Positions 1-64,000 of a stretch of 64,000 nucleotides of DNA are shown here, piece after piece. Source of the DNA: Verrucomicrobiales bacterium (lineage in GTDB: Bacteria > Verrucomicrobiota > Verrucomicrobiia > Verrucomicrobiales > DEV007); assembly GCA_029213065.1 (NCBI GenBank), contig JARGPH010000016.1, positions 51,203 to 115,202 on the forward strand, read 5' to 3'. The notes under the pieces are model-generated. The model had not been told where the DNA came from. It made no database searches and was given only the letters and a program-made list of their open reading frames with translations. Numbering within the stretch: position 1 is the first letter of the stretch; every line of letters starts with the position of its first letter. The position numbers and the translations under genes are program-made.

Positions 1-96
1 CTCATTCTCTCATTCTCTCATTCTCTCATTCTCTCATTCTCTCATTCTCTCATTCTCTCATTCTCTCATTCTCTCATTCTCTCATTCCCTCATTCT
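1..96. repeat. 8-bp microsatellite (CTCATTCT)n
   Basis: Twelve consecutive 8-base units of CTCATTCT run from the first base of the window. The unit at 81-88 has one T-to-C change, after which the pattern dissolves into ordinary coding sequence. The array probably continues upstream of the window. Positions 74-96 are also the last codons of the minus-strand methyltransferase gene, so the array overlaps its stop codon. Unit length is not a multiple of three. Confidence 0.95.
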
Positions 97-1219
97 CCAA
101 TTCCATCACCTTGAACTGCTGCCCCATGAGGCTCGGGTGAGTCAGGGTCTGGAACTGTCGCAGTCGCGCCGCAGTCGCCCGATCGGGGACCTCTCCCTCG
201 ATCGACAGCAACCACGGCTTCGCCGCATGAATCAAAAAGTGATGCTGATCCGTAAATTGATTCAGCGCGAGCCCGCCTGCCGCAGCCGCTTCTTCGAGAT
301 GAGAGAAATTCACATGAGCGGTGATGTCAGTATCTCCCACCGCTTCAAAAGGGTCCTCCGTTGCTTCGTGTTTGCGATAGCAGCGAAGCGTTCCGGTTCG
401 CCGACTTGGCGCGTAATAATCCGCAGCTTCATAGCCGTAGTCGATCACCCACCACAAGCCTTTCCCGGAAAAGAGCGTCGCGACCTCGGGAACCCACTCA
501 TCGATCGCGGGACAGACCTCAGTTTCATATCCTTCGGGAAAATCGTTCCCCAGCTTCTCAGCAAACGGCTTCAGTGCATCCGGCAACTCCCGTGTTCCCC
601 AGGCAAGTTTATCTTCCGCCTCATCAATCGTGACGACTTTCTCGAGCCAGCGGCCATCCCTGAAGGTGAGAATCTCGACCGGAAAGGCATCGAGGAGTTC
701 ATTGCAGAGAAATACGCCCTGCCCCGCCCCGGCCTCGCCCGCTGAGGCGACCACCTCGATCCTGTCCTCAAATCCTTCCGTCGTAAAACGCTCACAAAGC
801 GCCGCCCGGACCTTTTCCCGCGGCTCGATGATTCGATACCGGAGCTCGCACCCCTGGTCTCCCGACTGAGCGGAAATTTCATCCCATCCCCTCAGGATAT
901 CGATAGCGAGTTGCCCGTCGTGCGCGCCCTGCTCGATCACAAAAACCGGCTCTGACGCATCAAAACGCGCCCCTGCTTCACCCCGAATCCGGTGAGCGAG
1001 GAGAAATCCAAAGGTCTCCCCGACCGAAACACTGGTGAAAAAGTCACCTTTTCTCCCAATTTGGCGTGTAGCCGGTACCGAATAATAGCCGAACTCCTCA
1101 TGGTACAGGGCTAAGGCCATGAAACCGGCGAAAGAAATCGCCATATCCGGACTTTTCGTAATTCTTTGAAAGACGATCTTAAAAAGAGGCGTATCTTGAG
1201 AACCCATAGGCTGTAGCAA
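74..1219 (-). CDS. MidA/NDUFAF7-family SAM-dependent methyltransferase
   Basis: A 381-residue class I SAM-dependent methyltransferase of the MidA family (formerly DUF185), whose mitochondrial member NDUFAF7 methylates an arginine in a complex I subunit. The bacterial substrate is unknown. Visible signatures are the N-terminal YHEEFGYYS segment, the family motif GRKGDFFTSVSVGETFG, the SAM-loop-like VIEQGAHDGQLAIDIL, and FLCNELLDAFPVEIL. Length is normal for the family. It is divergent from the penicillin-binding protein gene with a very short gap. The last seven codons and the stop lie inside an 8-bp tandem repeat, so the extreme C-terminus (ENEGMRE) is repeat-derived and probably not functional. 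Family call is confident; the substrate is not known. Confidence 0.88.
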   Translation of the reverse strand: MLQPMGSQDTPLFKIVFQRITKSPDMAISFAGFMALALYHEEFGYYSVPATRQIGRKGDFFTSVSVGETFGFLLAHRIRGEAGARFDASEPVFVIEQGAHDGQLAIDILRGWDEISAQSGDQGCELRYRIIEPREKVRAALCERFTTEGFEDRIEVVASAGEAGAGQGVFLCNELLDAFPVEILTFRDGRWLEKVVTIDEAEDKLAWGTRELPDALKPFAEKLGNDFPEGYETEVCPAIDEWVPEVATLFSGKGLWWVIDYGYEAADYYAPSRRTGTLRCYRKHEATEDPFEAVGDTDITAHVNFSHLEEAAAAGGLALNQFTDQHHFLIHAAKPWLLSIEGEVPDRATAARLRQFQTLTHPSLMGQQFKVMELENEGMRE

Positions 1220-1277
1220 CTGCTGATGTAGTCGCGTGCAATCATCCTTCCTTCAACCTTTTTGCCATCTTCATTCC

Positions 1278-3908
1278 GTGTCTGACGACTTTGACGACAT
1301 CAATTTCGACGCCGACGACAGCGCTGAACCTTCGCTGACCAGCGAATCCGTGATCTCTTTGCCCGCTATCGGCGAGGCAGATGCAAAGCGCGCAAAACGG
1401 AGGAGACGGACTGTTTTCTGGCTGAAATTCACCGGCTTCATGCTCGTGATCTTTCTCGTCGTCAGCCTCATTGGCGCAGCCGGCGCGTTTTTCTACTGCA
1501 AACCCCGCTACGATCTCGCCCATTCGTTCGAACTCGATGATCTCAAGGACATCGAAGTTGCGAGCCGGATATTTGATCGGAACGGCGAGGAAATGGGCCG
1601 GATTTTCGTCCAGAACCGCCGCCCCGTGAAACTGGAGGAAGTCTCTGCTCATTTTGTAAATGCACTCCTCGCTGCGGAGGACAGCCGCTTCTACGAACAC
1701 AACGGAGTCGACTACTACGGCATCATCCGTGCGGTCTACTACAGCATGCGCTCAAAAGGGTTCAATCAGGGTGCCTCGACCATTACCCAGCAGCTCGCCC
1801 GGAAGAGCTTCGAACTGAAAGACCGGACCATGAGCCGGAAAATCACCGAGGTTTTCCTCGCTCAGCGCGTCGAAAAGCACCTCGAAGCCATGCTCGGGAG
1901 CAAAACCAAGGCGAAACAGCGAATTCTCGAACTTTACATCAACCGCATTTATTTCGGTGACGGTTACTACGGGATCGCATCCGCATCCGAAGGCTATTTC
2001 GGAAAGGTTCCCGAGCAACTCTCGCTCCTCGAAGCGGCCACACTCGCCGCCGCGATTCCCAACCCCTACCACCGCTCTCCCCGCAAGTTCCCCGAGACCT
2101 CGCTGCGCTGGAGAAATCATATTCTCAACCGGATGGAAGCCGAAGGCTTCATTGACAGTGACAAACGGGATCGACTCGCGAAAAGCAACGTCAGCACCGT
2201 ACCCAAGGAAAACATCACCGGCCGTTCCGCCTTTGTTTACGAAAAAGTGCGCCAGGAAGTGATCGAGCTGCTCGGTTACGAAGCCGTCTCCAAGGGCGGA
2301 TTCAGCATCCACACCTCGATTGATGCCGACCTCCAGTCGATCGCCGAAAAAGCGCTCCAGGAACAGCTCGCGAAAATCGAACAGCATCCTGACTTTAAAG
2401 ACACCACCCTCGCGGACTACAAAAAGGCGAAAGCGGAGTTCCGTAAGTCCGCTCATCCCGACCAGACCTTTCCCGCCCCTACCTACTTGCAGGGAGCGCT
2501 GCTGCTGATCGACAACAAAACCGGTACAACCATCGCTCGCGTCGGAAGCCGTGACTTCAACGACAGCATGTTCGACCGCGTTTCGCAGGGCCGGCGCCCG
2601 ACAGGAACGGCGTTCAAACCTTTTGTTTACGCCGCGGCATTCGAGGCTGGCTTTTTCCCCGGCACCCTTGTCGACGACACTCCAATGGACACGCGGCAGG
2701 TCATGGTCGGCGGAACCACCGGAATTCTCGGAGAATGGGGACCGGAAGACCGCGACAACGTCTACGAGAATGTCATCACGGCCCGACGCGCTCTCGCGAC
2801 ATCGAAGAATGCCGCAACGGTCCGACTCGGACAGAAAGTCGGGATCGAACCCGTCGTCGAGCTGGCGGAGAATGCCGGTCTCGTCTTCGAGGGCGATCTG
2901 AAAAAATTCAACGCGACCTTCCTCGGTCGCAATCCGAGTTCGCCCGAAGATCTCGCTCTTGCCTACACCATTTTTCCGAACAATGGAAAACGGGCCGAAA
3001 AAGCGCATATCATCTCAAGTGTGCGCGATGGCCTCGGCAACGTGATTTACACGCCGAATGTCGCGATGAAGAGCGGCCAGGCGATCGACCGCTACACCGC
3101 CAACCAGGTCAACAGCATCCTTTCAGACTCGTTTAAATACGGCACCGCCGAAAAAGCGCGAACCAAATACGGTCTCGGCGACTTCCCCGTTGCCGGTAAA
3201 ACAGGAACCGAGTATGACTTCACGGATAACTGGTTTGTCGGCTACACCTCGGAAGTCACTTGCGTCGTCTGGGCCGGCTTCGATCAGAAGAAGACGATCT
3301 ACTATGGCGCTTTCAGCTCGGACACCGTTTTGCCCGTCTGGACAAAAGTAATGAACGCCGCAGCGAAGGAATTTGAGCCGCGGGCTTTCCTGCCCCCTCC
3401 TGATGCCGAGCAGGTCGAGATTTGCCTCAAGTCAGGAGAACTCGCCTCGGACGACTGCTACGATGTCGTCGAAAAAGGAAACGGCATTTCCTCTCAGGTG
3501 CGATGCACCTATATCGAGTATCTCCGCCCCGGAACCAATCTTGAGCACGTCTGCAGCATCCACGGAAAAGCCGGTGGCAGGCTCCGTAATTTGAGCCAAC
3601 AGAAGCCAAAGAACGGACTCATCGTTCCTCAATTTGTCGTCCGCGAGACCGCTGTGCCGGTCTTTCCGATCGCCCCGACGATCGCAACCGAAGACGACCC
3701 CTACAATTCGGTGGCCCCTATCATTCGCGCCAGGGTAATGCCTGTAGTCGTCGAGGAACCCGACGCGGAAGCCGGGGAGAAAGAGGACGAAGAAGTCGGA
3801 TCCAACGGACTGATTATCGCCCGCCCTCTCATCAACGAAACCGAAGACGAGGAACTGCCGGCCCAACGCGTCGAAATCCCGCGCCCTCGCGCAATCGAGT
3901 TTGATTGA
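1278..3908 (+). CDS. Bifunctional class A penicillin-binding protein (PBP1A-like)
   Basis: Peptidoglycan glycosyltransferase/transpeptidase acting at the inner membrane. The chosen start is GTG at 1278 (876 residues); a GTG at 1236 would add 14 residues. A basic stretch (KRAKRRRR) precedes one membrane segment near residues 45-72. The GT51 domain shows EDSRFYEHNGVDYYG and GASTITQQLARKSFE. The transpeptidase domain shows SKN (in ATSKNAATVRLG) and KTGT (in VAGKTGTEYDF). At the position of the usual SxxK nucleophile the sequence is GRRPTGTAFKPF, so Thr (ACG) stands where Ser is expected. A long acidic C-terminal tail carrying several Cys residues follows the transpeptidase domain. Probably co-transcribed with the two genes downstream. 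Glycosyltransferase activity looks intact; transpeptidase activity is less certain. Confidence 0.9.
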   Translation: MSDDFDDINFDADDSAEPSLTSESVISLPAIGEADAKRAKRRRRTVFWLKFTGFMLVIFLVVSLIGAAGAFFYCKPRYDLAHSFELDDLKDIEVASRIFDRNGEEMGRIFVQNRRPVKLEEVSAHFVNALLAAEDSRFYEHNGVDYYGIIRAVYYSMRSKGFNQGASTITQQLARKSFELKDRTMSRKITEVFLAQRVEKHLEAMLGSKTKAKQRILELYINRIYFGDGYYGIASASEGYFGKVPEQLSLLEAATLAAAIPNPYHRSPRKFPETSLRWRNHILNRMEAEGFIDSDKRDRLAKSNVSTVPKENITGRSAFVYEKVRQEVIELLGYEAVSKGGFSIHTSIDADLQSIAEKALQEQLAKIEQHPDFKDTTLADYKKAKAEFRKSAHPDQTFPAPTYLQGALLLIDNKTGTTIARVGSRDFNDSMFDRVSQGRRPTGTAFKPFVYAAAFEAGFFPGTLVDDTPMDTRQVMVGGTTGILGEWGPEDRDNVYENVITARRALATSKNAATVRLGQKVGIEPVVELAENAGLVFEGDLKKFNATFLGRNPSSPEDLALAYTIFPNNGKRAEKAHIISSVRDGLGNVIYTPNVAMKSGQAIDRYTANQVNSILSDSFKYGTAEKARTKYGLGDFPVAGKTGTEYDFTDNWFVGYTSEVTCVVWAGFDQKKTIYYGAFSSDTVLPVWTKVMNAAAKEFEPRAFLPPPDAEQVEICLKSGELASDDCYDVVEKGNGISSQVRCTYIEYLRPGTNLEHVCSIHGKAGGRLRNLSQQKPKNGLIVPQFVVRETAVPVFPIAPTIATEDDPYNSVAPIIRARVMPVVVEEPDAEAGEKEDEEVGSNGLIIARPLINETEDEELPAQRVEIPRPRAIEFD

Positions 3909-3946
3909 TCAGTGACAATGCCGGATTCCCTGCAGTAGGATCCGGC

Positions 3947-4315
3947 ATGCTAACCATCATCAAACTGCTCGTCTCCGCCGGCTTGATCTACGCGGTAAAC
4001 GAGATCGTAATCGGGAGAAGCCGCCCCTTCCTCGGAAGCCTCATTGCCTCCCTCCCGCTCGTCTCCCTCATCACTTTTGTCTGGATCTATTTCGGGATGA
4101 AAGATGATCCCGCCGCGAGAGTGGAGAAACTTGCGGCACACTCTTCCGGCGTCTTCTGGTTTGTGCTCCCCAGCCTGCCCATGTTCCTGATCCTGCCGGT
4201 GCTCCTGCGACGCGGAATCTCTTTCTGGCCGACCCTGCTGATCTGCTGCTGTCTCACCATGCTGCTCTACGCGCTCATGGCAATTCTCCTGAAAAAGTTC
4301 GGCATCGAGCTATGA
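3947..4315 (+). CDS. DUF3147-family small membrane protein
   Basis: A short hydrophobic protein (122 residues from the ATG at 3947; an upstream in-frame ATG at 3905 overlaps the PBP stop and is less likely). About four membrane segments are visible, beginning with LTIIKLLVSAGLIYAVNEIV, then SLIASLPLVSLITFVWIYFG and a C-terminal hydrophobic pair. The pattern matches DUF3147, a family of inner-membrane proteins of unknown role. It lies 38 bases after the PBP gene and overlaps the next sulfatase gene by four bases (ATGA), so the three are likely one transcript. No catalytic residues are recognisable. Confidence 0.7.
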   Translation: MLTIIKLLVSAGLIYAVNEIVIGRSRPFLGSLIASLPLVSLITFVWIYFGMKDDPAARVEKLAAHSSGVFWFVLPSLPMFLILPVLLRRGISFWPTLLICCCLTMLLYALMAILLKKFGIEL

Positions 4316-5760
4316 AATCTCTTCTCCATCTTTTCCTCGGGGCTCTGTTTTTGTGTGCCCCGACCGTCCGCGCCGATGAAGACGCAAAGCGCCCGCCGAA
4401 CTTCATCATCATCTTTTGTGACAACCTCGGCTACGGGGACATCGAGCCATTCGGTTCCACAATCCATCGCACCCCGCATCTCAATAAAATGGCGGCGGAG
4501 GGACGGAAGTTCACCCATTTTTGTGTCAGCGCAGGTGTCTGCACCCCCTCCCGCGCCAGCATCATCACGGGTTGCTACGCGCAACGGGTCGGGATGCACC
4601 TCAACCCGCGCGACTACCACGTCCTGCGCCCCTTATCCCCCTACGGTCTCAACCCCGACGAAGTCACCATCGCCGAGGCCCTGAAAAAGCTCGGCTACAA
4701 AACCGGGATGATCGGAAAATGGCACCTCGGCGATCAACCTTCCTTTCTGCCAACCCGTCAGGGCTTTGACTACTTTCTCGGCGTCCCCTATTCCGACGAC
4801 ATGACCGAGCGCATCTGGAATCGCGACGGCTCGCACTGGCCGCCGTTGCCTCTCATGCTCAACGAAAAAGTAATCGAAGCACCCGTGGAACGGAACGGCC
4901 TGACAAAACGCTATACCGAAGCAACCCTCGACTGGATTGAAGAAAACAAAGACGATCCCTTTTTCCTCTACCTTCCCCAGGCCATGCCCGGGAGCACCTC
5001 GACACCTTTTTCCAGCGAGCAGTTCCGCGGCAAAAGTAAGAACGGTCCCTGGGGTGATTCCATCGAGGAGCTCGACTGGTCGACCGGCGAGATCATGCGA
5101 AAGCTCGAAGAGCTCGAGATCGACGACAACACCCTCGTGGTCTGGACCTCCGACAACGGAGCACCGATCAACAAGGATCCTGACGATCTCACACGAGGTT
5201 CCAATCGCCCCCTCCACGGCCGCGGCTACACCACAAGCGAAGGGGCCTTCCGCGTTCCCACGATCATGTGGTGGCCCGGAAAAGTTCCTGCCGGAACAAC
5301 CTGCGATGAATTGACTTCGACGATGGATCTCTATCCAAGCTTCGTCGATCTCGCTCAGGGAAAAATGGACGAAGCAAAGCGAGACGGAAAAAACATCACG
5401 GACCTCATCCTCGGGAAAGAAGGCGCAAAATCTCCTCACGAAGTCTACGCTTACTACTACCTCGACCAACTCCAGGCGGTGAGGTCAGGACCGTGGAAAT
5501 TGTTCCTCCCTCTCGAGAACTTCGCGCAGCACCCTCACTTCAGCCGGAAAACCGGAGGAACCGAGCCACTCCTCTTCAACGTCGTTCGCGACATGAGCTG
5601 CCAATACAACGTCGCCGCGGAACATCCCGGAGTGATTAAAGAACTCACAAAGCTGGCCGAGGGCGTCCGCGCCGACCTCGGAGACCGCGATGCTCCCGGT
5701 CCGGGGATTCGCGAAGTGGGCTATGTTAAAAATCCCCTGCCGGTGGTGATGATTCCATGA
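4312..5760 (+). CDS. Secreted arylsulfatase-family sulfatase
   Basis: A 482-residue type I sulfatase that would hydrolyse sulfate esters, probably on a polysaccharide, in the periplasm or outside the cell. An N-terminal signal peptide ends near APTVRA. The metal-binding start of the alkaline-phosphatase fold is IIFCDNLGYGD, with Asn in place of the more usual second Asp (DD to DN). The formylglycine motif is C77-T-P-S-R81. Further family motifs are GYKTGMIGKWHLG and VVWTSDNGAP. It depends on a formylglycine-generating or radical SAM maturase that is not encoded in this window. Start overlaps the upstream membrane protein by four bases. The substrate cannot be read from the sequence. Confidence 0.9.
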   Translation: MKSLLHLFLGALFLCAPTVRADEDAKRPPNFIIIFCDNLGYGDIEPFGSTIHRTPHLNKMAAEGRKFTHFCVSAGVCTPSRASIITGCYAQRVGMHLNPRDYHVLRPLSPYGLNPDEVTIAEALKKLGYKTGMIGKWHLGDQPSFLPTRQGFDYFLGVPYSDDMTERIWNRDGSHWPPLPLMLNEKVIEAPVERNGLTKRYTEATLDWIEENKDDPFFLYLPQAMPGSTSTPFSSEQFRGKSKNGPWGDSIEELDWSTGEIMRKLEELEIDDNTLVVWTSDNGAPINKDPDDLTRGSNRPLHGRGYTTSEGAFRVPTIMWWPGKVPAGTTCDELTSTMDLYPSFVDLAQGKMDEAKRDGKNITDLILGKEGAKSPHEVYAYYYLDQLQAVRSGPWKLFLPLENFAQHPHFSRKTGGTEPLLFNVVRDMSCQYNVAAEHPGVIKELTKLAEGVRADLGDRDAPGPGIREVGYVKNPLPVVMIP

Positions 5761-5859
5761 GATCAAATCCCCGGGTTTCCATGAGCGGTGAAAGAACTCC
5801 ATCCTGCCTCACCGATTTCGCTTCCTCACTGGCAGGAACACTGCTACCTCTCTGCCCAT

Positions 5860-5985
5860 ATGACAATCTTCACGAAATTACTCGCCATCGCTCTCGTTTC
5901 CGCAGCAGTTGCTCTCACCAGTTGCGCCTCCTACCAGGAAGTAGGCTGTGGTGGCGATGCCTACTACGAAGGCTGCTCACAGTAG
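5860..5985 (+). CDS. Very small lipoprotein
   Basis: A 41-residue reading frame from the ATG at 5860, with a hydrophobic signal (MTIFTKLLAIALVSAAVALTS) and a lipobox ALTSC followed by a short Cys/Gly/Tyr-rich mature part (about 20 residues). A longer start at 5788 is possible but would place a non-signal sequence ahead of the signal peptide. Small lipoproteins of this type are common and mostly uncharacterised. It sits between the sulfatase and a membrane-protein gene; a strong hairpin follows the stop. Confidence 0.6.
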   Translation: MTIFTKLLAIALVSAAVALTSCASYQEVGCGGDAYYEGCSQ

Positions 5986-6003
5986 CCGCTTACCGACAGA
6001 TTG

Positions 6004-6044
6004 AGATCCAGGGGTGAGCCATGATCATCACTCACCATGGATCT
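6004..6044 (+). promoter_or_regulatory. Inverted repeat covering the start codon of the next gene
   Basis: A two-part stem: 7 base pairs (AGATCCA with TGGATCT) stacked on 6 base pairs (GGTGAG with CTCACC), separated by a small bulge, with a 12-base loop that holds the palindrome ATGATCAT. The ATG at 6037 lies in the right arm. It may end transcription of the small lipoprotein gene (only a weak T run follows) or hide the downstream start codon. Function is inferred; the structure is read directly. Confidence 0.5.
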
Positions 6045-6936
6045 TAATTTTCCCGCCACCGATTTTCGAAAAAATGCCTCAAGTGCCGGAGAGCCCATAC
6101 CGCTTCCGGTTCTCATTCTCTTCTGGGTCAGTGCGGCAGGACTCATTGAAGGTGCCATCTATGAATATCTCAGAGCGGCCTTTTTTCTTTTCTTTTCCCA
6201 TGAATTACCGCACGGAGTAAATTGGCTTAATATCATTTTCCTGCCGGTGGGTATCGGGCTCATCAAACGCAATCCCGATTCGAGAAGTTGCTTTCAAAGC
6301 CTACTCTCATTGCTGCTTATTGCGTTTCTGGCAATGGCAGGATTCCAACTCTTCGGTTCAGACGAAACCGGCATGGATGGCGGATGGGCCGGTTGGGCTA
6401 TGTTGGTGGGCGCGACCATTTGGATCATCGTGTTACTCTGGTGCTTCAAACGCTACGGAAATTACTTCAGCATTCCAGTGCTCACACCCGAAGCCCGGAA
6501 GAACGAAACTGCTCTCGTCTGGTTCATTGTCATTTCAGCGTTTCTCAGCAGCCTGGTCCTCATTTCGGAGGAGTATGATCATGAAAAAGAATTCGACCGC
6601 ATTTTTGCAGTAAATCTTGAATTCCACCCCGTTGACTCAGAATCGGGAGCGCCTGTCGAAGGAGCGATATTCGATGCCCCATTCCCCGCCTCCGGCCTAA
6701 TTTCCCAATCAGCCTCGTTCAGTAAGAAAGACGGAGTGGAAACGATTCGCTGGAAAACTTCCGGCATCGCCAGGGAACCCTTCACCGTCGGCTTCTCAGC
6801 CCCGGGCTACATCGACAATGAACTGACTGTCACAAAAGAGATCGCCGAATCCGGAGAATCGGAAATTGCCGTAAAACTGAGGCCCGTCGCCGAGCTCGTC
6901 CCGAAACACGACAAAAAGCCGGAACCGAAGCAATAG
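6037..6936 (+). CDS. Uncharacterised membrane protein with C-terminal carboxypeptidase-regulatory-like domain
   Basis: A 299-residue protein that I do not recognise as a named family. It has about five hydrophobic segments within residues 24-175 (for example LPVLILFWVSAAGLIEGAIY and LLIAFLAMAGFQLF), then a soluble C-terminal part with VNLEFHPVDSESGAPVEGA and PFTVGFSAPGYID. That part reads like a beta-sandwich repeat of the carboxypeptidase regulatory type, ending in a Lys/Pro-rich tail. The start codon lies inside a hairpin. Stop is four bases from the convergent Fe-S protein gene. Confidence 0.6.
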   Translation: MDLNFPATDFRKNASSAGEPIPLPVLILFWVSAAGLIEGAIYEYLRAAFFLFFSHELPHGVNWLNIIFLPVGIGLIKRNPDSRSCFQSLLSLLLIAFLAMAGFQLFGSDETGMDGGWAGWAMLVGATIWIIVLLWCFKRYGNYFSIPVLTPEARKNETALVWFIVISAFLSSLVLISEEYDHEKEFDRIFAVNLEFHPVDSESGAPVEGAIFDAPFPASGLISQSASFSKKDGVETIRWKTSGIAREPFTVGFSAPGYIDNELTVTKEIAESGESEIAVKLRPVAELVPKHDKKPEPKQ

Positions 6937-6940
6937 CGAA

Positions 6941-7309
6941 TCACGCAGCGAAACTCTCGCCACATGAGCAGGTCACGACCGCATTCGGATTGGTGACTTT
7001 AAAGCCCCCCTGCTGGAGGTCGTCACTGAAATCGAGCTCCGAACCGGTTACGAAAAGAGCGCTCTTCGGATCGATGACGACACGAACATCGTTTGACTCG
7101 ACCATGATGTCCCGATTCGCCGGCCCATCGACGAGGTCCATTTTGTACTGAAGCCCGGAGCAACCGCCACCGATTACAGCGACACGGAGCGCACCGTTTT
7201 CAGCACGCCCCTGCTTCTCGAGAAGGCCACGAAGCTTTTTAGAAGCGCCGTCGAGCACCTTAATCAGCGTCTCGTTGCCGAGTTTGAAATTGATTTCACT
7301 TACACTCAC
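6941..7309 (-). CDS. Iron-sulfur cluster carrier/insertion protein (IscA/ErpA/HesB type)
   Basis: A 122-residue A-type carrier that receives Fe-S clusters from a scaffold and passes them to apo-proteins in the cytoplasm. The diagnostic features are GGGCSGLQYKMDL with the first conserved Cys and a C-terminal CSCGESF with the other two. Length fits the family. It is convergent with the upstream membrane-protein gene and is not linked to isc or suf genes here. ErpA, IscA and SufA cannot be told apart from this sequence alone, so no symbol is given. Confidence 0.9.
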   Translation of the reverse strand: MSVSEINFKLGNETLIKVLDGASKKLRGLLEKQGRAENGALRVAVIGGGCSGLQYKMDLVDGPANRDIMVESNDVRVVIDPKSALFVTGSELDFSDDLQQGGFKVTNPNAVVTCSCGESFAA

Positions 7310-7644
7310 AGTTCAGAAAGTTCGTTGATGACGGCCCGCACGCAAGAAGGAAAAGACGTCAATTATTGCGGCTTTCTCACCCGTTCTGCAGCCCCTTCAG
7401 GGCCGGAACACTTACCGCTTATCCGATCCCGGCGTTTCACACCGCGCTAATTTCTGCCGAGCCTCCGGCTCGGATAGCGAATTCAATTCCCCCCTCAGCT
7501 CCACGAAAAGAAATCTTCACAGATTCCGCTACCTCCCTCAGCACCATCCGTAGAGAAACTGCGTGAGCATTTCTCCCCTCAGCCCATCCAGACCTTCTCA
7601 CCTTCTCACGCGCCGGGCCTCCGGCTTCTCACCTTCTCACAGCG
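7310..7644. repeat. Intergenic stretch with a dispersed 105-bp-type repeat
   Basis: No convincing gene. Bases 7368-7474 resemble 27965-28075: both contain a CTTTCTCA block, CCCCTTCAGGGCCG, a TTCACACCGCGCTA-like block and GAGCCTCC(G/A)GCTC, in the same order. Further on, 7590-7640 holds short iterations of CCTTCTCAC around a GCCGGGCCTCCGGC palindrome. Such sequences look like REP-type intergenic repeats. Confidence 0.6.
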
Positions 7645-9645
7645 CTACGAAGAAAGCATGTCTTTCATCTGTTGAAGATAATCAGCGACAAAATCCTCAT
7701 CAACCGGTGCGGCTTCGATCGTCTCGTGGTCCGTCCTGATAATCTCCTCCTCGCTCATTTCTTTGAAAAACGAACTTGGCTGACAGGGCATTTTGTCGCC
7801 GTAGCGTTTCCGGCTCTGGCACCAGCTGATCGTCAAATCCTCCATCGCACGGGTGATCGCGACATAAAGCAGACGCCGCTCCTCGTCACGACTTCCCTCT
7901 TCAATCGAACGGGAATGGGGCAGCACCCCTTCTTCCACCCCGACCACGAAACAGACCGGGAACTCAAGTCCCTTCGCCGCGTGCATCGTAATCAGAGAAA
8001 CCCCCTGCCCGCCATCGTCCTCTTTTTCCTTGTCCTGCATCAGGGCGACGCTATCGAGAAACCCCTTCAGGCCGCGTTTCGATTTCTCAACATGGCTGTG
8101 CATTCCCTCCAGCAGTTCACCGATGTTTTTACGGCGGTTGTCGACTTCCTCCGGCGTCTTACAATTCTTCTTCACGAACTCAACGAAGCCGATCTCGGAG
8201 ATGAGGCCCTCCGTCATTTTCGCGTAGTTCGCCGACTTGGTGTGGGCGGTGTCGCTGTAGCGAACTACGAATTCAGTAAACGCATCGATCGCCCGGTTCG
8301 CCCGCGTCGTGAGACGACCGAGAAACTCAAAGTCATTGAGCGTGTCCCAAATGCTCATCTGATGCTCGATGCTGAACTCCGTCGCAAGGGCGATCGTTCC
8401 CGCACCGATTCCACGGGGCGGAGTCGCAATGACCCGCAGCAAACTCACGTCATCATCATGATTCGTGAAAAGGCTGAGATAAGCGAGGATGTCTTTGATC
8501 TCACGCCGCTCGTAAAATGACTGCCCACCGATGAGCTTGTAGGGAATTTCATTCTCCCTGAGGTGCTCCTCCATGATGCGGGACTGCGCATTCATCCGGA
8601 AGAGAATCGCCATGTCATCGTAAGGACGCCGGTCAATACGGTGACGTTCCAGAATCTCGCTGATGACAAATTCCGCTTCCGTCTCAGCATCCGGCATCGA
8701 GATGACGCGGACCTTTTCACCTTCACCGCGACTGCTCCAGAGCGTTTTCTCTCTCCGGTCGATATTGTGGCGGATCACACTGTTCGCGAGGCGCAGAATC
8801 GTATTCGTGGAGCGGTAGTTTTCCTCCAGTTTGATCACCTTCGGATTCGGGAAAAAGCGCTCGAACTCCAGGATGTTCGTGATGTCCGCACCACGCCAAC
8901 CGTAAATACTCTGATCATCGTCACCAACCACACAGACATTTGACTCCTGCCCGACGAGATGACGAAGGAGACTCATCTGAAGGTGGTTCGTATCCTGGAA
9001 CTCATCCACCATGATGAAGCGAAATCGCCGCTGCCACTCTTTCTTGATGTCAGGATTCTCCGCGAGGCCCTGAACCGCCAGAATCATAAGGTCATCAAAA
9101 TCGACCGCATTGAGCTGCTTCAGCTCCTTTTGATAGGTGCGATAGACCTCGCTGATCGCCGAGTCCTCGTTGTCACTCACCGGCGTTCCCGTGTTCTTCG
9201 CGGTGCTGATCATCATGTTCGCGAGCTTGGGATCGAGATTCTCATCTTTCCCTAACTTGCGCACAATAATCCGCCTCAACAGTCCCAACTGATCGCTCTG
9301 CGTGTAGATCGAAAAGTTCTTTTTGTATCCGAGGCGCTCGATACAAGTTCGCAGAATCCGCACACAAAGACTATGGAAAGTCGCGATCGTTACCTGCTCG
9401 ACTTTCTCGGGCGGAATCATCGTCCCGACCCGTTCGCGCATCTCATTCGCGGCCTTGTTTGTAAAGGTCACCGCGAGAATCTGTTGCGGCGGGATGTCAT
9501 TGTAGATCATCCCCGCGATCCGCGTCGTGACCACGCGCGTTTTTCCTGTCCCCGCTCCTGCCAGAATCAGGACGGGACCGTAAATATGCTCAGCGGCGGC
9601 ACGCTGAGGCTCATTGAGGCCCAGAAGGCCTTTTTTGTGCGACAT
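7645..9645 (-). CDS. UvrD/PcrA-type superfamily 1 DNA helicase
   Basis: A 666-residue ATP-dependent 3'-5' helicase for repair and replication-fork maintenance. The ordered motifs are all present: Walker A AGAGTGKTRVVTTR, DEFQDTN (motif II), GDDDQSIYGWRGA (motif III), KLEENYRS (motif IV), TMHAAKGLEFPVCFVVG (motif V) and RRLLYVAITRA (motif VI). Length is slightly shorter than classical PcrA, with a short acidic C-terminal tail. It begins near the N-terminal signature LNEPQRAAAEH. UvrD, PcrA and Rep cannot be separated with certainty; PcrA-like is the best guess. Downstream of the DUF4870 gene on the same strand. Confidence 0.95.
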   Translation of the reverse strand: MSHKKGLLGLNEPQRAAAEHIYGPVLILAGAGTGKTRVVTTRIAGMIYNDIPPQQILAVTFTNKAANEMRERVGTMIPPEKVEQVTIATFHSLCVRILRTCIERLGYKKNFSIYTQSDQLGLLRRIIVRKLGKDENLDPKLANMMISTAKNTGTPVSDNEDSAISEVYRTYQKELKQLNAVDFDDLMILAVQGLAENPDIKKEWQRRFRFIMVDEFQDTNHLQMSLLRHLVGQESNVCVVGDDDQSIYGWRGADITNILEFERFFPNPKVIKLEENYRSTNTILRLANSVIRHNIDRREKTLWSSRGEGEKVRVISMPDAETEAEFVISEILERHRIDRRPYDDMAILFRMNAQSRIMEEHLRENEIPYKLIGGQSFYERREIKDILAYLSLFTNHDDDVSLLRVIATPPRGIGAGTIALATEFSIEHQMSIWDTLNDFEFLGRLTTRANRAIDAFTEFVVRYSDTAHTKSANYAKMTEGLISEIGFVEFVKKNCKTPEEVDNRRKNIGELLEGMHSHVEKSKRGLKGFLDSVALMQDKEKEDDGGQGVSLITMHAAKGLEFPVCFVVGVEEGVLPHSRSIEEGSRDEERRLLYVAITRAMEDLTISWCQSRKRYGDKMPCQPSSFFKEMSEEEIIRTDHETIEAAPVDEDFVADYLQQMKDMLSS

Positions 9646-9702
9646 GGATGTGTTTTAAGGAGGAACACTCACGGGACAGCGCGGACCGGCCCCTGAAAAA
9701 AA

Positions 9703-10251
9703 TCAACTGATCAAACGGAGGGCAAAGGGATAGCGATAAACAATTCCCTTATTCGCTTCAATTCCTCCGAGGATCGCAAAAATAAGACTCGCCACGCTGA
9801 CGGCTGGAAAGAGCAGTGCAGCAATACACTGAATTACCGGAATGAAGCTGAGAATCATGGCAACACCGTAAGCGATCAATACGGTAATCTGAAAATTAGT
9901 CGCCTCTTTCCCCTGATCATCGACAAACGGGCTCTCATCCTTTTTCAACAACCAGATAATAAGCGGCCCGACGACACAGGTCACCCCACCGAGAATATGA
10001 GCCAGAAGCGACATGGTCCGCTCATCACTTTCGCCCAGAGTGCCCTGTGAGAGACCAATACCGGCAGTGCTCGGCGCTTCCGTCGGGAGCGAGTCAGCGA
10101 TAGAACCGGCTGCCTTTCCTGCACCTTCAGCCGCTTTTTCAGCAGCTCCTTTTTCGGCAGCGCCCTGTTCAGCAGCCGCGTCGATCGGTGGCGGGGCGTC
10201 CTCCTTTGAAGAGTCATCATCCATTGGCGGCGGAGTATCTTGATCGCTCAT
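9703..10251 (-). CDS. DUF4870 membrane protein with Ala/Pro/acidic N-terminus
   Basis: A 182-residue protein. The first 75 residues are low-complexity (Asp/Pro, then Ala/Glu/Lys runs such as AAEKGAAEKAAEGAGKAAG) and probably cytoplasmic and disordered. The C-terminal half is DUF4870-like: LLAHILGGVTCVVGPLIIWL, KDESPFVDDQGKEATNFQIT, then two further hydrophobic segments. DUF4870 proteins are small multi-pass membrane proteins of unknown function. It lies 57 bases before the helicase gene on the same strand. Confidence 0.75.
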   Translation of the reverse strand: MSDQDTPPPMDDDSSKEDAPPPIDAAAEQGAAEKGAAEKAAEGAGKAAGSIADSLPTEAPSTAGIGLSQGTLGESDERTMSLLAHILGGVTCVVGPLIIWLLKKDESPFVDDQGKEATNFQITVLIAYGVAMILSFIPVIQCIAALLFPAVSVASLIFAILGGIEANKGIVYRYPFALRLIS

Positions 10252-10327
10252 AGTATGAGATAAGACGCTTTCAAATCGAGTTCAAGCAAATTGGATCGCA
10301 TGTCCTCAAAATTTCCCCTCGAAACAC

Positions 10328-10984
10328 TCAGTTTTCGTACTCAGTCGGGTCCACGAGATTAGCCAGAGAAAAAGCCTCTTTCCGCTCCACGCAGGTGCCG
10401 CAGACGCCGCAGTGACGTTTCCCCCCTTTGTAGCAAGACCAGGTCAGGGAAAAGTCTACATCGAGAAGAGACCCCCGAATCGCTATATCCTCTTTTCGCA
10501 ATGCAATAAAGGGACGCAGGACCCGCAGATCAACGTAGGTTCCCGCTGAAATGGCTTCAGCCATCGGTGCCATGAACGATTCCCGGCAATCGGGATAGAT
10601 GGCGTGATCGCCTGAGTGAGCCGCGATCACCAGCCCCGAAGCGCCGATACTTTCAGCAATCCCCGCAGCGATCGAAAGCATGATCCCGTTTCGAAAGGGA
10701 ACCACGGTCTGCTTCATATTATCAGCCTCGTAATGTCCCTCGGGGATCTCACCGCCACTCTTCAGCAAATCACTTTTAAAGAGCTGCCCCATGAAGCCGA
10801 GCTCCACGATTTTGTGCTCGATTCCGAGAGCGAGACAATGCTCCGCGGCGAACGGAATCTCGCGGTGATTGTGCTTCGAACCATAGTCAAAGCTCACCCC
10901 TGCAACAACCTCGTGCTCCAGTGCCGCATCGTAAAGCGCGGTCACGGAATCCATTCCGCCACTGACGAGGACAATTACTTTCAT
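10328..10984 (-). CDS. queC: 7-cyano-7-deazaguanine synthase QueC
   Basis: Converts 7-carboxy-7-deazaguanine to preQ0 using ATP and ammonia, in the queuosine pathway. The 218-residue protein has the PP-loop motif LVSGGMDSVTALYDA at the N-terminus and the zinc-binding Cys set C184, C192, C195 and C198 (CYKGGKRHCGVCGTC). Length is standard. It overlaps queF by four bases, so the two consecutive enzymes are co-transcribed. QueE, which acts just before it, is encoded far away at 35.6 kb. Confidence 0.96.
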   Translation of the reverse strand: MKVIVLVSGGMDSVTALYDAALEHEVVAGVSFDYGSKHNHREIPFAAEHCLALGIEHKIVELGFMGQLFKSDLLKSGGEIPEGHYEADNMKQTVVPFRNGIMLSIAAGIAESIGASGLVIAAHSGDHAIYPDCRESFMAPMAEAISAGTYVDLRVLRPFIALRKEDIAIRGSLLDVDFSLTWSCYKGGKRHCGVCGTCVERKEAFSLANLVDPTEYEN

Positions 10985-11415
10985 TCTACATCTTCAAGTC
11001 CAGCATCCGGAAAAGACGCCGTCGCGGTAAGCCGAATCCCGCCACGGGCTGAAAAACGTCCTTTCACCACCATCCGGCGGGGAGTCACCGCACCGGAAAG
11101 GTCATCGAGAATGCGATTTACGATATCCTCGTTGAACGAGGGAAAATTACGAAAAGAGGCGAGGTAATATTTGAGCGACTTCGTCTCAAGGCACTTTTCA
11201 CCGGGAATGTAGCGAATCGTAAGGTGAGCCGTGTCAGGCTGTCCCGTCACAGGACAAAGCGAACTGAACTCCGGATAATCGAGCTCGATCCAGTAATTTC
11301 GATCGGCATTGCGATTGTCAAACACCTCCAACTGAGCCTCCTCAGGGGTCTGAGGAAGACGGTTTTCGGAGTGACCTAAGAGGGTTAAGTCTTTGACCTG
11401 AGAGGGTTGAGTCAT
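10981..11415 (-). CDS. queF: NADPH-dependent preQ0 reductase QueF (short form)
   Basis: Reduces the nitrile of preQ0 to the amine preQ1. The 144-residue unimodular form starts at the ATG at 11415; the open frame reaches 11577, but the extra 54 residues have no family similarity. The nucleophile C54 sits in SSLCPVTGQPD, followed by YIPGEKCLETKSLKYYLASF (substrate pocket) and FRNFPSFNED. Overlap with queC gives a queF-queC order of transcription. I looked for a preQ1 riboswitch upstream and did not see one. Confidence 0.95.
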   Translation of the reverse strand: MTQPSQVKDLTLLGHSENRLPQTPEEAQLEVFDNRNADRNYWIELDYPEFSSLCPVTGQPDTAHLTIRYIPGEKCLETKSLKYYLASFRNFPSFNEDIVNRILDDLSGAVTPRRMVVKGRFSARGGIRLTATASFPDAGLEDVE

Positions 11416-11683
11416 GCACGTAACAGATTCGGAGTGAAATAAAGAAAGACGAGGTAAAACGCAGTCGATTGAGTCAGGGATCCAACAGGGTTGCGCCCCA
11501 AATGAAATCGAATCCGACGTAAAGAACAGGAGGAACCGCGAGTCGTCCAGTGGAAAGGGAGCCCTCCGAGGACACACAATGGAATTTCCGGCGAGATGCC
11601 TCGTAGCGGTATGCTACAGAGGGATGGGCTCCGCTTTCAAATTAAGAAAAAGATAATGAAAAAGAAAAAGAGTTAGAAAGGCC
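11416..11683. other. Intergenic stretch upstream of queF
   Basis: No gene is supported. It holds a purine-rich AAGAAAAAGATAATGAAAAA tract at 11643-11670, related to the pyrimidine TTAATC tracts seen elsewhere in the window, and presumably the queF-queC promoter. No preQ1-I aptamer with its A-rich tail could be placed. Confidence 0.4.
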
Positions 11684-12751
11684 CTACGGCTTTCTCACAA
11701 CAATCTCGACCCGGCGGTTCAACGACTGGGCGTCCTTATCCCCGTCGGTGGAGACGATCGGACGGGATTTACCCATCCCGACAACTTTGATGTTTTCGAC
11801 TCCGATTCTGAGTCGATCGATGAGCCACTGACGCACTGCGGTCGCCCGCTTCAGGCTGAGCTCGCGGTTGAATTCTTCGGCCCCGAAACTGTCGGTGTGG
11901 CCCTCGATAATGAAGGTGGCATCCGGATTGGTCTGCACGACGAAGGCCAGCTTCATCATGCTGAGACGGGCCTCCTCCTTCAGCTCAAACTCGTTGTATT
12001 CGAACAGAATGTCTGTAGGGAGCGCGATTTTCTCCTCCCCCGTGGGAATCCCACCGGTCCGGCCGATGATCCCGTCGAGGGTGGAATACCCGTTCACGAA
12101 TTCATCCGCCTTCGTTCCGAACGCCTTCGACGCCGCCTCTTTGAAAAATTCCTCGGCATCGACATCGGAACCGATATCGTCACTTTGGGTCAGCTCCATG
12201 ATGGGCTGACTGTTGGAAACCGTCGCCGACGAATCGATCAGCTTGTTCCGCATTTCCTGGAGATCCTTGGAAAGAACTTCAGCAGCCGAAATGTCGAGAC
12301 TGTTCGCTGCCACGGAAAGCGCCTCGCCCGGCGCCTTCGGTCCACCGCCGGCAAAAATCTGGGGCTTTTCGATCGGAGACATCCGGATGACTTCATCCTT
12401 CATCTGCTCCATGAGATCGAATTCATCGAGGGAATTATCGACCAGATCAAGATCGCTGAGCTTTTCAGGCTCGATCGGCGTCGTATCTTCCGGGATGACC
12501 GCTTCCGAGAGGAGTTCATTGAGCTTATCCCGATCAATCGTAAGTTGCTCTTTGGTGCTGCGCCAGACGATCCCCTCGTTGGTGACTGCGGCGCTGCTGC
12601 GCTGAATCGTCCCGAGCGCGACATAGAGCAAAACATGAATCAGCACGGAAACAAAGATTGCGAGAAGAACCCACCAACCGACATTTCGAGTCTCGACTTT
12701 GAAAACCGATTTCTCGTTTGTGCCGGGGTGCCAATTATATTCCGTAGCCAT
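11684..12751 (-). CDS. OmpA-family protein with N-terminal membrane anchor
   Basis: A 355-residue protein likely anchored in the inner membrane by residues 25-50 (VGWWVLLAIFVSVLIHVLLYVALG), with a middle region of roughly 190 mostly polar residues and a C-terminal OmpA-like peptidoglycan-binding domain. The latter shows FIIEGHTDSFGAEEFN, LSLKRATAVRQWL and GKSRPIVSTDGDKDAQSLNRRVEIVV. There is no cleavable signal and no beta-barrel, so this is MotB/TolR-like in layout rather than an outer-membrane porin. Divergent from the lipase maturation factor gene. The partner complex is unknown. Confidence 0.85.
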   Translation of the reverse strand: MATEYNWHPGTNEKSVFKVETRNVGWWVLLAIFVSVLIHVLLYVALGTIQRSSAAVTNEGIVWRSTKEQLTIDRDKLNELLSEAVIPEDTTPIEPEKLSDLDLVDNSLDEFDLMEQMKDEVIRMSPIEKPQIFAGGGPKAPGEALSVAANSLDISAAEVLSKDLQEMRNKLIDSSATVSNSQPIMELTQSDDIGSDVDAEEFFKEAASKAFGTKADEFVNGYSTLDGIIGRTGGIPTGEEKIALPTDILFEYNEFELKEEARLSMMKLAFVVQTNPDATFIIEGHTDSFGAEEFNRELSLKRATAVRQWLIDRLRIGVENIKVVGMGKSRPIVSTDGDKDAQSLNRRVEIVVRKP

Positions 12752-12833
12752 TAGAAGTGCTCAGGGTGATGATAATCCATAATTCCGGTTTCGGCAAAGA
12801 CGGAACCTGACTATAAAAAGACTCTTAAAAGAC

Positions 12834-14414
12834 GTGAATCAGCTGAGTTTACATTCCATTTTCGGGCTCGATCTCGACCGGCATCGAATCGGTCGCTCCC
12901 TCATGATACGCGGGATGGGGATGATTTATTTCATCGCTTTCGCCTCATGGTGGTCTCAGGTCTCACTCCTCATCGGGGAAAATGGTCTCATTCCCGCCAA
13001 CGACCTTCTCCTTTTCCTCGAAGGGAAACTCGATGAGCCGGGAATTTCGCGTTTTGGAACGCTTCCCTCCCTCTTCTGGATCTTCGGCACCTCAGACTTT
13101 GCCTTCCATGTCACCTGCATGATCGGCTGCCTCCTTTCCATCCTCGTTATCGCGGGAAGGTTTTCCGGTCCCGCGCTCATCGGGCTTTGGGCTCTCTATC
13201 TGTCTTTCGTCAACGTCGGCGGGGTTTTCATGAGCTTTCAATGGGACATTCTGCTGCTCGAATCCGGTTTTATCGCCATTTTCCTCTCTGACTGGAAACG
13301 GAGAACCTCCTGGAGTGATCCGCCGCCTCTCAGCGTCGTCAATCGCATCGCACTGGTATTCGCGTGGCTTCTCATCGCCAAGCTGATGTTCTTTTCCGGC
13401 TGGGTGAAACTGGCCTGGGCGAGCGAGAGCAATCCGGAGTGGTGGGGTGAAGGCACCGCGCTCGCCTATCATTTCATGACTCAACCGATTCCTTCGTGGA
13501 CCGCCTGGTATGCCCACCAGACGCCGACGTGGCTGCTTCAGCTCTCACTGTTCCCGATGTATCTCATCGAGATTTTGTTTCCTTTTGCGATTCTCTTTGG
13601 CCGCTTCGGTCGTCTCGTAGCCGCCTGTGGATTTGTCTTCCTCATGATTCTGATCATGCTGACGGGAAACTTTACCTACTTCAACTGGCTCACGATTGTG
13701 CTCTCACTTCCGCTCGTTACCGACAGGCTCTGGCCCGTTTTCTTCCGCAACTGGCTCAAATTCGAACCTCTCGGCCTCACCGAACCGGAGGAAAGGAAAC
13801 CTCTCATGATTCGGCTGGGACTTGTTACTCCCGTTTTTCTACTCCTCGCCCTTCTCAATCTCAACACGGTCCTGCGCGATCTCCACACTGCGCCGAATCC
13901 GTTCTTCAAAACGGAGAAGACTCCGGAGTGGCTCTCCTCACTTGCGGGATCCGTGAGGTCCTGTCACCTCGTTTCCGGCTATGGCCTCTTCCGCACAATG
14001 ACGACGGAACGCCCCGAGATCATCCTCGAAGGAAGTCGTGACGGACTGAGCTGGTTCGAATATGACTTCAAATGGAAAGCCGATGACCTCTCGGACCGGC
14101 CGAAGTTTGTCGCTCCCCACCAACCGCGCGTCGCCTGGCAATTCTGGTTTGCGGCACTGGAGGGGGAATTTTCCTATCGGAGTTCCAACGCCAGATGGCT
14201 CGAGTCGCTTGTCCTCAAGTTACTCACCGGTGATCGGGACGTCGAAAAATTATTGAAGAGCAATCCTTTTCCTAACGAACCTCCCAGCTATATTAGAGGA
14301 AGGCTTTTCCGGTATGAGTTCACGACTCCAGAGGAGAAAGCTCGCACCGGCGACTGGTGGAAGCGGGTCATCATTCGCGAATTCCTGCCACAAGTGAGCC
14401 GCCCCGATTCCTAA
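12834..14414 (+). CDS. Lipase maturation factor (LMF1-like) multi-pass membrane protein
   Basis: A 526-residue protein of the lipase maturation factor family. In animals LMF1 acts in the ER to fold lipases; the bacterial role is not established. The N-terminal two thirds hold many hydrophobic helices, with family-like stretches SWWSQVSLLIGENGLIPA, SFQWDILLLESGFIAIF and SGWVKLAWASESNPEWW. The C-terminal portion is soluble, with RPKFVAPHQPRVAWQFWFAA (a well-conserved block). Start is GTG at 12834. A small HELTH-motif protein gene follows after about 50 bases on the same strand. Confidence 0.88.
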   Translation: MNQLSLHSIFGLDLDRHRIGRSLMIRGMGMIYFIAFASWWSQVSLLIGENGLIPANDLLLFLEGKLDEPGISRFGTLPSLFWIFGTSDFAFHVTCMIGCLLSILVIAGRFSGPALIGLWALYLSFVNVGGVFMSFQWDILLLESGFIAIFLSDWKRRTSWSDPPPLSVVNRIALVFAWLLIAKLMFFSGWVKLAWASESNPEWWGEGTALAYHFMTQPIPSWTAWYAHQTPTWLLQLSLFPMYLIEILFPFAILFGRFGRLVAACGFVFLMILIMLTGNFTYFNWLTIVLSLPLVTDRLWPVFFRNWLKFEPLGLTEPEERKPLMIRLGLVTPVFLLLALLNLNTVLRDLHTAPNPFFKTEKTPEWLSSLAGSVRSCHLVSGYGLFRTMTTERPEIILEGSRDGLSWFEYDFKWKADDLSDRPKFVAPHQPRVAWQFWFAALEGEFSYRSSNARWLESLVLKLLTGDRDVEKLLKSNPFPNEPPSYIRGRLFRYEFTTPEEKARTGDWWKRVIIREFLPQVSRPDS

Positions 14415-14465
14415 AGTCATTGCAAACTGCCTGATCCCCTTCTACCGATCTTTTTCCATTCATAG

Positions 14466-14936
14466 ATGAACTCTTTCTGGGCAGACATGATCGTCAAAAT
14501 GTCCCTCCCGCTCGCGACCCGATGGGTTGAAAAGCAGGAGTCGGTCATTATGCGCGAAGGCCGCCCTCTCAGTGAATGGGAAACGATGTGGGCGCAGGAT
14601 GTCGGTGTCAGCAAACCCGAGGAAGTTCGCATTCTCCCCGTCCCGAGAATTCCGACGCCGGGGTCCTGGATCACGCGGATCTTCGGCGTCTTCGGAGAGG
14701 GCCCCACCGGCATGGCGGTTAATTACGGAATCTACCTCGAGGCATCCAACGCGACCAATCCATCTTTGCTCGTCCATGAGTTAACCCACGTCGCCCAGTT
14801 CGAGCGCATGGGCGGAATCGGTGCCTTTCTCGAAGAATACATCTACCAGTGCGTCAGCGACGGCTACTGGGACTGCGCCATGGAACAGGAAGCCCGCGAC
14901 GCCGCCGCGCCGTTCTCACGACCTCCGGGCGGCTGA
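14466..14936 (+). CDS. Small putative zinc-metalloprotein with HELTH motif
   Basis: A 156-residue protein without a clear signal peptide. It carries H104-E-L-T-H108 in LLVHELTHVAQFERMGG and downstream acidic residues (E140, E142 in AMEQEARDAA) that could supply the third zinc ligand, as in small gluzincin-like domains often annotated as DUF4157-like. Residues 60-95 (PRIPTPGSWITRIFG and GMAVNYGIYLE) look like the strand-edge region before the helix. Peptidase activity is an inference from the motif. It follows the lipase maturation factor gene and is followed by a terminator-like hairpin. Confidence 0.6.
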   Translation: MNSFWADMIVKMSLPLATRWVEKQESVIMREGRPLSEWETMWAQDVGVSKPEEVRILPVPRIPTPGSWITRIFGVFGEGPTGMAVNYGIYLEASNATNPSLLVHELTHVAQFERMGGIGAFLEEYIYQCVSDGYWDCAMEQEARDAAAPFSRPPGG

Positions 14937-14968
14937 GAGGACGAAAGCCCTCCTCTTTTTCTTTTTCC
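14936..14968 (+). terminator. Terminator-like hairpin and pyrimidine tract
   Basis: AGAGGA and TCCTCT form a six-base-pair stem around a nine-base loop directly after the stop codon of the HELTH gene, followed by a T-rich run (TTTTCTTTTTCC). The stem is short, so efficiency is uncertain. The T-rich run continues into a TTAATC tract at 14951-14995 that recurs in other intergenic gaps. Confidence 0.45.
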
Positions 14969-15030
14969 TGATCTTACTCTTAATCTTAATCTCCCGGAAG
15001 CCCTGCGCCCGGGGAACGCTACCCGTCCTG

Positions 15031-18000
15031 CTACTTCTCCTCAGCCTCCACATCGGGCTGCTCGACCTTGCTCTCCACCTCAACGGGCAGAGATTCCACG
15101 GGGACATCGACGGGATCGCCGTTCTCCTGAACCGGAACCACTTTGATCTCCACATTCACGGGCACGGCCCGCAGGTCATTGATGATTTTAGCCAGCTTTC
15201 CGATCGCATCGTCAGCCAGTGTCGCCGGCTGAGCATTTCGCTCGCTGGCCGATTCAATGACCGTCTCAATGCGATGGAGGCCATCCGAAAATCCCGCGAG
15301 GGTTCCGACAACCCGACTTACGGGATCATTTTCTCCCGCACCGCCCATGAGCAGATTCCGCCCGAAGCGTCGTTTGATCTCGTCCCAGCGACTCAAATCC
15401 TCTTCGGACTGAGTCCCTTCCATCTCACGGAACTTGAGCAAATTCGATTCCGCGCCGGTCGTCAATGTCTGGGACTCGTTCTCGTAGTGATCGACAATAA
15501 TTCCCTCAACCTCTTCATCGGTCATCACCGGGAGAACCTTCTCGGTCATACGATTCATGTTCCGGTAGGACCCCTGTAGTCGGAACGGAGGCTCCGTGCG
15601 ATAGGCATCCTCCATCGCCGCGGAGCGAATGTATTCAAGATTCACCCGGAGAACGCTGTCGCGGACCCGCATGAGTTTCTTCATCACGCCGACCATCTCA
15701 TCGATTTCCTGAACCGTATAATTCCCGTCGAAATCAACGCCCTCTCTGGACCCGTTCTCCGCGATTTGCATCACCGCATAAACATCCTTTTGGCTGCGGC
15801 TCGCAAGACGGCTCAGAACCGGATTCGAAGTCATCGCATTCTCGATGTAACTCGCCTCGAAGTCCGCAGAGTGCTCCCCAATGATATCTCCCAAATTGTA
15901 GGTATCGGCCCGGTTCGCCAACATGTCAGGAATCTGAAATTTACCGCCGCTCTCAGTGTAGGGGTTTCCTGCCATTACCACACAAACCTTCTTCCCGCGA
16001 AGATCATAAGTTCGCGGCTTGCCATTCCAGACGCCCTCGATCTTCCGCTGTGCATCACACAGCGAAATAAACTTCTGCAAAAACTCAGGATGAGTGTGTT
16101 GAATGTCATCAACGTAAATCATGACATTGTCCCCCATCTCGAAAGCGAGGTTCAGCTTCTGAATTTCCTCCCGTGCACTCGCATTCGGAGCCTCTTCGGG
16201 ATCGAGTGAAGTCACGTCGTGCCCGAGCGCAGGACCATTGATCTTCATGAAAGTAATCCCGAGACGATTCGCGATATACTCCATCAAAGTCGTCTTGCCG
16301 TAACCGGGAGGAGAGATCAGCAAAAGCATTCCCATGCGATCTGTCCGCGTATCTTCACCCGCGGTGCCCATCTGTTTGGCAAGATTGTCGCCGATGAGCG
16401 GCAGATAGACACGATCGAGAAGGCGGTTCCTGACAAAGGCAGACATTACCTTCGGTCTGAATTCATCGAGTCGCATCTCCTCACGGCGGGTCTCGATCAG
16501 ACGCACTTTCGTTTGTTGGTATTCGACAAAGGCCGGCACCACCTCGGACTCAAAATGGCTGAGCCGCTCCACAAACTCCACATAGTCGAGGGCCAGAGAT
16601 CCGCTTTCGATATTCCGGTGCTGGCCCGTAAGCCCCGCCACCTCCTGCGCGCTGGCGACCTGACGAACGGCACGCTTTTCGAAAGAATCGGTCACTGAAA
16701 TCCAGGCAGCTTCGAGAACAGGCCCGTCGACATCAGCGACACCGACAATGGTTTGAATCCAATCCTGTGCCATCTCCAATGCGACGCCCGAATCGGCGCT
16801 CAGGCCGCTGATCGCCGCGCGGAACTCCGTGGAAAGCCGCTTCGCGGTGAGGGACTGTGAAAATTCCTGATACACTGTCGCCGCCGCCGGTGAAATCACG
16901 ACCGGCTCCCCCGCGATGAGCTGGGCAAACCAATATCTGGCAGCCCGCGCTGCATTCGCAGAGCGGAGCAAAGCGAGCCCGTCTGACAAAGAGGCCCGGC
17001 ATATTTCGAATTCCTCAGCCAACTCACGGCAGTAGGAATCAGTGCGTTTTGAGATATCAAATTTCCCCGCAAGTATGCCCATCGAGGCGACGCGTTTTTC
17101 AATCCCCTCGCGCCATTCCGCCCCCGCCCTGTTCCACGCAAATTGTGCCAGAATGCGGTCACGACTTGAATACTCGAGCAATCCGACGTCGCCCTCGATG
17201 GCGACGAGGACATCAATAATCCGAAGCGCATCGGCATCGTGAACACCCTTGGTGTAAGCCTCGTCATAGCGGTTTGACATGAAAACCTGAAGCGCTTCCA
17301 ACTTCGCCACCTCGTCCATTTCGCTCCACGGCGAATCCAACCCGGCACTGGCCTCGGAACGAAAGTAGCGCCATGCCAGATACTCCGCGCGATAAACCTC
17401 ATCATTCTCCGAGACAACGCTCATTTTCCCGATCGCTCCTGCTTCGAGAACGACCGGATCCGTGACCGGCTCGAAAAATTCTGTCCCCGCGAGGTGAAAG
17501 GCCGGGCCCTTGTCGTGAGGCACTATCGAAAGCTCCAAGTCCTGGCGGTTCACCGTGAAACGATGCTCACCGAATTTGATGACATCTTTGCCATCGACGA
17601 AAAGCTCTTTCCTGTCCTTAAGCTGACGCACCGCATCGTCGCGGACCGTTTTCAAACGCGTGCGAACGTCGTCGGACTTCACCGTATCGCCGAGCTCGGC
17701 CAACTCCTCGATGATGTCCCGGACCTTCTCGACCATGAGATCGCCGGCGAGGTAGCCGTTGATTTCAGAAATCCCTTCGAGCTGTCCAACGCGATGCTGG
17801 ATCGTCGTTAGAATCCGCTCAGCGGAACGGTGCAAGGTCGACGAGCGCCGGTTCTGAGTCTCGAGCAACTGAACTTTTCGCGACTCAAAGGCGTTGTAAA
17901 TTTCATCCCGCTTCTCAACGATCTGCGTTACGTAATCATCGAATTCAGCGAACTTCCCTTCGAGCTCTTCGAGCTGAATCATCGTCCGCGAGAGGTAGTC

Positions 18001-20163
18001 GTCACATTTCTCAGGCGTATTGCAGAGATCGAGAAAGTTGATCACCGACTGGCTCAGCAATTGCATCTGAGCGCCGAACTGCGCCTCGCCTTCCTGCTTT
18101 GCGAGTTCGAGACGGCGATTCTTCAGCACCGACCTGACACTGTTCAACTTCGAATAAATCGCCGAGATATCGTCAATGATTTTCGTCGTCTCGGTGGCGT
18201 CCTCGATACGGAGATTCCCCACGATATCGATGAGCATTTCGAGTTCGCTCCCCGCCTTATCAAGTTCTTTGCGAACCTCTTCGGCCCGGGCAACTTTTTT
18301 AACCTTCCCCACTTCACCTTCCTGATCGGCAATGCGTTTCCGATAGGGATCGAGCGCCTCCTTTTTAAGAAGAAATTCCACGCAATCATTTGAGACCCGC
18401 TCGGTAGCGTCAACCACCTCGGCTTCGGCAGCCTCGATCAAGTCTGCATCGTGATAACGCAGATCACGAAGGGCAATAACCTCACCCCGGATTGTCCGGA
18501 GCTCGGACAGGTTTTCGACAAACCCGAGAATGTCATCCGGTCGCAGGCTTCGCGCCCGGCGCGTAATGTCTTTGGAGCGACCGACGACCTCGTTCGATTT
18601 TTCGGCGGTGGAACGACGCAGACTCGACACCTTCTCGAACTCCGCAATTGCTGAATCCGCGGCCCCTTTCAACTGGAGGAGAACCGCGCGAAGATCGTGG
18701 GCATTTTCATCACCACACCAGAAATAGGTATCGATGATGTCGCCGCTCTTTTTCGTGAGGTCGAGGTAGAGCCCCTCGTAGCTGTCTTCTTTCTGGAGCA
18801 GGTTCAGCACTTCATGACACTCGGCCATGCACTTCACGATGTCCGCATTACCGACCTTGTAGAGAAAGCTGTTCTCTTTGTCGGCGATGGACTTTTGCTC
18901 GGCAGTGAACGGCGTCTGCCAAACCTGAAGAACGTGATGTTTCTGAGCCTCCTCGCCATCGCGAAAATAGACCATCTCGCCATCATCAAAAATCGTGTAG
19001 CCGTTACAAACAATCGGATTCTCGACCGACTGGTTGATGAGATTGTAGGGCATCAAAATGTAGTGCCCCGAAGTCCGGTTATAGAAAAGATAAAGGTAGT
19101 CCTCGCCGTTGGGTGAGGCGATGCGGCGTTCGAAAAGCATCTCCCGCAGCTCATTGTCGAAGCGCTTCGTCTCACCGGTTTGGAGATAGTATCCGTCCGA
19201 GAAAATGATACCGTGATCTTCGGGAAGGAGGACGCAGGCGTCGTTAATCGAATCGATCCGCGTGACCGTCTTGGTCTTTTCGTTGTAGACGAGATGACGA
19301 TAATCTTTCTCCTGATAGGGAAGGATTCGGAGGAGGATGAGGCTCCCTACAATCGCATAAAGAATCTCCGCATCGTCGAGAGTCTGGTCATCGTTCGCAA
19401 CAACCTCCTCGTAAATCCCCTCACCGGATTCGGTGTTATCCTCGATCTTGATCGTAAGATCGCCGCCAACGGTTTCGACGAATACGCGGTCCTCAATCGA
19501 GACGTGGGGATGAAGCCCCTCACGGAACATGCCGCGATGAGCGCGCTTCCATTCGAAGTCCTGCTGAGGAGGAAAACGATACTCGTGATCAAAGCGGTTC
19601 CCGATGTAGCGAAGCTCGCCGTGCCCCTTGATAAGGAACTTGAAACACTTCACATCCTCGACTGACTTCCCGACCCGGAACGCCATGTAGAGGTGCGCCC
19701 CGATCACCATGAACTTTACGAAAATGGTCTCGCGGTAGTATTTGTAGAGATAGGAAAAATCCTCACGGAACTCAGGATCATCGAGCGGGCCGCCTTCGAG
19801 TGCCCCGAAGTGATGCCCCCCGGCGTCGTATTGATAAAAGCCGAAAACATCCTCCACCTCGGTGACGGATTTCAGCCCCATCTGAACGTTGTAACCGAAG
19901 AGCAGTTTCCCGCCGCCGATCGCCACGATGTCACGGGCAACGCAATTGTATTCCGTCGAGATTCGCTCCGTCGCAACGAGGCTGGGCTCCACCGAACCGA
20001 AGACCTCCTGCCGCGAATGGTTCAGCGAATCGAGCCGGGTCCGCAGCTCGCCCCCATGGGCAAGGAGACGTCTCCGGAGCACTTCATAAGTGCCGCCCTC
20101 GAGCTGCTCGGCGGGGGCCGGCGTTCCCGCCACCGCTTCCGTATTGTCGGTTACTTCAGACAT
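15031..20163 (-). CDS. Giant coiled-coil AAA ATPase with DUF3686 ('DNA repair ATPase')
   Basis: A 1710-residue protein. Residues about 20-470 fit DUF3686 (conserved blocks FGYNVQMGLKSVTEVEDVF, FVKFMVIGAHLYMAFRV, YEEVVANDDQTLDDAEILYA). Long coiled-coil stretches span about 500-860, then a mixed region. An AAA domain at about 1240-1450 has Walker A SPPGYGKTT (near residue 1285), Walker B MIYVDDIQH (near 1346) and a sensor-like VVMAGNPYTES. The acidic C-terminus is low complexity. The family name says DNA repair, but that function is not demonstrated by sequence. It is the third gene of a unit with a flotillin and a YqiJ/NfeD-like protein (36-base and 29-base gaps), suggesting that it works at a membrane microdomain. 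Confidence 0.85.
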   Translation of the reverse strand: MSEVTDNTEAVAGTPAPAEQLEGGTYEVLRRRLLAHGGELRTRLDSLNHSRQEVFGSVEPSLVATERISTEYNCVARDIVAIGGGKLLFGYNVQMGLKSVTEVEDVFGFYQYDAGGHHFGALEGGPLDDPEFREDFSYLYKYYRETIFVKFMVIGAHLYMAFRVGKSVEDVKCFKFLIKGHGELRYIGNRFDHEYRFPPQQDFEWKRAHRGMFREGLHPHVSIEDRVFVETVGGDLTIKIEDNTESGEGIYEEVVANDDQTLDDAEILYAIVGSLILLRILPYQEKDYRHLVYNEKTKTVTRIDSINDACVLLPEDHGIIFSDGYYLQTGETKRFDNELREMLFERRIASPNGEDYLYLFYNRTSGHYILMPYNLINQSVENPIVCNGYTIFDDGEMVYFRDGEEAQKHHVLQVWQTPFTAEQKSIADKENSFLYKVGNADIVKCMAECHEVLNLLQKEDSYEGLYLDLTKKSGDIIDTYFWCGDENAHDLRAVLLQLKGAADSAIAEFEKVSSLRRSTAEKSNEVVGRSKDITRRARSLRPDDILGFVENLSELRTIRGEVIALRDLRYHDADLIEAAEAEVVDATERVSNDCVEFLLKKEALDPYRKRIADQEGEVGKVKKVARAEEVRKELDKAGSELEMLIDIVGNLRIEDATETTKIIDDISAIYSKLNSVRSVLKNRRLELAKQEGEAQFGAQMQLLSQSVINFLDLCNTPEKCDDYLSRTMIQLEELEGKFAEFDDYVTQIVEKRDEIYNAFESRKVQLLETQNRRSSTLHRSAERILTTIQHRVGQLEGISEINGYLAGDLMVEKVRDIIEELAELGDTVKSDDVRTRLKTVRDDAVRQLKDRKELFVDGKDVIKFGEHRFTVNRQDLELSIVPHDKGPAFHLAGTEFFEPVTDPVVLEAGAIGKMSVVSENDEVYRAEYLAWRYFRSEASAGLDSPWSEMDEVAKLEALQVFMSNRYDEAYTKGVHDADALRIIDVLVAIEGDVGLLEYSSRDRILAQFAWNRAGAEWREGIEKRVASMGILAGKFDISKRTDSYCRELAEEFEICRASLSDGLALLRSANAARAARYWFAQLIAGEPVVISPAAATVYQEFSQSLTAKRLSTEFRAAISGLSADSGVALEMAQDWIQTIVGVADVDGPVLEAAWISVTDSFEKRAVRQVASAQEVAGLTGQHRNIESGSLALDYVEFVERLSHFESEVVPAFVEYQQTKVRLIETRREEMRLDEFRPKVMSAFVRNRLLDRVYLPLIGDNLAKQMGTAGEDTRTDRMGMLLLISPPGYGKTTLMEYIANRLGITFMKINGPALGHDVTSLDPEEAPNASAREEIQKLNLAFEMGDNVMIYVDDIQHTHPEFLQKFISLCDAQRKIEGVWNGKPRTYDLRGKKVCVVMAGNPYTESGGKFQIPDMLANRADTYNLGDIIGEHSADFEASYIENAMTSNPVLSRLASRSQKDVYAVMQIAENGSREGVDFDGNYTVQEIDEMVGVMKKLMRVRDSVLRVNLEYIRSAAMEDAYRTEPPFRLQGSYRNMNRMTEKVLPVMTDEEVEGIIVDHYENESQTLTTGAESNLLKFREMEGTQSEEDLSRWDEIKRRFGRNLLMGGAGENDPVSRVVGTLAGFSDGLHRIETVIESASERNAQPATLADDAIGKLAKIINDLRAVPVNVEIKVVPVQENGDPVDVPVESLPVEVESKVEQPDVEAEEK

Positions 20164-20199
20164 TCTTCAGTGGATTGAGCTCCACCAATGGATTGAGTG

Positions 20200-22230
20200 T
20201 TAAGACATCTGCTTCAGCACTGTAGCGGCATTCTCATCGGCAATGCCGAATCGCTTCGCAGCACCTAACAAACCGGCAATCTTCGTCTGCACCGCATTGT
20301 CTCCGGATTCCGAGGCCATCCGTGAAAGAAGTGCCGAGACCGAGAGATTCTTCAGATCCTCGGAAGTGATTCCGAAGTCATCAATCCAGCTTCCGAGCTG
20401 AGATTTGAAGTATTCCGGATCGCCATTGAAGAAGGTTTCTTTGATATCCGTCAGGGTCTCACTGTTGGCGACAAGGCGATCAACTGATTTGCCCTGAGTG
20501 ATCGCACCGGTAATCCGATCAAAGAACTCTGTTTCACCACCGACAATGTCGATTTTCGCGGTCTTGAGCGCCTGAGCAAGAATCTCAGAATGCCTTGCCG
20601 CAATGGCTTCACGCACATCGATCTCCGCAAGCTCGACGATCTTCTCTTTCTCAAGCTCAAGTTTGAACTCTTCGTGCTCTTTACCGGCCTCGTTGAATTT
20701 CTTCATCGCATCAGCCTTGGCTGTAATGCCTTTCGCTTCTGCATCCGCAGTTGCCTCGACAACACGGGCTTCACCCATTCCGGGAGCCGCTATTTCAGCG
20801 GAAACCCCTTCAGCAAGAGTCTTCTTCGCAATCGAAAGTTTCTCGGACGCTGCCTGTTCAGCCTCAGCCGAAATGACAACCTCTTCAGCTCGCAGCTCAG
20901 CCGCCTGCTTCTCAGCCTCGGCCATTTTGACAACCTCGTAGAGATCCTGGTCCGCTCTCATTTGAGCCGCCTCTTTCGCTGCCTCAGCCTCCTTGATTTG
21001 CCTGATCAGAGCCTCTTCCGCCGCCTTCTCAGCGAGCGTCACCGCGACCTGTTTCTCACGATCCGCTCCGGCAAAGGCTTCGGTATCGAGGATCTTTTGC
21101 TGCTCTTCGACCACGCTCTTCTCAACCGTAACCCGCTCACGAATCACGTCCTGGATCTCCTTCTTCTCAACCTCAACGCTCTTCTCCTTCTCAATTTCTT
21201 TCAGTGTCGTGACGCGCTCACGCTCGATCGACTCGAGCTCCTGATCGCGTTTAACGCGCTCCTGCTCGACCACGTCGGTGCGCTCCTTGTTGCGCATCGC
21301 AACGATGACCTCGCGCTCCTTGTTCTGAGTCGCAATTTCAATCTCCTCCTCCGTCGTGATGCGGGCCCGCTCCGACTTCAGTTTTTCCTCCTCAGCCACC
21401 TTGTTCGCTTCCGCCTCCTCGCGGGAACGAACCGACATAACCTCGCGCAGCTGCTTCGCCTCAGCCTCTTCCTGCTGGCGCTCAAGCTCAAGAATTGCTT
21501 CACGCGCTTCGACGTCCTGCTTCTTGATGACACGCTCTTTCTCCCGCTGAATCGAGTTGGAAAGCTTCGCCTGATCCGCTGTCAGCTCAGTGATCTTCTT
21601 AATACCTTCCGCATCGAGAATATTATTCGGATCGAGGCTGGACATAGGAGTCTGCTCCAAAAAGTCAATCGCGCAGTCATCGAGGACAAAGCCGTTCAAA
21701 TCAGTGCCGATCACCTTGATGATCTCATCCCGGAAGGTGTCACGCTCCTGATAAAGCTCGATAAAGTCGAATCGTTTACCAACCGTCTTAAGCGCCTCGG
21801 AAAACTTCGCATCAAAGAGCGTTCGAATCTCCGCCTCGCTCGAGGCACGCTCACAACCAATCGATTGCGCCACTTTGAGAACATCTTTATTTTCGTTGTT
21901 CACGCGTACGAAAAACGCGACCTCAATATCGGCACGAATATTATCCTTACAAATCAACCCGTTCTCGGCGGTTCGCTTGATCTCAATACGCTTGATCGAG
22001 ATGTCCATCTCTTCCATGCGATGGAGGATCGGATAAACCATGACCCCATCGAATGCGACGCGTGTTCCACCGACGCCGGTGACAACAACCGCGGTTCCTT
22101 TTTTAACTTTACGAAAGAAACTCGCGTAAAATATCCCGACTGCGAAAAGCAGTGCGACGATCGCCACAACGACGACCAAAACGACTGAGCCACCGAAATT
22201 CATGGCTAGTATTGGTAGGTCTGTATTCAT
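20200..22230 (-). CDS. Flotillin-like SPFH-domain protein
   Basis: A 676-residue membrane-anchored SPFH protein, YqiK/FloT-like. One transmembrane segment spans residues 14-36 (GGSVVLVVVVAIVALLFAVG), the SPFH/band-7 domain lies at about 40-210 (VVTGVGGTRVAFDGVMVYPI, RADIEVAFFVRVNN), and a very long Glu/Ala/Lys-rich coiled coil spans about 215-560. It includes a flotillin-type EA-rich repeat zone around residues 470-510. About 110 residues of non-coiled C-terminus follow (IDIVGGETEFFDRITGAI). Flotillins oligomerise into membrane microdomains. It sits between an NfeD-like gene and the giant ATPase gene on one strand. An internal ATG at 22203 is an alternative start. Confidence 0.9.
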   Translation of the reverse strand: MNTDLPILAMNFGGSVVLVVVVAIVALLFAVGIFYASFFRKVKKGTAVVVTGVGGTRVAFDGVMVYPILHRMEEMDISIKRIEIKRTAENGLICKDNIRADIEVAFFVRVNNENKDVLKVAQSIGCERASSEAEIRTLFDAKFSEALKTVGKRFDFIELYQERDTFRDEIIKVIGTDLNGFVLDDCAIDFLEQTPMSSLDPNNILDAEGIKKITELTADQAKLSNSIQREKERVIKKQDVEAREAILELERQQEEAEAKQLREVMSVRSREEAEANKVAEEEKLKSERARITTEEEIEIATQNKEREVIVAMRNKERTDVVEQERVKRDQELESIERERVTTLKEIEKEKSVEVEKKEIQDVIRERVTVEKSVVEEQQKILDTEAFAGADREKQVAVTLAEKAAEEALIRQIKEAEAAKEAAQMRADQDLYEVVKMAEAEKQAAELRAEEVVISAEAEQAASEKLSIAKKTLAEGVSAEIAAPGMGEARVVEATADAEAKGITAKADAMKKFNEAGKEHEEFKLELEKEKIVELAEIDVREAIAARHSEILAQALKTAKIDIVGGETEFFDRITGAITQGKSVDRLVANSETLTDIKETFFNGDPEYFKSQLGSWIDDFGITSEDLKNLSVSALLSRMASESGDNAVQTKIAGLLGAAKRFGIADENAATVLKQMS

Positions 22231-22259
22231 AGATTTTTCCTGGTTGGTAGATACAAAAG

Positions 22260-22961
22260 TCAGTTAAGAGGTCGAACCGTATAGGTCTCTGTTTCGGGCG
22301 TATAGGAAACCACGAGCACTTCCGTCCCTTTGGGTATCGAATCGTCTGACGAAAGAACCGCCTTCAAAATGAGCGATTTTTCGTCGGTCTCGACTTCAAT
22401 CTGGCCGAACTCACGGTCCAGAGTCGTGGAGCGAACCCGCCCGCTCGACCCAATGATCTGCGCCGGCTTCTCAGAGGTGCGCAGCATGTCCATGAGCGGT
22501 CTCAGTGGCCGGATCAATAGCCGGGTGATGACAAAGGCGAGGATCACCACGGGAATCACCATGATAGTGGCAAAGGAAGAAGACTGAGCCGGATTGAAAT
22601 AGTGGTTCCCCGCAATGTTCAGGGCCCAGAGGAAGACCGAAAATACGGAGATCACAAAAATCAAAGGGGCATCAGAAGCACCCACCAACCGGAGAATCCC
22701 GTGAAAAAAGGTCGCGCCGACTGAGGAATGATCGCCATTTCCGGTGAGGTTGTGATTGTCACTGCCCTCAGCTCCATCAATGCCGTCAGGATCGACTCCA
22801 TCGACACCGTCCACGCCATCGACCCCGTCAATCCCATCAATGCCTCCTTCCAAATCGACCAAACCGAACAAGCCGATAACCCAGTAAAGAGCCACCGCAC
22901 CTAACAGTATCGTGAAAGGCAAATTCAATGGCGATATAGATTCTTGTAGCAGTTCAAGCAT
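22260..22961 (-). CDS. YqiJ/NfeD-like membrane protein with OB-fold and Gly-x-Asp repeat
   Basis: A 233-residue partner of the flotillin. The start is placed at the ATG at 22961; the frame is open to 23018. The first membrane segment is residues 14-34, followed by a G-[IV]-D tripeptide repeat (residues 39-62), then two more hydrophobic segments (about 98-118 and 131-150) and an OB-fold-like C-terminal domain with IIGSSGRVRSTTLD and GTEVLVVSYTPETETYTVR. NfeD/YqiJ proteins typically pair with SPFH proteins, and this one does. It is probably first in the three-gene unit. The repeat loop is unusual and acidic. Confidence 0.82.
   Translation of the reverse strand: MLELLQESISPLNLPFTILLGAVALYWVIGLFGLVDLEGGIDGIDGVDGVDGVDGVDPDGIDGAEGSDNHNLTGNGDHSSVGATFFHGILRLVGASDAPLIFVISVFSVFLWALNIAGNHYFNPAQSSSFATIMVIPVVILAFVITRLLIRPLRPLMDMLRTSEKPAQIIGSSGRVRSTTLDREFGQIEVETDEKSLILKAVLSSDDSIPKGTEVLVVSYTPETETYTVRPLN
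22776..22847 (-). repeat. In-frame 9-bp repeat encoding (Gly-Ile/Val-Asp)n
   Basis: Roughly eight tandem 9-base units within the YqiJ-like gene encode GID/GVD tripeptides, with one PDG interruption, between the first and second membrane segments. The DNA units are similar but not identical (GTC/ATC alternates), so copy-number slippage would change loop length without a frameshift. Confidence 0.8.
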
Positions 22962-23151
22962 TGTCCTTACAGTTCCCGAGCAAGCTTGCTCCGGGTTGTG
23001 ACTTACATTCAAGCCCAAAATCGATTACCTAATCTTTTCCGGACGCTCGAAGATTAGAGGTAGTTTCTCAATCACTCGACTACAAAGCGGGAGCATGATT
23101 GTAACGCCAATCCGCTTGTCAATGAGGTGCCTTTCGGGCACACTCCACCCC

Positions 23152-23631
23152 ATGGAGTCGCATGAAGTATTAAAGGAGGCATTCGAAAGCCCTAACACCA
23201 GCCCAAAGGAAATCGCATCGGACCTCGGGGTCTCCCTCTCACTCGTCTACAAGTGGGCACAGCCGAACTCTGAAACCGGCTCAGGGAGCCGGAATCCGCT
23301 CGACAGGATTGATACCCTCATGAGGCTGACCGGCCACACCGGGATTGCTGAATGGATGTGCCGTCGCGCAGGGGGTTACTTTGTGAGGAACCCGAAAAGC
23401 ACCTGTGAGCAGGGCTATCAGGTCGTCCCCGCGACCCACACCATCGTCCAGCAGTTTGCAGGGCTTCTCGACGTCGTCTCCCGTGCCGCGGAGGACAATA
23501 CGATCACGCCTGACGAGTCCGCCGACATTCGTGTCGTCTGGGACACCTTAAAATCTTACTGTGAAGGATTTGTCCGCTGTTGCGAAGAAGGCGATTTTGA
23601 GCAAATTCAGAAAGATCTCGATATTTCCTGA
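23152..23631 (+). CDS. Small HTH regulator resembling phage CII-type proteins
   Basis: A 159-residue protein from the ATG at 23152 (frame open to 23095). The N-terminal third is a helix-turn-helix: EVLKEAFESP, then SPKEIASDLGVSLSLVYKWA, where the recognition helix is visible. The rest is mostly helical (CRRAGGYFVRNP, then a long helical region), as in phage regulatory CII-type family proteins. It diverges from the flotillin unit across about 190 bases and is co-directional with alanine racemase, with a gap of only 28 bases. It could regulate either; sequence alone does not decide. No phage genes are nearby. Confidence 0.6.
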   Translation: MESHEVLKEAFESPNTSPKEIASDLGVSLSLVYKWAQPNSETGSGSRNPLDRIDTLMRLTGHTGIAEWMCRRAGGYFVRNPKSTCEQGYQVVPATHTIVQQFAGLLDVVSRAAEDNTITPDESADIRVVWDTLKSYCEGFVRCCEEGDFEQIQKDLDIS

Positions 23632-23659
23632 CGTATGGGGTCTACCTCCATCTTCAAGA

Positions 23660-24793
23660 ATGCCTTCACATCAGACGCAAACTCCCCCGCCCCGTTGCTG
23701 GGTGGAAATCAATCTCCCGGCCCTGGCCCGGAACGCCGCCTTCTGCCGGGCTGAATCAAAATGCCCCGTCATGGCGATCGTGAAAGCGGACGCCTACGGC
23801 CATGGCCTCAAAGAAATCGCCCGTGAGCTCGCGCACCAAGTGGGAGCCTTCGGGGTCGCCAATGTCCGCGAAGCCTTGCGCATCCGTGAAGCGATTCCGG
23901 ACCTCACCGTCCCCATCCTTATCCTCAGCCCGGCAACGCCCGAGGAAATCCCCGCGATCGTCGCAGCCGGGATTTGCGCCTCCGTCTCGACACCGCAAGA
24001 GGTTGAGACCTTTGGCGCTGAAGCCGCAAAACTGAACCGAAAGGCTTCCCTGCATGCCGCCGCCGACACCGGGATGGGCCGGATGGGAAGCGCACCGGAA
24101 ACCTACGCCACACTCGTGGACTCGATTAAGAATCACGAAAACTGTCATCTCGCCGGCGCCCACACCCACTTTCCCTCCGCCGATGAGGAAGTGGATTTCA
24201 CCAGACAGCAAATCACCACCTTTGCTGAATTGTTAGAGCCGCTCGACCTTCCTGAGGACTGTATCGTCCACATGGCAAACAGCGCCGGGTTGCTCGATTT
24301 CCAGGAGCTCATGCCCTTTGTGACGATGACCCGACCGGGGCTCGCGCTGTATGGAATCTCTCCCCTCGAAGGCCATGCCGACGAACTCCAACCCATCCTC
24401 GAGTGGAAAACCCGCGTTGCCCTCGTGCGCGAAGTTCCCGCAGGAACGACGATCAGCTACGGGCGCACCTTCGTCGCAGACAGGCCCATGCGGGTCGCGA
24501 CACTCGGGATCGGTTACGGAGACGGCTACCCGAGACACCTGTCAGGAAAAGATGCCTCGGTTTTGATCGGAGGAAAGCGCTGTCCCATCCTCGGTCGAGT
24601 CACGATGGACCAAATCGTCGTCGACATTTCCCACCTCAATGATCTTGTCAAAAGTGGCGACGAAGCCGTCGTCGCCGGTTCTCAGGGCGACGAGACCATC
24701 ACTATTGCTGAAATTGCAAAGAAAGCGGGGACGATCCCCTGGGCCGTTCTCACCGGAATCACGAGCCGGGTTGAGCGAACCTACCTCAGCTAA
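23660..24793 (+). CDS. alr: Alanine racemase
   Basis: PLP-dependent interconversion of L- and D-alanine for peptidoglycan. 377 residues from the ATG at 23660. The catalytic Lys is in MAIVKADAYGHG, the second catalytic Tyr is in the region GTTISYGRTFVADRPMRVAT, and GIGYGDGYPR forms part of the PLP site. TRPGLALYGISP is also typical. Length is normal. It ends a few bases inside the convergent recF gene (the two stops overlap). It directly follows the HTH gene and may share its promoter. Confidence 0.95.
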   Translation: MPSHQTQTPPPRCWVEINLPALARNAAFCRAESKCPVMAIVKADAYGHGLKEIARELAHQVGAFGVANVREALRIREAIPDLTVPILILSPATPEEIPAIVAAGICASVSTPQEVETFGAEAAKLNRKASLHAAADTGMGRMGSAPETYATLVDSIKNHENCHLAGAHTHFPSADEEVDFTRQQITTFAELLEPLDLPEDCIVHMANSAGLLDFQELMPFVTMTRPGLALYGISPLEGHADELQPILEWKTRVALVREVPAGTTISYGRTFVADRPMRVATLGIGYGDGYPRHLSGKDASVLIGGKRCPILGRVTMDQIVVDISHLNDLVKSGDEAVVAGSQGDETITIAEIAKKAGTIPWAVLTGITSRVERTYLS

Positions 24794-25856
24794 CCGAAGC
24801 CCCGTCCACGGTAAGACGACGCGCGTCCGAAAACCGCTCATCCATCCAGTCCAGATGCGTCGTTGTGATGAGCTTTTGCGACGCCTCCGGCCACGCGGCC
24901 ATGAGTGCATTTCTCCGGTCCGGATCGAGTTCACCGAAGACATCATCGATCAGCAAAATCGGAGGTTCGGGGCGCGCATCCACGAAAAGCTGCGTCTGTC
25001 CGAGCTTCAGAGCCAGCGCCACGGTGCGCTGCTGCCCCTCACTCGCAAACTTCGCCGCCGGCATCCCGTTGAGCGTCAGTAAAAGATCATCGCGGTGCGG
25101 CCCTGCCACGGTTTGGCGCCGGCGAAATTCCTCCTGCCGACGCTCCGCGAGCGTCGCGATGAGATTATCATTCTCCCCTGAGGCGCTCTCGTAGCTGATC
25201 TCGAGACTTTCCCCCGAAACGCTGATCTTTTTCTCCGCGTCCGCAGCGCGGGACTGGAGTTGATAAACCAACTCCCGACGGCAGTCGCTCACAATGCGTC
25301 CCTGAGCGTGAAGGATCTTGGTGTAGGCATCGATCTGCGCCCACTGGGGACTAGCGTCTTTTTTAAGAAGGTAATTCCGCGATCGCAAGGCCTTCTCGTA
25401 AGTCTTCAGGGCCGGCCGGTAGATCGGAAAAAGCTGCCCCGCCATGAAGTCGAGAAACCGCCTCCTCCCGTCGCCGCCACCGCGAACGAGAGCGAGATCG
25501 TCATTTGCCATCCAGACGACGAGCGCACTGTGCCGGAGGTAATCCTCCGAACGTCGTTGCGTTTCCCCATCGACGAGCAATTTTCTCCCCGACTCACGAT
25601 ACTGAAACCGAAGCTCCATCGAATCAATCCCATCGAGCTTTCCGCCCACCGCGAAAGCCTTTTCCGAAAAGCGGATGCACTCCGCCAACTGCGAAGAACG
25701 CGGGCTCTGGAGCCGTAAAAGAACGCAGATCGCTTCGAGAATCGAGGTCTTCCCCTGAGCGTTTTTCCCATGAAAAAGCGTTACGCCCGAATCGAGTTCG
25801 AGCCGCAGAGACTCGAAGCAACGAAAGTGATTCAGGTTAAGAGATCGAAGAAGCAT
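24786..25856 (-). CDS. recF: DNA replication and repair protein RecF
   Basis: ATP-binding SMC-like protein that helps load RecA at gaps. The 356-residue product has Walker A FHGKNAQGKTSILEAI near residue 30, LVRGGGDGRRRFLDF, a Q-rich signature FASEGQQRTVALALKL, and Walker B LLIDDVFGELDPDRRNAL. N-terminal LLRSLNLNHFRCFESL is typical. There is no neighbouring dnaA, dnaN or gyrB, unlike the arrangement in many other bacteria. The stop overlaps that of alanine racemase on the other strand. Confidence 0.95.
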   Translation of the reverse strand: MLLRSLNLNHFRCFESLRLELDSGVTLFHGKNAQGKTSILEAICVLLRLQSPRSSQLAECIRFSEKAFAVGGKLDGIDSMELRFQYRESGRKLLVDGETQRRSEDYLRHSALVVWMANDDLALVRGGGDGRRRFLDFMAGQLFPIYRPALKTYEKALRSRNYLLKKDASPQWAQIDAYTKILHAQGRIVSDCRRELVYQLQSRAADAEKKISVSGESLEISYESASGENDNLIATLAERRQEEFRRRQTVAGPHRDDLLLTLNGMPAAKFASEGQQRTVALALKLGQTQLFVDARPEPPILLIDDVFGELDPDRRNALMAAWPEASQKLITTTHLDWMDERFSDARRLTVDGASVS

Positions 25857-26330
25857 ACCCGCCGCCTACTCAACAGGGTCTGGTCAATGATGCAACAGGG
25901 TATCGTCTCCCAAAGGCGCCCTAGTTTCCCATCTCCATTCCCCTTTTTCTTTTTCTTAATCCTAATCTTAATCCTCCCAAAGCCCATCAGTCCCCACGCC
26001 CGACACGAAAAGAATCCCTCACGGATTCCTCTCCACCCCTCTCTCCGCTCCATCCCATCCCCACCCTTTTTCTTTTTCCTAATCCTAATCCTAATCTTAA
26101 TCTCCTCCTAAAGCCCATCAGTCCCCACCCCAACACAAAAAGAAATCCTCACGAGACTGTGTGGCAAACAAATCGATCAGTGTAAATCATCTGAAATCTG
26201 TGGCCCATCTGTGCAGAATCCCTGTAAGTTTTTAGCACAGATTCGCTCCGCTCCCACAGATTGAATCAGATTCACACCGATTCGATAGGCTTTGATTATT
26301 TATCACACGGTCTCTCACGGCTCCCTCCAC
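25857..26330. repeat. Intergenic duplicated block with TTAATC tracts and CTGTG-type repeats
   Basis: No gene. Two similar blocks follow one another: a pyrimidine tract (25942-25978 and 26065-26108) followed by AGCCCATCAGTCCCCAC (25981 and 26112) and an AAAAGAAATCC(C)TCACG tail, spaced about 131 bases. Beyond 26160 the sequence contains several near-copies of ATCTGTGG/CCACAGAT words in both orientations. Confidence 0.75.
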
Positions 26331-27767
26331 TCACCGAAAAGCGGGCTCAACCATCTCCTCATCAAAATCCTCCCAGACCCCAATCAACTGCTTCAAAATC
26401 GCCCTCTCACTCTCCGCCCTGTCATTCTCCTCAGCCATATCCTCCTTCAGCTGATACAGCTCCCAATCGCCGGGGTTTCCCCTCACCGGATTGCGCACAA
26501 TTTTCCAATCTCCCTTCCGCAAGGCGGCACGATTTCCGACCCGCCAGAAAATCGACTCGTGCGGCGTCCCTCCGACTTCCCCGCTGAGGAAAGGCATCAA
26601 ATCGACGCCATCGACCTGTTCAGACCGATCCAGCCCCGCGAGCTTCACACTCGTGGGAAAGAGATCGAGCGAGGTAACCGGCTCCTCGTAAATCTGCCCG
26701 GCCTCAATCCGCCCCGGAAACTGCATCATAAACGGAACACGGATCCCGCCCTCGTAAAGCTTCCCCTTTTCACCGCGCAGCGGGTAATTGCTGCTCGTGA
26801 GCTCACGGGTCGGGCCTCCGTTATCGCTCAGAAAAACAATCAGGGTATTCTCGAGAATCCCTTCACTTTTCACCGTCTCGAGCACCTCACCGACACCATC
26901 ATCAAGCTGACCTAACATCGCCGCAAAAATGCGTCGTTGAATGTTCTCAATCGAAGCAAACCGCTTCATGTATTTGGCATCGCCCTGCAGCGGACTGTGA
27001 ACCGCATTGTAGGAAAGATAGAGAAAGAAGGGACGCTCGTCGCCACAGTCTTTGATAAAATGGACTGCCTCACGGGTGAAGGCATCGGTTAAATTTTCCG
27101 GCTCGACGATGGGCTGTCCGTTGCGGTAAACCGGATTATCAGCGTCGTATGCGGGCTCGTTGTGCGCCATGTGGGTTGAGTAAAAAAGACGCCCATCCTC
27201 AGAAGCCCATCGCCCGAATTTTCCTCCGGGAAGCACTTTGCGGCGAAGCCAGGTCGTCATCCCGTCATACGGAGCCGGACGAAAATAATGTCCCTCGTGG
27301 AGGAAGCCGAAAAACTGATCAAAGCCGCGCCGAATCGGATTGTAGTGGGCCGTCCCGCCGAGATGCCATTTTCCAATCATCGCGGTGGTATAGCCCGCCT
27401 CGTGCTTGAGACGTCCCGAGATTGTCTTTTGGTCCGTCGGCAAACCGGCATCGGGATCCTCGTTCCGCGCTCCGATCGGATTAAACTCAAAGCCGAACCG
27501 TGTCTGATAGCGCCCCGTGATCAAACCGGCACGGGAGGCCGCACAAAACGGAGCCGAGACATAGCCATCGGTGAAAAGAACTCCGTTTTGAGCAATCGAA
27601 TCGATATGGGGCGTCGGCACATCCGTCTCCGGATTCTGAATCGAAGTCTCCCCGTAGCCGAGGTCATCCGCGATGATATAGATGATATTAGGCAGCTCAC
27701 TTGCCCGCAAACCTCCCGCGATGAGAAGGACAGCTCCGATGAGGAGACAGAGATTTCGAGAATGCAT
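26331..27767 (-). CDS. Secreted arylsulfatase A-like sulfatase
   Basis: A 478-residue type I sulfatase with a signal peptide (AVLLIAGGLRASE). The fold starts at IIYIIADDLGYGE, where both metal-binding Asp residues are present. The formylglycine site is C75-A-A-S-R79, a CxAxR variant of CxPxR that is seen in sulfatases. Other family motifs are GYTTAMIGKWHLGG and IVFLSDNGGP. A loop EPAYDADNPVYRNGQPIVE precedes the catalytic C-terminal part. A separate transcriptional unit; the only neighbour on that strand is a CxxCH protein upstream. Confidence 0.92.
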   Translation of the reverse strand: MHSRNLCLLIGAVLLIAGGLRASELPNIIYIIADDLGYGETSIQNPETDVPTPHIDSIAQNGVLFTDGYVSAPFCAASRAGLITGRYQTRFGFEFNPIGARNEDPDAGLPTDQKTISGRLKHEAGYTTAMIGKWHLGGTAHYNPIRRGFDQFFGFLHEGHYFRPAPYDGMTTWLRRKVLPGGKFGRWASEDGRLFYSTHMAHNEPAYDADNPVYRNGQPIVEPENLTDAFTREAVHFIKDCGDERPFFLYLSYNAVHSPLQGDAKYMKRFASIENIQRRIFAAMLGQLDDGVGEVLETVKSEGILENTLIVFLSDNGGPTRELTSSNYPLRGEKGKLYEGGIRVPFMMQFPGRIEAGQIYEEPVTSLDLFPTSVKLAGLDRSEQVDGVDLMPFLSGEVGGTPHESIFWRVGNRAALRKGDWKIVRNPVRGNPGDWELYQLKEDMAEENDRAESERAILKQLIGVWEDFDEEMVEPAFR

Positions 27768-28104
27768 CCCCGAGCTTAGGAACGTGTACCCTTCTTCGCA
27801 AGTCCTGTATTTGACCGCTGATTACTCACAGCGCCGGAAACTTGAGACAAACCCAGGACAGAACCGGAGGTTCAAAAGAAAACGAGCCGGTGGTGAAACG
27901 AAGCGCAACCACCGGATTGCTGATCTTTCTGACACGCCCCACCTGAGGGGGCGCAGAAGCATTCGCCGCCTTTCTCAGGCCCCTTCAGGGCCGCTCTGCT
28001 TTTAGATATTCAGTTCCCGGCATTCCGCTTCGCTCCACACCGCGCTACGATCTTTCGAGCCTCCAGCTCTTGAGAGGCGGGAAAGCTGAGAGACACTTTA
28101 CCTT
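27768..28104. repeat. Intergenic stretch with second copy of the 105-bp-type repeat
   Basis: No gene. Bases 27965-28075 match 7368-7474 in the order CTTTCTCA, CCCTTCAGGGCC, ACACCGCGCTA and GAGCCTCCAGCTC. Bases 27895-27920 hold an inverted pair CCGGTGGT/ACCACCGG, and CGCCCCACCTGAGGGGGCG at 27934-27952 is another palindrome. Confidence 0.6.
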
Positions 28105-29415
28105 TCAGCCCTTCCCTTTCCAGACCGGCGGAAGCCCCTCCATCGTCTCTGACAATATCTGAAAAATGTGTTCCCGCTCCGAGTCGGAGAGATAGGCAAA
28201 ATCCGGATGGGAGTCCGGCTTTGTGAGGATCGAATGGAGGTCTTCGAGCACCAGGGTTCGAATAATGTCAGGCAAATCGCCGAAGGCATCTGAGTAAATC
28301 AAATGACTGCACCGGTATTTCATGAGCCGTTCATAAAGCCGGAAATCCTTCAGCGAACGCCCTTCTTCGCTTTTGCGTTCATTCGCCGCAAACGCACGCT
28401 GAAACGCCTCACTCCCCTCGACACCGGCGGGGAGCTGAAATTCGTCCGCAAAAAGAAGCTGCTTTAAAACGCGGTCCGACTGGCTCTTGAGGACTCGCTG
28501 ATTCGTTTCCGAAAGCGGGGCATCCACCGATTCGCCGAACGCCTTCTGCATTTCGCGATGACGATGCAAGGTCGAGCGAGTCGTCAAATTGGCCTCCACC
28601 AGCGCATTGTGCACCCCGACCTGATGCTCGAGGACCATGAGCGCGACAACGTCACTTTGCGGTCCGTTAAGATACGGATCACTGTTGAAAAATTCGCTGA
28701 TCAAAGCCTCTGCAGCGCCCATCGGCTCCAGCTCGATCTCGACATCGCGCAGTTCCGAATGCGCCACTGCATTACCCATGTGACGCTGATCCTCGACCTC
28801 CCCGCTCACATACCAGCCGCCCCAGCGCTCATCGATCGGGCTGTCATGACGGGTATGAAACGTGCCCGCCTGAAAAAGCGGCTGGCCCGTATTCTGAGGA
28901 AAAACCGAACGCACCATCAACCCCGGAAAATGGTGATTGGAGGACCCCGCGTGGCAATTGAGACAGGAACGCTCACGGTTCAACACCGGTGGCGCATCCG
29001 CTTCTCTCTCCGTCAGCTTCAGCATGTGGAAAACCAGCCCCAGCTTCGGGTCAAAGCTCGCAATCTCGATCTCCCCACCCTGAACCCAGCCGATATAGAC
29101 ATCGTCCGAGAAATAAAGCGCCCTCGGTGTTTCGGGCGAAATCCGGCTGTTCTGAGCGCTCGTTTTTGAAAAGACCAGAACCTGCGATTCAATCGGAACC
29201 TCAAGTGCCTCGAGAAATTCAGCGAGAATCTCCCTGTCGCTCCCTTTCGAGAGGAGCCCTTCCCGTTTTGCTTTCTCAAGCAATCTCGTCACCGGCGTAT
29301 CAGGCTCCGTCTCATGATAATCAATCGGGGCACGCTCATAAAGCGGCTCGAAAGCAGCTCCGGGGCCCGCCGCCATGAGGAGAATTCCCAATGTTAAGGT
29401 GTACTTGAAAACCAT
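28105..29415 (-). CDS. Exported protein with single c-type haem motif (CxxCH)
   Basis: A 436-residue protein with an N-terminal signal (LGILLMAAGPGAAF) and one haem-binding motif C151-L-N-C154-H155 in a largely soluble sequence. Conserved-looking blocks around it (HFPGLMVRSVFPQNTGQPLF, FHTRHDSPIDERWGGWYVSG) suggest a recognisable family, but I cannot name it. Periplasmic c-type cytochrome behaviour is an inference from the motif plus signal. Divergent from the VWA gene across an intergenic stretch with a perfect 12-bp inverted repeat. Confidence 0.65.
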   Translation of the reverse strand: MVFKYTLTLGILLMAAGPGAAFEPLYERAPIDYHETEPDTPVTRLLEKAKREGLLSKGSDREILAEFLEALEVPIESQVLVFSKTSAQNSRISPETPRALYFSDDVYIGWVQGGEIEIASFDPKLGLVFHMLKLTEREADAPPVLNRERSCLNCHAGSSNHHFPGLMVRSVFPQNTGQPLFQAGTFHTRHDSPIDERWGGWYVSGEVEDQRHMGNAVAHSELRDVEIELEPMGAAEALISEFFNSDPYLNGPQSDVVALMVLEHQVGVHNALVEANLTTRSTLHRHREMQKAFGESVDAPLSETNQRVLKSQSDRVLKQLLFADEFQLPAGVEGSEAFQRAFAANERKSEEGRSLKDFRLYERLMKYRCSHLIYSDAFGDLPDIIRTLVLEDLHSILTKPDSHPDFAYLSDSEREHIFQILSETMEGLPPVWKGKG

Positions 29416-29431
29416 CTTTTATAAATACGTC

Positions 29432-29460
29432 GAATTGAGAGGACTGCCTCCTCTCAATTC
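29432..29460. promoter_or_regulatory. Perfect 12-bp inverted repeat between divergent genes
   Basis: GAATTGAGAGGA and TCCTCTCAATTC form a perfect palindrome around a CTGCC loop, 16 bases upstream of the CxxCH protein start. It could be an operator for divergent control or a 5'-UTR hairpin; no T run follows on the minus strand, so a terminator for that strand is unlikely. Confidence 0.5.
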
Positions 29461-29579
29461 TTAAAAATCACGTGAGTCACCCATGGCCATTCCCGACCGC
29501 GCTAAGGAAGAGCTCCCTTTCACAAAGCTTTTACATGATGGAAATTGTCGCCGCGATCATTTTCCACTAATCTCTATGC

Positions 29580-30677
29580 ATGTCGGGGAACCTGCCAGAG
29601 ACGTCTCACGGATTCGGAGAGAACCCGCCTCGGGAAAATTATCTCCCGATTCCGATTCCTCAACGCCGACGGAAAAGATCGGAAAAGCCCCGGCGGGCTC
29701 TCGCATCCTTCCTTCCGGAAATCCGTTTTCCCAAATGGCATTTCCCGCCCCTTACATCAGACCAACGCCGGAGAAGAAAAGAGTTCGTTCAATCGATCCT
29801 CGCCGCCCTTTGCGTCAATCTCCTCATTGTCGGGGCACTCCTCACCATCGCAATTGATCCACTCGATCTCAATGACGGCGCCTTTTTCACCGCGACGATC
29901 AGCCCGGAGAAAAACAAAGAAGTGGAAGAAGCCTCCGACAGCGGAAGCGCCGGCAGCAATCAGGTCGAATCCGGGAATCCCGGTTCAGCGGACATCACCG
30001 GGATGAGCCCTGCCAGCATCACCTCCCTGGCGATCTCGCCGGTAAGCCTTCAAATCGCCTCGCAGGATTTGGGCGCCCCCTCGCTCAGGTTCGGCCGGAG
30101 CGTCGCGAAATTCGATTTCGAAGCCACTGAAAATGAGGCCCGGAAAAAGATGCAGGCTTTCGTCAACGGAAAGGGCGGCTCTCTCGCCAATGGCAGCGGG
30201 AAAGGCAAAGCATCCGGCATCACTACAGGCACTCTCAAAGCCCTTTTCCCGAAATCGAAATTCGGGAACGGCGCCGGTATGGCCGTCATCGTCGATATGT
30301 CGGGAAGCATGCAGAAAATCAATCAAGCCGTCGACGCCTACATTGAAGACAACTTCCCTCAGGGCGTCACGAGGCACGTCAACGGCTGCGCCCTCAACGG
30401 AAGTGACGACCCTTTTCTCCGTGCTCTCGCCTCTGAAACGAGCCGGGAACGACGCACCGATTATTTCTTCATCTGTGACCTCAGGGACGGCGAAACCGGA
30501 GAAGGCATCGGCCGGATTCGGAATTGTCTCGTTCTCGGAAAATTTCCGAAAAAGCTTCATGTCGTCAGCTTCGCAAGACAACCGGGCCGCCACTTGGCCA
30601 AAATGCTGGATGTCACCAAGGGCACCTTCACCTATGTAAATCCTTACCTGGATGAGCAAGCTGAAGCAGACGAATGA
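29580..30677 (+). CDS. Membrane-anchored protein with VWA-type MIDAS motif
   Basis: A 365-residue protein. The N-terminal ~65 residues are basic and Pro-rich (cytoplasmic), then one membrane segment (VQSILAALCVNLLIVGALLT, about residues 70-92). A Ser/Gly-rich linker follows, then a domain with VIVDMSGSM (D239-x-S241-x-S243, a MIDAS-like DxSxS) and FFICDLRDGETG. This is a von Willebrand factor A-like arrangement. No partner ATPase (MoxR) is next to it. The stop faces the stop of the Cys/Gly-tailed protein, 16 bases away. Confidence 0.6.
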   Translation: MSGNLPETSHGFGENPPRENYLPIPIPQRRRKRSEKPRRALASFLPEIRFPKWHFPPLTSDQRRRRKEFVQSILAALCVNLLIVGALLTIAIDPLDLNDGAFFTATISPEKNKEVEEASDSGSAGSNQVESGNPGSADITGMSPASITSLAISPVSLQIASQDLGAPSLRFGRSVAKFDFEATENEARKKMQAFVNGKGGSLANGSGKGKASGITTGTLKALFPKSKFGNGAGMAVIVDMSGSMQKINQAVDAYIEDNFPQGVTRHVNGCALNGSDDPFLRALASETSRERRTDYFFICDLRDGETGEGIGRIRNCLVLGKFPKKLHVVSFARQPGRHLAKMLDVTKGTFTYVNPYLDEQAEADE

Positions 30678-30693
30678 GCAGCCGGGAGGAAAG

Positions 30694-31422
30694 TCAATCT
30701 CCGCCGCAACCGCCACACCCGCTTCCGCAACCGCTGTCACCGTGGCTGCAGCCGCCTCCGCAACCACCGCCACCTCCCCAGCCGCCTTTTCCTCCTCCGC
30801 CGCCGTGTTTGATTGCTTTAAAAAGGATAAAAAGAAGGGCAACGACGAAGAACACTCCGAGAGCACCCGAATTTGCCTCGTCACCACTGCACCCGGCGAC
30901 AAATAGAACCGTGCCGGTCGCCGCAGCAAAGACAGCCACGGCACGCTTCGGAATAATGAAGTGACTTGCCGCATCGACCCGACTGAAACGCCGTGTCGCA
31001 AACCGGATCTCCGATGGCGGCCACAGATCCGTCGGAGCCTCCTCTCCGAAATGCGCGCGATAGCTCTTCAGGGTTTCTTCATAGAGATCATGAAATTTGG
31101 CCGCTTCACTCTTTCCTCCTCTCGTCGGACCGTGATGAAGCGGAAAGCCGAGAACGCGTTTGCAACATTCATCCCAGTAATTTTTCGTGTAGCAGAGGTG
31201 AAGGTGCCACGCCTGATCGACCTCGTCTGATGGTGTCACCGAATGCCCCGCGACGGCGCACAAATAGAGGAATTTCCGGTACTCGGCGATGACCCGCTGC
31301 GTGAATGCCGGAGTCCATCGGTTCTCCCTCGCGAGCCGGTCAGCAAAGGTCAGTTCAGATTCGGGATTACCTATCTCAAGGCCCTCGATCGCATTCCAAA
31401 GTTCAGTTTCTTCCGCAGTCAT
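30694..31422 (-). CDS. DUF1399-like glycine-rich protein with Cys/Gly tail
   Basis: A 242-residue protein. Residues 1-120 contain a helical domain with EYRKFLYLCAVAGHSVTPS and EVDQAWHLHLCYTKNYWDE, the D-x-x-W-H-x-H signature seen in plant glycine-rich-domain proteins (DUF1399). Two hydrophobic segments follow (RAVAVFAAATGTVLFVAGC; GALGVFFVVALLFILF), then an approximately 36-residue tail of Gly with a single Trp, Lys, His and at least six Cys. The tail could bind metal or be disulfide-linked; both are guesses. It converges with the VWA gene. Confidence 0.62.
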   Translation of the reverse strand: MTAEETELWNAIEGLEIGNPESELTFADRLARENRWTPAFTQRVIAEYRKFLYLCAVAGHSVTPSDEVDQAWHLHLCYTKNYWDECCKRVLGFPLHHGPTRGGKSEAAKFHDLYEETLKSYRAHFGEEAPTDLWPPSEIRFATRRFSRVDAASHFIIPKRAVAVFAAATGTVLFVAGCSGDEANSGALGVFFVVALLFILFKAIKHGGGGGKGGWGGGGGCGGGCSHGDSGCGSGCGGCGGD

Positions 31423-31653
31423 GATTCAGGAAAAATTTGGTGTCGGGTTCAGCGCAGCGCTGCGGCATCCGGGGAATTACAAGGTATCCCGGCGGGAAAG
31501 GCAAGCCCTCACCGGATCGATCCACTGAGCATTGTGATCTATCGCGCAGTGTTGCCTATGATTACAAACCGCCCGTCCGTTTATAATAGGTGAAAAGACC
31601 GACTATGTGATTTCATAGAAACGTCTAATTCTCATCCCACACTCACTTGACCC

Positions 31654-32733
31654 ATGGAAGTTCTCGAAACACTCGCCGTCGCGCTCGGATTTGCCACCCT
31701 CGCAGGTCTGAATCTCTATCTCGTCGTTCTCCTCACCGGCACGGCGATTAACCAGGGCTGGGTCGATGTCTCGGCCACCTACCCCGACCTCATGGTTCTC
31801 GGCGATCCCGCGGTGATTGCTGCAGCCGGCGTCTTCTTCTGCCTCGAATTTTTCTCGGACAAAATCCCCTGGGTCGATTCGCTCTGGGACACCGTTCACA
31901 CCTTGATTCGTCCCGTCGGAGGCGGCCTTCTCGCCATCCAAACGCTGGGGCCGACAGAACCCGGGTTTGAAGTCATCATCGCGATGCTCGCCGGGGGAAC
32001 CACCCTCGTGGCGCACAGCTTCAAGGCGGGCACCCGACTCGCTATCAACGCCTCACCCGAACCGGTCAGCAACGTCGCCGCCAGTGTCACCGAAGACATG
32101 GCCGTCGTCGGCGGTCTCGCTCTCATGAGCATGAACCCGCTCCTCGCCGGTGCCGCCTGCCTCCTCTTCCTCGGCTTCGCCCTCTTCCTCACACCGAAGC
32201 TGCTTCGCCGCATCAAAGGCTTTGTCTGGCTCGTCTGGAACAAAGTCTTCGCGATCGTGAACCGTCCCGATGAGGAGAAGCTCCTCTACGCCAATCTCAC
32301 TTCGACCGAAGTGCAGAAGATCTCCTCACGTCTCGGCAAGAAAATCGATCCCGCCTGGTCCGCGAAAGTGCTCGTGGGCAAAGCGAAACGCTTCAGCGGA
32401 TTCATCCCGATGACCTTTGGACGCCTCATCGCTCAGGCTGAGAGACCGGAAACGCTCCAATTTGTGGGGAGCCGGTTCTGGCGAACCTACGACACCGAGC
32501 TTTCCCTCGAAGGCCTCGAAATCACTCAGGAGCCACGCCTTTTTTCCGAGGACATCGTTCTCTACGACCTCGAAGGAACAAGGAAACTGATCCTGCGCCT
32601 CCCCTCCGGCCACCGCGCCATGGCGAACCGCATCGTCGAGAGCCTCATCTCTCAGCGGGATGCAGCCATGCCGATGCCCTCCGATCGTATCATGATCGCC
32701 GGGGCCGAGGTCGATGCAGATGTGGTCGCGTGA
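31654..32733 (+). CDS. DUF4126-family membrane protein
   Basis: A 359-residue protein. The N-terminal ~190 residues are several hydrophobic helices with FATLAGLNLYLVVLLTGTAI, FFSDKIPWVDSLWDTVHTLI and EPVSNVAASVTEDMAVVGGL, matching DUF4126. The C-terminal ~170 residues are soluble with FGRLIAQAERPETLQFVGSR. DUF4126 proteins are uncharacterised inner-membrane proteins. No operon partners. A perfect TATAAT hexamer lies about 67 bases upstream at 31582, but no matching -35 box is visible. Confidence 0.75.
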   Translation: MEVLETLAVALGFATLAGLNLYLVVLLTGTAINQGWVDVSATYPDLMVLGDPAVIAAAGVFFCLEFFSDKIPWVDSLWDTVHTLIRPVGGGLLAIQTLGPTEPGFEVIIAMLAGGTTLVAHSFKAGTRLAINASPEPVSNVAASVTEDMAVVGGLALMSMNPLLAGAACLLFLGFALFLTPKLLRRIKGFVWLVWNKVFAIVNRPDEEKLLYANLTSTEVQKISSRLGKKIDPAWSAKVLVGKAKRFSGFIPMTFGRLIAQAERPETLQFVGSRFWRTYDTELSLEGLEITQEPRLFSEDIVLYDLEGTRKLILRLPSGHRAMANRIVESLISQRDAAMPMPSDRIMIAGAEVDADVVA

Positions 32734-33401
32734 TAGGTGCGCACTGGAGCAGAAGAACGCACTTCAGGTAGATCGTCAGGTAGATGCGGCCCGCCGGGAC
32801 GCTGATTCGCCCGCACCTCCCGCGGCATCCGCCGTCACGACCTCCTTATCTATATCTATATCTTTTTCTTTATCCCCTCAATGCGTGGCCCGGAAATCGT
32901 CGGCCAATCGAAGGCGCGTGAGTCTCCGCCTCAGAAAAAGATAAGGATAAAGAAAAAGATAAAGGCTGTTCCGGCTACGAAGGTTCCATTGCGATCCAGA
33001 CACCGTGAAATGCCTTTTGGCGAAAGGCATCTACCGCCCCTCGTTCGAACGCACCCTAGATAGATGCGTCCCGCCGGGACGCAGATTCGCCCGCACCTCC
33101 CACGACTTCCGCGGTCATACCCCCCTTATCTTTATCGTTATCTTTTTCTCTATCCCCTCAATACGTGGCCCGGAGATCGTCGGCCAATCGAAAGTGCGTG
33201 AGTCTCCGCCTCAGAAAAATATAAGGATAAAGAAAAAGATAAAGGCTGTTCCGGTTGTGAAGGTCCTTTGCGATCCGGACACCGTGAAATGCCTTTTGGC
33301 AAAAGGCATCTACCGCCCCTTAAAAATTCGCGCGTTCTCAGGATGCCTGCTGGCAAAACGCTTGAATCCACGCTAGACGTTGATTTCATCTACGCACCAT
33401 C
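32734..33401. repeat. Two tandem copies of a 280-bp MITE-like element
   Basis: No gene is supported. Copy 1 (32781-33041) and copy 2 (33061-33320) align end to end at a 280-base spacing. Each begins with TAGATGCG and a GC hairpin (GCGTCCCG-C-CGGGACGC in copy 2), contains two opposed pyrimidine/purine tracts (TTATCTTTTTCTTTATCC versus its complement) that can pair into a long stem, and ends with the hairpin ATGCCTTTTGGCAAAAGGCAT then CTACC. TAGATGC at the left and GCATCTA at the right are inverted termini. No transposase. Confidence 0.9.
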
Positions 33402-34031
33402 ATGAGCGACGAACCTGAAGTACCGAACCTTGATCCCCAATCACTGCGCATCGCGGCAGCGAACGCCCTGATCCGCCGACGTCGCACGATCAAGCCGAAG
33501 GACATGTCCGACAAACCGGTCGAGCCGATTCAGCTCGCGACCATCCTCGAAAACGCCAACTGGGCCCCGACCCACGGCATGACCGAACCCTGGCGCTTCT
33601 TCATTTTCTCGGGCGAAGGCCGCGAACGCCTCGGCAATTTCTGCCAGTCGCTCTACAGCAAAATCACGCCGGAAACGGAAGTCCGCGCCGACAAATTTGA
33701 AAAACTCGGCGCTCAGCCCATGATGGCCCCCATCGTCATTGCCGTCGGCATGAAGCGTCAGGACATCGAAAAAATTCCCGAGATCGAGGAGATCGAAGCG
33801 GTCGCCTGCGCGGTGCAAAACATGCACCTCACCGCGAGCGCCATGGGCATGGCCGCCTTCTGGTCGACCCCGCCGATCAGCTACACCGACGAAATGCGCG
33901 CCTGGCTCGGACTCGAAGACCCGCGCGACAAATGCCTCGGCTTCTTCTACCTCGGCTGGCCGAAGGAAGAGGAATGGCCCGAAGGCACTCGCGGCGACGT
34001 GAGCGATAAGATCGTTCAGGTGCCGTCTTAG
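33402..34031 (+). CDS. Nitroreductase-family protein
   Basis: A 209-residue flavin (FMN) dependent NAD(P)H oxidoreductase. Visible family features are the N-terminal RRRRTIKPKDM segment, ENANWAPTHGMTEPWRFFIF (FMN-binding), an APIVIAVGM strand, and VACAVQNMHLTASAMGMAAFWS with the C-terminal GFFYLGWPKEE. Substrate could be a nitro compound or quinone; not readable. Alone in its unit, between a large repeat block and a REP-like spacer. Confidence 0.88.
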   Translation: MSDEPEVPNLDPQSLRIAAANALIRRRRTIKPKDMSDKPVEPIQLATILENANWAPTHGMTEPWRFFIFSGEGRERLGNFCQSLYSKITPETEVRADKFEKLGAQPMMAPIVIAVGMKRQDIEKIPEIEEIEAVACAVQNMHLTASAMGMAAFWSTPPISYTDEMRAWLGLEDPRDKCLGFFYLGWPKEEEWPEGTRGDVSDKIVQVPS

Positions 34032-34070
34032 GGCGCCGACTGGCGTTTCCCTCTTGGACACCTTTCCCAC

Positions 34071-34116
34071 CGGGCTGAAGGCCCGATCGCACCCAGCCCC
34101 GGGTTTCAACCCGGGG
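34071..34116. repeat. REP-like double palindrome
   Basis: CGGGCTGAAGGCCCG (34071-34085) is followed by CCCCGGGTTTCAACCCGGGG (34097-34116), two short hairpins separated by TCGCACCCAG. The same first hairpin and the following C-GCAC-AGCCC words recur at 36473-36503. It is located in the gap after the nitroreductase gene. Confidence 0.7.
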
Positions 34117-34211
34117 AATTGGGATCATATTACCTAAGCGCCCTGAAAGGTCGCCCGCGATCGCCGTGTATACGGACAGCCCACTCTCCAACCCCACCCG
34201 CAATTCTTCAC

Positions 34212-34240
34212 TTGCCAATTCCCTATTCAGTAAGTAATTA
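34212..34240 (+). promoter_or_regulatory. Candidate sigma-70-type promoter
   Basis: TTGCCA at 34212-34217 and TAATTA at 34235-34240 with a 17-base spacer, in an AT-rich patch 26 bases upstream of the lipoprotein start. Only consensus-like resemblance supports it. Confidence 0.35.
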
Positions 34241-34265
34241 ACGAATCTTAACTGCTTGACTGATT

Positions 34266-35354
34266 ATGAGAATTCTTTCACTCGCGCTTGGCTTCGGCGC
34301 ACTTCTTTCGCTTGGAGCCCTGACGGGTTGTGTCACTTCTGCAGGAGGCAGCGCCGGTGGTGGCAATTCGATCAATGACATGGCCCGCTACCTCGGTGGG
34401 CTGCCCGGAAGCAACCGGAGCGAGCTTGCGGCGCCGCGGAGTTCGGCGGAATGGAAATCGCATCAGTCACGGATGGACGGTCTCTGGGGCAATCACTCGG
34501 GTCGACGCAGTCATATTCGCGGGTTTCGCTCCAACCTCGGCGGCCTCTCCTCTCCCGGGGTGCTCTTCTACCCCTTCGGTGGACCTGACTTTCTTCACGC
34601 TTCGGCGCTTTTCCCCGGCGCCCGCAACTACGTCCTCGTCGGACTCGAGGGCACCGATGCGATGCCTGACATGAGCACCCTTTCCGCGAGCGAATTGAAT
34701 CGCGGCCTCGGCGGGGTCAGCAATTCACTGCGCACCGTGACGGGAGCAAGCTACTTCATCACCAAGGATATGCGGGTCGACCTGCAAAGCACGCGCCTCC
34801 GCGGGACCCTGCCCCTGCTTCTCGCGCAAATTGCCCGCGACGGAAAGTCGGTCTCTTCAGTAGCCCCTGTCGGAATCGACAGCGCGGGCAATCTCACCTC
34901 GCGTTCGGCCGGTTCGGGTTGCCCCGGATGGCACATCAAAGCAGGCGGGAAGAACATTTACTACTTCCGCAAAGATCTCTCGAACGGCGGACTCGGCAAT
35001 CGCGGGATCCTTAACTTTGTGAGCAGCAAGGGCCGCCCCGTCACTTTTGTGAAAAGTGCGAGCTACCTGATGCACCGGAGCAGCTTCTCAACGATCCGCG
35101 ATTACATCGTGAAGAATTCCGCGGGGATCGTTCAGGATCCTTCAGGAGTTCCCTTCAAATATCTCACCGGTGCGGGCTGGGATATGAAACTCTACGGCAA
35201 CTACACCGGTCCGATGGCGACCTTCAGCGGTCATCATCAGTCGGATCTCGCAGCGGCCTATCGCGACGGCAGCTATCCGGTGAAGCCGATGACCTTCGGA
35301 TTGGGGTATTTACTCAATCCGCAGCGCGCCTGCGTCATGGTGGGGCGGAATTAG
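34266..35354 (+). CDS. Large lipoprotein of unknown function
   Basis: A 362-residue protein with a signal and lipobox (SLGALTGC, C22) followed by a Gly/Ser-rich linker. Mature blocks include GVLFYPFGGPDFLHASALFP, NYVLVGLEGTDAMP and FVSSKGRPVTFVKSASYLMH. I do not recognise a named domain. It is probably exposed at the outer or inner membrane surface. Stands alone in its strand; the next gene, queE, starts about 300 bases later. A candidate promoter lies just upstream. Confidence 0.65.
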   Translation: MRILSLALGFGALLSLGALTGCVTSAGGSAGGGNSINDMARYLGGLPGSNRSELAAPRSSAEWKSHQSRMDGLWGNHSGRRSHIRGFRSNLGGLSSPGVLFYPFGGPDFLHASALFPGARNYVLVGLEGTDAMPDMSTLSASELNRGLGGVSNSLRTVTGASYFITKDMRVDLQSTRLRGTLPLLLAQIARDGKSVSSVAPVGIDSAGNLTSRSAGSGCPGWHIKAGGKNIYYFRKDLSNGGLGNRGILNFVSSKGRPVTFVKSASYLMHRSSFSTIRDYIVKNSAGIVQDPSGVPFKYLTGAGWDMKLYGNYTGPMATFSGHHQSDLAAAYRDGSYPVKPMTFGLGYLLNPQRACVMVGRN

Positions 35355-35650
35355 AGGAGGCCCCCTCGCCCATAAGGCGTTCGAAAAGGAGGAACCGCTC
35401 ATAGGCGCTTATAAGCGCTAATCGGAGTCTTTGTTGAAGAATGGCAGGCGGTTCTTCTGCGCTTGGCCACTTGATGCGGGTAGAAAGAGTTTCTTTCCTC
35501 TACAGATTGCTTGTCGGGATTCAGGAGTAGAGGAATCAGGATGATTCCAGAGGACGTCGGACCTGCTCGTGGCTACTTAATACCCGGCTGGAAACGTTTC
35601 TTTCCTCTACGGGCGATTGTCAGGGCGGCGGAACGGCGTATCGTGCCGGA
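35355..35650. other. Intergenic stretch before queE with palindromes and a 15-bp direct repeat
   Basis: No gene. GCGCTTATAAGCGC (35405-35418) is a perfect palindrome. GTTTCTTTCCTCTAC occurs twice, at 35489-35503 and 35596-35610; TTCCTCTAC at 35495 also pairs with GTAGAGGAA at 35527-35535. These could be regulatory or remnant repeat; no riboswitch pattern could be placed. Confidence 0.6.
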
Positions 35651-36391
35651 ATGAAGCTGGCACGCATGCCGGACGGCAGTCCGGAGATATTTCACACGAT
35701 TCAGGGCGAAGGGCGGAGCACTGGGCTTCCGACGGTCTTTATTCGTGCGTCGCTCTGCAACCTCCACTGCCGCTGGTGCGACACGCCCTACACGTGGAAC
35801 TGGGAGGACACGGACTTTGAGCACGACCTCGGGCGGAAATTCAAGCGGGACAATGAAATCATCGATTTCACGCCCGCTGAGATCGCCGGGATCGTGGAGG
35901 CGTATCCCTGTTCCAACTACGTTTTTACCGGAGGGGAACCGCTCATCCAGGAGAAGGCGTGGGTGGAACTGATGCGAGCGCTGCGAGAGACAAATACGGG
36001 ATCCCATTTCGAAATCGAGACGAACGGCACCCTCGCTCCCGGGCCCGCCTTCACGGAGTTGGTGGATCAGTTCAATGTCTCTCCCAAGCTGAGCAATTCC
36101 GGAATCCCCCGCGAGAAACGCATCGTGCCCGAGTCCCTTGAGTTTCTCGCCGGAACCGGAAAAGCGGACTTTAAATTTGTGATCGGCGAACTCACCGATC
36201 TCGCTGAACTCATCGAGATTCAGGCGGCAGCTGCGATCCCGAATGAGCGGATCTTCCTGATGCCCCGCTCCAATTCAGTAGACGAGCTCGAAGCAAATCA
36301 GGGCTGGGTTTCGACCCTCGCGATCGAGCACGGCTTCCGTTACTCCGACCGCCTCCACCTCCGCCTCTTCGGCGCGAAGCGCGGTGTCTGA
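35651..36391 (+). CDS. queE: 7-carboxy-7-deazaguanine synthase QueE (radical SAM)
   Basis: Radical SAM enzyme forming 7-carboxy-7-deazaguanine from 6-carboxytetrahydropterin, upstream of QueC and QueF in the pathway. In the 246-residue product the cluster Cys set is C36-x3-C40-x2-C43 (CNLHCRWCDTPYTW), preceded by EIFHTIQGEG, and FTGGEPLIQ supplies the SAM-contact motif. Length is normal. It is far from queC-queF (about 24 kb) and alone on its strand. Confidence 0.95.
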   Translation: MKLARMPDGSPEIFHTIQGEGRSTGLPTVFIRASLCNLHCRWCDTPYTWNWEDTDFEHDLGRKFKRDNEIIDFTPAEIAGIVEAYPCSNYVFTGGEPLIQEKAWVELMRALRETNTGSHFEIETNGTLAPGPAFTELVDQFNVSPKLSNSGIPREKRIVPESLEFLAGTGKADFKFVIGELTDLAELIEIQAAAAIPNERIFLMPRSNSVDELEANQGWVSTLAIEHGFRYSDRLHLRLFGAKRGV

Positions 36392-36887
36392 AGTGTTCGG
36401 TCGAGTGAATTGTGGAATCCTGAAGGGATGGAACGCGACGTGTCAGACCCGACGGGTTACGAATTCACGAAACGGGCTGAAGGCCCGACCGCACAGAGCC
36501 CGGCCGTTCACGGCCGGGAGGCTGCGCCCGAAGAAACCGGCCTGTAGGGTCGGGCGCAAATTCGCCTTGCTCCCAGCGTCTTCGAGCGACCCTGCAGGTC
36601 GCAGCTATGGGCTGATTATTCCCCGGGCTGGAGCCCGGGGCTTTGTTCGAATGGGCCTTCAGCCCATTGAGAATAGAACGTCTCGTGACGAGAAAGACGG
36701 GGCTCGCATCGCTACGCAGTTGGCCCGACCTTTCCCTGTTTGCCCCTGGTGAAAAACGGGAGACGGAAGTCGCGAAGATCACAGCATGATCCGTCGGAAC
36801 GATTCTCGTTCCGCTACACAGACCATCCGACCTTTTACCTTTTACCCGGCCAGCGCTCCGGTTTTACGGCGCGCCAGCGCCCTCTCT
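36392..36887. repeat. REP-rich intergenic stretch
   Basis: No gene. Palindromes: CGGGCTGAAGGCCCG (36473-36487), CCCGGCCGTTCACGGCCGGG (36499-36518), CCCCGGGCTGGAGCCCGGGG (36621-36640) and ATGGGCCTTCAGCCCAT (36651-36667). The first is shared with 34071. All have short loops, as in REP sequences. No RAYT-type transposase is present in this window. Confidence 0.75.
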
Positions 36888-37925
36888 CTACTTCACCGAA
36901 GCACGGCGGAGCTTATCGAGAATCGCTTTTCCAACGGCTCGATCCGGAACCGGCTCGGCGATGATTTCATCGATCTCCTCGTTCTGGTCGAGCTGGCGAA
37001 TTGCATGGAATAGTCGAATTCCCGCTTCAGCGACACGGCCGGAACCGGGGCTGAGAACGCTGACTTCATCCCACTCGTAGGCACCGAGATAGCCGTCTTT
37101 GGGCTGCCCGCGATAGCTGAGAAGTGCGTAGCGTTTCCCTTCCTCGGGGCGGAAGTCCTGCGGGCTGCTGAGGAGACGCAGCGGCTTGTTAGGCGCGTAG
37201 TGATTAGCAAGCATTCCGGGCGCTTCCGGTGCGGAGTCTTCGACATCCACATTCCTCTCCGCGAAGACCACTTTCCCGAATTTCTTGAGGTCATCATTCG
37301 TGATCGGTCCGGGCCGCAAAATCTCAATGATGGGCTTTTTATCCCCCGGAAGGACACGCACGATCGTCGATTCGAGTCCGCGACCACAGGCTCCTCCGTC
37401 GACGACGAGAGGAATGCGCCCTTCGAGCTGATCCATCACCGCCGGCGCCGAGGTCGGACTGATGCGTCCGAAAATGTTCGCGCTCGGTGCAGCGATAAAA
37501 CCGCCGAAACCTTTGATGATACGATGAAAGACAGGATGCTCGCACTGACGGACCGCAATCGTCTCGAGGCCTCCGGTGACGATGTCGGGAACAACCGGCT
37601 TTTTCGGCAAGACAATCGTGAGTGGCCCGGGCCAGAAGGTCTCAACGAGCTGCACGACCGTTTTCGAAATCTCTTTGGGAACTTCGGCGATCTGATGAAA
37701 GGCGTCCTTGTGACCGACGTGGACAATGAGAGGATCGAAATGGGGTCGTTCTTTGGCTTCGAAAATCTTTTCAACCGCAGCTGGATTGAGCGCATCTGCG
37801 CCAAGTCCGTAGACAGTCTCGGTCGGTAGCGCGACGACGTCGCCGGCCTGCAGTGCGGCAACAGCCTTGCGCACCGTCTCGCGGGTTGAATCTTCAAAAT
37901 CGGTAAAAGCCAGTTCAGTTTCCAT
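36888..37925 (-). CDS. L-threonylcarbamoyladenylate synthase (Sua5/YrdC type)
   Basis: Makes threonylcarbamoyl-AMP for the tRNA t6A modification. 345 residues from the ATG at 37925; the frame stays open to 38204 but the extra part is the antisense of shikimate kinase. The YrdC domain shows ALPTETVYGLGADALNP and KERPHFDPLIVHV; FGRISPTSAP and RGLESTIVRVLPG follow. The C-terminal ~140 residues form a Sua5 domain, so this is the long two-domain form. Divergent from aroK, about 40 bases apart. Confidence 0.92.
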   Translation of the reverse strand: METELAFTDFEDSTRETVRKAVAALQAGDVVALPTETVYGLGADALNPAAVEKIFEAKERPHFDPLIVHVGHKDAFHQIAEVPKEISKTVVQLVETFWPGPLTIVLPKKPVVPDIVTGGLETIAVRQCEHPVFHRIIKGFGGFIAAPSANIFGRISPTSAPAVMDQLEGRIPLVVDGGACGRGLESTIVRVLPGDKKPIIEILRPGPITNDDLKKFGKVVFAERNVDVEDSAPEAPGMLANHYAPNKPLRLLSSPQDFRPEEGKRYALLSYRGQPKDGYLGAYEWDEVSVLSPGSGRVAEAGIRLFHAIRQLDQNEEIDEIIAEPVPDRAVGKAILDKLRRASVK

Positions 37926-37965
37926 GTCTGAGGGATTATTGTTGGGCAAGAGCCGGTATGTGACT

Positions 37966-38517
37966 ATGATGCCACCAGTGGATACGACAGGAACACGCGC
38001 TCGCAATCTGATTTTAGTCGGATTTATGGGAACCGGAAAAACTTCGGTGGGCATGCGCGTGGCCAAAAGTCTCGGTTTTACCTTCGTCGACACCGATTCC
38101 CGCATCGTCAAAAAGGCTGGAAAGCCCATTCCACGGATCTTTGAGGAGGATGGTGAAGCGGTTTTCCGGAAAATGGAGACGGAAATACTCCGCGAATGCC
38201 TCAAAAAGGATAATCAGGTCATTTCCACCGGAGGCGGGATCGTCACCAACGAAGTGAATCGTAAACTGCTCAAGGAGGCCGGTTACACGATCTGGCTGCA
38301 GGCGGGTCCCGACACGATTTTTGACCGGGTTTCGCGCAATAAAAACCGTCCCCTCCTCCAGACAGAGGATCCCAAAGCGACGATCCTGAAGATGCTGGCG
38401 GAACGGAATCAGTCCTACTGCGACTCGATGGATCTCGCGATCAAGACAGACGAGCTCACCCTTGAGGAAACGTGCTTCGGTGTCACCGAGTCCGCGAGAA
38501 TCGCGCTCTGCATCTAG
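37966..38517 (+). CDS. aroK: Shikimate kinase
   Basis: Phosphorylates shikimate in aromatic amino-acid synthesis. The start is ATG at 37966 (183 residues); a second ATG at 37969 is equally possible. Walker A is VGFMGTGKTSVG, shikimate-binding DTDSRI follows, then ISTGGGIVTNEVNRKLL and RNKNRPLL (lid region). Length fits the family. Divergent from Sua5. The next gene is on the other strand, with a terminator between. Confidence 0.93.
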   Translation: MMPPVDTTGTRARNLILVGFMGTGKTSVGMRVAKSLGFTFVDTDSRIVKKAGKPIPRIFEEDGEAVFRKMETEILRECLKKDNQVISTGGGIVTNEVNRKLLKEAGYTIWLQAGPDTIFDRVSRNKNRPLLQTEDPKATILKMLAERNQSYCDSMDLAIKTDELTLEETCFGVTESARIALCI

Positions 38518-38555
38518 GCGCTGAAGCGGCACCCGATTCGACCTCGCCCCGGCAC

Positions 38556-38598
38556 AAAAAAAGCGACGGATCAATCATCTCGATCAACCCGCCGCTTC
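38556..38598 (-). terminator. Rho-independent terminator of the Gfo/Idh/MocA gene
   Basis: On the minus strand: AAGCGGCGGGTTGATC, a short loop, then GATTGATCCGTCGCTT and a run of seven T. A stem of about 14 pairs with one mismatch, 28 bases after the oxidoreductase stop. It may also act for the opposing aroK transcript, but there is no good T run on the plus strand. Confidence 0.75.
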
Positions 38599-38625
38599 GT
38601 AATTTATTCCGGTAACATGCTCGCC

Positions 38626-40128
38626 CTAGAGGACTTCCGGGACAACGAATGGCTCGCGGTATTCGCGGCGCGCAAGCAGGTTCGCCGCCTCGTCGAGATC
38701 GCCGTTCCCTTCCGCCCACTCCGTCTCGGGATTGAACTTCAGCATCGGACCGGTGAGGAGTCCGTCTTTCTTGAGGTCGACTTCATTCTTCTCGAGGTGA
38801 TCGGCCATTGAGCCGAACCGCTCGGTGAGAGTCGCGTCTCCCTTGATCCGCTCCATCGCTTCGCCGCGGTCGAGGGCGTCGCCGAGGCGGTGGGAAATCA
38901 GTCCGGTGTGGCAGAGAGCGCTCGAAATGTGGGTTTCTTCGCAATCCGCATACTGCTCCTCGACCTTCCGGCTCTTCACGGCACTGATGAAGTTGGTGAA
39001 AATATCTTCGGTCTCGAACGCTTTAGGGACTTCGAGATCGTTACCCTTGTTGTCCTTCATCTTCACTGACCCACCGGCGTTGGTGTAGACAAGCCCCTCT
39101 TCACAGACGACGACCACTGAAATACCGCTCTCACCGGGAAATTCATCCGGGGAGTTCATGTTTTTGCCCCAGTTTTCCTCCTGATACTTCTTCGCGCTTG
39201 GGAGACCACGCGTTTCGAAAATCAAAGGAGCGTTGTCGTAATCGTGGTAAACAATCTGAGTGTTGGGGGTTTCGCCATCGTCATCGTAACCGAGACGACC
39301 ACCGATGCTCATGGTGCGCGGTGCGATTTTGTCCTCACCGAGGTACCATCTCGCGACGTCCATCTGGTGAATCCCCTGGTTGCCCATGTCACCGTTTCCG
39401 TAGTCGTAGAACCAGTGCCAGTCGTAGTGAAAACGCTTACGTCCCAGCGGAGACTCCTGCGCGGCAGGCCCGCACCAGAGGTTGTAATCAACGCCGTCCG
39501 GAATCGCTCCCCCGCCGCCTTTTCCAATCGAGGTCCGCGGCTTGTAGCACATCCCTTTGACGTATTTGATCTTTCCGAGATTGCCGTCCTGAACAAATTT
39601 CACCGCTGCCTGAATCGAGCCCATTGCACGACTCTGGGTTCCGCCCTGACAAATCTTCTGATGCTTCCTCGCGAGCTTCACGAGCTGACGGCCTTCCCAG
39701 ACATTGTGGGAGATCGGCTTCTCGACATAGGCATCTTTGCCCGCCTGAATTGCCCAGAATCCGGCGAGAGTGTGCCAGTGGTTCGGCGTCGCGGTGGACA
39801 TCGCGTCGATATCACCGTCATCGTACATTTTTCTCATGTCGGAAAAGCCCTGAACCGAGATTTCCTGCACGTCGGCCATCTTGTTGACCCGCGCATCGAG
39901 CACGGTCGGATCGGTATCACAGAGTGCCACGACACGAACGCCCTTCATTTTCGCGTAGGCATCCATGTGAGACTTTCCACGGCCGTTCACCCCGATGATC
40001 CCCATGCGGATATCCTCATTGGCTCCGAGCACTTTTGAATTGGGCCAGGCAAGAGCGAGCCCGAAACCGGCTCCATACTTGAGGACTTTACGACGATCGA
40101 CGTTGGTATCTTGGTGAGGCTTTTTCAT
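38626..40128 (-). CDS. Tat-exported Gfo/Idh/MocA-family oxidoreductase
   Basis: A 500-residue NAD(P)-dependent oxidoreductase-type protein, common in Verrucomicrobiota and Planctomycetota carbohydrate metabolism. The start is the ATG at 40128, giving a Tat-like N-terminus DRRKVLKYGAGFGLALAW. The Rossmann motif is MGIIGVNGRGKSHMDAY; AYVEKPISHNVWEGRQL contains the family EKP motif; FHYDWHWFYDYGNGDMGNQG is typical of the exported subfamily. The C-terminus ends in a Glu-rich helix region. Substrate unknown. Terminated by the hairpin at 38556-38598. Confidence 0.9.
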   Translation of the reverse strand: MKKPHQDTNVDRRKVLKYGAGFGLALAWPNSKVLGANEDIRMGIIGVNGRGKSHMDAYAKMKGVRVVALCDTDPTVLDARVNKMADVQEISVQGFSDMRKMYDDGDIDAMSTATPNHWHTLAGFWAIQAGKDAYVEKPISHNVWEGRQLVKLARKHQKICQGGTQSRAMGSIQAAVKFVQDGNLGKIKYVKGMCYKPRTSIGKGGGGAIPDGVDYNLWCGPAAQESPLGRKRFHYDWHWFYDYGNGDMGNQGIHQMDVARWYLGEDKIAPRTMSIGGRLGYDDDGETPNTQIVYHDYDNAPLIFETRGLPSAKKYQEENWGKNMNSPDEFPGESGISVVVVCEEGLVYTNAGGSVKMKDNKGNDLEVPKAFETEDIFTNFISAVKSRKVEEQYADCEETHISSALCHTGLISHRLGDALDRGEAMERIKGDATLTERFGSMADHLEKNEVDLKKDGLLTGPMLKFNPETEWAEGNGDLDEAANLLARREYREPFVVPEVL

Positions 40129-40214
40129 ATTCGTATGAATCAAAGCGTAGGCAAATTCGCGATCGGCGGCAATGCACAATTGCTACCGCAGATGCGGCGA
40201 TTCCATGGGACAAC

Positions 40215-40259
40215 AAAAAAGCCGTTCCCGACAAGAATCGGGAGCGGCTTTAAAAAAAA
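40215..40259 (-). terminator. Terminator of the Bax inhibitor-1 gene
   Basis: GCCGCTCCCGA and TCGGGAACGGC (minus strand) form an 11-position stem with one mismatch around TTCTTG, followed by six T; the A run on the other side would make it bidirectional. It lies 18 bases after the stop of the Bax inhibitor-1 gene. Confidence 0.85.
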
Positions 40260-40276
40260 TCAGATCTCCTCTGCGA

Positions 40277-40975
40277 TCAATCGCGATTCATGAAGAGCTG
40301 GAGAATATACCAGAAAAGAAGCGCGACGCTGGAGAACAGCGAAAGCGAAGCCGCAACGTGCTGATCGGGGCGGTAGTGATGAATCACGTTCGAAGTGTTG
40401 TAAAGAATCGCGACCGCGGCAAAGAGAGCCATCGCACCGGCGAAGATGTTACCGAGATTAAACCCGAAGAGAATCGACACGATGATGATTCCCAGGGCGA
40501 CGAATCCACCGACCATGAGGAACCCGCGGAGGAAGGAAAAATCTTTCCCCGTCGCAAAGGCGGCAAAAGTCAGCCCGCCGAAAACAAACAAGGTCGTGTA
40601 TCCCGCCTTCGCAATGACATCACCGCCCGCATACATCGCAGCCATAAACAGCAACGGCAGAAAGATGATCGCCTCGGCAACAATGAAGAGGAGCAAACCG
40701 CCATACTGAACGCTGCGCGAAGCTCCGGAAGAGGCAAGACGGCTCGCGAGATTCCCCACGAGCATGAACGCTCCGAGAACGACAAGCCACATGAACCCGC
40801 CCGTCATTTTCTGGGCAAAGGCGAAGGCCCACTCCTGCTGGAGTAAAAACCACTCGAGCCCGATGAATGCCGCGATCGCCCCACCGAGGTGAAGGTAGGT
40901 ATTTCGAATAAAGGCGGAACGCTCGGCCGGAGCGGCCTGCGAAACAGTATAGGGATTTGCGTAACCGGTGCTCAT
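40277..40975 (-). CDS. Bax inhibitor-1/YccA-family membrane protein
   Basis: A 232-residue protein with about seven hydrophobic segments. Family-like features are RNTYLHLGGAIAAFIGLEW at the N-terminus, the central AGYTTLFVFGGLTFAAFATG and the region ILYNTSNVIHHYRPDQHVAASLSLF before the final helix. BI-1/YccA proteins are implicated in calcium leak and, in E. coli, in modulating FtsH; the role here is not known. A single-gene unit followed by a strong terminator. Confidence 0.9.
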   Translation of the reverse strand: MSTGYANPYTVSQAAPAERSAFIRNTYLHLGGAIAAFIGLEWFLLQQEWAFAFAQKMTGGFMWLVVLGAFMLVGNLASRLASSGASRSVQYGGLLLFIVAEAIIFLPLLFMAAMYAGGDVIAKAGYTTLFVFGGLTFAAFATGKDFSFLRGFLMVGGFVALGIIIVSILFGFNLGNIFAGAMALFAAVAILYNTSNVIHHYRPDQHVAASLSLFSSVALLFWYILQLFMNRD

Positions 40976-41022
40976 AGGTAGTAAATGAATGTGATCTGAA
41001 AATCAGCTGAAGCGCAAGCTTT

Positions 41023-41619
41023 TCAGGAAAAATCGCGCTGCCTGACAGACTCGAAAAGACAGACAGCGGCGGCATTGGAAACGTTCAAACATTCCACCTT
41101 TCCGGCCATCGGAATTCGAATGAGCTGATCGCAGCCCTCGCGGGTGAGGCGACGCATCCCCTCGCCCTCGGCACCGAGGACAATCGCGAGCGGCGGCGTC
41201 ATTTCGCACTCGTAGAGATCGCAATCAGCGCCATCGGCAGTTCCAACGACGCGGACGCCGAAGTCTTCGCGAATCGTCGTGAGAAAACGGGACATGTTCC
41301 CAACCGTCACAACCGGGACACTGGCGCAACCGCCACAGGCAATACGGACGACCGTTTCGGTAACCGGTGCCGACTTGTGCCGCGGCACGACAACGGCGGT
41401 AACCCCTGCGCCCTCAGCCGAGCGAATACAGGCACCGAGATTGTGAGGGTCCTGAACCCCGTCGAGAACGAGGAGCATAATCTCCCGGTCTTCGCGAACG
41501 AGGTCGTAGAGATTGTCTTCAGTAAGACGCTTCACGCCCTGTGTGACGGAAGAATGCGTGTTTTCACGGGCTTCCCGCGGACGGTTCCCCGGGGTTTTGG
41601 TTCGTTTGCCTCTCGCCAT
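41023..41619 (-). CDS. TrmH/SpoU-family RNA 2'-O-methyltransferase (RlmB-like)
   Basis: A 198-residue SPOUT methyltransferase. The three SpoU motifs are complete: LVLDGVQDPHNLGACIRSAE, IVLGAEGEGM and IPMAGKVECLNVSNAAAV. It lacks the N-terminal L30e-like substrate-binding domain of full-length RlmB and has only a basic tail (MARGKRTKTPGNRPREA). The target, tRNA or 23S rRNA, cannot be decided. 48 bases from the Bax inhibitor-1 gene, same strand, so possibly co-transcribed. Confidence 0.9.
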   Translation of the reverse strand: MARGKRTKTPGNRPREARENTHSSVTQGVKRLTEDNLYDLVREDREIMLLVLDGVQDPHNLGACIRSAEGAGVTAVVVPRHKSAPVTETVVRIACGGCASVPVVTVGNMSRFLTTIREDFGVRVVGTADGADCDLYECEMTPPLAIVLGAEGEGMRRLTREGCDQLIRIPMAGKVECLNVSNAAAVCLFESVRQRDFS

Positions 41620-41644
41620 TTCGTATTAGAAAATTGGTCGTAAA

Positions 41645-42562
41645 TTACGCAAAAATCTCAGGCTGCCCGAGTCGCGCATGAATCTCATTGGCAGTGTCCC
41701 CGCTGATTTTCAATCCGTTGGCGAGCTTTCCGAAATACTCGGCCTCTTTCTGCGTGTCCAGTTTGATCGCCATGAGCGAAAAGGCATAAACCTGCTCAGC
41801 CATATCCGCGGGCACGCTGCGGACGAAACCGTCAATATCGAGTGGGGACGCAAGATGCTCGCGAAGGTATTCGACTTCTTGCTCATCGAGGTCGCCGAGA
41901 CGACCGAGAATCGCATCGCGCTCCGCCTCATCGATTTTTCCGTCGGACTTTGCGGCATTGCACATCGCCTCGATCAAGGTTTCCGCTTCATCCTGAGCTT
42001 CCTGAGGTGGCGCAGCTGCCTTGCCTTTTCCAAGGAGCATTCCGAGCAATTCACCGCCGCCGGCATTCTGACCCGCACTGGCTACGAGACCCGAAAGCAT
42101 ATCAGCACCACTGCCGCCCCCTGCGCCGCCACCGAGGAGCGATCCGAGAAGATCAGCCGCTCCACCTGAGGATTGTTGCTGCTGACCACCTCCGAGCAAA
42201 CCGCCAAGCAAGCCACCGAGGCCGCTCTGTTTCTGAGGCGCTCCGCCTCCGAGAAGACTGCCGAGACCACCTAGGTTTCCGCTACCGGCTCCGCCACCGA
42301 GCAACTCGCCTAACATTCCAATACCGCCACCGCTCTGGTTGCCGCCCTGTGAACGAGCTGCCGCCGCTAGAAGACCGCCAAGAGCGCCCAAACCACCGCC
42401 GCCGGAACGCGACCGACCACCGAGCAAAGTCCCGAGAATATCGCCGGCCCCGCCGGAATTGCTCTGCCCGCCTCCGAGCAGACTGCCGAGAATACTGCCT
42501 CCGACATCTGAGCCCATGGCATTGTTACTGAGAAGGCTTCCTAAAATTTTGACTGCGTCCAT
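41645..42562 (-). CDS. DUF533/TerB-like protein with Gly/Leu-rich repeat region
   Basis: A 305-residue protein. The N-terminal ~190 residues are a low-complexity Gly/Leu/Ser sequence with repeated LLGGG and ILGSLLGG modules. The C-terminal ~115 residues are a helical DUF533/TerB-like domain: LIEAMCNAAKSDGKIDEAE, AILGRLGDLDEQEVEYL and KEAEYFGKLANGLKI. DUF533 family members (E. coli YebE) are poorly characterised membrane-associated proteins. It lies 25 bases upstream of the methyltransferase gene on the same strand. Confidence 0.8.
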   Translation of the reverse strand: MDAVKILGSLLSNNAMGSDVGGSILGSLLGGGQSNSGGAGDILGTLLGGRSRSGGGGLGALGGLLAAAARSQGGNQSGGGIGMLGELLGGGAGSGNLGGLGSLLGGGAPQKQSGLGGLLGGLLGGGQQQQSSGGAADLLGSLLGGGAGGGSGADMLSGLVASAGQNAGGGELLGMLLGKGKAAAPPQEAQDEAETLIEAMCNAAKSDGKIDEAERDAILGRLGDLDEQEVEYLREHLASPLDIDGFVRSVPADMAEQVYAFSLMAIKLDTQKEAEYFGKLANGLKISGDTANEIHARLGQPEIFA

Positions 42563-42738
42563 TTACTAAAAGAGGGGTAATTGAAACGATTTCCCGGTCG
42601 AAGGAAAATCGGATGTCGGATCATAGGCTGGTATCGAATTTCCGGCGAGTATTTTTTAAAACGATCCTGTCTCACAATGGCGATATCACGGGTCCTCCCG
42701 CATTGACCCTCGACGGCGGATTCGTAAAGCTATCTTCC

Positions 42739-43896
42739 ATGTCGAACGAAGCGTCCACCATGCCCCCGGCCACGGCAGAGCCGTCCCGACGTCTTCTCTC
42801 GCTCGACGTCTACCGGGGCATGGTCATGCTCCTGCTCGCCTCAAACGGACTTGGGGTCGCGAGGGCGGCACAAAAATTTGAGGGACCTTTCGCAGGGTGG
42901 CTCGTCTTTCAGGGAAGCCATCCTGAATGGATCAGTCAATTCAACTTCATCGGCCTCTCCCTCTGGGATCTGATTCAGCCTGCCTTCATGTTCATCGTCG
43001 GGGTCTCGATGCCGTTCTCCTACGAAAAGCGGGCCTCACTCGGTGAGAGCTACGGCAAGCGAATGCGCCACGCCTGGACCCGGGCGATCCTCCTCACCCT
43101 GCTGGGTGTTTTTCTGCAGTCCCTGCGAAAACCCGAAACCTACTGGATCTTCACCAACGTCCTCAGCCAGATCGGTTTGGGGTATGGCATTCTCTTTTTC
43201 TTTGTCGGAAGATCCCTTCGAACTCAGTTCACGGGTGGGCTCGCCATTTTGATCGGCTACTACCTCCTCATGGTCTTACTGCCGCGTGATCTCCCTGCCT
43301 ACGCCGCCCATTTCGCGAACGGAACCTCAATGCCGCAGCAATTTGATCTCTGGTTTCTCAACCTTTTCCCCCGGGCAAAACCGTTCGAGGGCCACGTCTA
43401 CGCAACCCTGAACTTCGTGCCGTCCATCGTGACGATGCTGATGGGACTGATGAGCGGACAGGTTCTCAAAAACAAATCGATCTCCGAAGCGACGAAACTG
43501 AAGCAGCTCTGCGTCGCTGCCACGGCATGTCTTCTCATCGGTGCCGTTCTGGGACTCACGGTCTGTCCCGTGATCAAGAAACTCTGGACGCCATCGTGGG
43601 TGCTCTTCAGCGGCGGCTGGGTCATCGGGCTGCTCGCTCTCAGCTACTGGGTCATCGACGTCAAGAAATGGAACGGCTGGGTATTTCCTTTCGTCGTGGT
43701 CGGGCTCAATCCCCTCGCGATGTATCTACTCGGCATGATGGGGAAAGGCGGCGTCACCGCGGCCCTGAAACGCCACCTCCCCGACGTCTGGTTCACGGGA
43801 ACTCACGGACCGGTCGTCCTCGCCTCACTCACAGCTCTCTTCTTCTGGCTCATTCTTCTCTGGATGTATCGCAGAAAAATCTTCCTCCGACTCTAA
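42739..43896 (+). CDS. HGSNAT-like membrane acyltransferase (DUF5009 type)
   Basis: A multi-pass membrane protein (385 residues from the ATG at 42739; frame open to 42613). N-terminal RLLSLDVYRGMVMLLL is the signature of the heparan-alpha-glucosaminide N-acetyltransferase/DUF5009 group, followed by about ten hydrophobic helices, including IQPAFMFIVGVSMPFSY. In animals HGSNAT uses acetyl-CoA to acetylate the free amine of glucosamine exposed by sulfamidase. The gene is six bases upstream of a sulfamidase-like sulfatase, which supports a linked role. The acetyl acceptor here is inferred. Confidence 0.82.
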   Translation: MSNEASTMPPATAEPSRRLLSLDVYRGMVMLLLASNGLGVARAAQKFEGPFAGWLVFQGSHPEWISQFNFIGLSLWDLIQPAFMFIVGVSMPFSYEKRASLGESYGKRMRHAWTRAILLTLLGVFLQSLRKPETYWIFTNVLSQIGLGYGILFFFVGRSLRTQFTGGLAILIGYYLLMVLLPRDLPAYAAHFANGTSMPQQFDLWFLNLFPRAKPFEGHVYATLNFVPSIVTMLMGLMSGQVLKNKSISEATKLKQLCVAATACLLIGAVLGLTVCPVIKKLWTPSWVLFSGGWVIGLLALSYWVIDVKKWNGWVFPFVVVGLNPLAMYLLGMMGKGGVTAALKRHLPDVWFTGTHGPVVLASLTALFFWLILLWMYRRKIFLRL

Positions 43897-43902
43897 GGCC
43901 CC

Positions 43903-45291
43903 ATGAAAAATTCAATTCTCCTGCAGCTGGCCTGCGCCCTGCTTTTTCTGACTTCCGGAATCTCCGGCCAGAAAAACGTCCTCCTCCTCATTTCCGACAA
44001 CCAGACCTGGCACGATGTCGGCTGCTACGGAAACAAGACCGTAAAGACACCTAACATTGATAAACTCGCCTCTGAAGGGGTGCGTTTCGAAGAGGCCTTT
44101 GCGACCACCGCCTCATGCGGCCCGAGCCGTGCGGTCATGTATACCGGTCTGCTCACTCATCGAAACGGCCAGTATGCGCACCCGCATCGCGAGCACAATC
44201 AGCAACTCAGAGATGACGTCACCTCCGTCTTCGCGATGCTGAAAGACGATGGCTATCGGACCGGGTTAATCGGCAAGGATCACATCAAGCCCAAAGAAAA
44301 ATACCCGATCGACCACAAACCCCGGATCTCCCCCCGTGACGTTTCTAAAATGGCCCGGTCGGCAGGAGAATTCATCTCAGGATCGGAAGATCCATTTTTC
44401 CTTGTCATGGCCTATACCGATCCTCATCCGATCAGTATCGAAGGGGTCGCATGGGGCGTTGAGAAAACGAAAGCCTACACGCCGATCGAATACGATACTG
44501 CGACCCTGAGGGTGCCTCCGTTCCTCCCCGACACCGAGCACGTTCGCGAGGGCATCGCCGGCTACTACCAGCAGATCAGCCACATGGACCACGGGGTCGG
44601 TCTCGTCCTCGAGGAACTGGAGAACAGCGGGCACAAGGACGACACCCTCGTCATTTTCATCTCCGACCACGGCACCTCCGAACCCGGAGCGATGGGAACA
44701 CACTACGAACCGGGGGTTCGCGTTCCCTTTATCGTTCGCAAACCGGGATTGGAGAATCCCGCGTCCCCTAACCAAGCCCTTGTCGCCTTCACCGACATCA
44801 CCCCGACGATCCTCGACTGGACTGGGGTCACCTTTGACAAATACGCACTGCACGGACGGAGCATTCTCCCCGTCCTCGATCAAACTGCCCCCGAAGGGTG
44901 GGATGCCGCCTTACTCAGCCACGTCGCCCACGATTTCTTTGCCTACTATCCGATGCGGACGCTTAGGGAGCGGCGCTACAAATTAATCTGGAACATCACC
45001 CCGGGCACCGAATACCCGCTTCCAATCGACACCGTGCAGCGACGCACCTGGGTCGAGATGCGCGAGCGGGGCGATATCAAAATCGGAGAACGCCCCGTTG
45101 AGAGTTTCCTCCATCGCCCCCGCCTCGAACTCTACGATTTGAAAGAGGATCCCTGGGAAACCAACAACCTCGCCGAAAATGCAGATCAGGAGGAAAGGGT
45201 TTCACGAATGGTCGGAGACCTTGTGAAACGCCTCACCGACCAGGAAGACCCCTGGCTCCGGAAATATCATCCACAGGGAAAGGAACAATAA
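43903..45291 (+). CDS. Secreted sulfatase resembling heparan N-sulfatase (sulfamidase)
   Basis: A 462-residue type I sulfatase with signal peptide (LACALLFLTSGISGQ). It starts with VLLLISDNQTWHDVGCYGNK, where D-N-Q replaces the common DD-L, as in the sulfamidase (SGSH) group. The formylglycine site is C72-G-P-S-R76 followed by AVMYTGLLTHRNGQY. GYRTGLIGKDH, GVRVPFIVRKPGLE and FISDHGTSEPG are family blocks. The resemblance to sulfamidase is by pattern, not alignment. It sits six bases after the HGSNAT-like gene, probably co-transcribed. Confidence 0.88.
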   Translation: MKNSILLQLACALLFLTSGISGQKNVLLLISDNQTWHDVGCYGNKTVKTPNIDKLASEGVRFEEAFATTASCGPSRAVMYTGLLTHRNGQYAHPHREHNQQLRDDVTSVFAMLKDDGYRTGLIGKDHIKPKEKYPIDHKPRISPRDVSKMARSAGEFISGSEDPFFLVMAYTDPHPISIEGVAWGVEKTKAYTPIEYDTATLRVPPFLPDTEHVREGIAGYYQQISHMDHGVGLVLEELENSGHKDDTLVIFISDHGTSEPGAMGTHYEPGVRVPFIVRKPGLENPASPNQALVAFTDITPTILDWTGVTFDKYALHGRSILPVLDQTAPEGWDAALLSHVAHDFFAYYPMRTLRERRYKLIWNITPGTEYPLPIDTVQRRTWVEMRERGDIKIGERPVESFLHRPRLELYDLKEDPWETNNLAENADQEERVSRMVGDLVKRLTDQEDPWLRKYHPQGKEQ

Positions 45292-45312
45292 TCGTCTCGA
45301 CCTGACAAAAAC

Positions 45313-45343
45313 AAAAAAACGGACCCGCTAGTGCGGGCCCGTT
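45313..45343 (-). terminator. Rho-independent terminator of the OmpA-family gene
   Basis: On the minus strand AACGGGCCCGC and GCGGGTCCGTT pair around a TAG(C)-type loop with one mismatch, followed by seven T. It is positioned about 40 bases past the stop of the minus-strand OmpA-family gene; the plus-strand sulfatase ends 20 bases before it. Confidence 0.8.
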
Positions 45344-45380
45344 CCGGCTCCGGGGAGGAGGAACCGTAAATAATTTTCAA

Positions 45381-46406
45381 TTAGCGGCTCAAGGTGAAGA
45401 CTGAGACACGGCGATCAATCGCTCTCAGGTTCTCCGCGGCATCAGAGGGATAGGTCGCTTCGCTTTCTCCATACCCCACCGGAACGAGGCTGGCACGCGG
45501 CACGCCGTAGCGGATCAGTTCCCGGGCGATGCGTTCCGCCCTGCGCTGAGAGAGACCGAGATTCGAGACGTAGTCCCCTTCAGCAGAGGCATGCCCCTCG
45601 ATGATGAATGATCTGCCGCTCAGGGCGGGATTCTTCATCGCCATCGCCAGATCAACGACGATATCGTATGAGTAGGCATCCGCGAAGTTGGTCGTTCCCT
45701 GCTCAAAAAGAATATCACTCCGGGTGATTTCGGTATTTGGGTCAACAACGTAGGTGACCGCATACGCATTCGGCTGGAGGTAGGATTCCGGCATATCACC
45801 GACTGCGACCAAATCGTCGCGGAAAGGTCGACCGTTAATCTCGGTCACTTCAACCCGGTTGAGTCTTCCGCTCGCCCGGAGAACCGGTGGCACTTCATCA
45901 AGGGTGCGATAAGTCACGACACGACGGCCCGGACCGTAGTAGCGGGGCTGCCTCACGACCACCGTAGGATCGGCTTCCACTTGAACCCGTGTTCGAAACG
46001 ACTCGGGAGCATCCTCGACGGTTACGGATCCCTGAAGGCGCCTTGTCATATATTCGACATATTCACGGCGCTCCTCCTCGGTGCGATTCACCTCTTCCAG
46101 TCGGAGGCGCTCAACAACGCTTTCCTTTTTGTCGTCTCTCACGTCTGCAAGGATCGTATCGAGAATCAGATTGGCTTCGGCTTCGGACTCGAGCTTAAGC
46201 GCGGCCTGCACTTCCGCCTCACGCTCCGGGGCAAGTCTCCGAATATCGTTGAGAACTGAAAGCGTGTCATTGGAAACCCCTCTCACTTCAACGTCTGCCG
46301 CTACGGGGAGAGGTTTTGAACTGTCGACGGGGTTCACTTCCACGACTTGAGAGTAGGCCGGGATGACCCCTGCTATCACTGCTGCTGTTAGTATTGCTGT
46401 TTTCAT
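45381..46406 (-). CDS. OmpA-family exported protein
   Basis: A 341-residue protein starting at the ATG at 46406, which gives a clear signal peptide MKTAILTAAVIAGVIPAYSQ; the frame is open to 46580. The N-terminal half is a charged helical region (EREAEVQAALKLESEAEANL, EEERREYVEYMTRRLQ), followed by an arginine-rich loop (RQPRYYGPGRRVVTYRTL). The C-terminal OmpA-like domain includes FIIEGHASAEGDYVSNLGLS, RRAERIARELIRYGVPRASL and NLRAIDRRVSVFTLSR. Binding to peptidoglycan is expected from the domain. Single-gene unit with terminator. Confidence 0.85.
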   Translation of the reverse strand: MKTAILTAAVIAGVIPAYSQVVEVNPVDSSKPLPVAADVEVRGVSNDTLSVLNDIRRLAPEREAEVQAALKLESEAEANLILDTILADVRDDKKESVVERLRLEEVNRTEEERREYVEYMTRRLQGSVTVEDAPESFRTRVQVEADPTVVVRQPRYYGPGRRVVTYRTLDEVPPVLRASGRLNRVEVTEINGRPFRDDLVAVGDMPESYLQPNAYAVTYVVDPNTEITRSDILFEQGTTNFADAYSYDIVVDLAMAMKNPALSGRSFIIEGHASAEGDYVSNLGLSQRRAERIARELIRYGVPRASLVPVGYGESEATYPSDAAENLRAIDRRVSVFTLSR

Positions 46407-46580
46407 TCTGGGGATTGATTGAGATTCACCCTTTCTGAATAGCTGGTTAGCAGCCAATCCAGCACGGCATCGCAGGATCCCTTTCCGCATAAGGGCCCGG
46501 GGGATTTCGCAACGAACGCGAGAAAGCGCCGGAGCGATGCATTTCTTGGCATATTGCAATGCCACTCCCACTTTTTGCAA

Positions 46581-47513
46581 TCACTTCGGCGGAGGAGCAC
46601 TCACCTTTGATTTTGCACGAATCGCAAAAACAAGGCCGACAACGACCAGCACCGCCCCCATGACCTGGAAAAGCACGAGCGGCTGCCCGAGTATGAGCAC
46701 GCCCAGCAGGGCCGTTGCGACCGGCTGCACGAGCAGTGCCACCCCGGCGAGACTGGCGGGAACACCTCCCAACCCGTAGGCAATGAGCCCCTGCCCACAG
46801 GCGTGGGAAAGGACCCCGAGCCCGATCAGGGCACCCCATACGTTTGCACTGCCGGGCAGAAACGGGTCTCCGTGAAACCAGGCGAGCGGGAAGAGAATCA
46901 GAGCCGCAACCGCACTCGCCCAGAAAAGCAGCATCGGCGCCGAATGATCGCGCCGGAAGCGCTTAATGAGCAGTTGATAGGAGGCGTAAAACACCGCCGT
47001 GAGAATCGCGAGAGAATCACCGAAGAGCCCATTTCCTCCCGTGGGAGAATCCCGCGTTGTCGAGCTCATCATAAGCACTACCATGCCGAGAAAGGCGGCG
47101 GAGGCTCCGATGAGAAACAGTTTAGAAAGCCGCTCCTTCCAGACCAACCAGGCGAAGAGCGTCACCCAGATCAGCGAAGTGTTCGCGAGCAGGGTCGAAT
47201 TCGCGACCGAGGTATGCTCGAACGACCAGTGCCAGGCCCAGAAATCACAGGCAAACGCAAGCCCCGGAAGCCACATCCACGAATAGTTCCCCACAAACTC
47301 ACTGCGGCGCGGAACGATCCGCTTTCTCTGGATCCCGAAAAGAATCCCGAGCGCAATGGCTCCGATAAAGACCCGCCAGAAAGCCGAATCCCACATGCCC
47401 ACCTGCCCTTCCCCCTGACGGGCGAGGACCGCAAAGATGGGGGCAAAGGCGATACAAAGCGCGCCCCCGATCAGGGCAATGAGGTGCCGCGGCGATACTG
47501 TAAAATGACTCAT
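46581..47513 (-). CDS. EamA/DMT-family transporter
   Basis: A 310-residue, ten-helix drug/metabolite transporter (two EamA repeats). Start at the ATG at 47513; the frame is open to 47585. Helices such as LIALIGGALCIAFAPIFAVLA and LVQPVATALLGVLILGQPLV; the second repeat carries the typical GVLSHACGQGLIAYGLGGVPA. Substrate unknown. It is immediately upstream, on the same strand, of the OmpA-family gene, with its stop about 175 bases from that start. Confidence 0.85.
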   Translation of the reverse strand: MSHFTVSPRHLIALIGGALCIAFAPIFAVLARQGEGQVGMWDSAFWRVFIGAIALGILFGIQRKRIVPRRSEFVGNYSWMWLPGLAFACDFWAWHWSFEHTSVANSTLLANTSLIWVTLFAWLVWKERLSKLFLIGASAAFLGMVVLMMSSTTRDSPTGGNGLFGDSLAILTAVFYASYQLLIKRFRRDHSAPMLLFWASAVAALILFPLAWFHGDPFLPGSANVWGALIGLGVLSHACGQGLIAYGLGGVPASLAGVALLVQPVATALLGVLILGQPLVLFQVMGAVLVVVGLVFAIRAKSKVSAPPPK

Positions 47514-47724
47514 GGAAGGCGGGGAGAAGAAAGGAGGGTGTAGAAGGGAGAGACAAATTCGAAAGCATCCTGCGACCTGAGACACTGGCGCTGTTCCAGT
47601 GAGTTACCTTAAAAAAATACGCTTCGAAGTTAGTCGTAATTCTCCCTCCGGCATAAGAAAAACATGCCTCTTCCCGTCCCTCTAAAAGATTGGCCGGACG
47701 CCGGAAATTCTTTATCATGCCGAC

Positions 47725-48630
47725 ATGTTGAAATGGATTTCCTTCACTCTCCTCGTCGCATCGTGCTCTCTCGCCGGGGCTAAACCTCAGCCCGTCAAAA
47801 TGAAAGACGCGACGGTCGAAGTTTACAAGCATGTCTCCGACTCCGATCTGCACATCTTTCGGATCGATCCTCCGGGCCACGATCCCAAGGTCGACAAGGC
47901 ACCCGCGATCGTCCTCTTTTTCGGCGGCGGCTGGAACGGAGGCAGCCCAACGCATCTTGAGCCTCAGGGCCGGTATCTCGCGGAGAGAGGACTTGTCGTC
48001 TTCCTTCCTGAATACCGAACCAAAAGCAGCCACAAGACCGCCCCGATCAGTTGTGTAAACGATGGAAAGTCAGCGATTCGCTGGGTGAGAAAAAACGCCG
48101 CCAGACTCGGCGTCGATCCCGAAATGATCGCCGCGGGAGGTGGCTCGGCCGGCGGTCACGTCGCCGCGGCAGCAGGAATGTGTGAAGGTCTCGAAGAGGA
48201 AGGCGAAGACCTCACGATCAGTTCGCGCCCCGGTGCGCTCGTCCTTTTCAACCCCGTCTACGACAACGGCCCCGACGGCTACGGCGGAGATCGCGTCACC
48301 GAATGGTTCCCCGCCATTTCCCCGGCTCACAACATCACCAAAGACGATCCCCCCACGATCGTTTTTCTCGGCACGAAAGACAGCTTAGTCCCCGTCGCGA
48401 CCGCCGAAAAGTTCCAGGCCGATCAGAAGGCTCTTGGAATTCGCTCGGATCTCCATCTCTACGAGGGAGAACCTCACGGATTTTTCAATCTCAAGGTGGG
48501 ACAGGGCAAAAAGCAGCATTTCATCGACACCGTCCTTAAGGCGGACCAGTTCCTCATCGATCTCGGTTACCTCGAAGGCGAACCGGATAAAGCGCTTCTC
48601 AAATCAATGGCTGCGAAAGGAAAGAAATGA
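47725..48630 (+). CDS. Secreted alpha/beta hydrolase (esterase/lipase type)
   Basis: A 301-residue protein with signal peptide (FTLLVASCSLAGAK). The alpha/beta-hydrolase fold is shown by IVLFFGGGWNGGSP (oxyanion region), YRTKSSHKTAPISCVNDGKS, the nucleophile elbow IAAGGGSAGGHVAAAAG (Ser in GGSAGG) and a C-terminal His in LYEGEPHGFFNL. Similar Verrucomicrobiota proteins are often called acetyl-xylan or carbohydrate esterases; substrate is not readable here. Overlaps the next gene by four bases. Confidence 0.85.
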   Translation: MLKWISFTLLVASCSLAGAKPQPVKMKDATVEVYKHVSDSDLHIFRIDPPGHDPKVDKAPAIVLFFGGGWNGGSPTHLEPQGRYLAERGLVVFLPEYRTKSSHKTAPISCVNDGKSAIRWVRKNAARLGVDPEMIAAGGGSAGGHVAAAAGMCEGLEEEGEDLTISSRPGALVLFNPVYDNGPDGYGGDRVTEWFPAISPAHNITKDDPPTIVFLGTKDSLVPVATAEKFQADQKALGIRSDLHLYEGEPHGFFNLKVGQGKKQHFIDTVLKADQFLIDLGYLEGEPDKALLKSMAAKGKK

Positions 48631-49535
48631 CCCATCTGCGCGAAGATCCCACAGTCTGGAAAGGCGACGAACTCGTCCGGAGGAGCGACTGGATTCAGGA
48701 TTTCGCGACCGCCGATCCCGGTGCGATTCGCGACCAGCTCGAGAACGGCAGCGGGGCCATCCTCCTTCGGGGATTCCCCATTTCCGAACACAGCAAAGAC
48801 TCCGCTCGCGACGCCTTCAGCGAATGGACAGGCACCCTCGGCACGCTCCTGTCACAGAATGAAAGCGGAGACACCGTTTTCGATGTTTCCGATGCAGGCT
48901 TCGCCAAAGACGATCCCCGAACCCGCGGCCCGAATACAAAAAACAAGCTCTCCTTTCACACCGACCGCTGCGACGTGATCGCTTTTCTCTGCTGGAAACA
49001 GGCACGCAGCGGTGGCGAAAACCAGCTCATCAGTTCGAAACATCTCTACAACGAGATCGCGAAGCGGAGGCCCGATTTGCTGAAAATCCTCAAGGAGCCC
49101 TTTGTCTACAAACGGCACACCGTAGACCTCGCAAACGCCCTCTCATTCTGCGAACAGCCGATCTTTTCTTTCACCGAAGGCCATTTTGCCTGCAGCTTTC
49201 TCCGGGTCCTCATCGACCGCGCCCACGCCGATCCAGAACTCCCCGACCTCTCACCGGAGCAGATTGAAGCGATGGACTTTCTCGAAGCGGTCGCAGACGA
49301 GGAGGGGCAGGCCTTTCATTTCCGTCAGGAGCCCGGCGACATCCTTCTCCTGAACAACTGGATCACCCTGCATCGACGCTCATCCTTCGAGGATCACGAC
49401 GCTGAGGAGGAAAAACGCTGCCTTTTCCGCATCTGGCTGAGCATGCCGAACAGCCGTCCCATCGACCATTTCTTCAAGGCCAATTTCGGCGACACCCGGG
49501 CGGGAGCCGTGCGCGGCGGATTCAGAACAAATTAG
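48627..49535 (+). CDS. TauD/TfdA-family Fe(II)/2-oxoglutarate dioxygenase
   Basis: A 302-residue non-haem iron dioxygenase. The iron ligands are H and D of LSFHTDRCDV and the distal His of WITLHRRSSFED; a following Arg (RCLFRIWLSMP) would hold 2-oxoglutarate. AILLRGFP near the N-terminus is typical. It overlaps the esterase gene by four bases, so the two are co-translated; the shared substrate is not evident. Confidence 0.88.
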   Translation: MTHLREDPTVWKGDELVRRSDWIQDFATADPGAIRDQLENGSGAILLRGFPISEHSKDSARDAFSEWTGTLGTLLSQNESGDTVFDVSDAGFAKDDPRTRGPNTKNKLSFHTDRCDVIAFLCWKQARSGGENQLISSKHLYNEIAKRRPDLLKILKEPFVYKRHTVDLANALSFCEQPIFSFTEGHFACSFLRVLIDRAHADPELPDLSPEQIEAMDFLEAVADEEGQAFHFRQEPGDILLLNNWITLHRRSSFEDHDAEEEKRCLFRIWLSMPNSRPIDHFFKANFGDTRAGAVRGGFRTN

Positions 49536-49541
49536 CGGCTT

Positions 49542-50384
49542 CTACTCGGCACCGGGCTCGGCGTCGAAGCCTTCGACTTTCACGAATTCGTGCTGAAGTC
49601 CGTTCCCGCCGCCGACCTTCCACAGCCGAAATCCCATGGGCCGCTTGTCAAAATTTTTACTCGTGGTCTCACCATTGACGAAGAGGATGCCATCTTTCTC
49701 GTTCGAGATCTGCTTGTGGGTGTGACCCGCGAGGAAAGCGACGACGCCATTCTCCTTACACAACGCAAAAATCTCCTTCCGCTTCTCGATCGGCAGATTG
49801 TAATAGATTTCCTCCTCCTCGATGTCTTTCAGAAAGAGTGGATAGTGAACGACCACCAATGCCGGCGAGTCTTTGGCCTTCGCTTCTTCCAGCGTCTTTT
49901 TGAACCAGGCATCGTGCTTCGCTGATTCTGCTCCGACATCTGACTTCCACAGCTGACTGTTCGCGACCACGAGAGTGTAACCTTTGTGCTCAACGGAGTA
50001 GTAGTCCTTACCGATCTTTTCCCGGTAGTTCGCAAGCGTAGCGCTCGTCGGGGCATTCCCGACATCGTGATTCCCCGGCGCGCAGTAGCAGGGAAGCGTG
50101 AAGGTCGCTTTAATTGCGTTGAAATCGGCAAAGGATTTGTCGTCCGCTTTCTGAACGAGGTCCCCGCAAATCACCACAAAATCGACCGGCAACGCATTGA
50201 TCTGCTTCACCGCCTGCTTGAAGGTCGCGACATCGTGCTCGTAACCGCCCATCCCCAGCTGGGTGTCACACATTTGGACAAATGAGAAAGGCTCCTGCTC
50301 CCTGCCAACCTGAGCAGCGAGGACAGAAACCGCGGTCACCAGTGAAAAGAGAAGCGGAATCGTGGTTCTGAGATTTACTTTCAT
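49542..50384 (-). CDS. Calcineurin-like metallophosphoesterase (CPPED1-like)
   Basis: A 280-residue exported phosphoesterase with signal peptide (TIPLLFSLVTAVSVLAAQ); the start chosen is the ATG at 50384, while the frame is open to 50453. Metal-binding motifs: FVQMCDTQLGMGG (Asp-Thr-Gln in place of D-x-H, as in CPPED1 relatives), VVICGDLVQ, CAPGNHDVG, VVHYPLF and AFLAGHTHKQ. A protein or nucleotide phosphatase role is possible. Convergent with the dioxygenase gene (six-base gap). Confidence 0.85.
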   Translation of the reverse strand: MKVNLRTTIPLLFSLVTAVSVLAAQVGREQEPFSFVQMCDTQLGMGGYEHDVATFKQAVKQINALPVDFVVICGDLVQKADDKSFADFNAIKATFTLPCYCAPGNHDVGNAPTSATLANYREKIGKDYYSVEHKGYTLVVANSQLWKSDVGAESAKHDAWFKKTLEEAKAKDSPALVVVHYPLFLKDIEEEEIYYNLPIEKRKEIFALCKENGVVAFLAGHTHKQISNEKDGILFVNGETTSKNFDKRPMGFRLWKVGGGNGLQHEFVKVEGFDAEPGAE

Positions 50385-50531
50385 TCGTTTGCCGGGAACA
50401 GGGTATAGGTATCCCACTACCTGAAGACAGTTGAAACGCCCGAATAACGCCAAATCTCACGTTTATCCGACAGAAGAGTTTCTTGGCATTTTCGTTTTTG
50501 AAAGCTAGTAGTAGCGACTCTAAAAAACGTT

Positions 50532-51440
50532 ATGCAAACCAGGCCGATCACCTCTGAAGACCTCTCTAATTCTGTCATCGCTGTGCCACCGATGGCTCGC
50601 GACAAGGATTTAAAATTCGATCGCAGCGAAAACGCGAAAATCATTCGCCACATCGAAGCCGGAAATGTTTCTACGCTCCTCTACGGGGGAAACGCCAACT
50701 TTTACCACATCGCCCTGAGTGAGTTTGAGGACATCCTCACTCAGCTCGCCGAACTCGCCGGTGAAAACTCGCTCGTAGTTCCCTCGGTGGGCCCTTCCTA
50801 CGGCACGATGATGGAGCAGGCCGCGATCGTCAAACAAACCGATTACCCCACCGTGATGGTGCTGCCGCATCAGGGAATCACCACCTCCGATGGCATCGTC
50901 ACCGGATTGCGAAAATTCGCCGAGAAAGCGGAAAAGCCCATCGTGCTCTACATTAAATACGGGGATTTCATCACCGTCGAAGGCGCAAAACAACTTGTCG
51001 ATGACGGCATCGTTTCGTGGATCAAATACGCCATCGTCCAGGATGATCCCGCAGTGGACCCCTACCTTTCCGAGCTGGTTGACGTCGTCGATCCGTCCAT
51101 CATCGTGAGCGGAATCGGAGAGCAACCCGTCATCGAGCATCTCGTCGATTTCGGTATCACCGGATTCACCGCCGGCTGCGTCTGTATTCGCCCCGAACTG
51201 AGCGACCAGTTGCTCAAAGCGGTGCAAGCGAACGACCTCGATCGCGCCCGCGAAATTCAGGCCATTTTCAAGCCGCTCGAAGATCTCCGCAACGGGATCA
51301 ACCCCATCCGCGTGCTGCACGAGGCAGTGAGACTCGCCGGAATCGCCGAGACGGGCCCGCCACTGCCATTGCTCAGCGGCATTACCGATACGGAAGAGGC
51401 ACAGGTCAAAGAAGCCGCTCTTAATCTGCTCAACCTTTAA
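50532..51440 (+). CDS. DapA/KDG-aldolase-family lyase or dehydratase
   Basis: A 302-residue TIM-barrel protein of the dihydrodipicolinate synthase superfamily. The Schiff-base Lys is K165 (SWIKYAIVQDD), with Y140 in IVLYIKYGDF, where IKYG replaces the usual NxP. GGNANFYHI replaces the usual GTTGE motif. The paired aldehyde dehydrogenase suggests it makes a semialdehyde-forming cleavage or dehydration of a keto-deoxy sugar acid or hydroxyproline-derived intermediate. Specificity is undetermined. The stop is 14 bases before the dehydrogenase start. Confidence 0.75.
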   Translation: MQTRPITSEDLSNSVIAVPPMARDKDLKFDRSENAKIIRHIEAGNVSTLLYGGNANFYHIALSEFEDILTQLAELAGENSLVVPSVGPSYGTMMEQAAIVKQTDYPTVMVLPHQGITTSDGIVTGLRKFAEKAEKPIVLYIKYGDFITVEGAKQLVDDGIVSWIKYAIVQDDPAVDPYLSELVDVVDPSIIVSGIGEQPVIEHLVDFGITGFTAGCVCIRPELSDQLLKAVQANDLDRAREIQAIFKPLEDLRNGINPIRVLHEAVRLAGIAETGPPLPLLSGITDTEEAQVKEAALNLLNL

Positions 51441-51454
51441 ACCGGCAGGCGACT

Positions 51455-53047
51455 ATGGAAATCTCGGGCAGGCAACTCATTGCAGGACGGGAGACGTCCG
51501 CGACTTCGGACTCGTTTAAAGCGGACAATCCCGCCACGGGAGACGCTCTCGAGCCCGCTTTCTACGAAGCGACCGTGGAGGAGATCAACGAAGCGGTCGA
51601 AGCGGCGCTCGAAGCCTTCGAGATTTACCGGAGCAAACGCGTCGAAACGCGGGCCGATTTTCTCGATGCCATCGCCGATGAAATCCTCGTTCTCGGGGAT
51701 GAATTTCTCGAGCGAACCTCCGCCGAGACCGGCTACCCGCTCGCCCGCTGCTCAGCGGAGCGCGACCGGGCCATCAATCACACGCGGCAGTTCGCCAACC
51801 TGATCCGCGAGGGCTCGTGGCTCGACGCCCGGATCGATCTCCCCGATCCGACGCGCAAGCCGTTCCCGAAACCCGATGTCCGCTCATTGATGCAGCCTCT
51901 CGGTCCCGTCGCCGTTTTCGGAGCGAGCAATTTTCCCATCGCGATTTCAGTACTCGGAGCAGACACCATGTCCGCCTTTGCGAGCGGTTGCCCCGTCGTC
52001 ATCAAAGGCCACCCCGCTCACCCCGGAACCTGCGAACTCGCAGCCCGCGCCATCTACGCCGCAGCAGAAAGGACGGGCGTTCCCGCCGGCGTCTTTTCAC
52101 TGCTTCAAGGCCGCGGCCACGAAGTCGGAACCGCTCTCGTTCAACACCCTGACATTACCGCAGCCGCTTTCACCGGCTCGCTCGCGGGAGGCCGCGCTCT
52201 TTTCGATGTCGCCAACCAGCGCCCCGTCCCGATCCCTTTCTATGCGGAAATGGGAAGCGTGAATCCCCTCTTCATTCTTCCGGGCGCGCTGAAGTCCCGC
52301 GCACCGCAGATCGCGGAGGGTTTTGTTGCAGCCCTTACCCAGGGCAACGGCCAATTTTGCACCAACCCCGGAATCGTCCTCGGAAACGAATCCGAAGACT
52401 GGCAGCGCTTTTCCGCACTTGTGAAAGAGAAAGTCGAAGCGGTCGCACCGGCGACAATGCTGCACGCCGGTATCCACAAAGCCTACCGCTCCGGAATCGA
52501 ATCGCGTTGCGAGAATGAAGATCTTCAGGTCCTCGGCCACTCTTCTGAAAATCCTGACGATGCCAAACTGGAGGCCGCTGCCTACCTTTTCGAAACGACC
52601 CAACAGGGTATAGTCAATGACCCAACCCTCTTGGATGAGCTCTTCGGCCCCTGCTCGACGCTGGTGAGCTGCGGCGGAAGTGAGGACATGATCGCTCTTG
52701 CCAAATCACTCGAAGGCAGCCTCAGCGTCACGATTCACGGGACCGAAAAAGACCTCGCTGATCACAGGGATTTGATTTCGATCCTCCAGACGAAAACGGG
52801 ACGACTCATTTTCAACGGCTACCCTGTCGGGCTCGAAGTCTGCCACAGCATCCACCACGGCGGCCCCTATCCTGCAACGACTCACAGCCACTACACCAGC
52901 GTGGGAACCCGTGCGATCGAACGATTTGTGCGCCCCGTCTGCTATCAGGACTGGCCCGACACCCTGCTGCCGATCGAGCTTCAAAATGCGAATCCGCGCG
53001 GCGTTCTCAGAATGCTGAACGGACATCGCACCCGTGATGCCGTCTGA
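51455..53047 (+). CDS. Aldehyde dehydrogenase, 2-oxoglutarate-semialdehyde type
   Basis: A 530-residue aldehyde dehydrogenase of the KGSADH-like (NADP+) group. Visible features: FGASNFPIAIS, FTGSLAGGRALFDVA, the Glu of FYAEMGSVNPLFILP, and the nucleophilic Cys in LTQGNGQFCTNPGIV. The C-terminal IHHGGPYPATTHSHYTSVG is typical of this subgroup. It would oxidise a semialdehyde to 2-oxoglutarate in pentose-acid or hydroxyproline breakdown. It follows the DapA-family gene, co-transcribed. Confidence 0.87.
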   Translation: MEISGRQLIAGRETSATSDSFKADNPATGDALEPAFYEATVEEINEAVEAALEAFEIYRSKRVETRADFLDAIADEILVLGDEFLERTSAETGYPLARCSAERDRAINHTRQFANLIREGSWLDARIDLPDPTRKPFPKPDVRSLMQPLGPVAVFGASNFPIAISVLGADTMSAFASGCPVVIKGHPAHPGTCELAARAIYAAAERTGVPAGVFSLLQGRGHEVGTALVQHPDITAAAFTGSLAGGRALFDVANQRPVPIPFYAEMGSVNPLFILPGALKSRAPQIAEGFVAALTQGNGQFCTNPGIVLGNESEDWQRFSALVKEKVEAVAPATMLHAGIHKAYRSGIESRCENEDLQVLGHSSENPDDAKLEAAAYLFETTQQGIVNDPTLLDELFGPCSTLVSCGGSEDMIALAKSLEGSLSVTIHGTEKDLADHRDLISILQTKTGRLIFNGYPVGLEVCHSIHHGGPYPATTHSHYTSVGTRAIERFVRPVCYQDWPDTLLPIELQNANPRGVLRMLNGHRTRDAV

Positions 53048-53073
53048 ACCTTTGGCGGTTTGTCTAAAGGTCA

Positions 53074-55263
53074 CTACTCTGACTCGATGACAAGACCGCT
53101 GGTCTTCACCTCCCCTACCTGACTGTCGGCAGTCGAATCAGCCAGCGCCCCGAGACCCTGATCATCAGCCTCCGCACTCACCGGAGTATTCAATTTCTCG
53201 TGGGCTTCTATGTAGAGGTTCTCAACTCGAAGCTTGGGCACATTTCCACGAATCGTTGGTCTCACGGTTTCCTTCGGAAAACTGGAGCTCAAGCCACTGG
53301 CTGAAAACCCTCCCAAAACGAGAACCACAATCAGCACCTGCACCGGTGTCGCTGCCGTCGCTGCCGTCGCAGCTTGGGAAACGGGAACTCCACGCCCCAG
53401 AGAGCCATTCACCTCATCGATCTTCTTTTTGAATTCCGGCAGTTCCTCTTTGTTCAGAAAATCCCGTGAAGTTTCGTAGTCGAAGGAGAATTCGACGCGA
53501 TCCTTCTTCGTCTGTGAGAAAAATTCATAGCGAAATCCCGGCCCATCGACGACCTCACGCGTGTCAGACCATTTCACCTTCAGCTTCTTATCGTGATGAA
53601 ATCGAATCTCATGCCTGGCGTGGTTCGGATGTGAAAGAGCGAAGGGTCCATCCGGCAACTCATTGGCAGGAAACCCGGGAAGCCTCGTCCCGATCAGCGT
53701 CGGCAATATGGGATAATGTCTTCCCATCGAAGCGATCGGAGAGTCCTCCACCTTCGCGGTCGAAACATAGAATTCCCGCAGTACGACGCGATTATTCAGG
53801 AGATCATCTTCCCATTCCAAAGTCTTTTCGACAGTCGCGTCGGGATAGAATCGGTTCGTGAAATCCCTCAGGTTTTCCTGAAAGCGATCAGCCGTTGTCT
53901 GATTCTTACTGTAGCGGAGACCATCAGCCTCCCGACCTGTCGCTTCGGTCACCACCTCGATACGGATCTTTTCCTTCTTCTTATCAAGGTAGAGATCTTC
54001 CTGCACGCAGATCGAAGAGTTATTCTTAGATCCGGCGATCTCCACGAGAGGGCTTCCCTGATCGAGGATCAGCAGCGCCTTCTCAAAGACAGGCTGCTGA
54101 CGCCGCGTGAAACTTCCTCCCGCACCGGTCGCAGTGGCGTCGATCCAATAGTCATTGCCCTCGTGGCGAATCATCGCGATAACGTGATCAAACACATCTA
54201 CCGAGGGAAGCGCTTCAGCAATGTGGCCGCGACGGTAGCTGCTCACCAGTCCGACCGCTGCGGCGACTCCGATTTTTCGCAACATGAGAGCGAGAAGAAT
54301 CGACTTATCTTTGCAGTCGCCGTAACGCTTCGTGACAACCTTCGATGGCTTGTTGGGAACGAGAGATCGAATCCCCTCGGAAAGACTCAGGTATCGTATT
54401 TCATCCTGAACGAATCTGATGACGCGATCGATTTGATCCGATTTGGAAAGCCCCGTGAGCGAGAGCGCATTGATACTCTCCTCAATCGCCGAATGGTTGA
54501 AGTCATCTGAGATCGATGTATTCCACAACGCGGAAACGGCCTGCGATACGCCTTCCCAGCTATCAAAGCTGGACCAGTTCACCACCGGAAACTGCTGAAA
54601 CCAGGCTGGTGCGTAGTGATTGAATTCCCGCCATTTTTCTTTTCTCACTTCGAGGATAGAGCTGACTGTTCCATCATCATTTTCCCTCGTGACAAATTCT
54701 CTCTCTCCCCCGGCGGAACGCTGCTGAACGGGATGGGTCTTATCAGTGTGAACGACCACCCTCAAAAGCTCCGCCCCCGCTGGAGCACAAGCGAGGATAC
54801 CTCCGTAGAAATAGCCTGGAAAAATAGGTGATACTTCGACAGAGGTCGAGGCATAGTCAACGACGTCCCCCGGTCGGGCATCCTCCAGAATGTGGATGGC
54901 CTTGTAGCGTCCATCGAAGACGAGACGATGACGCGCCTCTTCAGGCTGGATAAACCGGAATTCATCCTCCTCCGCTTCGGAAACAATTTTCCCGTCACGG
55001 ATCAAGCGGACATGATGAACGTGAAGTTGAAAGCAGCCCGGCTCGATATCGAATTCGATATTCGAGCACTCTCCGAGTGATTCAGCGGAGTCAATCCGGT
55101 AGGCATTTCGAATAAATCGCGATCTCGAAGGAACATGGCACTCCTGCTGAAACAACAAGTTCGGCGTATCGCTCCCTCCCGATACCAGGTCAGAAATATC
55201 GAGCGCTTCGACCCATTCAGGCATCGATTTGATGAAAAATGCCTCTTCCGGCTTCACTGTCAT
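53074..55263 (-). CDS. DUF3857/transglutaminase-like protein
   Basis: A 729-residue protein. The DUF3857 N-terminal domain (RSRFIRNAYRIDSAESLGEC) is followed by a transglutaminase-like domain with C317 in KRYGDCKDKSILLALMLRK, His in FDHVIAMIRHEG and Asp in YWIDATA: the Cys-His-Asp triad is complete. The C-terminus has a hydrophobic segment (VQVLIVVLVLGGFSASGLSS) and an acidic tail. No clear signal peptide. Enzyme activity on protein or peptide is an inference. It stands alone, with an AT-rich upstream region. Confidence 0.82.
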   Translation of the reverse strand: MTVKPEEAFFIKSMPEWVEALDISDLVSGGSDTPNLLFQQECHVPSRSRFIRNAYRIDSAESLGECSNIEFDIEPGCFQLHVHHVRLIRDGKIVSEAEEDEFRFIQPEEARHRLVFDGRYKAIHILEDARPGDVVDYASTSVEVSPIFPGYFYGGILACAPAGAELLRVVVHTDKTHPVQQRSAGGEREFVTRENDDGTVSSILEVRKEKWREFNHYAPAWFQQFPVVNWSSFDSWEGVSQAVSALWNTSISDDFNHSAIEESINALSLTGLSKSDQIDRVIRFVQDEIRYLSLSEGIRSLVPNKPSKVVTKRYGDCKDKSILLALMLRKIGVAAAVGLVSSYRRGHIAEALPSVDVFDHVIAMIRHEGNDYWIDATATGAGGSFTRRQQPVFEKALLILDQGSPLVEIAGSKNNSSICVQEDLYLDKKKEKIRIEVVTEATGREADGLRYSKNQTTADRFQENLRDFTNRFYPDATVEKTLEWEDDLLNNRVVLREFYVSTAKVEDSPIASMGRHYPILPTLIGTRLPGFPANELPDGPFALSHPNHARHEIRFHHDKKLKVKWSDTREVVDGPGFRYEFFSQTKKDRVEFSFDYETSRDFLNKEELPEFKKKIDEVNGSLGRGVPVSQAATAATAATPVQVLIVVLVLGGFSASGLSSSFPKETVRPTIRGNVPKLRVENLYIEAHEKLNTPVSAEADDQGLGALADSTADSQVGEVKTSGLVIESE

Positions 55264-55382
55264 TTAGAAATTTACCACATATATAATAATTACCACAATA
55301 AATTACGGAAATTATGAAACTGTTAGTTAACACATCCATCGAGTGACGATATGACCGAAATGACTAGGTAAACGGGCTCCGG

Positions 55383-56237
55383 TCAGGACTTGATATCGCG
55401 TCTTTCGAAGGCCGCCCAACCGATCACGAATCCGGTCAGTCCAATCCCCACGAGCCAGATCGACTGTTCGGCGAATTGATACCAGGGAATGTCCTCTTTG
55501 AGAAGGAGAAGCCAGGCTTTCATGCGGGTCGTGATAAAGAACTCGCGGTAGGGATCAAAGGCCGGTAACGGGATCGCTGCGAGGACGCTGTCAGCGACGC
55601 AGATTGCGACAGTGAGAATCGTGGCGGCAGCCGGCTTGATGCGAAAGCATCCGAACATAAAAGCGATCCCGGTGACAGGCAGATAGATCAGGGAAAAGGC
55701 AGTAATCGCAGCGAAATAACGAACCACGCCCTCGTTCCATCCGAAGATGGAAGGTTGCTTGAGGTCCGGCGTCCAGACGAGAAAGCCCCCTCCCCAGCCG
55801 CGTTCGAAGACACCTACGGCGAAAGCACTAACACCGACAAAAACAAAAAGGACCGTGGTGTAAATCTGGCAGGAAAGAAACTTCACAACGAGAAGCCGAA
55901 ATCGCGTCACCGGCCGCGCGAGAATGAGCCTCAGATTTCCATCCTCGGTCTCTTTGGCAAGAATGTCTCCGGCAACGAGAGCGACGAAGACCAGCCCGAG
56001 AAGGAACATCGTGAAAGCGACGATCAGGAAAGCGAGGGTGAGCGCGGAAAAATACTCATCGAATCCACCCGCGACCCGGTTGATGAATTTCTCCATATTG
56101 GATTCCGATTTCTCCCGCGTCCAGAAGAAGAGAAAGAGCAATTCCACGGCAAGGAAAACGCCGAAGCCAATATAGGTGCGGCGTCTCGCAAAGAGCCGGA
56201 AGAGTTCCCATTTCAAAAGCCTTAGAAATGCAATCAT
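55383..56237 (-). CDS. ABC-2-type transporter permease
   Basis: A 284-residue membrane protein with about six helices (YIGFGVFLAVELLFLFFWT, YFSALTLAFLIVAFTMFLLG, LVFVALVAGDILAKETEDGN). The ETEDGNLRLILARPVTR loop is typical of ABC-2 permeases. It overlaps the ATPase gene by four bases and so forms a transporter pair. Exported substrate unknown; placement after murJ hints at an envelope role. Confidence 0.85.
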   Translation of the reverse strand: MIAFLRLLKWELFRLFARRRTYIGFGVFLAVELLFLFFWTREKSESNMEKFINRVAGGFDEYFSALTLAFLIVAFTMFLLGLVFVALVAGDILAKETEDGNLRLILARPVTRFRLLVVKFLSCQIYTTVLFVFVGVSAFAVGVFERGWGGGFLVWTPDLKQPSIFGWNEGVVRYFAAITAFSLIYLPVTGIAFMFGCFRIKPAAATILTVAICVADSVLAAIPLPAFDPYREFFITTRMKAWLLLLKEDIPWYQFAEQSIWLVGIGLTGFVIGWAAFERRDIKS

Positions 56238-57148
56238 TTCACCGCTCCTTTCCCGTTGAGTTTGGAATCGCCGGCTCTCAGATAAAACTCCTCCAGCGAA
56301 GTCACTTCGCGGGAAAAACGGCTCACCTTTGCTCCTTCCTGAATCAGCGAAGCCAACAATTCAGAGTCGTCGACCGTCTTTGGAAACGCGTAGCGGGAGC
56401 CTTCGACACGACCACCCAATCGGTTAATCAGTTCGATTGTTTCCGCCTCGTTCTCCGAAGCAATCCGGAACAACGCGAAATCCTGATCGAAGCCATCGAC
56501 GCTGCCTTCGTAAATCTTCTTCCCTCCCCGGAGAATCACGACCTCATCACAGAGCTGCTCAACCTCAGAAAGCAGGTGGGAACTTAATAAAACAGTGAGA
56601 CCAAGCCGATCACGAAGCTCTAGCAATTGTTCACGAAACTCGACGATCCCCTCAGGGTCGAGGCCGTCGGTGGGTTCGTCGAGAACCAGAAGGTCAGGGC
56701 GCGGGAGGAGCGATTGAGCGAGAGCAAGCCGCTGACGCATTCCGTGACTGTAGGTGGAAACCCGATCGCGAATCCGCGTCCCGAGCCCCACCCACTCAAC
56801 GGTTTCTTCAATCAGCTTGTCGGAAACGCCCCCCGAATAGGCTGCGAGCGTCTTCAGATTGTGCCACCCTGAGAGGTAATCGTAAAAAGCAGGCGCTTCA
56901 AAAATTGCCCCGACGCGCGGGAGTGCTTTCTCGCGGTCCCGCTGCACCGAAACGCCCTCAATGAGCGCTTCACCCTCATCAGGATGAACCATTCCGAGGA
57001 TAATGCCAAGGGCGGTGCTTTTCCCGGCGCCGTTATGACCTAACAAACCACAAATACGTCCCTTCTCCACATCGAACGAGACCGCGTCGAGAGCCGCAGA
57101 GGCAGCTCCGGAAAACCTTTTTTCCACGTTTTGAAACTTCAGCATCAC
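56234..57148 (-). CDS. ABC transporter ATP-binding protein
   Basis: A 304-residue ATPase of an ABC-2-type exporter. Walker A is CGLLGHNGAGKSTALG, the signature is TYSHGMRQRLALAQ, Walker B is LLVLDEPTDGLDPEG, and the H-loop is LSSHLLSEVEQL. The C-terminal part (RLGGRVEGSRYAFP) is typical of the long-tailed CcmA/DrrA-type group. It overlaps both neighbours by four bases. Confidence 0.93.
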   Translation of the reverse strand: MMLKFQNVEKRFSGAASAALDAVSFDVEKGRICGLLGHNGAGKSTALGIILGMVHPDEGEALIEGVSVQRDREKALPRVGAIFEAPAFYDYLSGWHNLKTLAAYSGGVSDKLIEETVEWVGLGTRIRDRVSTYSHGMRQRLALAQSLLPRPDLLVLDEPTDGLDPEGIVEFREQLLELRDRLGLTVLLSSHLLSEVEQLCDEVVILRGGKKIYEGSVDGFDQDFALFRIASENEAETIELINRLGGRVEGSRYAFPKTVDDSELLASLIQEGAKVSRFSREVTSLEEFYLRAGDSKLNGKGAVK

Positions 57149-57687
57149 GGCTCTTCGACAATAAACTGAAGCTCACGCAAGACATGGCCATCCGCATACA
57201 GCATGTTCACCCCGTCTCCAACATGCTCGTGAAAATTTTCTTTATCCGAGGCGATCGGAATTCCCGATGCTTTATCAGTCAGCCCTAACATATCCATGTT
57301 CGCCGTCTTCTGTCCGTTGATCAGCGAGTTCCAAAAGTAGCTGGAACCGGTTTTTTCAAAAATCCCCATATGATCCGAGGGACACTGAAAAGCATACTCG
57401 TCGACGACGTAATCCAGCAACACCGTGTCAATCGCGGGATTGTCCTCCTCACGACTCTCCCGCGCTGCGACGAGAGTGGGAAAAGTGCTTCCGTGGTCGA
57501 GAAAGTAGGTATTCAGGGCAATGCCGATCTCGCGCAATTTGCCGACACACAGAGTCGACTGAGCGGAGCGTTTCATGCGATTGAAGGAAGGAATCAAAAT
57601 GGCGGCAAGGAGCCCGACAATAGCAACGACGACGAGGATCTCCACAATCGTGAAGCCGTTCGCCTGCCTGCTCGGCCGGGCTCTCAT
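57145..57687 (-). CDS. Prepilin-like protein with type II secretion/pilin signal
   Basis: A 180-residue protein beginning with a basic leader and prepilin cleavage motif NG|FTIVE followed by ILVVVAIVGLLAAILIPSF, and MKRSAQSTLCVGKLREIGIA. The C-terminal VGDGVNMLYADGHV fits the H-X9-DG-type signature common in Verrucomicrobiota and Planctomycetota. It overlaps the ABC ATPase gene and the upstream unknown gene by four bases each. Its role in an ABC transporter unit is unclear; no PilD or T2SS genes are present here. Confidence 0.82.
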   Translation of the reverse strand: MRARPSRQANGFTIVEILVVVAIVGLLAAILIPSFNRMKRSAQSTLCVGKLREIGIALNTYFLDHGSTFPTLVAARESREEDNPAIDTVLLDYVVDEYAFQCPSDHMGIFEKTGSSYFWNSLINGQKTANMDMLGLTDKASGIPIASDKENFHEHVGDGVNMLYADGHVLRELQFIVEEP

Positions 57688-58280
57688 CGCCCGCGGCCTC
57701 CCTGAGTAATGGTTCGCTGCATTTCCTCAAGTAGAGGCGCCAGGTCAATTTTCGTCTCCGCGTTTGCCGTTGAATAGTAGGCCTTTAATCCGGCATCCGT
57801 GATCTGCTCCGCCACCTCGGGATTCTCCTCATCGAAAGGCCCGCCGGTTCCGTCACCGCGCTCCCGGATCCTTTGCATGGATCGCTCCACAATTTTCTTC
57901 CGCTCCTCCCTCTCCATCGCATTGAACGATTCCATGATCTGCTCAAAGGCCCGCCCGATGCGGCGTTCCAGAAAGTAAAGTTGCTCCTCGCTGGTCAACT
58001 CACCGAAAAGCTTGCGACGCGGGTCCTCTTCCTCTTTTCCGTTGAGAGCCTCCAGCTCATCGGAATCCATCGCGTTCAGCATTTCAGCAGTGCGACCGAT
58101 CACCTCTCTCCGGCGGGCCTCATCGCTGATATCGCTGAGGCTGTTGTCAGCGAGGTACGCCGTCACTTTCTCAGCAGTAGGCTTGGCGGATCGAACCAGT
58201 TTAATCGAAAGCCCGATCACAGCCCAAATCACTACCAGACAAACACCACCTTTGATCAGTCCGGAATTTCGTGAGTTCAT
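57684..58280 (-). CDS. Single-pass membrane protein of unknown function
   Basis: A 198-residue protein with one N-terminal membrane anchor (GVCLVVIWAVIGLSIKLVRS), then a charged helical region with EMLNAMDSDELEALNG, RRIGRAFEQIMESFNAMERE and RKKIVERSMQRIRERGDG. I recognise no family. It is translationally coupled (four-base overlap) to the prepilin gene and starts 12 bases after murJ ends. Confidence 0.65.
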   Translation of the reverse strand: MNSRNSGLIKGGVCLVVIWAVIGLSIKLVRSAKPTAEKVTAYLADNSLSDISDEARRREVIGRTAEMLNAMDSDELEALNGKEEEDPRRKLFGELTSEEQLYFLERRIGRAFEQIMESFNAMEREERKKIVERSMQRIRERGDGTGGPFDEENPEVAEQITDAGLKAYYSTANAETKIDLAPLLEEMQRTITQGGRGR

Positions 58281-58292
58281 TTCAATAAGAGA

Positions 58293-59840
58293 TTACGAGC
58301 GCCGCCGGCGACCGAGTCTCGATTTCAGTTCGGAAATCGAATAGACCCGTGTTGCAATCACAGCGACAAAATAGACAATCAGTCCTGTCACCACAATAAC
58401 TCCCATGGTCCCGACACGAAGCACAAAATTATCCGCGTTCATGAGCCAGGGCTTTCCGTAGTAGGCCATCGTCCAGATGACACCTCCCATGATGAGGGAG
58501 GATAAACACATCCTCGTGACCCGGCTGAAGAAGCCCGGAATGAATCCCATAAATCCCGAATTACGGAGGCCGAACCAGAGGAGAAGAAAACCGGTCCACC
58601 CCGCGACTGTCGTTGCCAAAGCGCAGCCTGTCGGCCCGAGCCAGAGAAAGAAAGGATAAACGAGAATGATGTTAGTCACCGCGCTCGCAATTGTAAACCG
58701 CATCGGCGTCTTTGTATCTTCGCGGGCGAAGTAAGCCGGTTGCAACACCTTCGAGAGGATATATGCCGGGGTTCCCAAAGCAAACGCGCCGAGAACATAC
58801 CCTGCCTCAATCGCCGCCTCAGCCGTGAATTTTCCTCCTTCAAAGATCGTGAACATCATCTCTCTCGGGATCACGAGCATTGCCACCATCGCAGGAAGGC
58901 AGAGCAGGAGAGACATCTCCATCCCCTGATTGAGACAGGTGCGCGCGCCCGCATCGTCCCCGCTGCGGAGATTGCGCGTAATCTCAGTGAGGAGAACGAC
59001 GCCCCCCGCCATCCCGATGAGCCCCAGCGGCAACTGATTGATGCGGTCCGCAAAATAGATCGCCGTGATACCACCCTTTTGGAGCGAAGCGACCGACTGC
59101 CCGACAAGCAGATTGATCTGCTGAATACCCGCGCTGGCCAGTCCCGGAGCCATGAGCAGTCCGAGCTTTTTCATGTCCCCGTCAATCACAGGAAGCCGGG
59201 GACGAATGTTCACGCCCTGTCGAATGCAGGCTATCACGACAACCAGCAATTGAACGACGCCGCTGACAACGACCGTCCAGCTGAGGACTTTGAGGGGCTC
59301 ACCTGTTTTGGGAATGACAACCCCTAACGCAATCAGAAAAACAATATTGAGGACCACGTAGGCAAAGGCGGGCGCGGAAAAATTTCGGCGCGTATTGAGC
59401 ACACCGCTGAGTCCGGCAACCAAACAGATGAAGACCAGATAGACCACTGTAATCCGCGAGGCCATCACAGCCGGCTCGAGACGACCATCGGTCGCGAAAC
59501 CGATATTCGTGAGCTTCACGATCGGCTCCATGAAAATGAAGGCAAGCACGAAGCAGGTCATCAAAATCGTAAACATGAGTGAGAGGGTGCGCCGTGCAAA
59601 CGCATCAGCGACCTCATCGCCCTGCTCTTCGAGCCGACGTCCATACATCGGCACAAAAGCGGCATTGAAAGCGCCCTCACCAAAAATCCTGCGGAACAGA
59701 TTCGGAAAGCGAAACGCCGCAACCCAGACATCCCCCATCCCGCCGCCGCCGAGGTAGAAGGCAATCAGCTTGTCACGGATGAACCCGAGAATCCGGCTCA
59801 ACAAAGTGAACCCACCGACGGTAAACATGGAACGTATCAT
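58293..59840 (-). CDS. murJ: Lipid II flippase MurJ
   Basis: A 515-residue polytopic membrane protein that flips lipid II across the inner membrane in peptidoglycan synthesis. It has about fourteen helices. Family-like blocks: LLSRILGFIRDKLIAFYLG, the motif FRRIFGEGAFNAAFVPMYGR, and INLLVGQSVASLQKGGITA near the middle. Length is normal. It heads a five-gene unit with the unknown membrane protein, prepilin, ABC ATPase and ABC permease. Confidence 0.93.
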   Translation of the reverse strand: MIRSMFTVGGFTLLSRILGFIRDKLIAFYLGGGGMGDVWVAAFRFPNLFRRIFGEGAFNAAFVPMYGRRLEEQGDEVADAFARRTLSLMFTILMTCFVLAFIFMEPIVKLTNIGFATDGRLEPAVMASRITVVYLVFICLVAGLSGVLNTRRNFSAPAFAYVVLNIVFLIALGVVIPKTGEPLKVLSWTVVVSGVVQLLVVVIACIRQGVNIRPRLPVIDGDMKKLGLLMAPGLASAGIQQINLLVGQSVASLQKGGITAIYFADRINQLPLGLIGMAGGVVLLTEITRNLRSGDDAGARTCLNQGMEMSLLLCLPAMVAMLVIPREMMFTIFEGGKFTAEAAIEAGYVLGAFALGTPAYILSKVLQPAYFAREDTKTPMRFTIASAVTNIILVYPFFLWLGPTGCALATTVAGWTGFLLLWFGLRNSGFMGFIPGFFSRVTRMCLSSLIMGGVIWTMAYYGKPWLMNADNFVLRVGTMGVIVVTGLIVYFVAVIATRVYSISELKSRLGRRRRS

Positions 59841-59900
59841 GAGCAGGCGACTATCAGGAACTCAAAGAACGTTCTCAATCTGTTGTATCTTTCAATGGAA

Positions 59901-60821
59901 TTACTCAGCCGCATTTTCCTGCCAGTAAAGGGCGGGAGGCTGGAGATTCTGATTTCCATCCTCAAACTTGCTGCCGAGTTCCTTCAACGTGGGCATCGCT
60001 TGAATCACTTCGAGCCCCTTTTGAATCTGGTTCTGATCGAAGACGAGACGGGTCAGCGGCAGGCCCTTCAGCGGAGTCAGGTCTATCACGGGGGTCTCGC
60101 CGATGTGAAGTCGCTGCAGAGTGGTGTTGGCGAGAGGAGATAAATCGCTCACCGCGGTTCGGTGCAATGTCAGGCTGACAAGTGAGGTCCCGCGCAATCC
60201 GGAGATATCGACTACAGGCGTATCGGTCAGCCAGAGCATTTGCAGCGGCATCCCTTCAAGACCTGAAAGATCTTTCACTTTCGTATTCACGAGGTTCAAT
60301 TCCACGATCGGCAATCCCTCGAGAGGAGTGAGATCATCAATCATCGTTCCACTGAGATAGAGCTTTCGCAGGGTTTGCATCCCCTTGAGCGGCGTCAGAT
60401 CTTTAATCGCCGAGTTCTCGAGATAGAGTTCAACGAGTGGCATTCCTTTAAGCGCCTCAACATCCGGAACCGGACATCCCTGAAGATAAAGCGCCTGGAG
60501 CGAAAGGCCTGCGAGTGGCGCCAAATCTGACACCCCGCAATTATCGAGTGCGATTGCCTGGACCTGCCCGGCCTGATCGATCTGAAACTGTCCGTTCCCC
60601 GTATAGCCGTCATTGGCGCCGCGAATCGCATCGTGCAGCATCACTTCACTCCAGAATTTCGGCTGTGAAGGCGGAGCTTTCTCCGCAGGCTCGACTTCAG
60701 CGGCGGTCGCCTCAGTTGATTTTCCCTCCTCTGCGGCGGGCTCATCGGGCTTTTCCGACTTCCCGCACGAAGTAACGAGCGAGGTGAAGAGGAGAAGGAA
60801 AAGATAATGACGAATCTGCAT
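59901..60821 (-). CDS. Leucine-rich-repeat lipoprotein
   Basis: A 306-residue lipoprotein with lipobox SLVTSC (C19), an Ala/Glu/Pro-rich linker (about 20-55), and then about eight LRR units of roughly 23 residues, for example DLTPLKGMQTLRKLYLSGT, DDLTPLEGLPIVELNLVNT and DLSGLEGMPLQMLWLTDT. The LTPL(K/E)G(L/M) pattern is regular, so a solenoid is expected. Likely protein- or ligand-binding at the envelope. It lies 60 bases upstream of murJ on the same strand. Confidence 0.82.
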   Translation of the reverse strand: MQIRHYLFLLLFTSLVTSCGKSEKPDEPAAEEGKSTEATAAEVEPAEKAPPSQPKFWSEVMLHDAIRGANDGYTGNGQFQIDQAGQVQAIALDNCGVSDLAPLAGLSLQALYLQGCPVPDVEALKGMPLVELYLENSAIKDLTPLKGMQTLRKLYLSGTMIDDLTPLEGLPIVELNLVNTKVKDLSGLEGMPLQMLWLTDTPVVDISGLRGTSLVSLTLHRTAVSDLSPLANTTLQRLHIGETPVIDLTPLKGLPLTRLVFDQNQIQKGLEVIQAMPTLKELGSKFEDGNQNLQPPALYWQENAAE

Positions 60822-61124
60822 TCCCGATTCTTATCTCATGTTGTCTCGCAATCAAGAACGAGCTTTCGAGCTCCGATTTTTCAAAAAGGGCAAAAAAAGA
60901 AGCGATCCGACTGATACTTCGACAAGAAACCCCCGAAACTTGCAGAAATAACGATCAGTCGGACCGCCTTATAGTTGTCGTCTCCCCAGACGACTTGTGA
61001 GATTAATTCGATCCCATCATGATGCAAACGAATTTAAGGATTAGATTGCCTGAATTTTGAAAGATTGAGCAAATTTCTCCTGTATCTGTCTCAGCCGGAG
61101 TAGCTTCCCTTTCCCTTTCATCCC
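60822..61124. other. Intergenic stretch with two inverted repeats
   Basis: No gene. TCCGACTGAT (60906-60915) and ATCAGTCGGA (60954-60963) are perfect 10-base inverted arms with a 38-base loop. GTCGTCT-CCCC-AGACGAC (60977-60994) is a short hairpin with a CCCC loop; no T run follows. Divergent promoters for the LRR lipoprotein and M15 peptidase must lie here, but I cannot place them. Confidence 0.6.
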
Positions 61125-61814
61125 ATGAACGAATTTACGCCCGAAACACCTGACGCCCCTCCGACCTACACGGCTGCGAGGGACGAACGAAGAAGTGCGC
61201 GTCAATATGCCGGAACCCGTCGGCAGGCGCTGCGCGCTTTGGCCCTGTCAGGGTTGGCGGCCGGGGTCGGAGTCGCCGCGCTGAATCAAAAAGGAATCGT
61301 TTCGCTCGCCAATTCGACGAGATCACTTCGCTTCGGAATTGAGGACTGGCTTAAAGGGGAGGAAGCAACCCGCGTCCTGCCCAACACCGAAGCATACACG
61401 GCTTTCCTCAACTCCCTGAACTTGAGATACATCACCGCCGAGGAAATCATCCGCCCCCACCGCAACGTTCGGAGCGGGGTCGAGAACCACCTTCCGCCGG
61501 AGCACATGTGGAAGCGCCTTGCCCCGACCTTAAAAATCGCGGATCAAGTTCGACACGAACTCGGCTCGCCGCTTGTCTGTATCAATTCAGCCTACCGGAG
61601 CCCCGAATACAACGCGGTTTGCTCCGGAGCCGCGAGTCGGTCCTACCACATGAAGAATTGTGCTCTGGATCTCATTTTTGCCTCCGGTCCAGAGAAAGCC
61701 GCTGAAGCGGCCATGAAATTGAGAGAATCCGGCGCCTTCCGTGGCGGAATCGGGACTTACGCCGGCTTTATTCATATCGACACGCGCGGCCACAACGCGA
61801 CCTGGGGCGCTTAG
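61125..61814 (+). CDS. M15-type peptidase (DUF882-like, D-Ala-D-Ala carboxypeptidase fold)
   Basis: A 229-residue exported or anchored protein. Basic N-terminus (RRSARQYAGTRRQALRALAL) and a hydrophobic segment (LSGLAAGVGVAALNQKG) look Tat-like or anchor-like. The M15A/LAS catalytic set is visible: CINSAYRSPEYNAV, SRSYHMKNCALDLIF (His and Asp ligands) and AGFIHIDTRGHNATWG (third His). Role in peptidoglycan cleavage is by family. Stop is five bases before a repeat element. Confidence 0.82.
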   Translation: MNEFTPETPDAPPTYTAARDERRSARQYAGTRRQALRALALSGLAAGVGVAALNQKGIVSLANSTRSLRFGIEDWLKGEEATRVLPNTEAYTAFLNSLNLRYITAEEIIRPHRNVRSGVENHLPPEHMWKRLAPTLKIADQVRHELGSPLVCINSAYRSPEYNAVCSGAASRSYHMKNCALDLIFASGPEKAAEAAMKLRESGAFRGGIGTYAGFIHIDTRGHNATWGA

Positions 61815-61818
61815 GTGT

Positions 61819-61890
61819 GAAATGCCTTTGAGCAAAAGGCATCTACCTTCCCGGACATCGAACACCCGGTAGATGCGTCTCGCCGATCCG
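61819..61890. repeat. Junction form of the ATGCCTTT/GGTAGATGC element
   Basis: ATGCCTTT-GAGCA-AAAGGCAT and CTACC, a 20-base spacer, then GGTAGATGCGTCTCGCCGATCCG. The order equals the seam between the two tandem copies at 33.0-33.1 kb (end of one unit, start of the next). Placed just after the M15 peptidase gene. Confidence 0.7.
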
Positions 61891-61949
61891 CACGGATACC
61901 GTGACCTCCCCCTTGCCTCATGCGGGAGAGCGACCATATTCGCCCACCT

Positions 61950-62642
61950 ATGGAGAACACTGATTTATCCTCACCCGGCGTTGTTTTTGACCTCGACGGA
62001 GTCATCATCGATTCACACGACCAGCACGAAGCGAGCTGGTTTAAACTCGCAGAGGAACTTGGCAAACCACTCACAAAAGCGCAGTTCAAAGAGTCTTTCG
62101 GCATGAGAAACGAAACCTGTATTCCCCATGTCTTTCAATGGACCGCGGAAGACGATCACGAGGGAATCCGTGCGATTGGTGATCGAAAAGAGGAACTTTA
62201 TCGTGAGCTGCTCGCCACGAGCGGTATCGCCCCGTTGCGAGGTGTCGTCGCGTTGCTCGAAAATCTCGCGAAGAACGGCATCCCCATCTCACTGGGCTCG
62301 TCCACCTCGAGAAAAAACATCGAGGTGTGCTTCAGCTCAACCGGAGTGGATCGTTTTTTCGGGGACAAATTCACCGGGGCCGAGGATGTCAGCCGGGGAA
62401 AACCCCACCCCGATGTGTTTTTGAAAGCGGCCTCTAAAATCGAGCGCAGCCCGGAGCAATGCGTCGTGATTGAAGACGCCCATGTCGGAGTCGAGGCCGG
62501 AATCGCCGCCGGGATGAAAGTCATTGCGGTGACGACAACGCATCCTGCGGAAAGTTTCGCGGAAAGCGGCGCGGCCCTGATCGTGAATTCCCTCGAAGAA
62601 GTCTCAGCAGAGACGATTAGAAACCTCCTCACGAACGATTAA
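61950..62642 (+). CDS. HAD-superfamily phosphatase (beta-phosphoglucomutase-like)
   Basis: A 230-residue HAD hydrolase from the ATG at 61950; the frame is open to 61920. Motif I is VVFDLDGVIIDSHDQHEAS, motif II SLGSSTSRKN, the Lys of motif III is in RGKPHPDVFLKAASKIE, and motif IV is VVIEDAHVGVEAGIAAGM. Length and the DSHxxxxxSW cap resemble beta-phosphoglucomutase-type enzymes. Sugar phosphate is the likely substrate class. Its end overlaps the next convergent gene by 14 bases. Confidence 0.88.
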   Translation: MENTDLSSPGVVFDLDGVIIDSHDQHEASWFKLAEELGKPLTKAQFKESFGMRNETCIPHVFQWTAEDDHEGIRAIGDRKEELYRELLATSGIAPLRGVVALLENLAKNGIPISLGSSTSRKNIEVCFSSTGVDRFFGDKFTGAEDVSRGKPHPDVFLKAASKIERSPEQCVVIEDAHVGVEAGIAAGMKVIAVTTTHPAESFAESGAALIVNSLEEVSAETIRNLLTND

Positions 62643-63642
62643 ATCGCTCAATCGCCGCTGCCACCGCCGGATTCGAGCTTCCGTAACTGACGATAAAGAT
62701 CGAAAGCCCTGCCTCACGAACGTTTGAAAGGGCCCTTTCGAGCGCCTCGATAATCCACTCGATCCGGTTTCCAAAGGCACCTCCACCGAGCAGAGTGAGG
62801 TAAACCCCGGGATTCCCGGTTCGGATTGAATTCAACAACGCGGCGTGAAGCGTCGCTTCATAAGAGGCATCGAGAACGACGCGAGCAAGCGGCTCCCAGA
62901 GAGAATCGGGCAGCTCGGAGTAGGCGACGGGGACCGCGGAGCAGAATGCCTGCGTCACGAGATGCCCCGCCTCTTGAATGGTTACTTCGGTGTCCTCCTG
63001 CACCCCGATACGAAGTTTTCCGCATAACGACTCGCGCGCTTCCGGAGAAAGCGATTCGATTCGCTCACTAATCGTCGCCAATCCCTCCCGAGTCGGAAGC
63101 AGGTAGCCGTTCCGCATTGCCCAGAGCTGGTCGTCATCGTTTCCCAGCGCAACGCCGAGATCACGACTGCAATCGACCTGTCGTTCCGCAGTCTGTCCGA
63201 CCTGTCCGTCAATCTCGAAAAAGTAATTCCGGAAAACAGTCCCGGCCCCGCAGGCGATCGCACAGGCCGGCCCCTGCGTGTGATCGTGCGCGTAACCCGT
63301 CACCCCATGTTCCGGCGTGACCGATGGCCCGACCATCTCAAGGAGGTTGAACTGCGAAGCGACCTGAAAAAAGGCCCCCGCATTCTCTGTATCCGTGTGA
63401 AAAGCCTGAACATCGCCGACTCGTTCCTCGAGCGTGGTCCGACCACCGCGATTCAGCTGCCCTTCGGTCGCCTCCCTGAGAGAATCCAGGTCGGGCGTAT
63501 CCAACTTGCCGACCGCATAGGAGCAATTGTTCACCCGCGAGCGAAGTACGCCATCTTTGAGTTCGAGCTTTTCCCGAAGCTCATCGGGGTTTTCACGGTG
63601 AAGACCTTCCGAAAATCCCAGTAACTGCTCGAACCAGTTCAC
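62629..63642 (-). CDS. Unrecognised conserved-looking protein
   Basis: A 337-residue cytosolic protein that I cannot assign. Distinct blocks: FHTDTENAGAFFQVASQFNL, TGYAHDHTQGPACAIACGAG, LTLLGGGAFGNRIEWIIEAL and FIVSYGSSNPAVAAAIERF. The Gly-rich loop GGGAFGN together with the FQVASQFN and CAIACGAGT blocks reminds me of macrodomain/ADP-ribose-binding proteins, but that is only a guess. It overlaps the downstream Dabb-like gene by four bases on the same strand. Confidence 0.6.
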   Translation of the reverse strand: MNWFEQLLGFSEGLHRENPDELREKLELKDGVLRSRVNNCSYAVGKLDTPDLDSLREATEGQLNRGGRTTLEERVGDVQAFHTDTENAGAFFQVASQFNLLEMVGPSVTPEHGVTGYAHDHTQGPACAIACGAGTVFRNYFFEIDGQVGQTAERQVDCSRDLGVALGNDDDQLWAMRNGYLLPTREGLATISERIESLSPEARESLCGKLRIGVQEDTEVTIQEAGHLVTQAFCSAVPVAYSELPDSLWEPLARVVLDASYEATLHAALLNSIRTGNPGVYLTLLGGGAFGNRIEWIIEALERALSNVREAGLSIFIVSYGSSNPAVAAAIERFNRS

Positions 63643-63956
63643 GAGTATTTAGGATCTTTCCCCGGCTCAGTCTCGAAAAGAAGTTCTTTCTTCTCAACCG
63701 TGTGCGGCACCACCACTTCGCGCTCAAAACGCTCAAAATTGGGATCTTCACGAAACATTTCCAGTTTATCCCGGCTCTCGAAGTCCGCCGAGATAAAGAA
63801 ACCGAAATCGCTGCCGGGCTCAATATTGCGGCCCGACCGGAAATTGTGTGCCTCGTTGACGCGATGAAAACAACTCCGGCTCGTGCGGATCATCTCCTCG
63901 ATCGTCTCTTCAGACTTCTTTTTCTCCAAACGATAGAGAGCAATGTAGTGAACCAT
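63639..63956 (-). CDS. Dabb-like small alpha/beta-barrel protein
   Basis: A 105-residue protein resembling dimeric alpha/beta-barrel (stress-responsive Dabb) proteins: MVHYIALYRLEKKKSEET as the first strand, FRSGRNIEPGSDFGFFISAD, DKLEMFREDPNFERF and VVPHTVEKKELLF. Enzyme or binding role unknown. It is the upstream partner of the 337-residue unknown protein, in a four-base overlap. Confidence 0.7.
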   Translation of the reverse strand: MVHYIALYRLEKKKSEETIEEMIRTSRSCFHRVNEAHNFRSGRNIEPGSDFGFFISADFESRDKLEMFREDPNFERFEREVVVPHTVEKKELLFETEPGKDPKYS

Positions 63957-64000
63957 GACTGGAGTATCTGATGGTGATTACGTTAAAAGCATCCGATTCT

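Follow-up and report, generated by a model that had tools for sequence, protein, structure and literature searches.

The closest described relatives of the locus reported here are the band-7/flotillin-YqiJ-AAA+ operons, which feature in an mSystems paper from 2024 (Ravi et al.). In its section on these operons, that paper (PMC11237479) describes forms with or without CesT-PspA, names the short form that lacks PspA, calls the short form widespread in bacteria and archaea and gives the AAA+ ATPase a coiled coil and a β-propeller. An SPFH2 gene paired with an NfeD2-like gene also occurs as YqiJ-YqiK in Escherichia coli and YuaF-YuaG (FloT) in Bacillus subtilis; the passages that treat these pairs mention no linked giant ATPase (PMC2636767). 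At the inner membrane, an SPFH protein is likewise paired with an AAA+ protein in HflK/HflC-FtsH.

The window (the whole stretch of 64,000 nucleotides that was analysed) carries the three protein types named in the operon section of PMC11237479. They are encoded by three minus-strand genes at 15031-22961, with the gaps of 36 and 29 bases that the earlier note had stated, and its identification of a flotillin, a YqiJ-like protein and a DUF3686 ATPase was confirmed (Table 1). The 676-residue protein gave no Pfam match when scanned whole; its first 230 residues matched Band_7 above the cut-off, in agreement with the genome search. A single N-terminal hydrophobic segment (aa 3 to 42) and a long middle region with many E, K and A residues, which has the appearance of a coiled coil in the alignment, complete the features that PMC11237479 gives for the SPFH protein of these operons. 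The SPFH profile found no match among PDB sequences at an E value of 0.01, so the cage analogy used below rests on family knowledge. The 233-residue protein, whose length is counted from an internal ATG (the mechanical open reading frame starts at TTG 23018), shows three hydrophobic segments by hydropathy, in line with the three transmembrane segments given in PMC11237479. On its own it had no convincing Pfam match. Among 25 members of its family, 10 matched YqiJ_N (best E value, 1.8e-9) and 4 matched NfeD (best, 0.0019) at E ≤0.1, and the sole PDB sequence match at E ≤1 was a weak one to YuaF (2k14; E value, 0.023). These family-level matches lend modest support to its being YqiJ-like.

Table 1. 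Features of the operon and its upstream flank (positions in the window)
Feature	Position	Strand	Basis or remarks
DUF3686 AAA+ ATPase, 1710 aa	15031..20163	-	Propeller, helical/coiled-coil arms, AAA+ module (predicted)
AAA+ core, aa 1238-1584	15412..16452	-	Predicted model, fold match; Walker A GYGKTT, Walker B DD
DUF7902 inside helical region, aa 602-684	18112..18360	-	PF25472, E 3.2e-27
DUF3686 β-propeller (predicted), aa 59-418	18910..19989	-	AlphaFold2 model and fold match
SPFH (band-7, flotillin-type) protein, 676 aa	20200..22230	-	Band_7 E 3.3e-11, hydropathy, alignment
SPFH/Band_7 domain, aa 41-181	21688..22110	-	Band_7 matches
YqiJ/YuaF (NfeD2)-like protein, 233 aa	22260..22961	-	Family-level matches, three hydrophobic segments
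Candidate operator, dyad TTACAA-N13-TTGTAG (minus strand)	23080..23104		Overlaps promoter match
CP76/CII-like HTH regulator, divergent, 159 aa	23152..23631	+	PF06892, E 9.9e-7

The ATPase matched PF12458 (DUF3686; E value, 1.5e-186), PF25472 and PF00004 (AAA), while no Pfam family was matched by residues 860 to 1240. AlphaFold2 models of residues 1 to 870 and 850 to 1700 (mean pLDDT, 86.3 and 85.4) predict that a β-propeller leads into coiled coils and then into an AAA+ core, the architecture given for the ATPase in PMC11237479. The predicted propeller aligned with the WD40 domain of DCAF1 (VIA-align Z, 10.0; rmsd, 4.6; 203 residues), and the modeled core aligned with CbbQ over 250 residues (Z, 16.9; rmsd, 3.7). 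Among the matches listed, CbbQ and NorQ reached Z values of 14.7 to 16.9, compared with at most 14.2 for other AAA+ chains, and the core is therefore predicted to be closest to these MoxR-type proteins. A stretch past sensor 1 (NP...P..L..R) presumably also resembles MoxR proteins. In contrast to them, the DUF3686 ATPase has a giant propeller/helical N terminus, and its linked partner is SPFH where MoxR proteins have a VWA one. The second acidic residue of a typical MoxR Walker B motif is Glu, whereas DUF3686 proteins carry Asp-Asp in all 112 sequences that have a residue at this site (113 aligned). This invariant change could be a sign of weak hydrolysis, which would count against a strong motor. 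The 3292-residue ATPase of locus L085 was set aside as evidence of a fusion because its sequence includes a run of N.

From the architecture and the gene order, we infer that the ATPase of PMC11237479 belongs to the DUF3686 family. That name is not used in the text of the paper, and a literature search for it returned no match; a search for "DNA repair ATPase" found no link with flotillin, and what it returned with PspA was unrelated by title. The idea that the system had gone unnoticed does not hold, since the operon, including its short form, is described in PMC11237479.

Linkage of the three genes was established among the best 80 named relatives, 64 of which had at least 2.6 kb of upstream sequence. 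An SPFH gene lay upstream of the ATPase in 62 of these 64 loci, and the triad was complete in 58, an arrangement that spans seven assigned phyla and is far beyond chance. In the window's phylum, 27 of the 31 loci with this much upstream sequence had the SPFH gene linked; for 5 of the 6 SPFH-less loci of the two sets, the genome carries an SPFH gene elsewhere. DUF3686 was present in 34 of 387 genomes of the phylum versus 0 of 14 control genomes, the latter presumably including E. coli and B. subtilis. The SPFH subfamily, delimited at a score gap (at least 483 bits, the next match scoring 201.5; 65 of the 387 genomes match at E ≤0.001), was found in 33 genomes, all of them among the 34 with the ATPase and none without it. 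The single genome with the ATPase alone (G191) is 91% complete. For 83 complete triads, tree distances correlated between AAA and SPFH (r, 0.82), AAA and YqiJ (0.78) and SPFH and YqiJ (0.73), and none of 999 permutations reached such values; like the co-occurrence counts, these statistics ignore shared ancestry. Of 65 strong AAA splits, 11 conflicted with a strong SPFH split. Two outcomes had been named beforehand as speaking against the unit, namely, that DUF3686 genes elsewhere never accompany flotillin/YqiJ or that the phylogenies are incongruent. Both were checked and, given a link conserved across phyla, coupled presence and broadly agreeing trees, neither was observed.

PspA was less constant. 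It was detected (E ≤0.001) in 24 of the 34 ATPase genomes versus 27 of the 353 others (20 and 19, respectively, above the Pfam cut-off), leaving 10 ATPase genomes in which it was not found. A same-strand PspA gene lay upstream in 18 of 32 Bacteroidota loci, in the one Kiritimatiellota locus and in 8 of 33 loci of the window's phylum. Two Planctomycetota loci, L082 and L117, have PspA immediately after the ATPase gene. Up to three copies occurred in a row. The order at a Dokdonia locus (L115) is CesT, PspA, YqiJ, SPFH, ATPase. Among the named loci, PspA went unseen at all 20 from Verrucomicrobiota, at all 4 from Bacillota and at 15 of the 17 from Planctomycetota; contig ends truncate several of these. 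No CesT-PspA was present in the 36 kb around the window locus, as fits the short form; the genome's only PspA match was weak (49 bits) and lay on a different contig, where the 14 kb covered contained no match to CesT. On these counts, PspA was rejected as an obligate partner. Judged by gene content, SPFH is the near-obligate partner of the DUF3686 ATPase and PspA an optional one, whereas PMC11237479 centers on PspA.

Next to the operon, some relatives carry the gene of a CII-like regulator together with a candidate operator; this regulator does not appear in the section of PMC11237479 on these operons. Relatives of the regulator adjoin the triad in 11 of the 113 other loci, one genome being counted twice, and its open reading frame in the window extends upstream to 23095. 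The candidate operator overlaps a minus-strand match to a sigma-70-like promoter at 23095-23122, from a scan that did not exceed shuffled sequence in its number of sites (4 against a mean of 4.0); the terminator scan gave 12 against 8.6 (standard deviation, 3.8). The dyad was absent from 12 stretches around remote CP76 genes, in only 6 of which the gene caller recovered the gene. A second match to the dyad pattern lies in L064, distant from the operon. Schlafen/AlbA-like and AbiEii-like genes sit between the SPFH and ATPase genes in single relatives (L032 and L078).

The triad very probably forms one functional unit. As for its action, we favor with moderate confidence an SPFH-anchored, non-proteolytic AAA+ machine that carries out remodeling at the membrane. 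The three products would form one physical complex at the membrane. On the model of HflKC and flotillin, the SPFH protein, inserted through its N-terminal helix, would build a ring-shaped cage at the cytoplasmic side of the inner membrane; its integral-membrane partner would be the YqiJ-like protein. The ATPase would be soluble: its propeller would serve as a head for docking, long arms would be helical, and the C-terminal part would form a MoxR-type AAA+ ring. On the SPFH platform, it may serve as a non-proteolytic remodeler or assembly chaperone of membrane proteins or membrane-bound polymers, possibly under stress, with PspA/ESCRT-III filaments as one client in genomes that carry them. A more specific version is offered tentatively: the SPFH protein and the ATPase may make up a membrane machine in its own right, separate from HflKC-FtsH as well as from the Psp response. 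Its cage would have a MoxR-type motor of its own that, given the altered Walker B, would probably be a slow switch and not a processive unfoldase; PspA/CesT would have joined in some lineages, and in some Verrucomicrobiota and relatives a phage-CII-type regulator would control the machine.

Two alternatives are narrower forms of the SPFH-anchored remodeling mechanism and overlap it. Vps4 disassembles ESCRT-III, and the ATPase could in the same manner disassemble PspA polymers at SPFH-marked damaged membrane. The adjacency and enrichment of PspA described above speak for such a recycler, as do, in the parts of the sources considered, the need for the SPFH protein YdjI in PspA localization in B. 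subtilis (PMC8581546), the SPFH genes of some archaeal ESCRT loci (PMC10936438) and the ESCRT-like role suggested in PMC11237479. However, at the named loci PspA is coupled far more loosely than SPFH, the window's own genome offers only its weak match, and a Vps4 chain is absent among the 50 fold matches listed; we regard this version as rather doubtful. It is somewhat less likely again that the ATPase is a maturation chaperone which, like NorQ/CbbQ, has a single particular enzyme or membrane complex to remodel at the SPFH platform: these two are the nearest solved folds to the predicted core among the matches listed, but no VWA domain was found in the 20 neighboring proteins of relatives that were scanned, nor was a recurring enzyme gene noticed.

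Regulated proteolysis inside an SPFH cage is very unlikely. The pairing of SPFH with AAA+ recalls HflKC cages, which enclose FtsH-type AAA+ proteases in the part of PMC11260169 that treats them. FtsH is a membrane-anchored zinc protease, and the DUF3686 ATPase shows neither feature. HExxH is missing from the window protein, which contradicts a built-in protease though not a separate protease partner, and occurs in 4 of 105 family sequences; no protease domain was matched in Pfam at E ≤0.1. Hydropathy reached 1.6 in 5 of the 105. The window protein, one of these, showed only a borderline peak (1.65 at aa 265 to 283), which falls within the predicted propeller, and no N-terminal membrane helices of the FtsH kind. 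The independent SPFH-linked AAA system proposed in the earlier note stands as to its conserved link, while its comparison with HflKC-FtsH holds only loosely, as the ATPase is not an FtsH. An anti-phage defense role is highly improbable: the two genes inserted at L032 and L078 would fit it, but the PADLOC matches were short, confined to P-loop or HTH (best E value, 9.3e-4), and 0 of 18 pattern matches on viral contigs were confirmed. The least credible reading is DNA repair, taken from the Pfam description, a weak RuvB similarity around the P-loop and a nearby recF; it was rejected, and the earlier doubt about the label borne out, because the constant partners belong to the membrane (many relatives also have PspA and CesT), the RuvB similarity is restricted to the Walker A side, and recF occurs near the operon in only 1 of the 113 other loci (L064, the window's nearest relative).

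The locus is a well-supported new example, predicted from genes, of a membrane machine already in print. What is added here is the probable identity of DUF3686 as the AAA+ ATPase of band-7/flotillin-YqiJ operons, its near-obligate SPFH and optional PspA, the invariant Walker B Asp-Asp and the CII-like regulator with its candidate operator. In view of these results, it seems best to remove the "DNA repair" label from DUF3686. Among bacterial flotillin-type proteins, many still have no clear function. With HflKC-FtsH as the first, the system provides a second case in which an SPFH protein and an AAA+ machine go together, and an SPFH subfamily that was not seen without this ATPase in any of 387 genomes offers a clean, testable handle on cage and motor as a pair.

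The YqiJ-like, SPFH and DUF3686 AAA+ ATPase genes (the triad) lie in the window as the earlier note had described them, all on the minus strand and separated by gaps of 29 and 36 bases. The Band_7 domain of the 676-residue protein was missed by a whole-protein scan and was found (3.3e-11) by scanning the N-terminal 230 residues. The 233-residue protein is probably of the YqiJ/YuaF type, an assignment that rests on its relatives and operon position: YqiJ_N was matched in 10 of 25 relatives and NfeD in 4 of 25 (E up to 0.1), and the PDB match for the family was YuaF (E 0.023). The window's genome holds one DUF3686 gene and six Band_7 matches, including the triad SPFH. A homologue of the eukaryotic lipase maturation factor is encoded nearby, as is a small protein whose HELTH sequence resembles a zinc-peptidase motif.

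Features of the triad region in the window and in relatives' ATPase loci (L handles)
Feature	Position	Strand or placement	Characteristics
Lipase maturation factor homologue	12834-14414		LMF1 and LMF1_C domains
Small protein	14466-14936		weak eCIS_core match (E 0.012)
ATPase, 1710 aa	15031-20163	minus	DUF3686, DUF7902 and AAA domains
SPFH protein, 676 aa	20200-22230	minus	Band_7 domain; single N-terminal hydrophobic segment
YqiJ/YuaF-like protein, 233 aa	22260-22961	minus	three hydrophobic segments; identity from relatives and operon place
Candidate operator	23080-23104	between regulator and YqiJ gene	dyad TTACAA-N13-TTGTA(A/G)
CP76/CII-like HTH protein gene	23152-23631	divergent from operon	PF06892 (9.9e-7)
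Short SPFH gene	L040:6137-6709	between YqiJ and full SPFH genes	
Short SPFH gene	L084:6978-7529	between YqiJ and full SPFH genes	
Short SPFH gene	L097:6910-7365	between YqiJ and full SPFH genes	
Short SPFH gene	L131:8263-8814	between YqiJ and full SPFH genes	
Downstream PspA gene, Planctomycetota	L082:6790-7479	directly 3' of ATPase gene	
Downstream PspA gene, Planctomycetota	L117:4766-5449	directly 3' of ATPase gene	
Schlafen/AlbA and HATPase_c_4 gene	L032:8464-9972	between SPFH and ATPase genes	

Searching named genomes with a profile of the ATPase gave at least 536 confirmed stretches, the best 80 of which were kept as loci; 64 of these 80 have at least 2.6 kb of upstream sequence. Among these 64 loci, drawn from the best 80, an SPFH gene of the triad family lies no more than 1.9 kb upstream of the ATPase gene in 62, and a YqiJ-like gene is present as well in 58. 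The partnership proposed in the earlier note was thus found elsewhere, in Verrucomicrobiota, Kiritimatiellota, Planctomycetota, Bacteroidota, Bacillota, Thermodesulfobacteriota, one Pseudomonadota MAG and one unassigned MAG. No recognised YqiJ gene was found in four of the 62 SPFH-linked loci (L078, L096, L121 and L122); the contig of L096 stops just short of where the gene could start. In L131, one of the 58 full triads, the pair is on the opposite strand. All three genes were present in 27 of the 31 loci of the window's phylum with enough upstream sequence, and a few loci of this phylum have inserted genes and gaps of up to 3.6 kb. Across 94 SPFH-bearing loci, including the window and some short loci, the median gap was 131 bases, and 68 gaps were 300 bases or less. 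Six loci lack a linked SPFH gene (L076, L086, L059, L060, L062 and L063). For five of them, SPFH is encoded elsewhere in the genome (G387, G388, G129, G086 and G284; the ATPase contig of G129 is short), adjoining a YqiJ-like gene in all of these genomes except G086. For the sixth, a search of the genome (G191) found no SPFH of the triad family. Four loci encode a second, short SPFH protein (151 to 190 residues, without a long coiled coil), possibly a second cage subunit.

Presence of the genes was coupled as well. DUF3686 was found in 34 of 387 genomes of the window's phylum and in none of 14 control genomes. In 33 of the 387, every one an ATPase genome, the SPFH profile reached 483 bits or more; the next five genomes scored 188 to 202 bits and the rest of the 65 matching genomes at most 31 bits, and the presence line was set inside the gap below 483 bits. 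Both genes were present in 33 genomes, the ATPase only in 1, SPFH only in 0 and neither in 353 (Fisher p 5e-47, without correction for ancestry). Among genomes with a genus shown, the pairing holds within genera though presence varies (both genes against neither: 1 and 2 in g6, 5 and 1 in g4, 1 and 7 in g77). In five genomes without the DUF3686 ATPase (G119, G128, G131, G163 and G228), a PspA match lies some 3 kb or less from the gene for a different SPFH (188 to 202 bits).

Incongruent phylogenies, which the earlier note had envisaged as an objection, were not the general picture in FastTree trees of 83 complete triads. Tree distances correlated at 0.82 (ATPase-SPFH), 0.78 (ATPase-YqiJ) and 0.73 (SPFH-YqiJ), values reached by none of 999 label permutations. 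Of 65 strong ATPase splits, 48 were recovered in the SPFH tree and 11 contradict a strong SPFH split; the two proteins share the same nearest neighbour in 58 of 83 triads. This broad agreement is what common inheritance would give and is by itself no proof of contact.

In Bacteroidota, 18 of 32 loci have PspA upstream and in the same orientation, and 17 of 32 have CesT (both among the best 80 of at least 536 named loci). PspA is placed likewise in the single Kiritimatiellota locus and in 8 of the 33 loci of the window's phylum, where some relatives have two or three consecutive PspA genes ahead of the triad. The order in Dokdonia (L115) is CesT_Tir (6.3e-57), PspA (3.8e-45), YqiJ, SPFH and ATPase. 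In 2 of 17 Planctomycetota loci, PspA instead comes straight after the ATPase gene. The 20 Verrucomicrobiota, 4 Bacillota and 3 Thermodesulfobacteriota named loci, some of which are short, showed no PspA. In the window's genome, PspA was matched once (49 bits), on a different contig, with no CesT match found near it. At E up to 0.001, PspA occurred in 24 of 34 ATPase genomes versus 27 of 353 others, and over Pfam's cut-off in 20 of 34 versus 19 of 353. Given this patchy distribution, the ATPase is tied far more tightly to SPFH than to PspA.

The ATPase was modeled with AlphaFold2 from 60-sequence alignments (residues 1-870, mean pLDDT 86.3, pTM 0.63; residues 850-1700, 85.4 and 0.75). Residues 59-418 form a predicted beta-propeller (DCAF1 WD40, Z 10.0, rmsd 4.6, 203 residues), and residues 433-854 are predicted to be chiefly long helices. 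Among 50 matches listed, the modeled AAA+ core was nearest CbbQ (Z 16.9, rmsd 3.7, 250 residues), followed by NorQ (Z 14.7-16.1), while dynein, Clp and Cdc48 chains scored 14.2 or less. No variation was seen in Walker A, the sensor-1 Asn (1400) or Arg1418 among the 112 sequences with a residue there (113 aligned). MoxR and other AAA+ proteins typically have Glu as the second Walker B residue; here, Walker B is Asp-Asp (window residues 1352-1353) in 112 of 112 sequences with residues there. No HExxH motif was found in the window ATPase; 4 of 105 family sequences have one. Hydropathy reaches 1.6 in 5 of the 105, including the window's, whose peak (1.65) falls inside the predicted propeller.

The HTH regulator also matched NCBIfam YmfL (4.9e-7, under the family cut-off). 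Its relatives adjoin the triad at 11 of the 113 other loci (one genome counted twice), either divergently or first in line where PspA precedes the triad. In eight phylum genomes, it adjoins the triad, or the SPFH gene when the ATPase is on another contig. Of the 387 phylum genomes, 88 encode a member of the family (26 of the 34 that have the ATPase and 62 of the 353 that lack it), so the family is not exclusive to the triad. The dyad, a candidate operator judged from sequence, is exact in the window, L064, L067 and L069 and has one mismatch in L066; the pattern was derived from the same sequences in which it was counted. Elsewhere in the whole genome it occurred at three places, and a backwards control at one. 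It overlaps a sigma-70-like match, such matches being no commoner here than in shuffles.

Published accounts describe SPFH2-NfeD2 gene pairs (PMC2636767, 2009), cages formed by flotillin and HflKC (PMC11260169) and a requirement for YdjI in bringing PspA to the membrane in B. subtilis (PMC8581546). An operon with the make-up of the triad, and its short form, are described in PMC11237479 (2024), where an assembly role with PspA is suggested; the triad is a further case of this kind of operon. No mention of the name DUF3686 was found in the literature searched. The triad is a real, conserved three-gene unit, to which we add the DUF3686 identification, counts that make SPFH, not PspA, the near-obligate partner, a predicted MoxR-like core with an altered Walker B, and a CII-like regulator.
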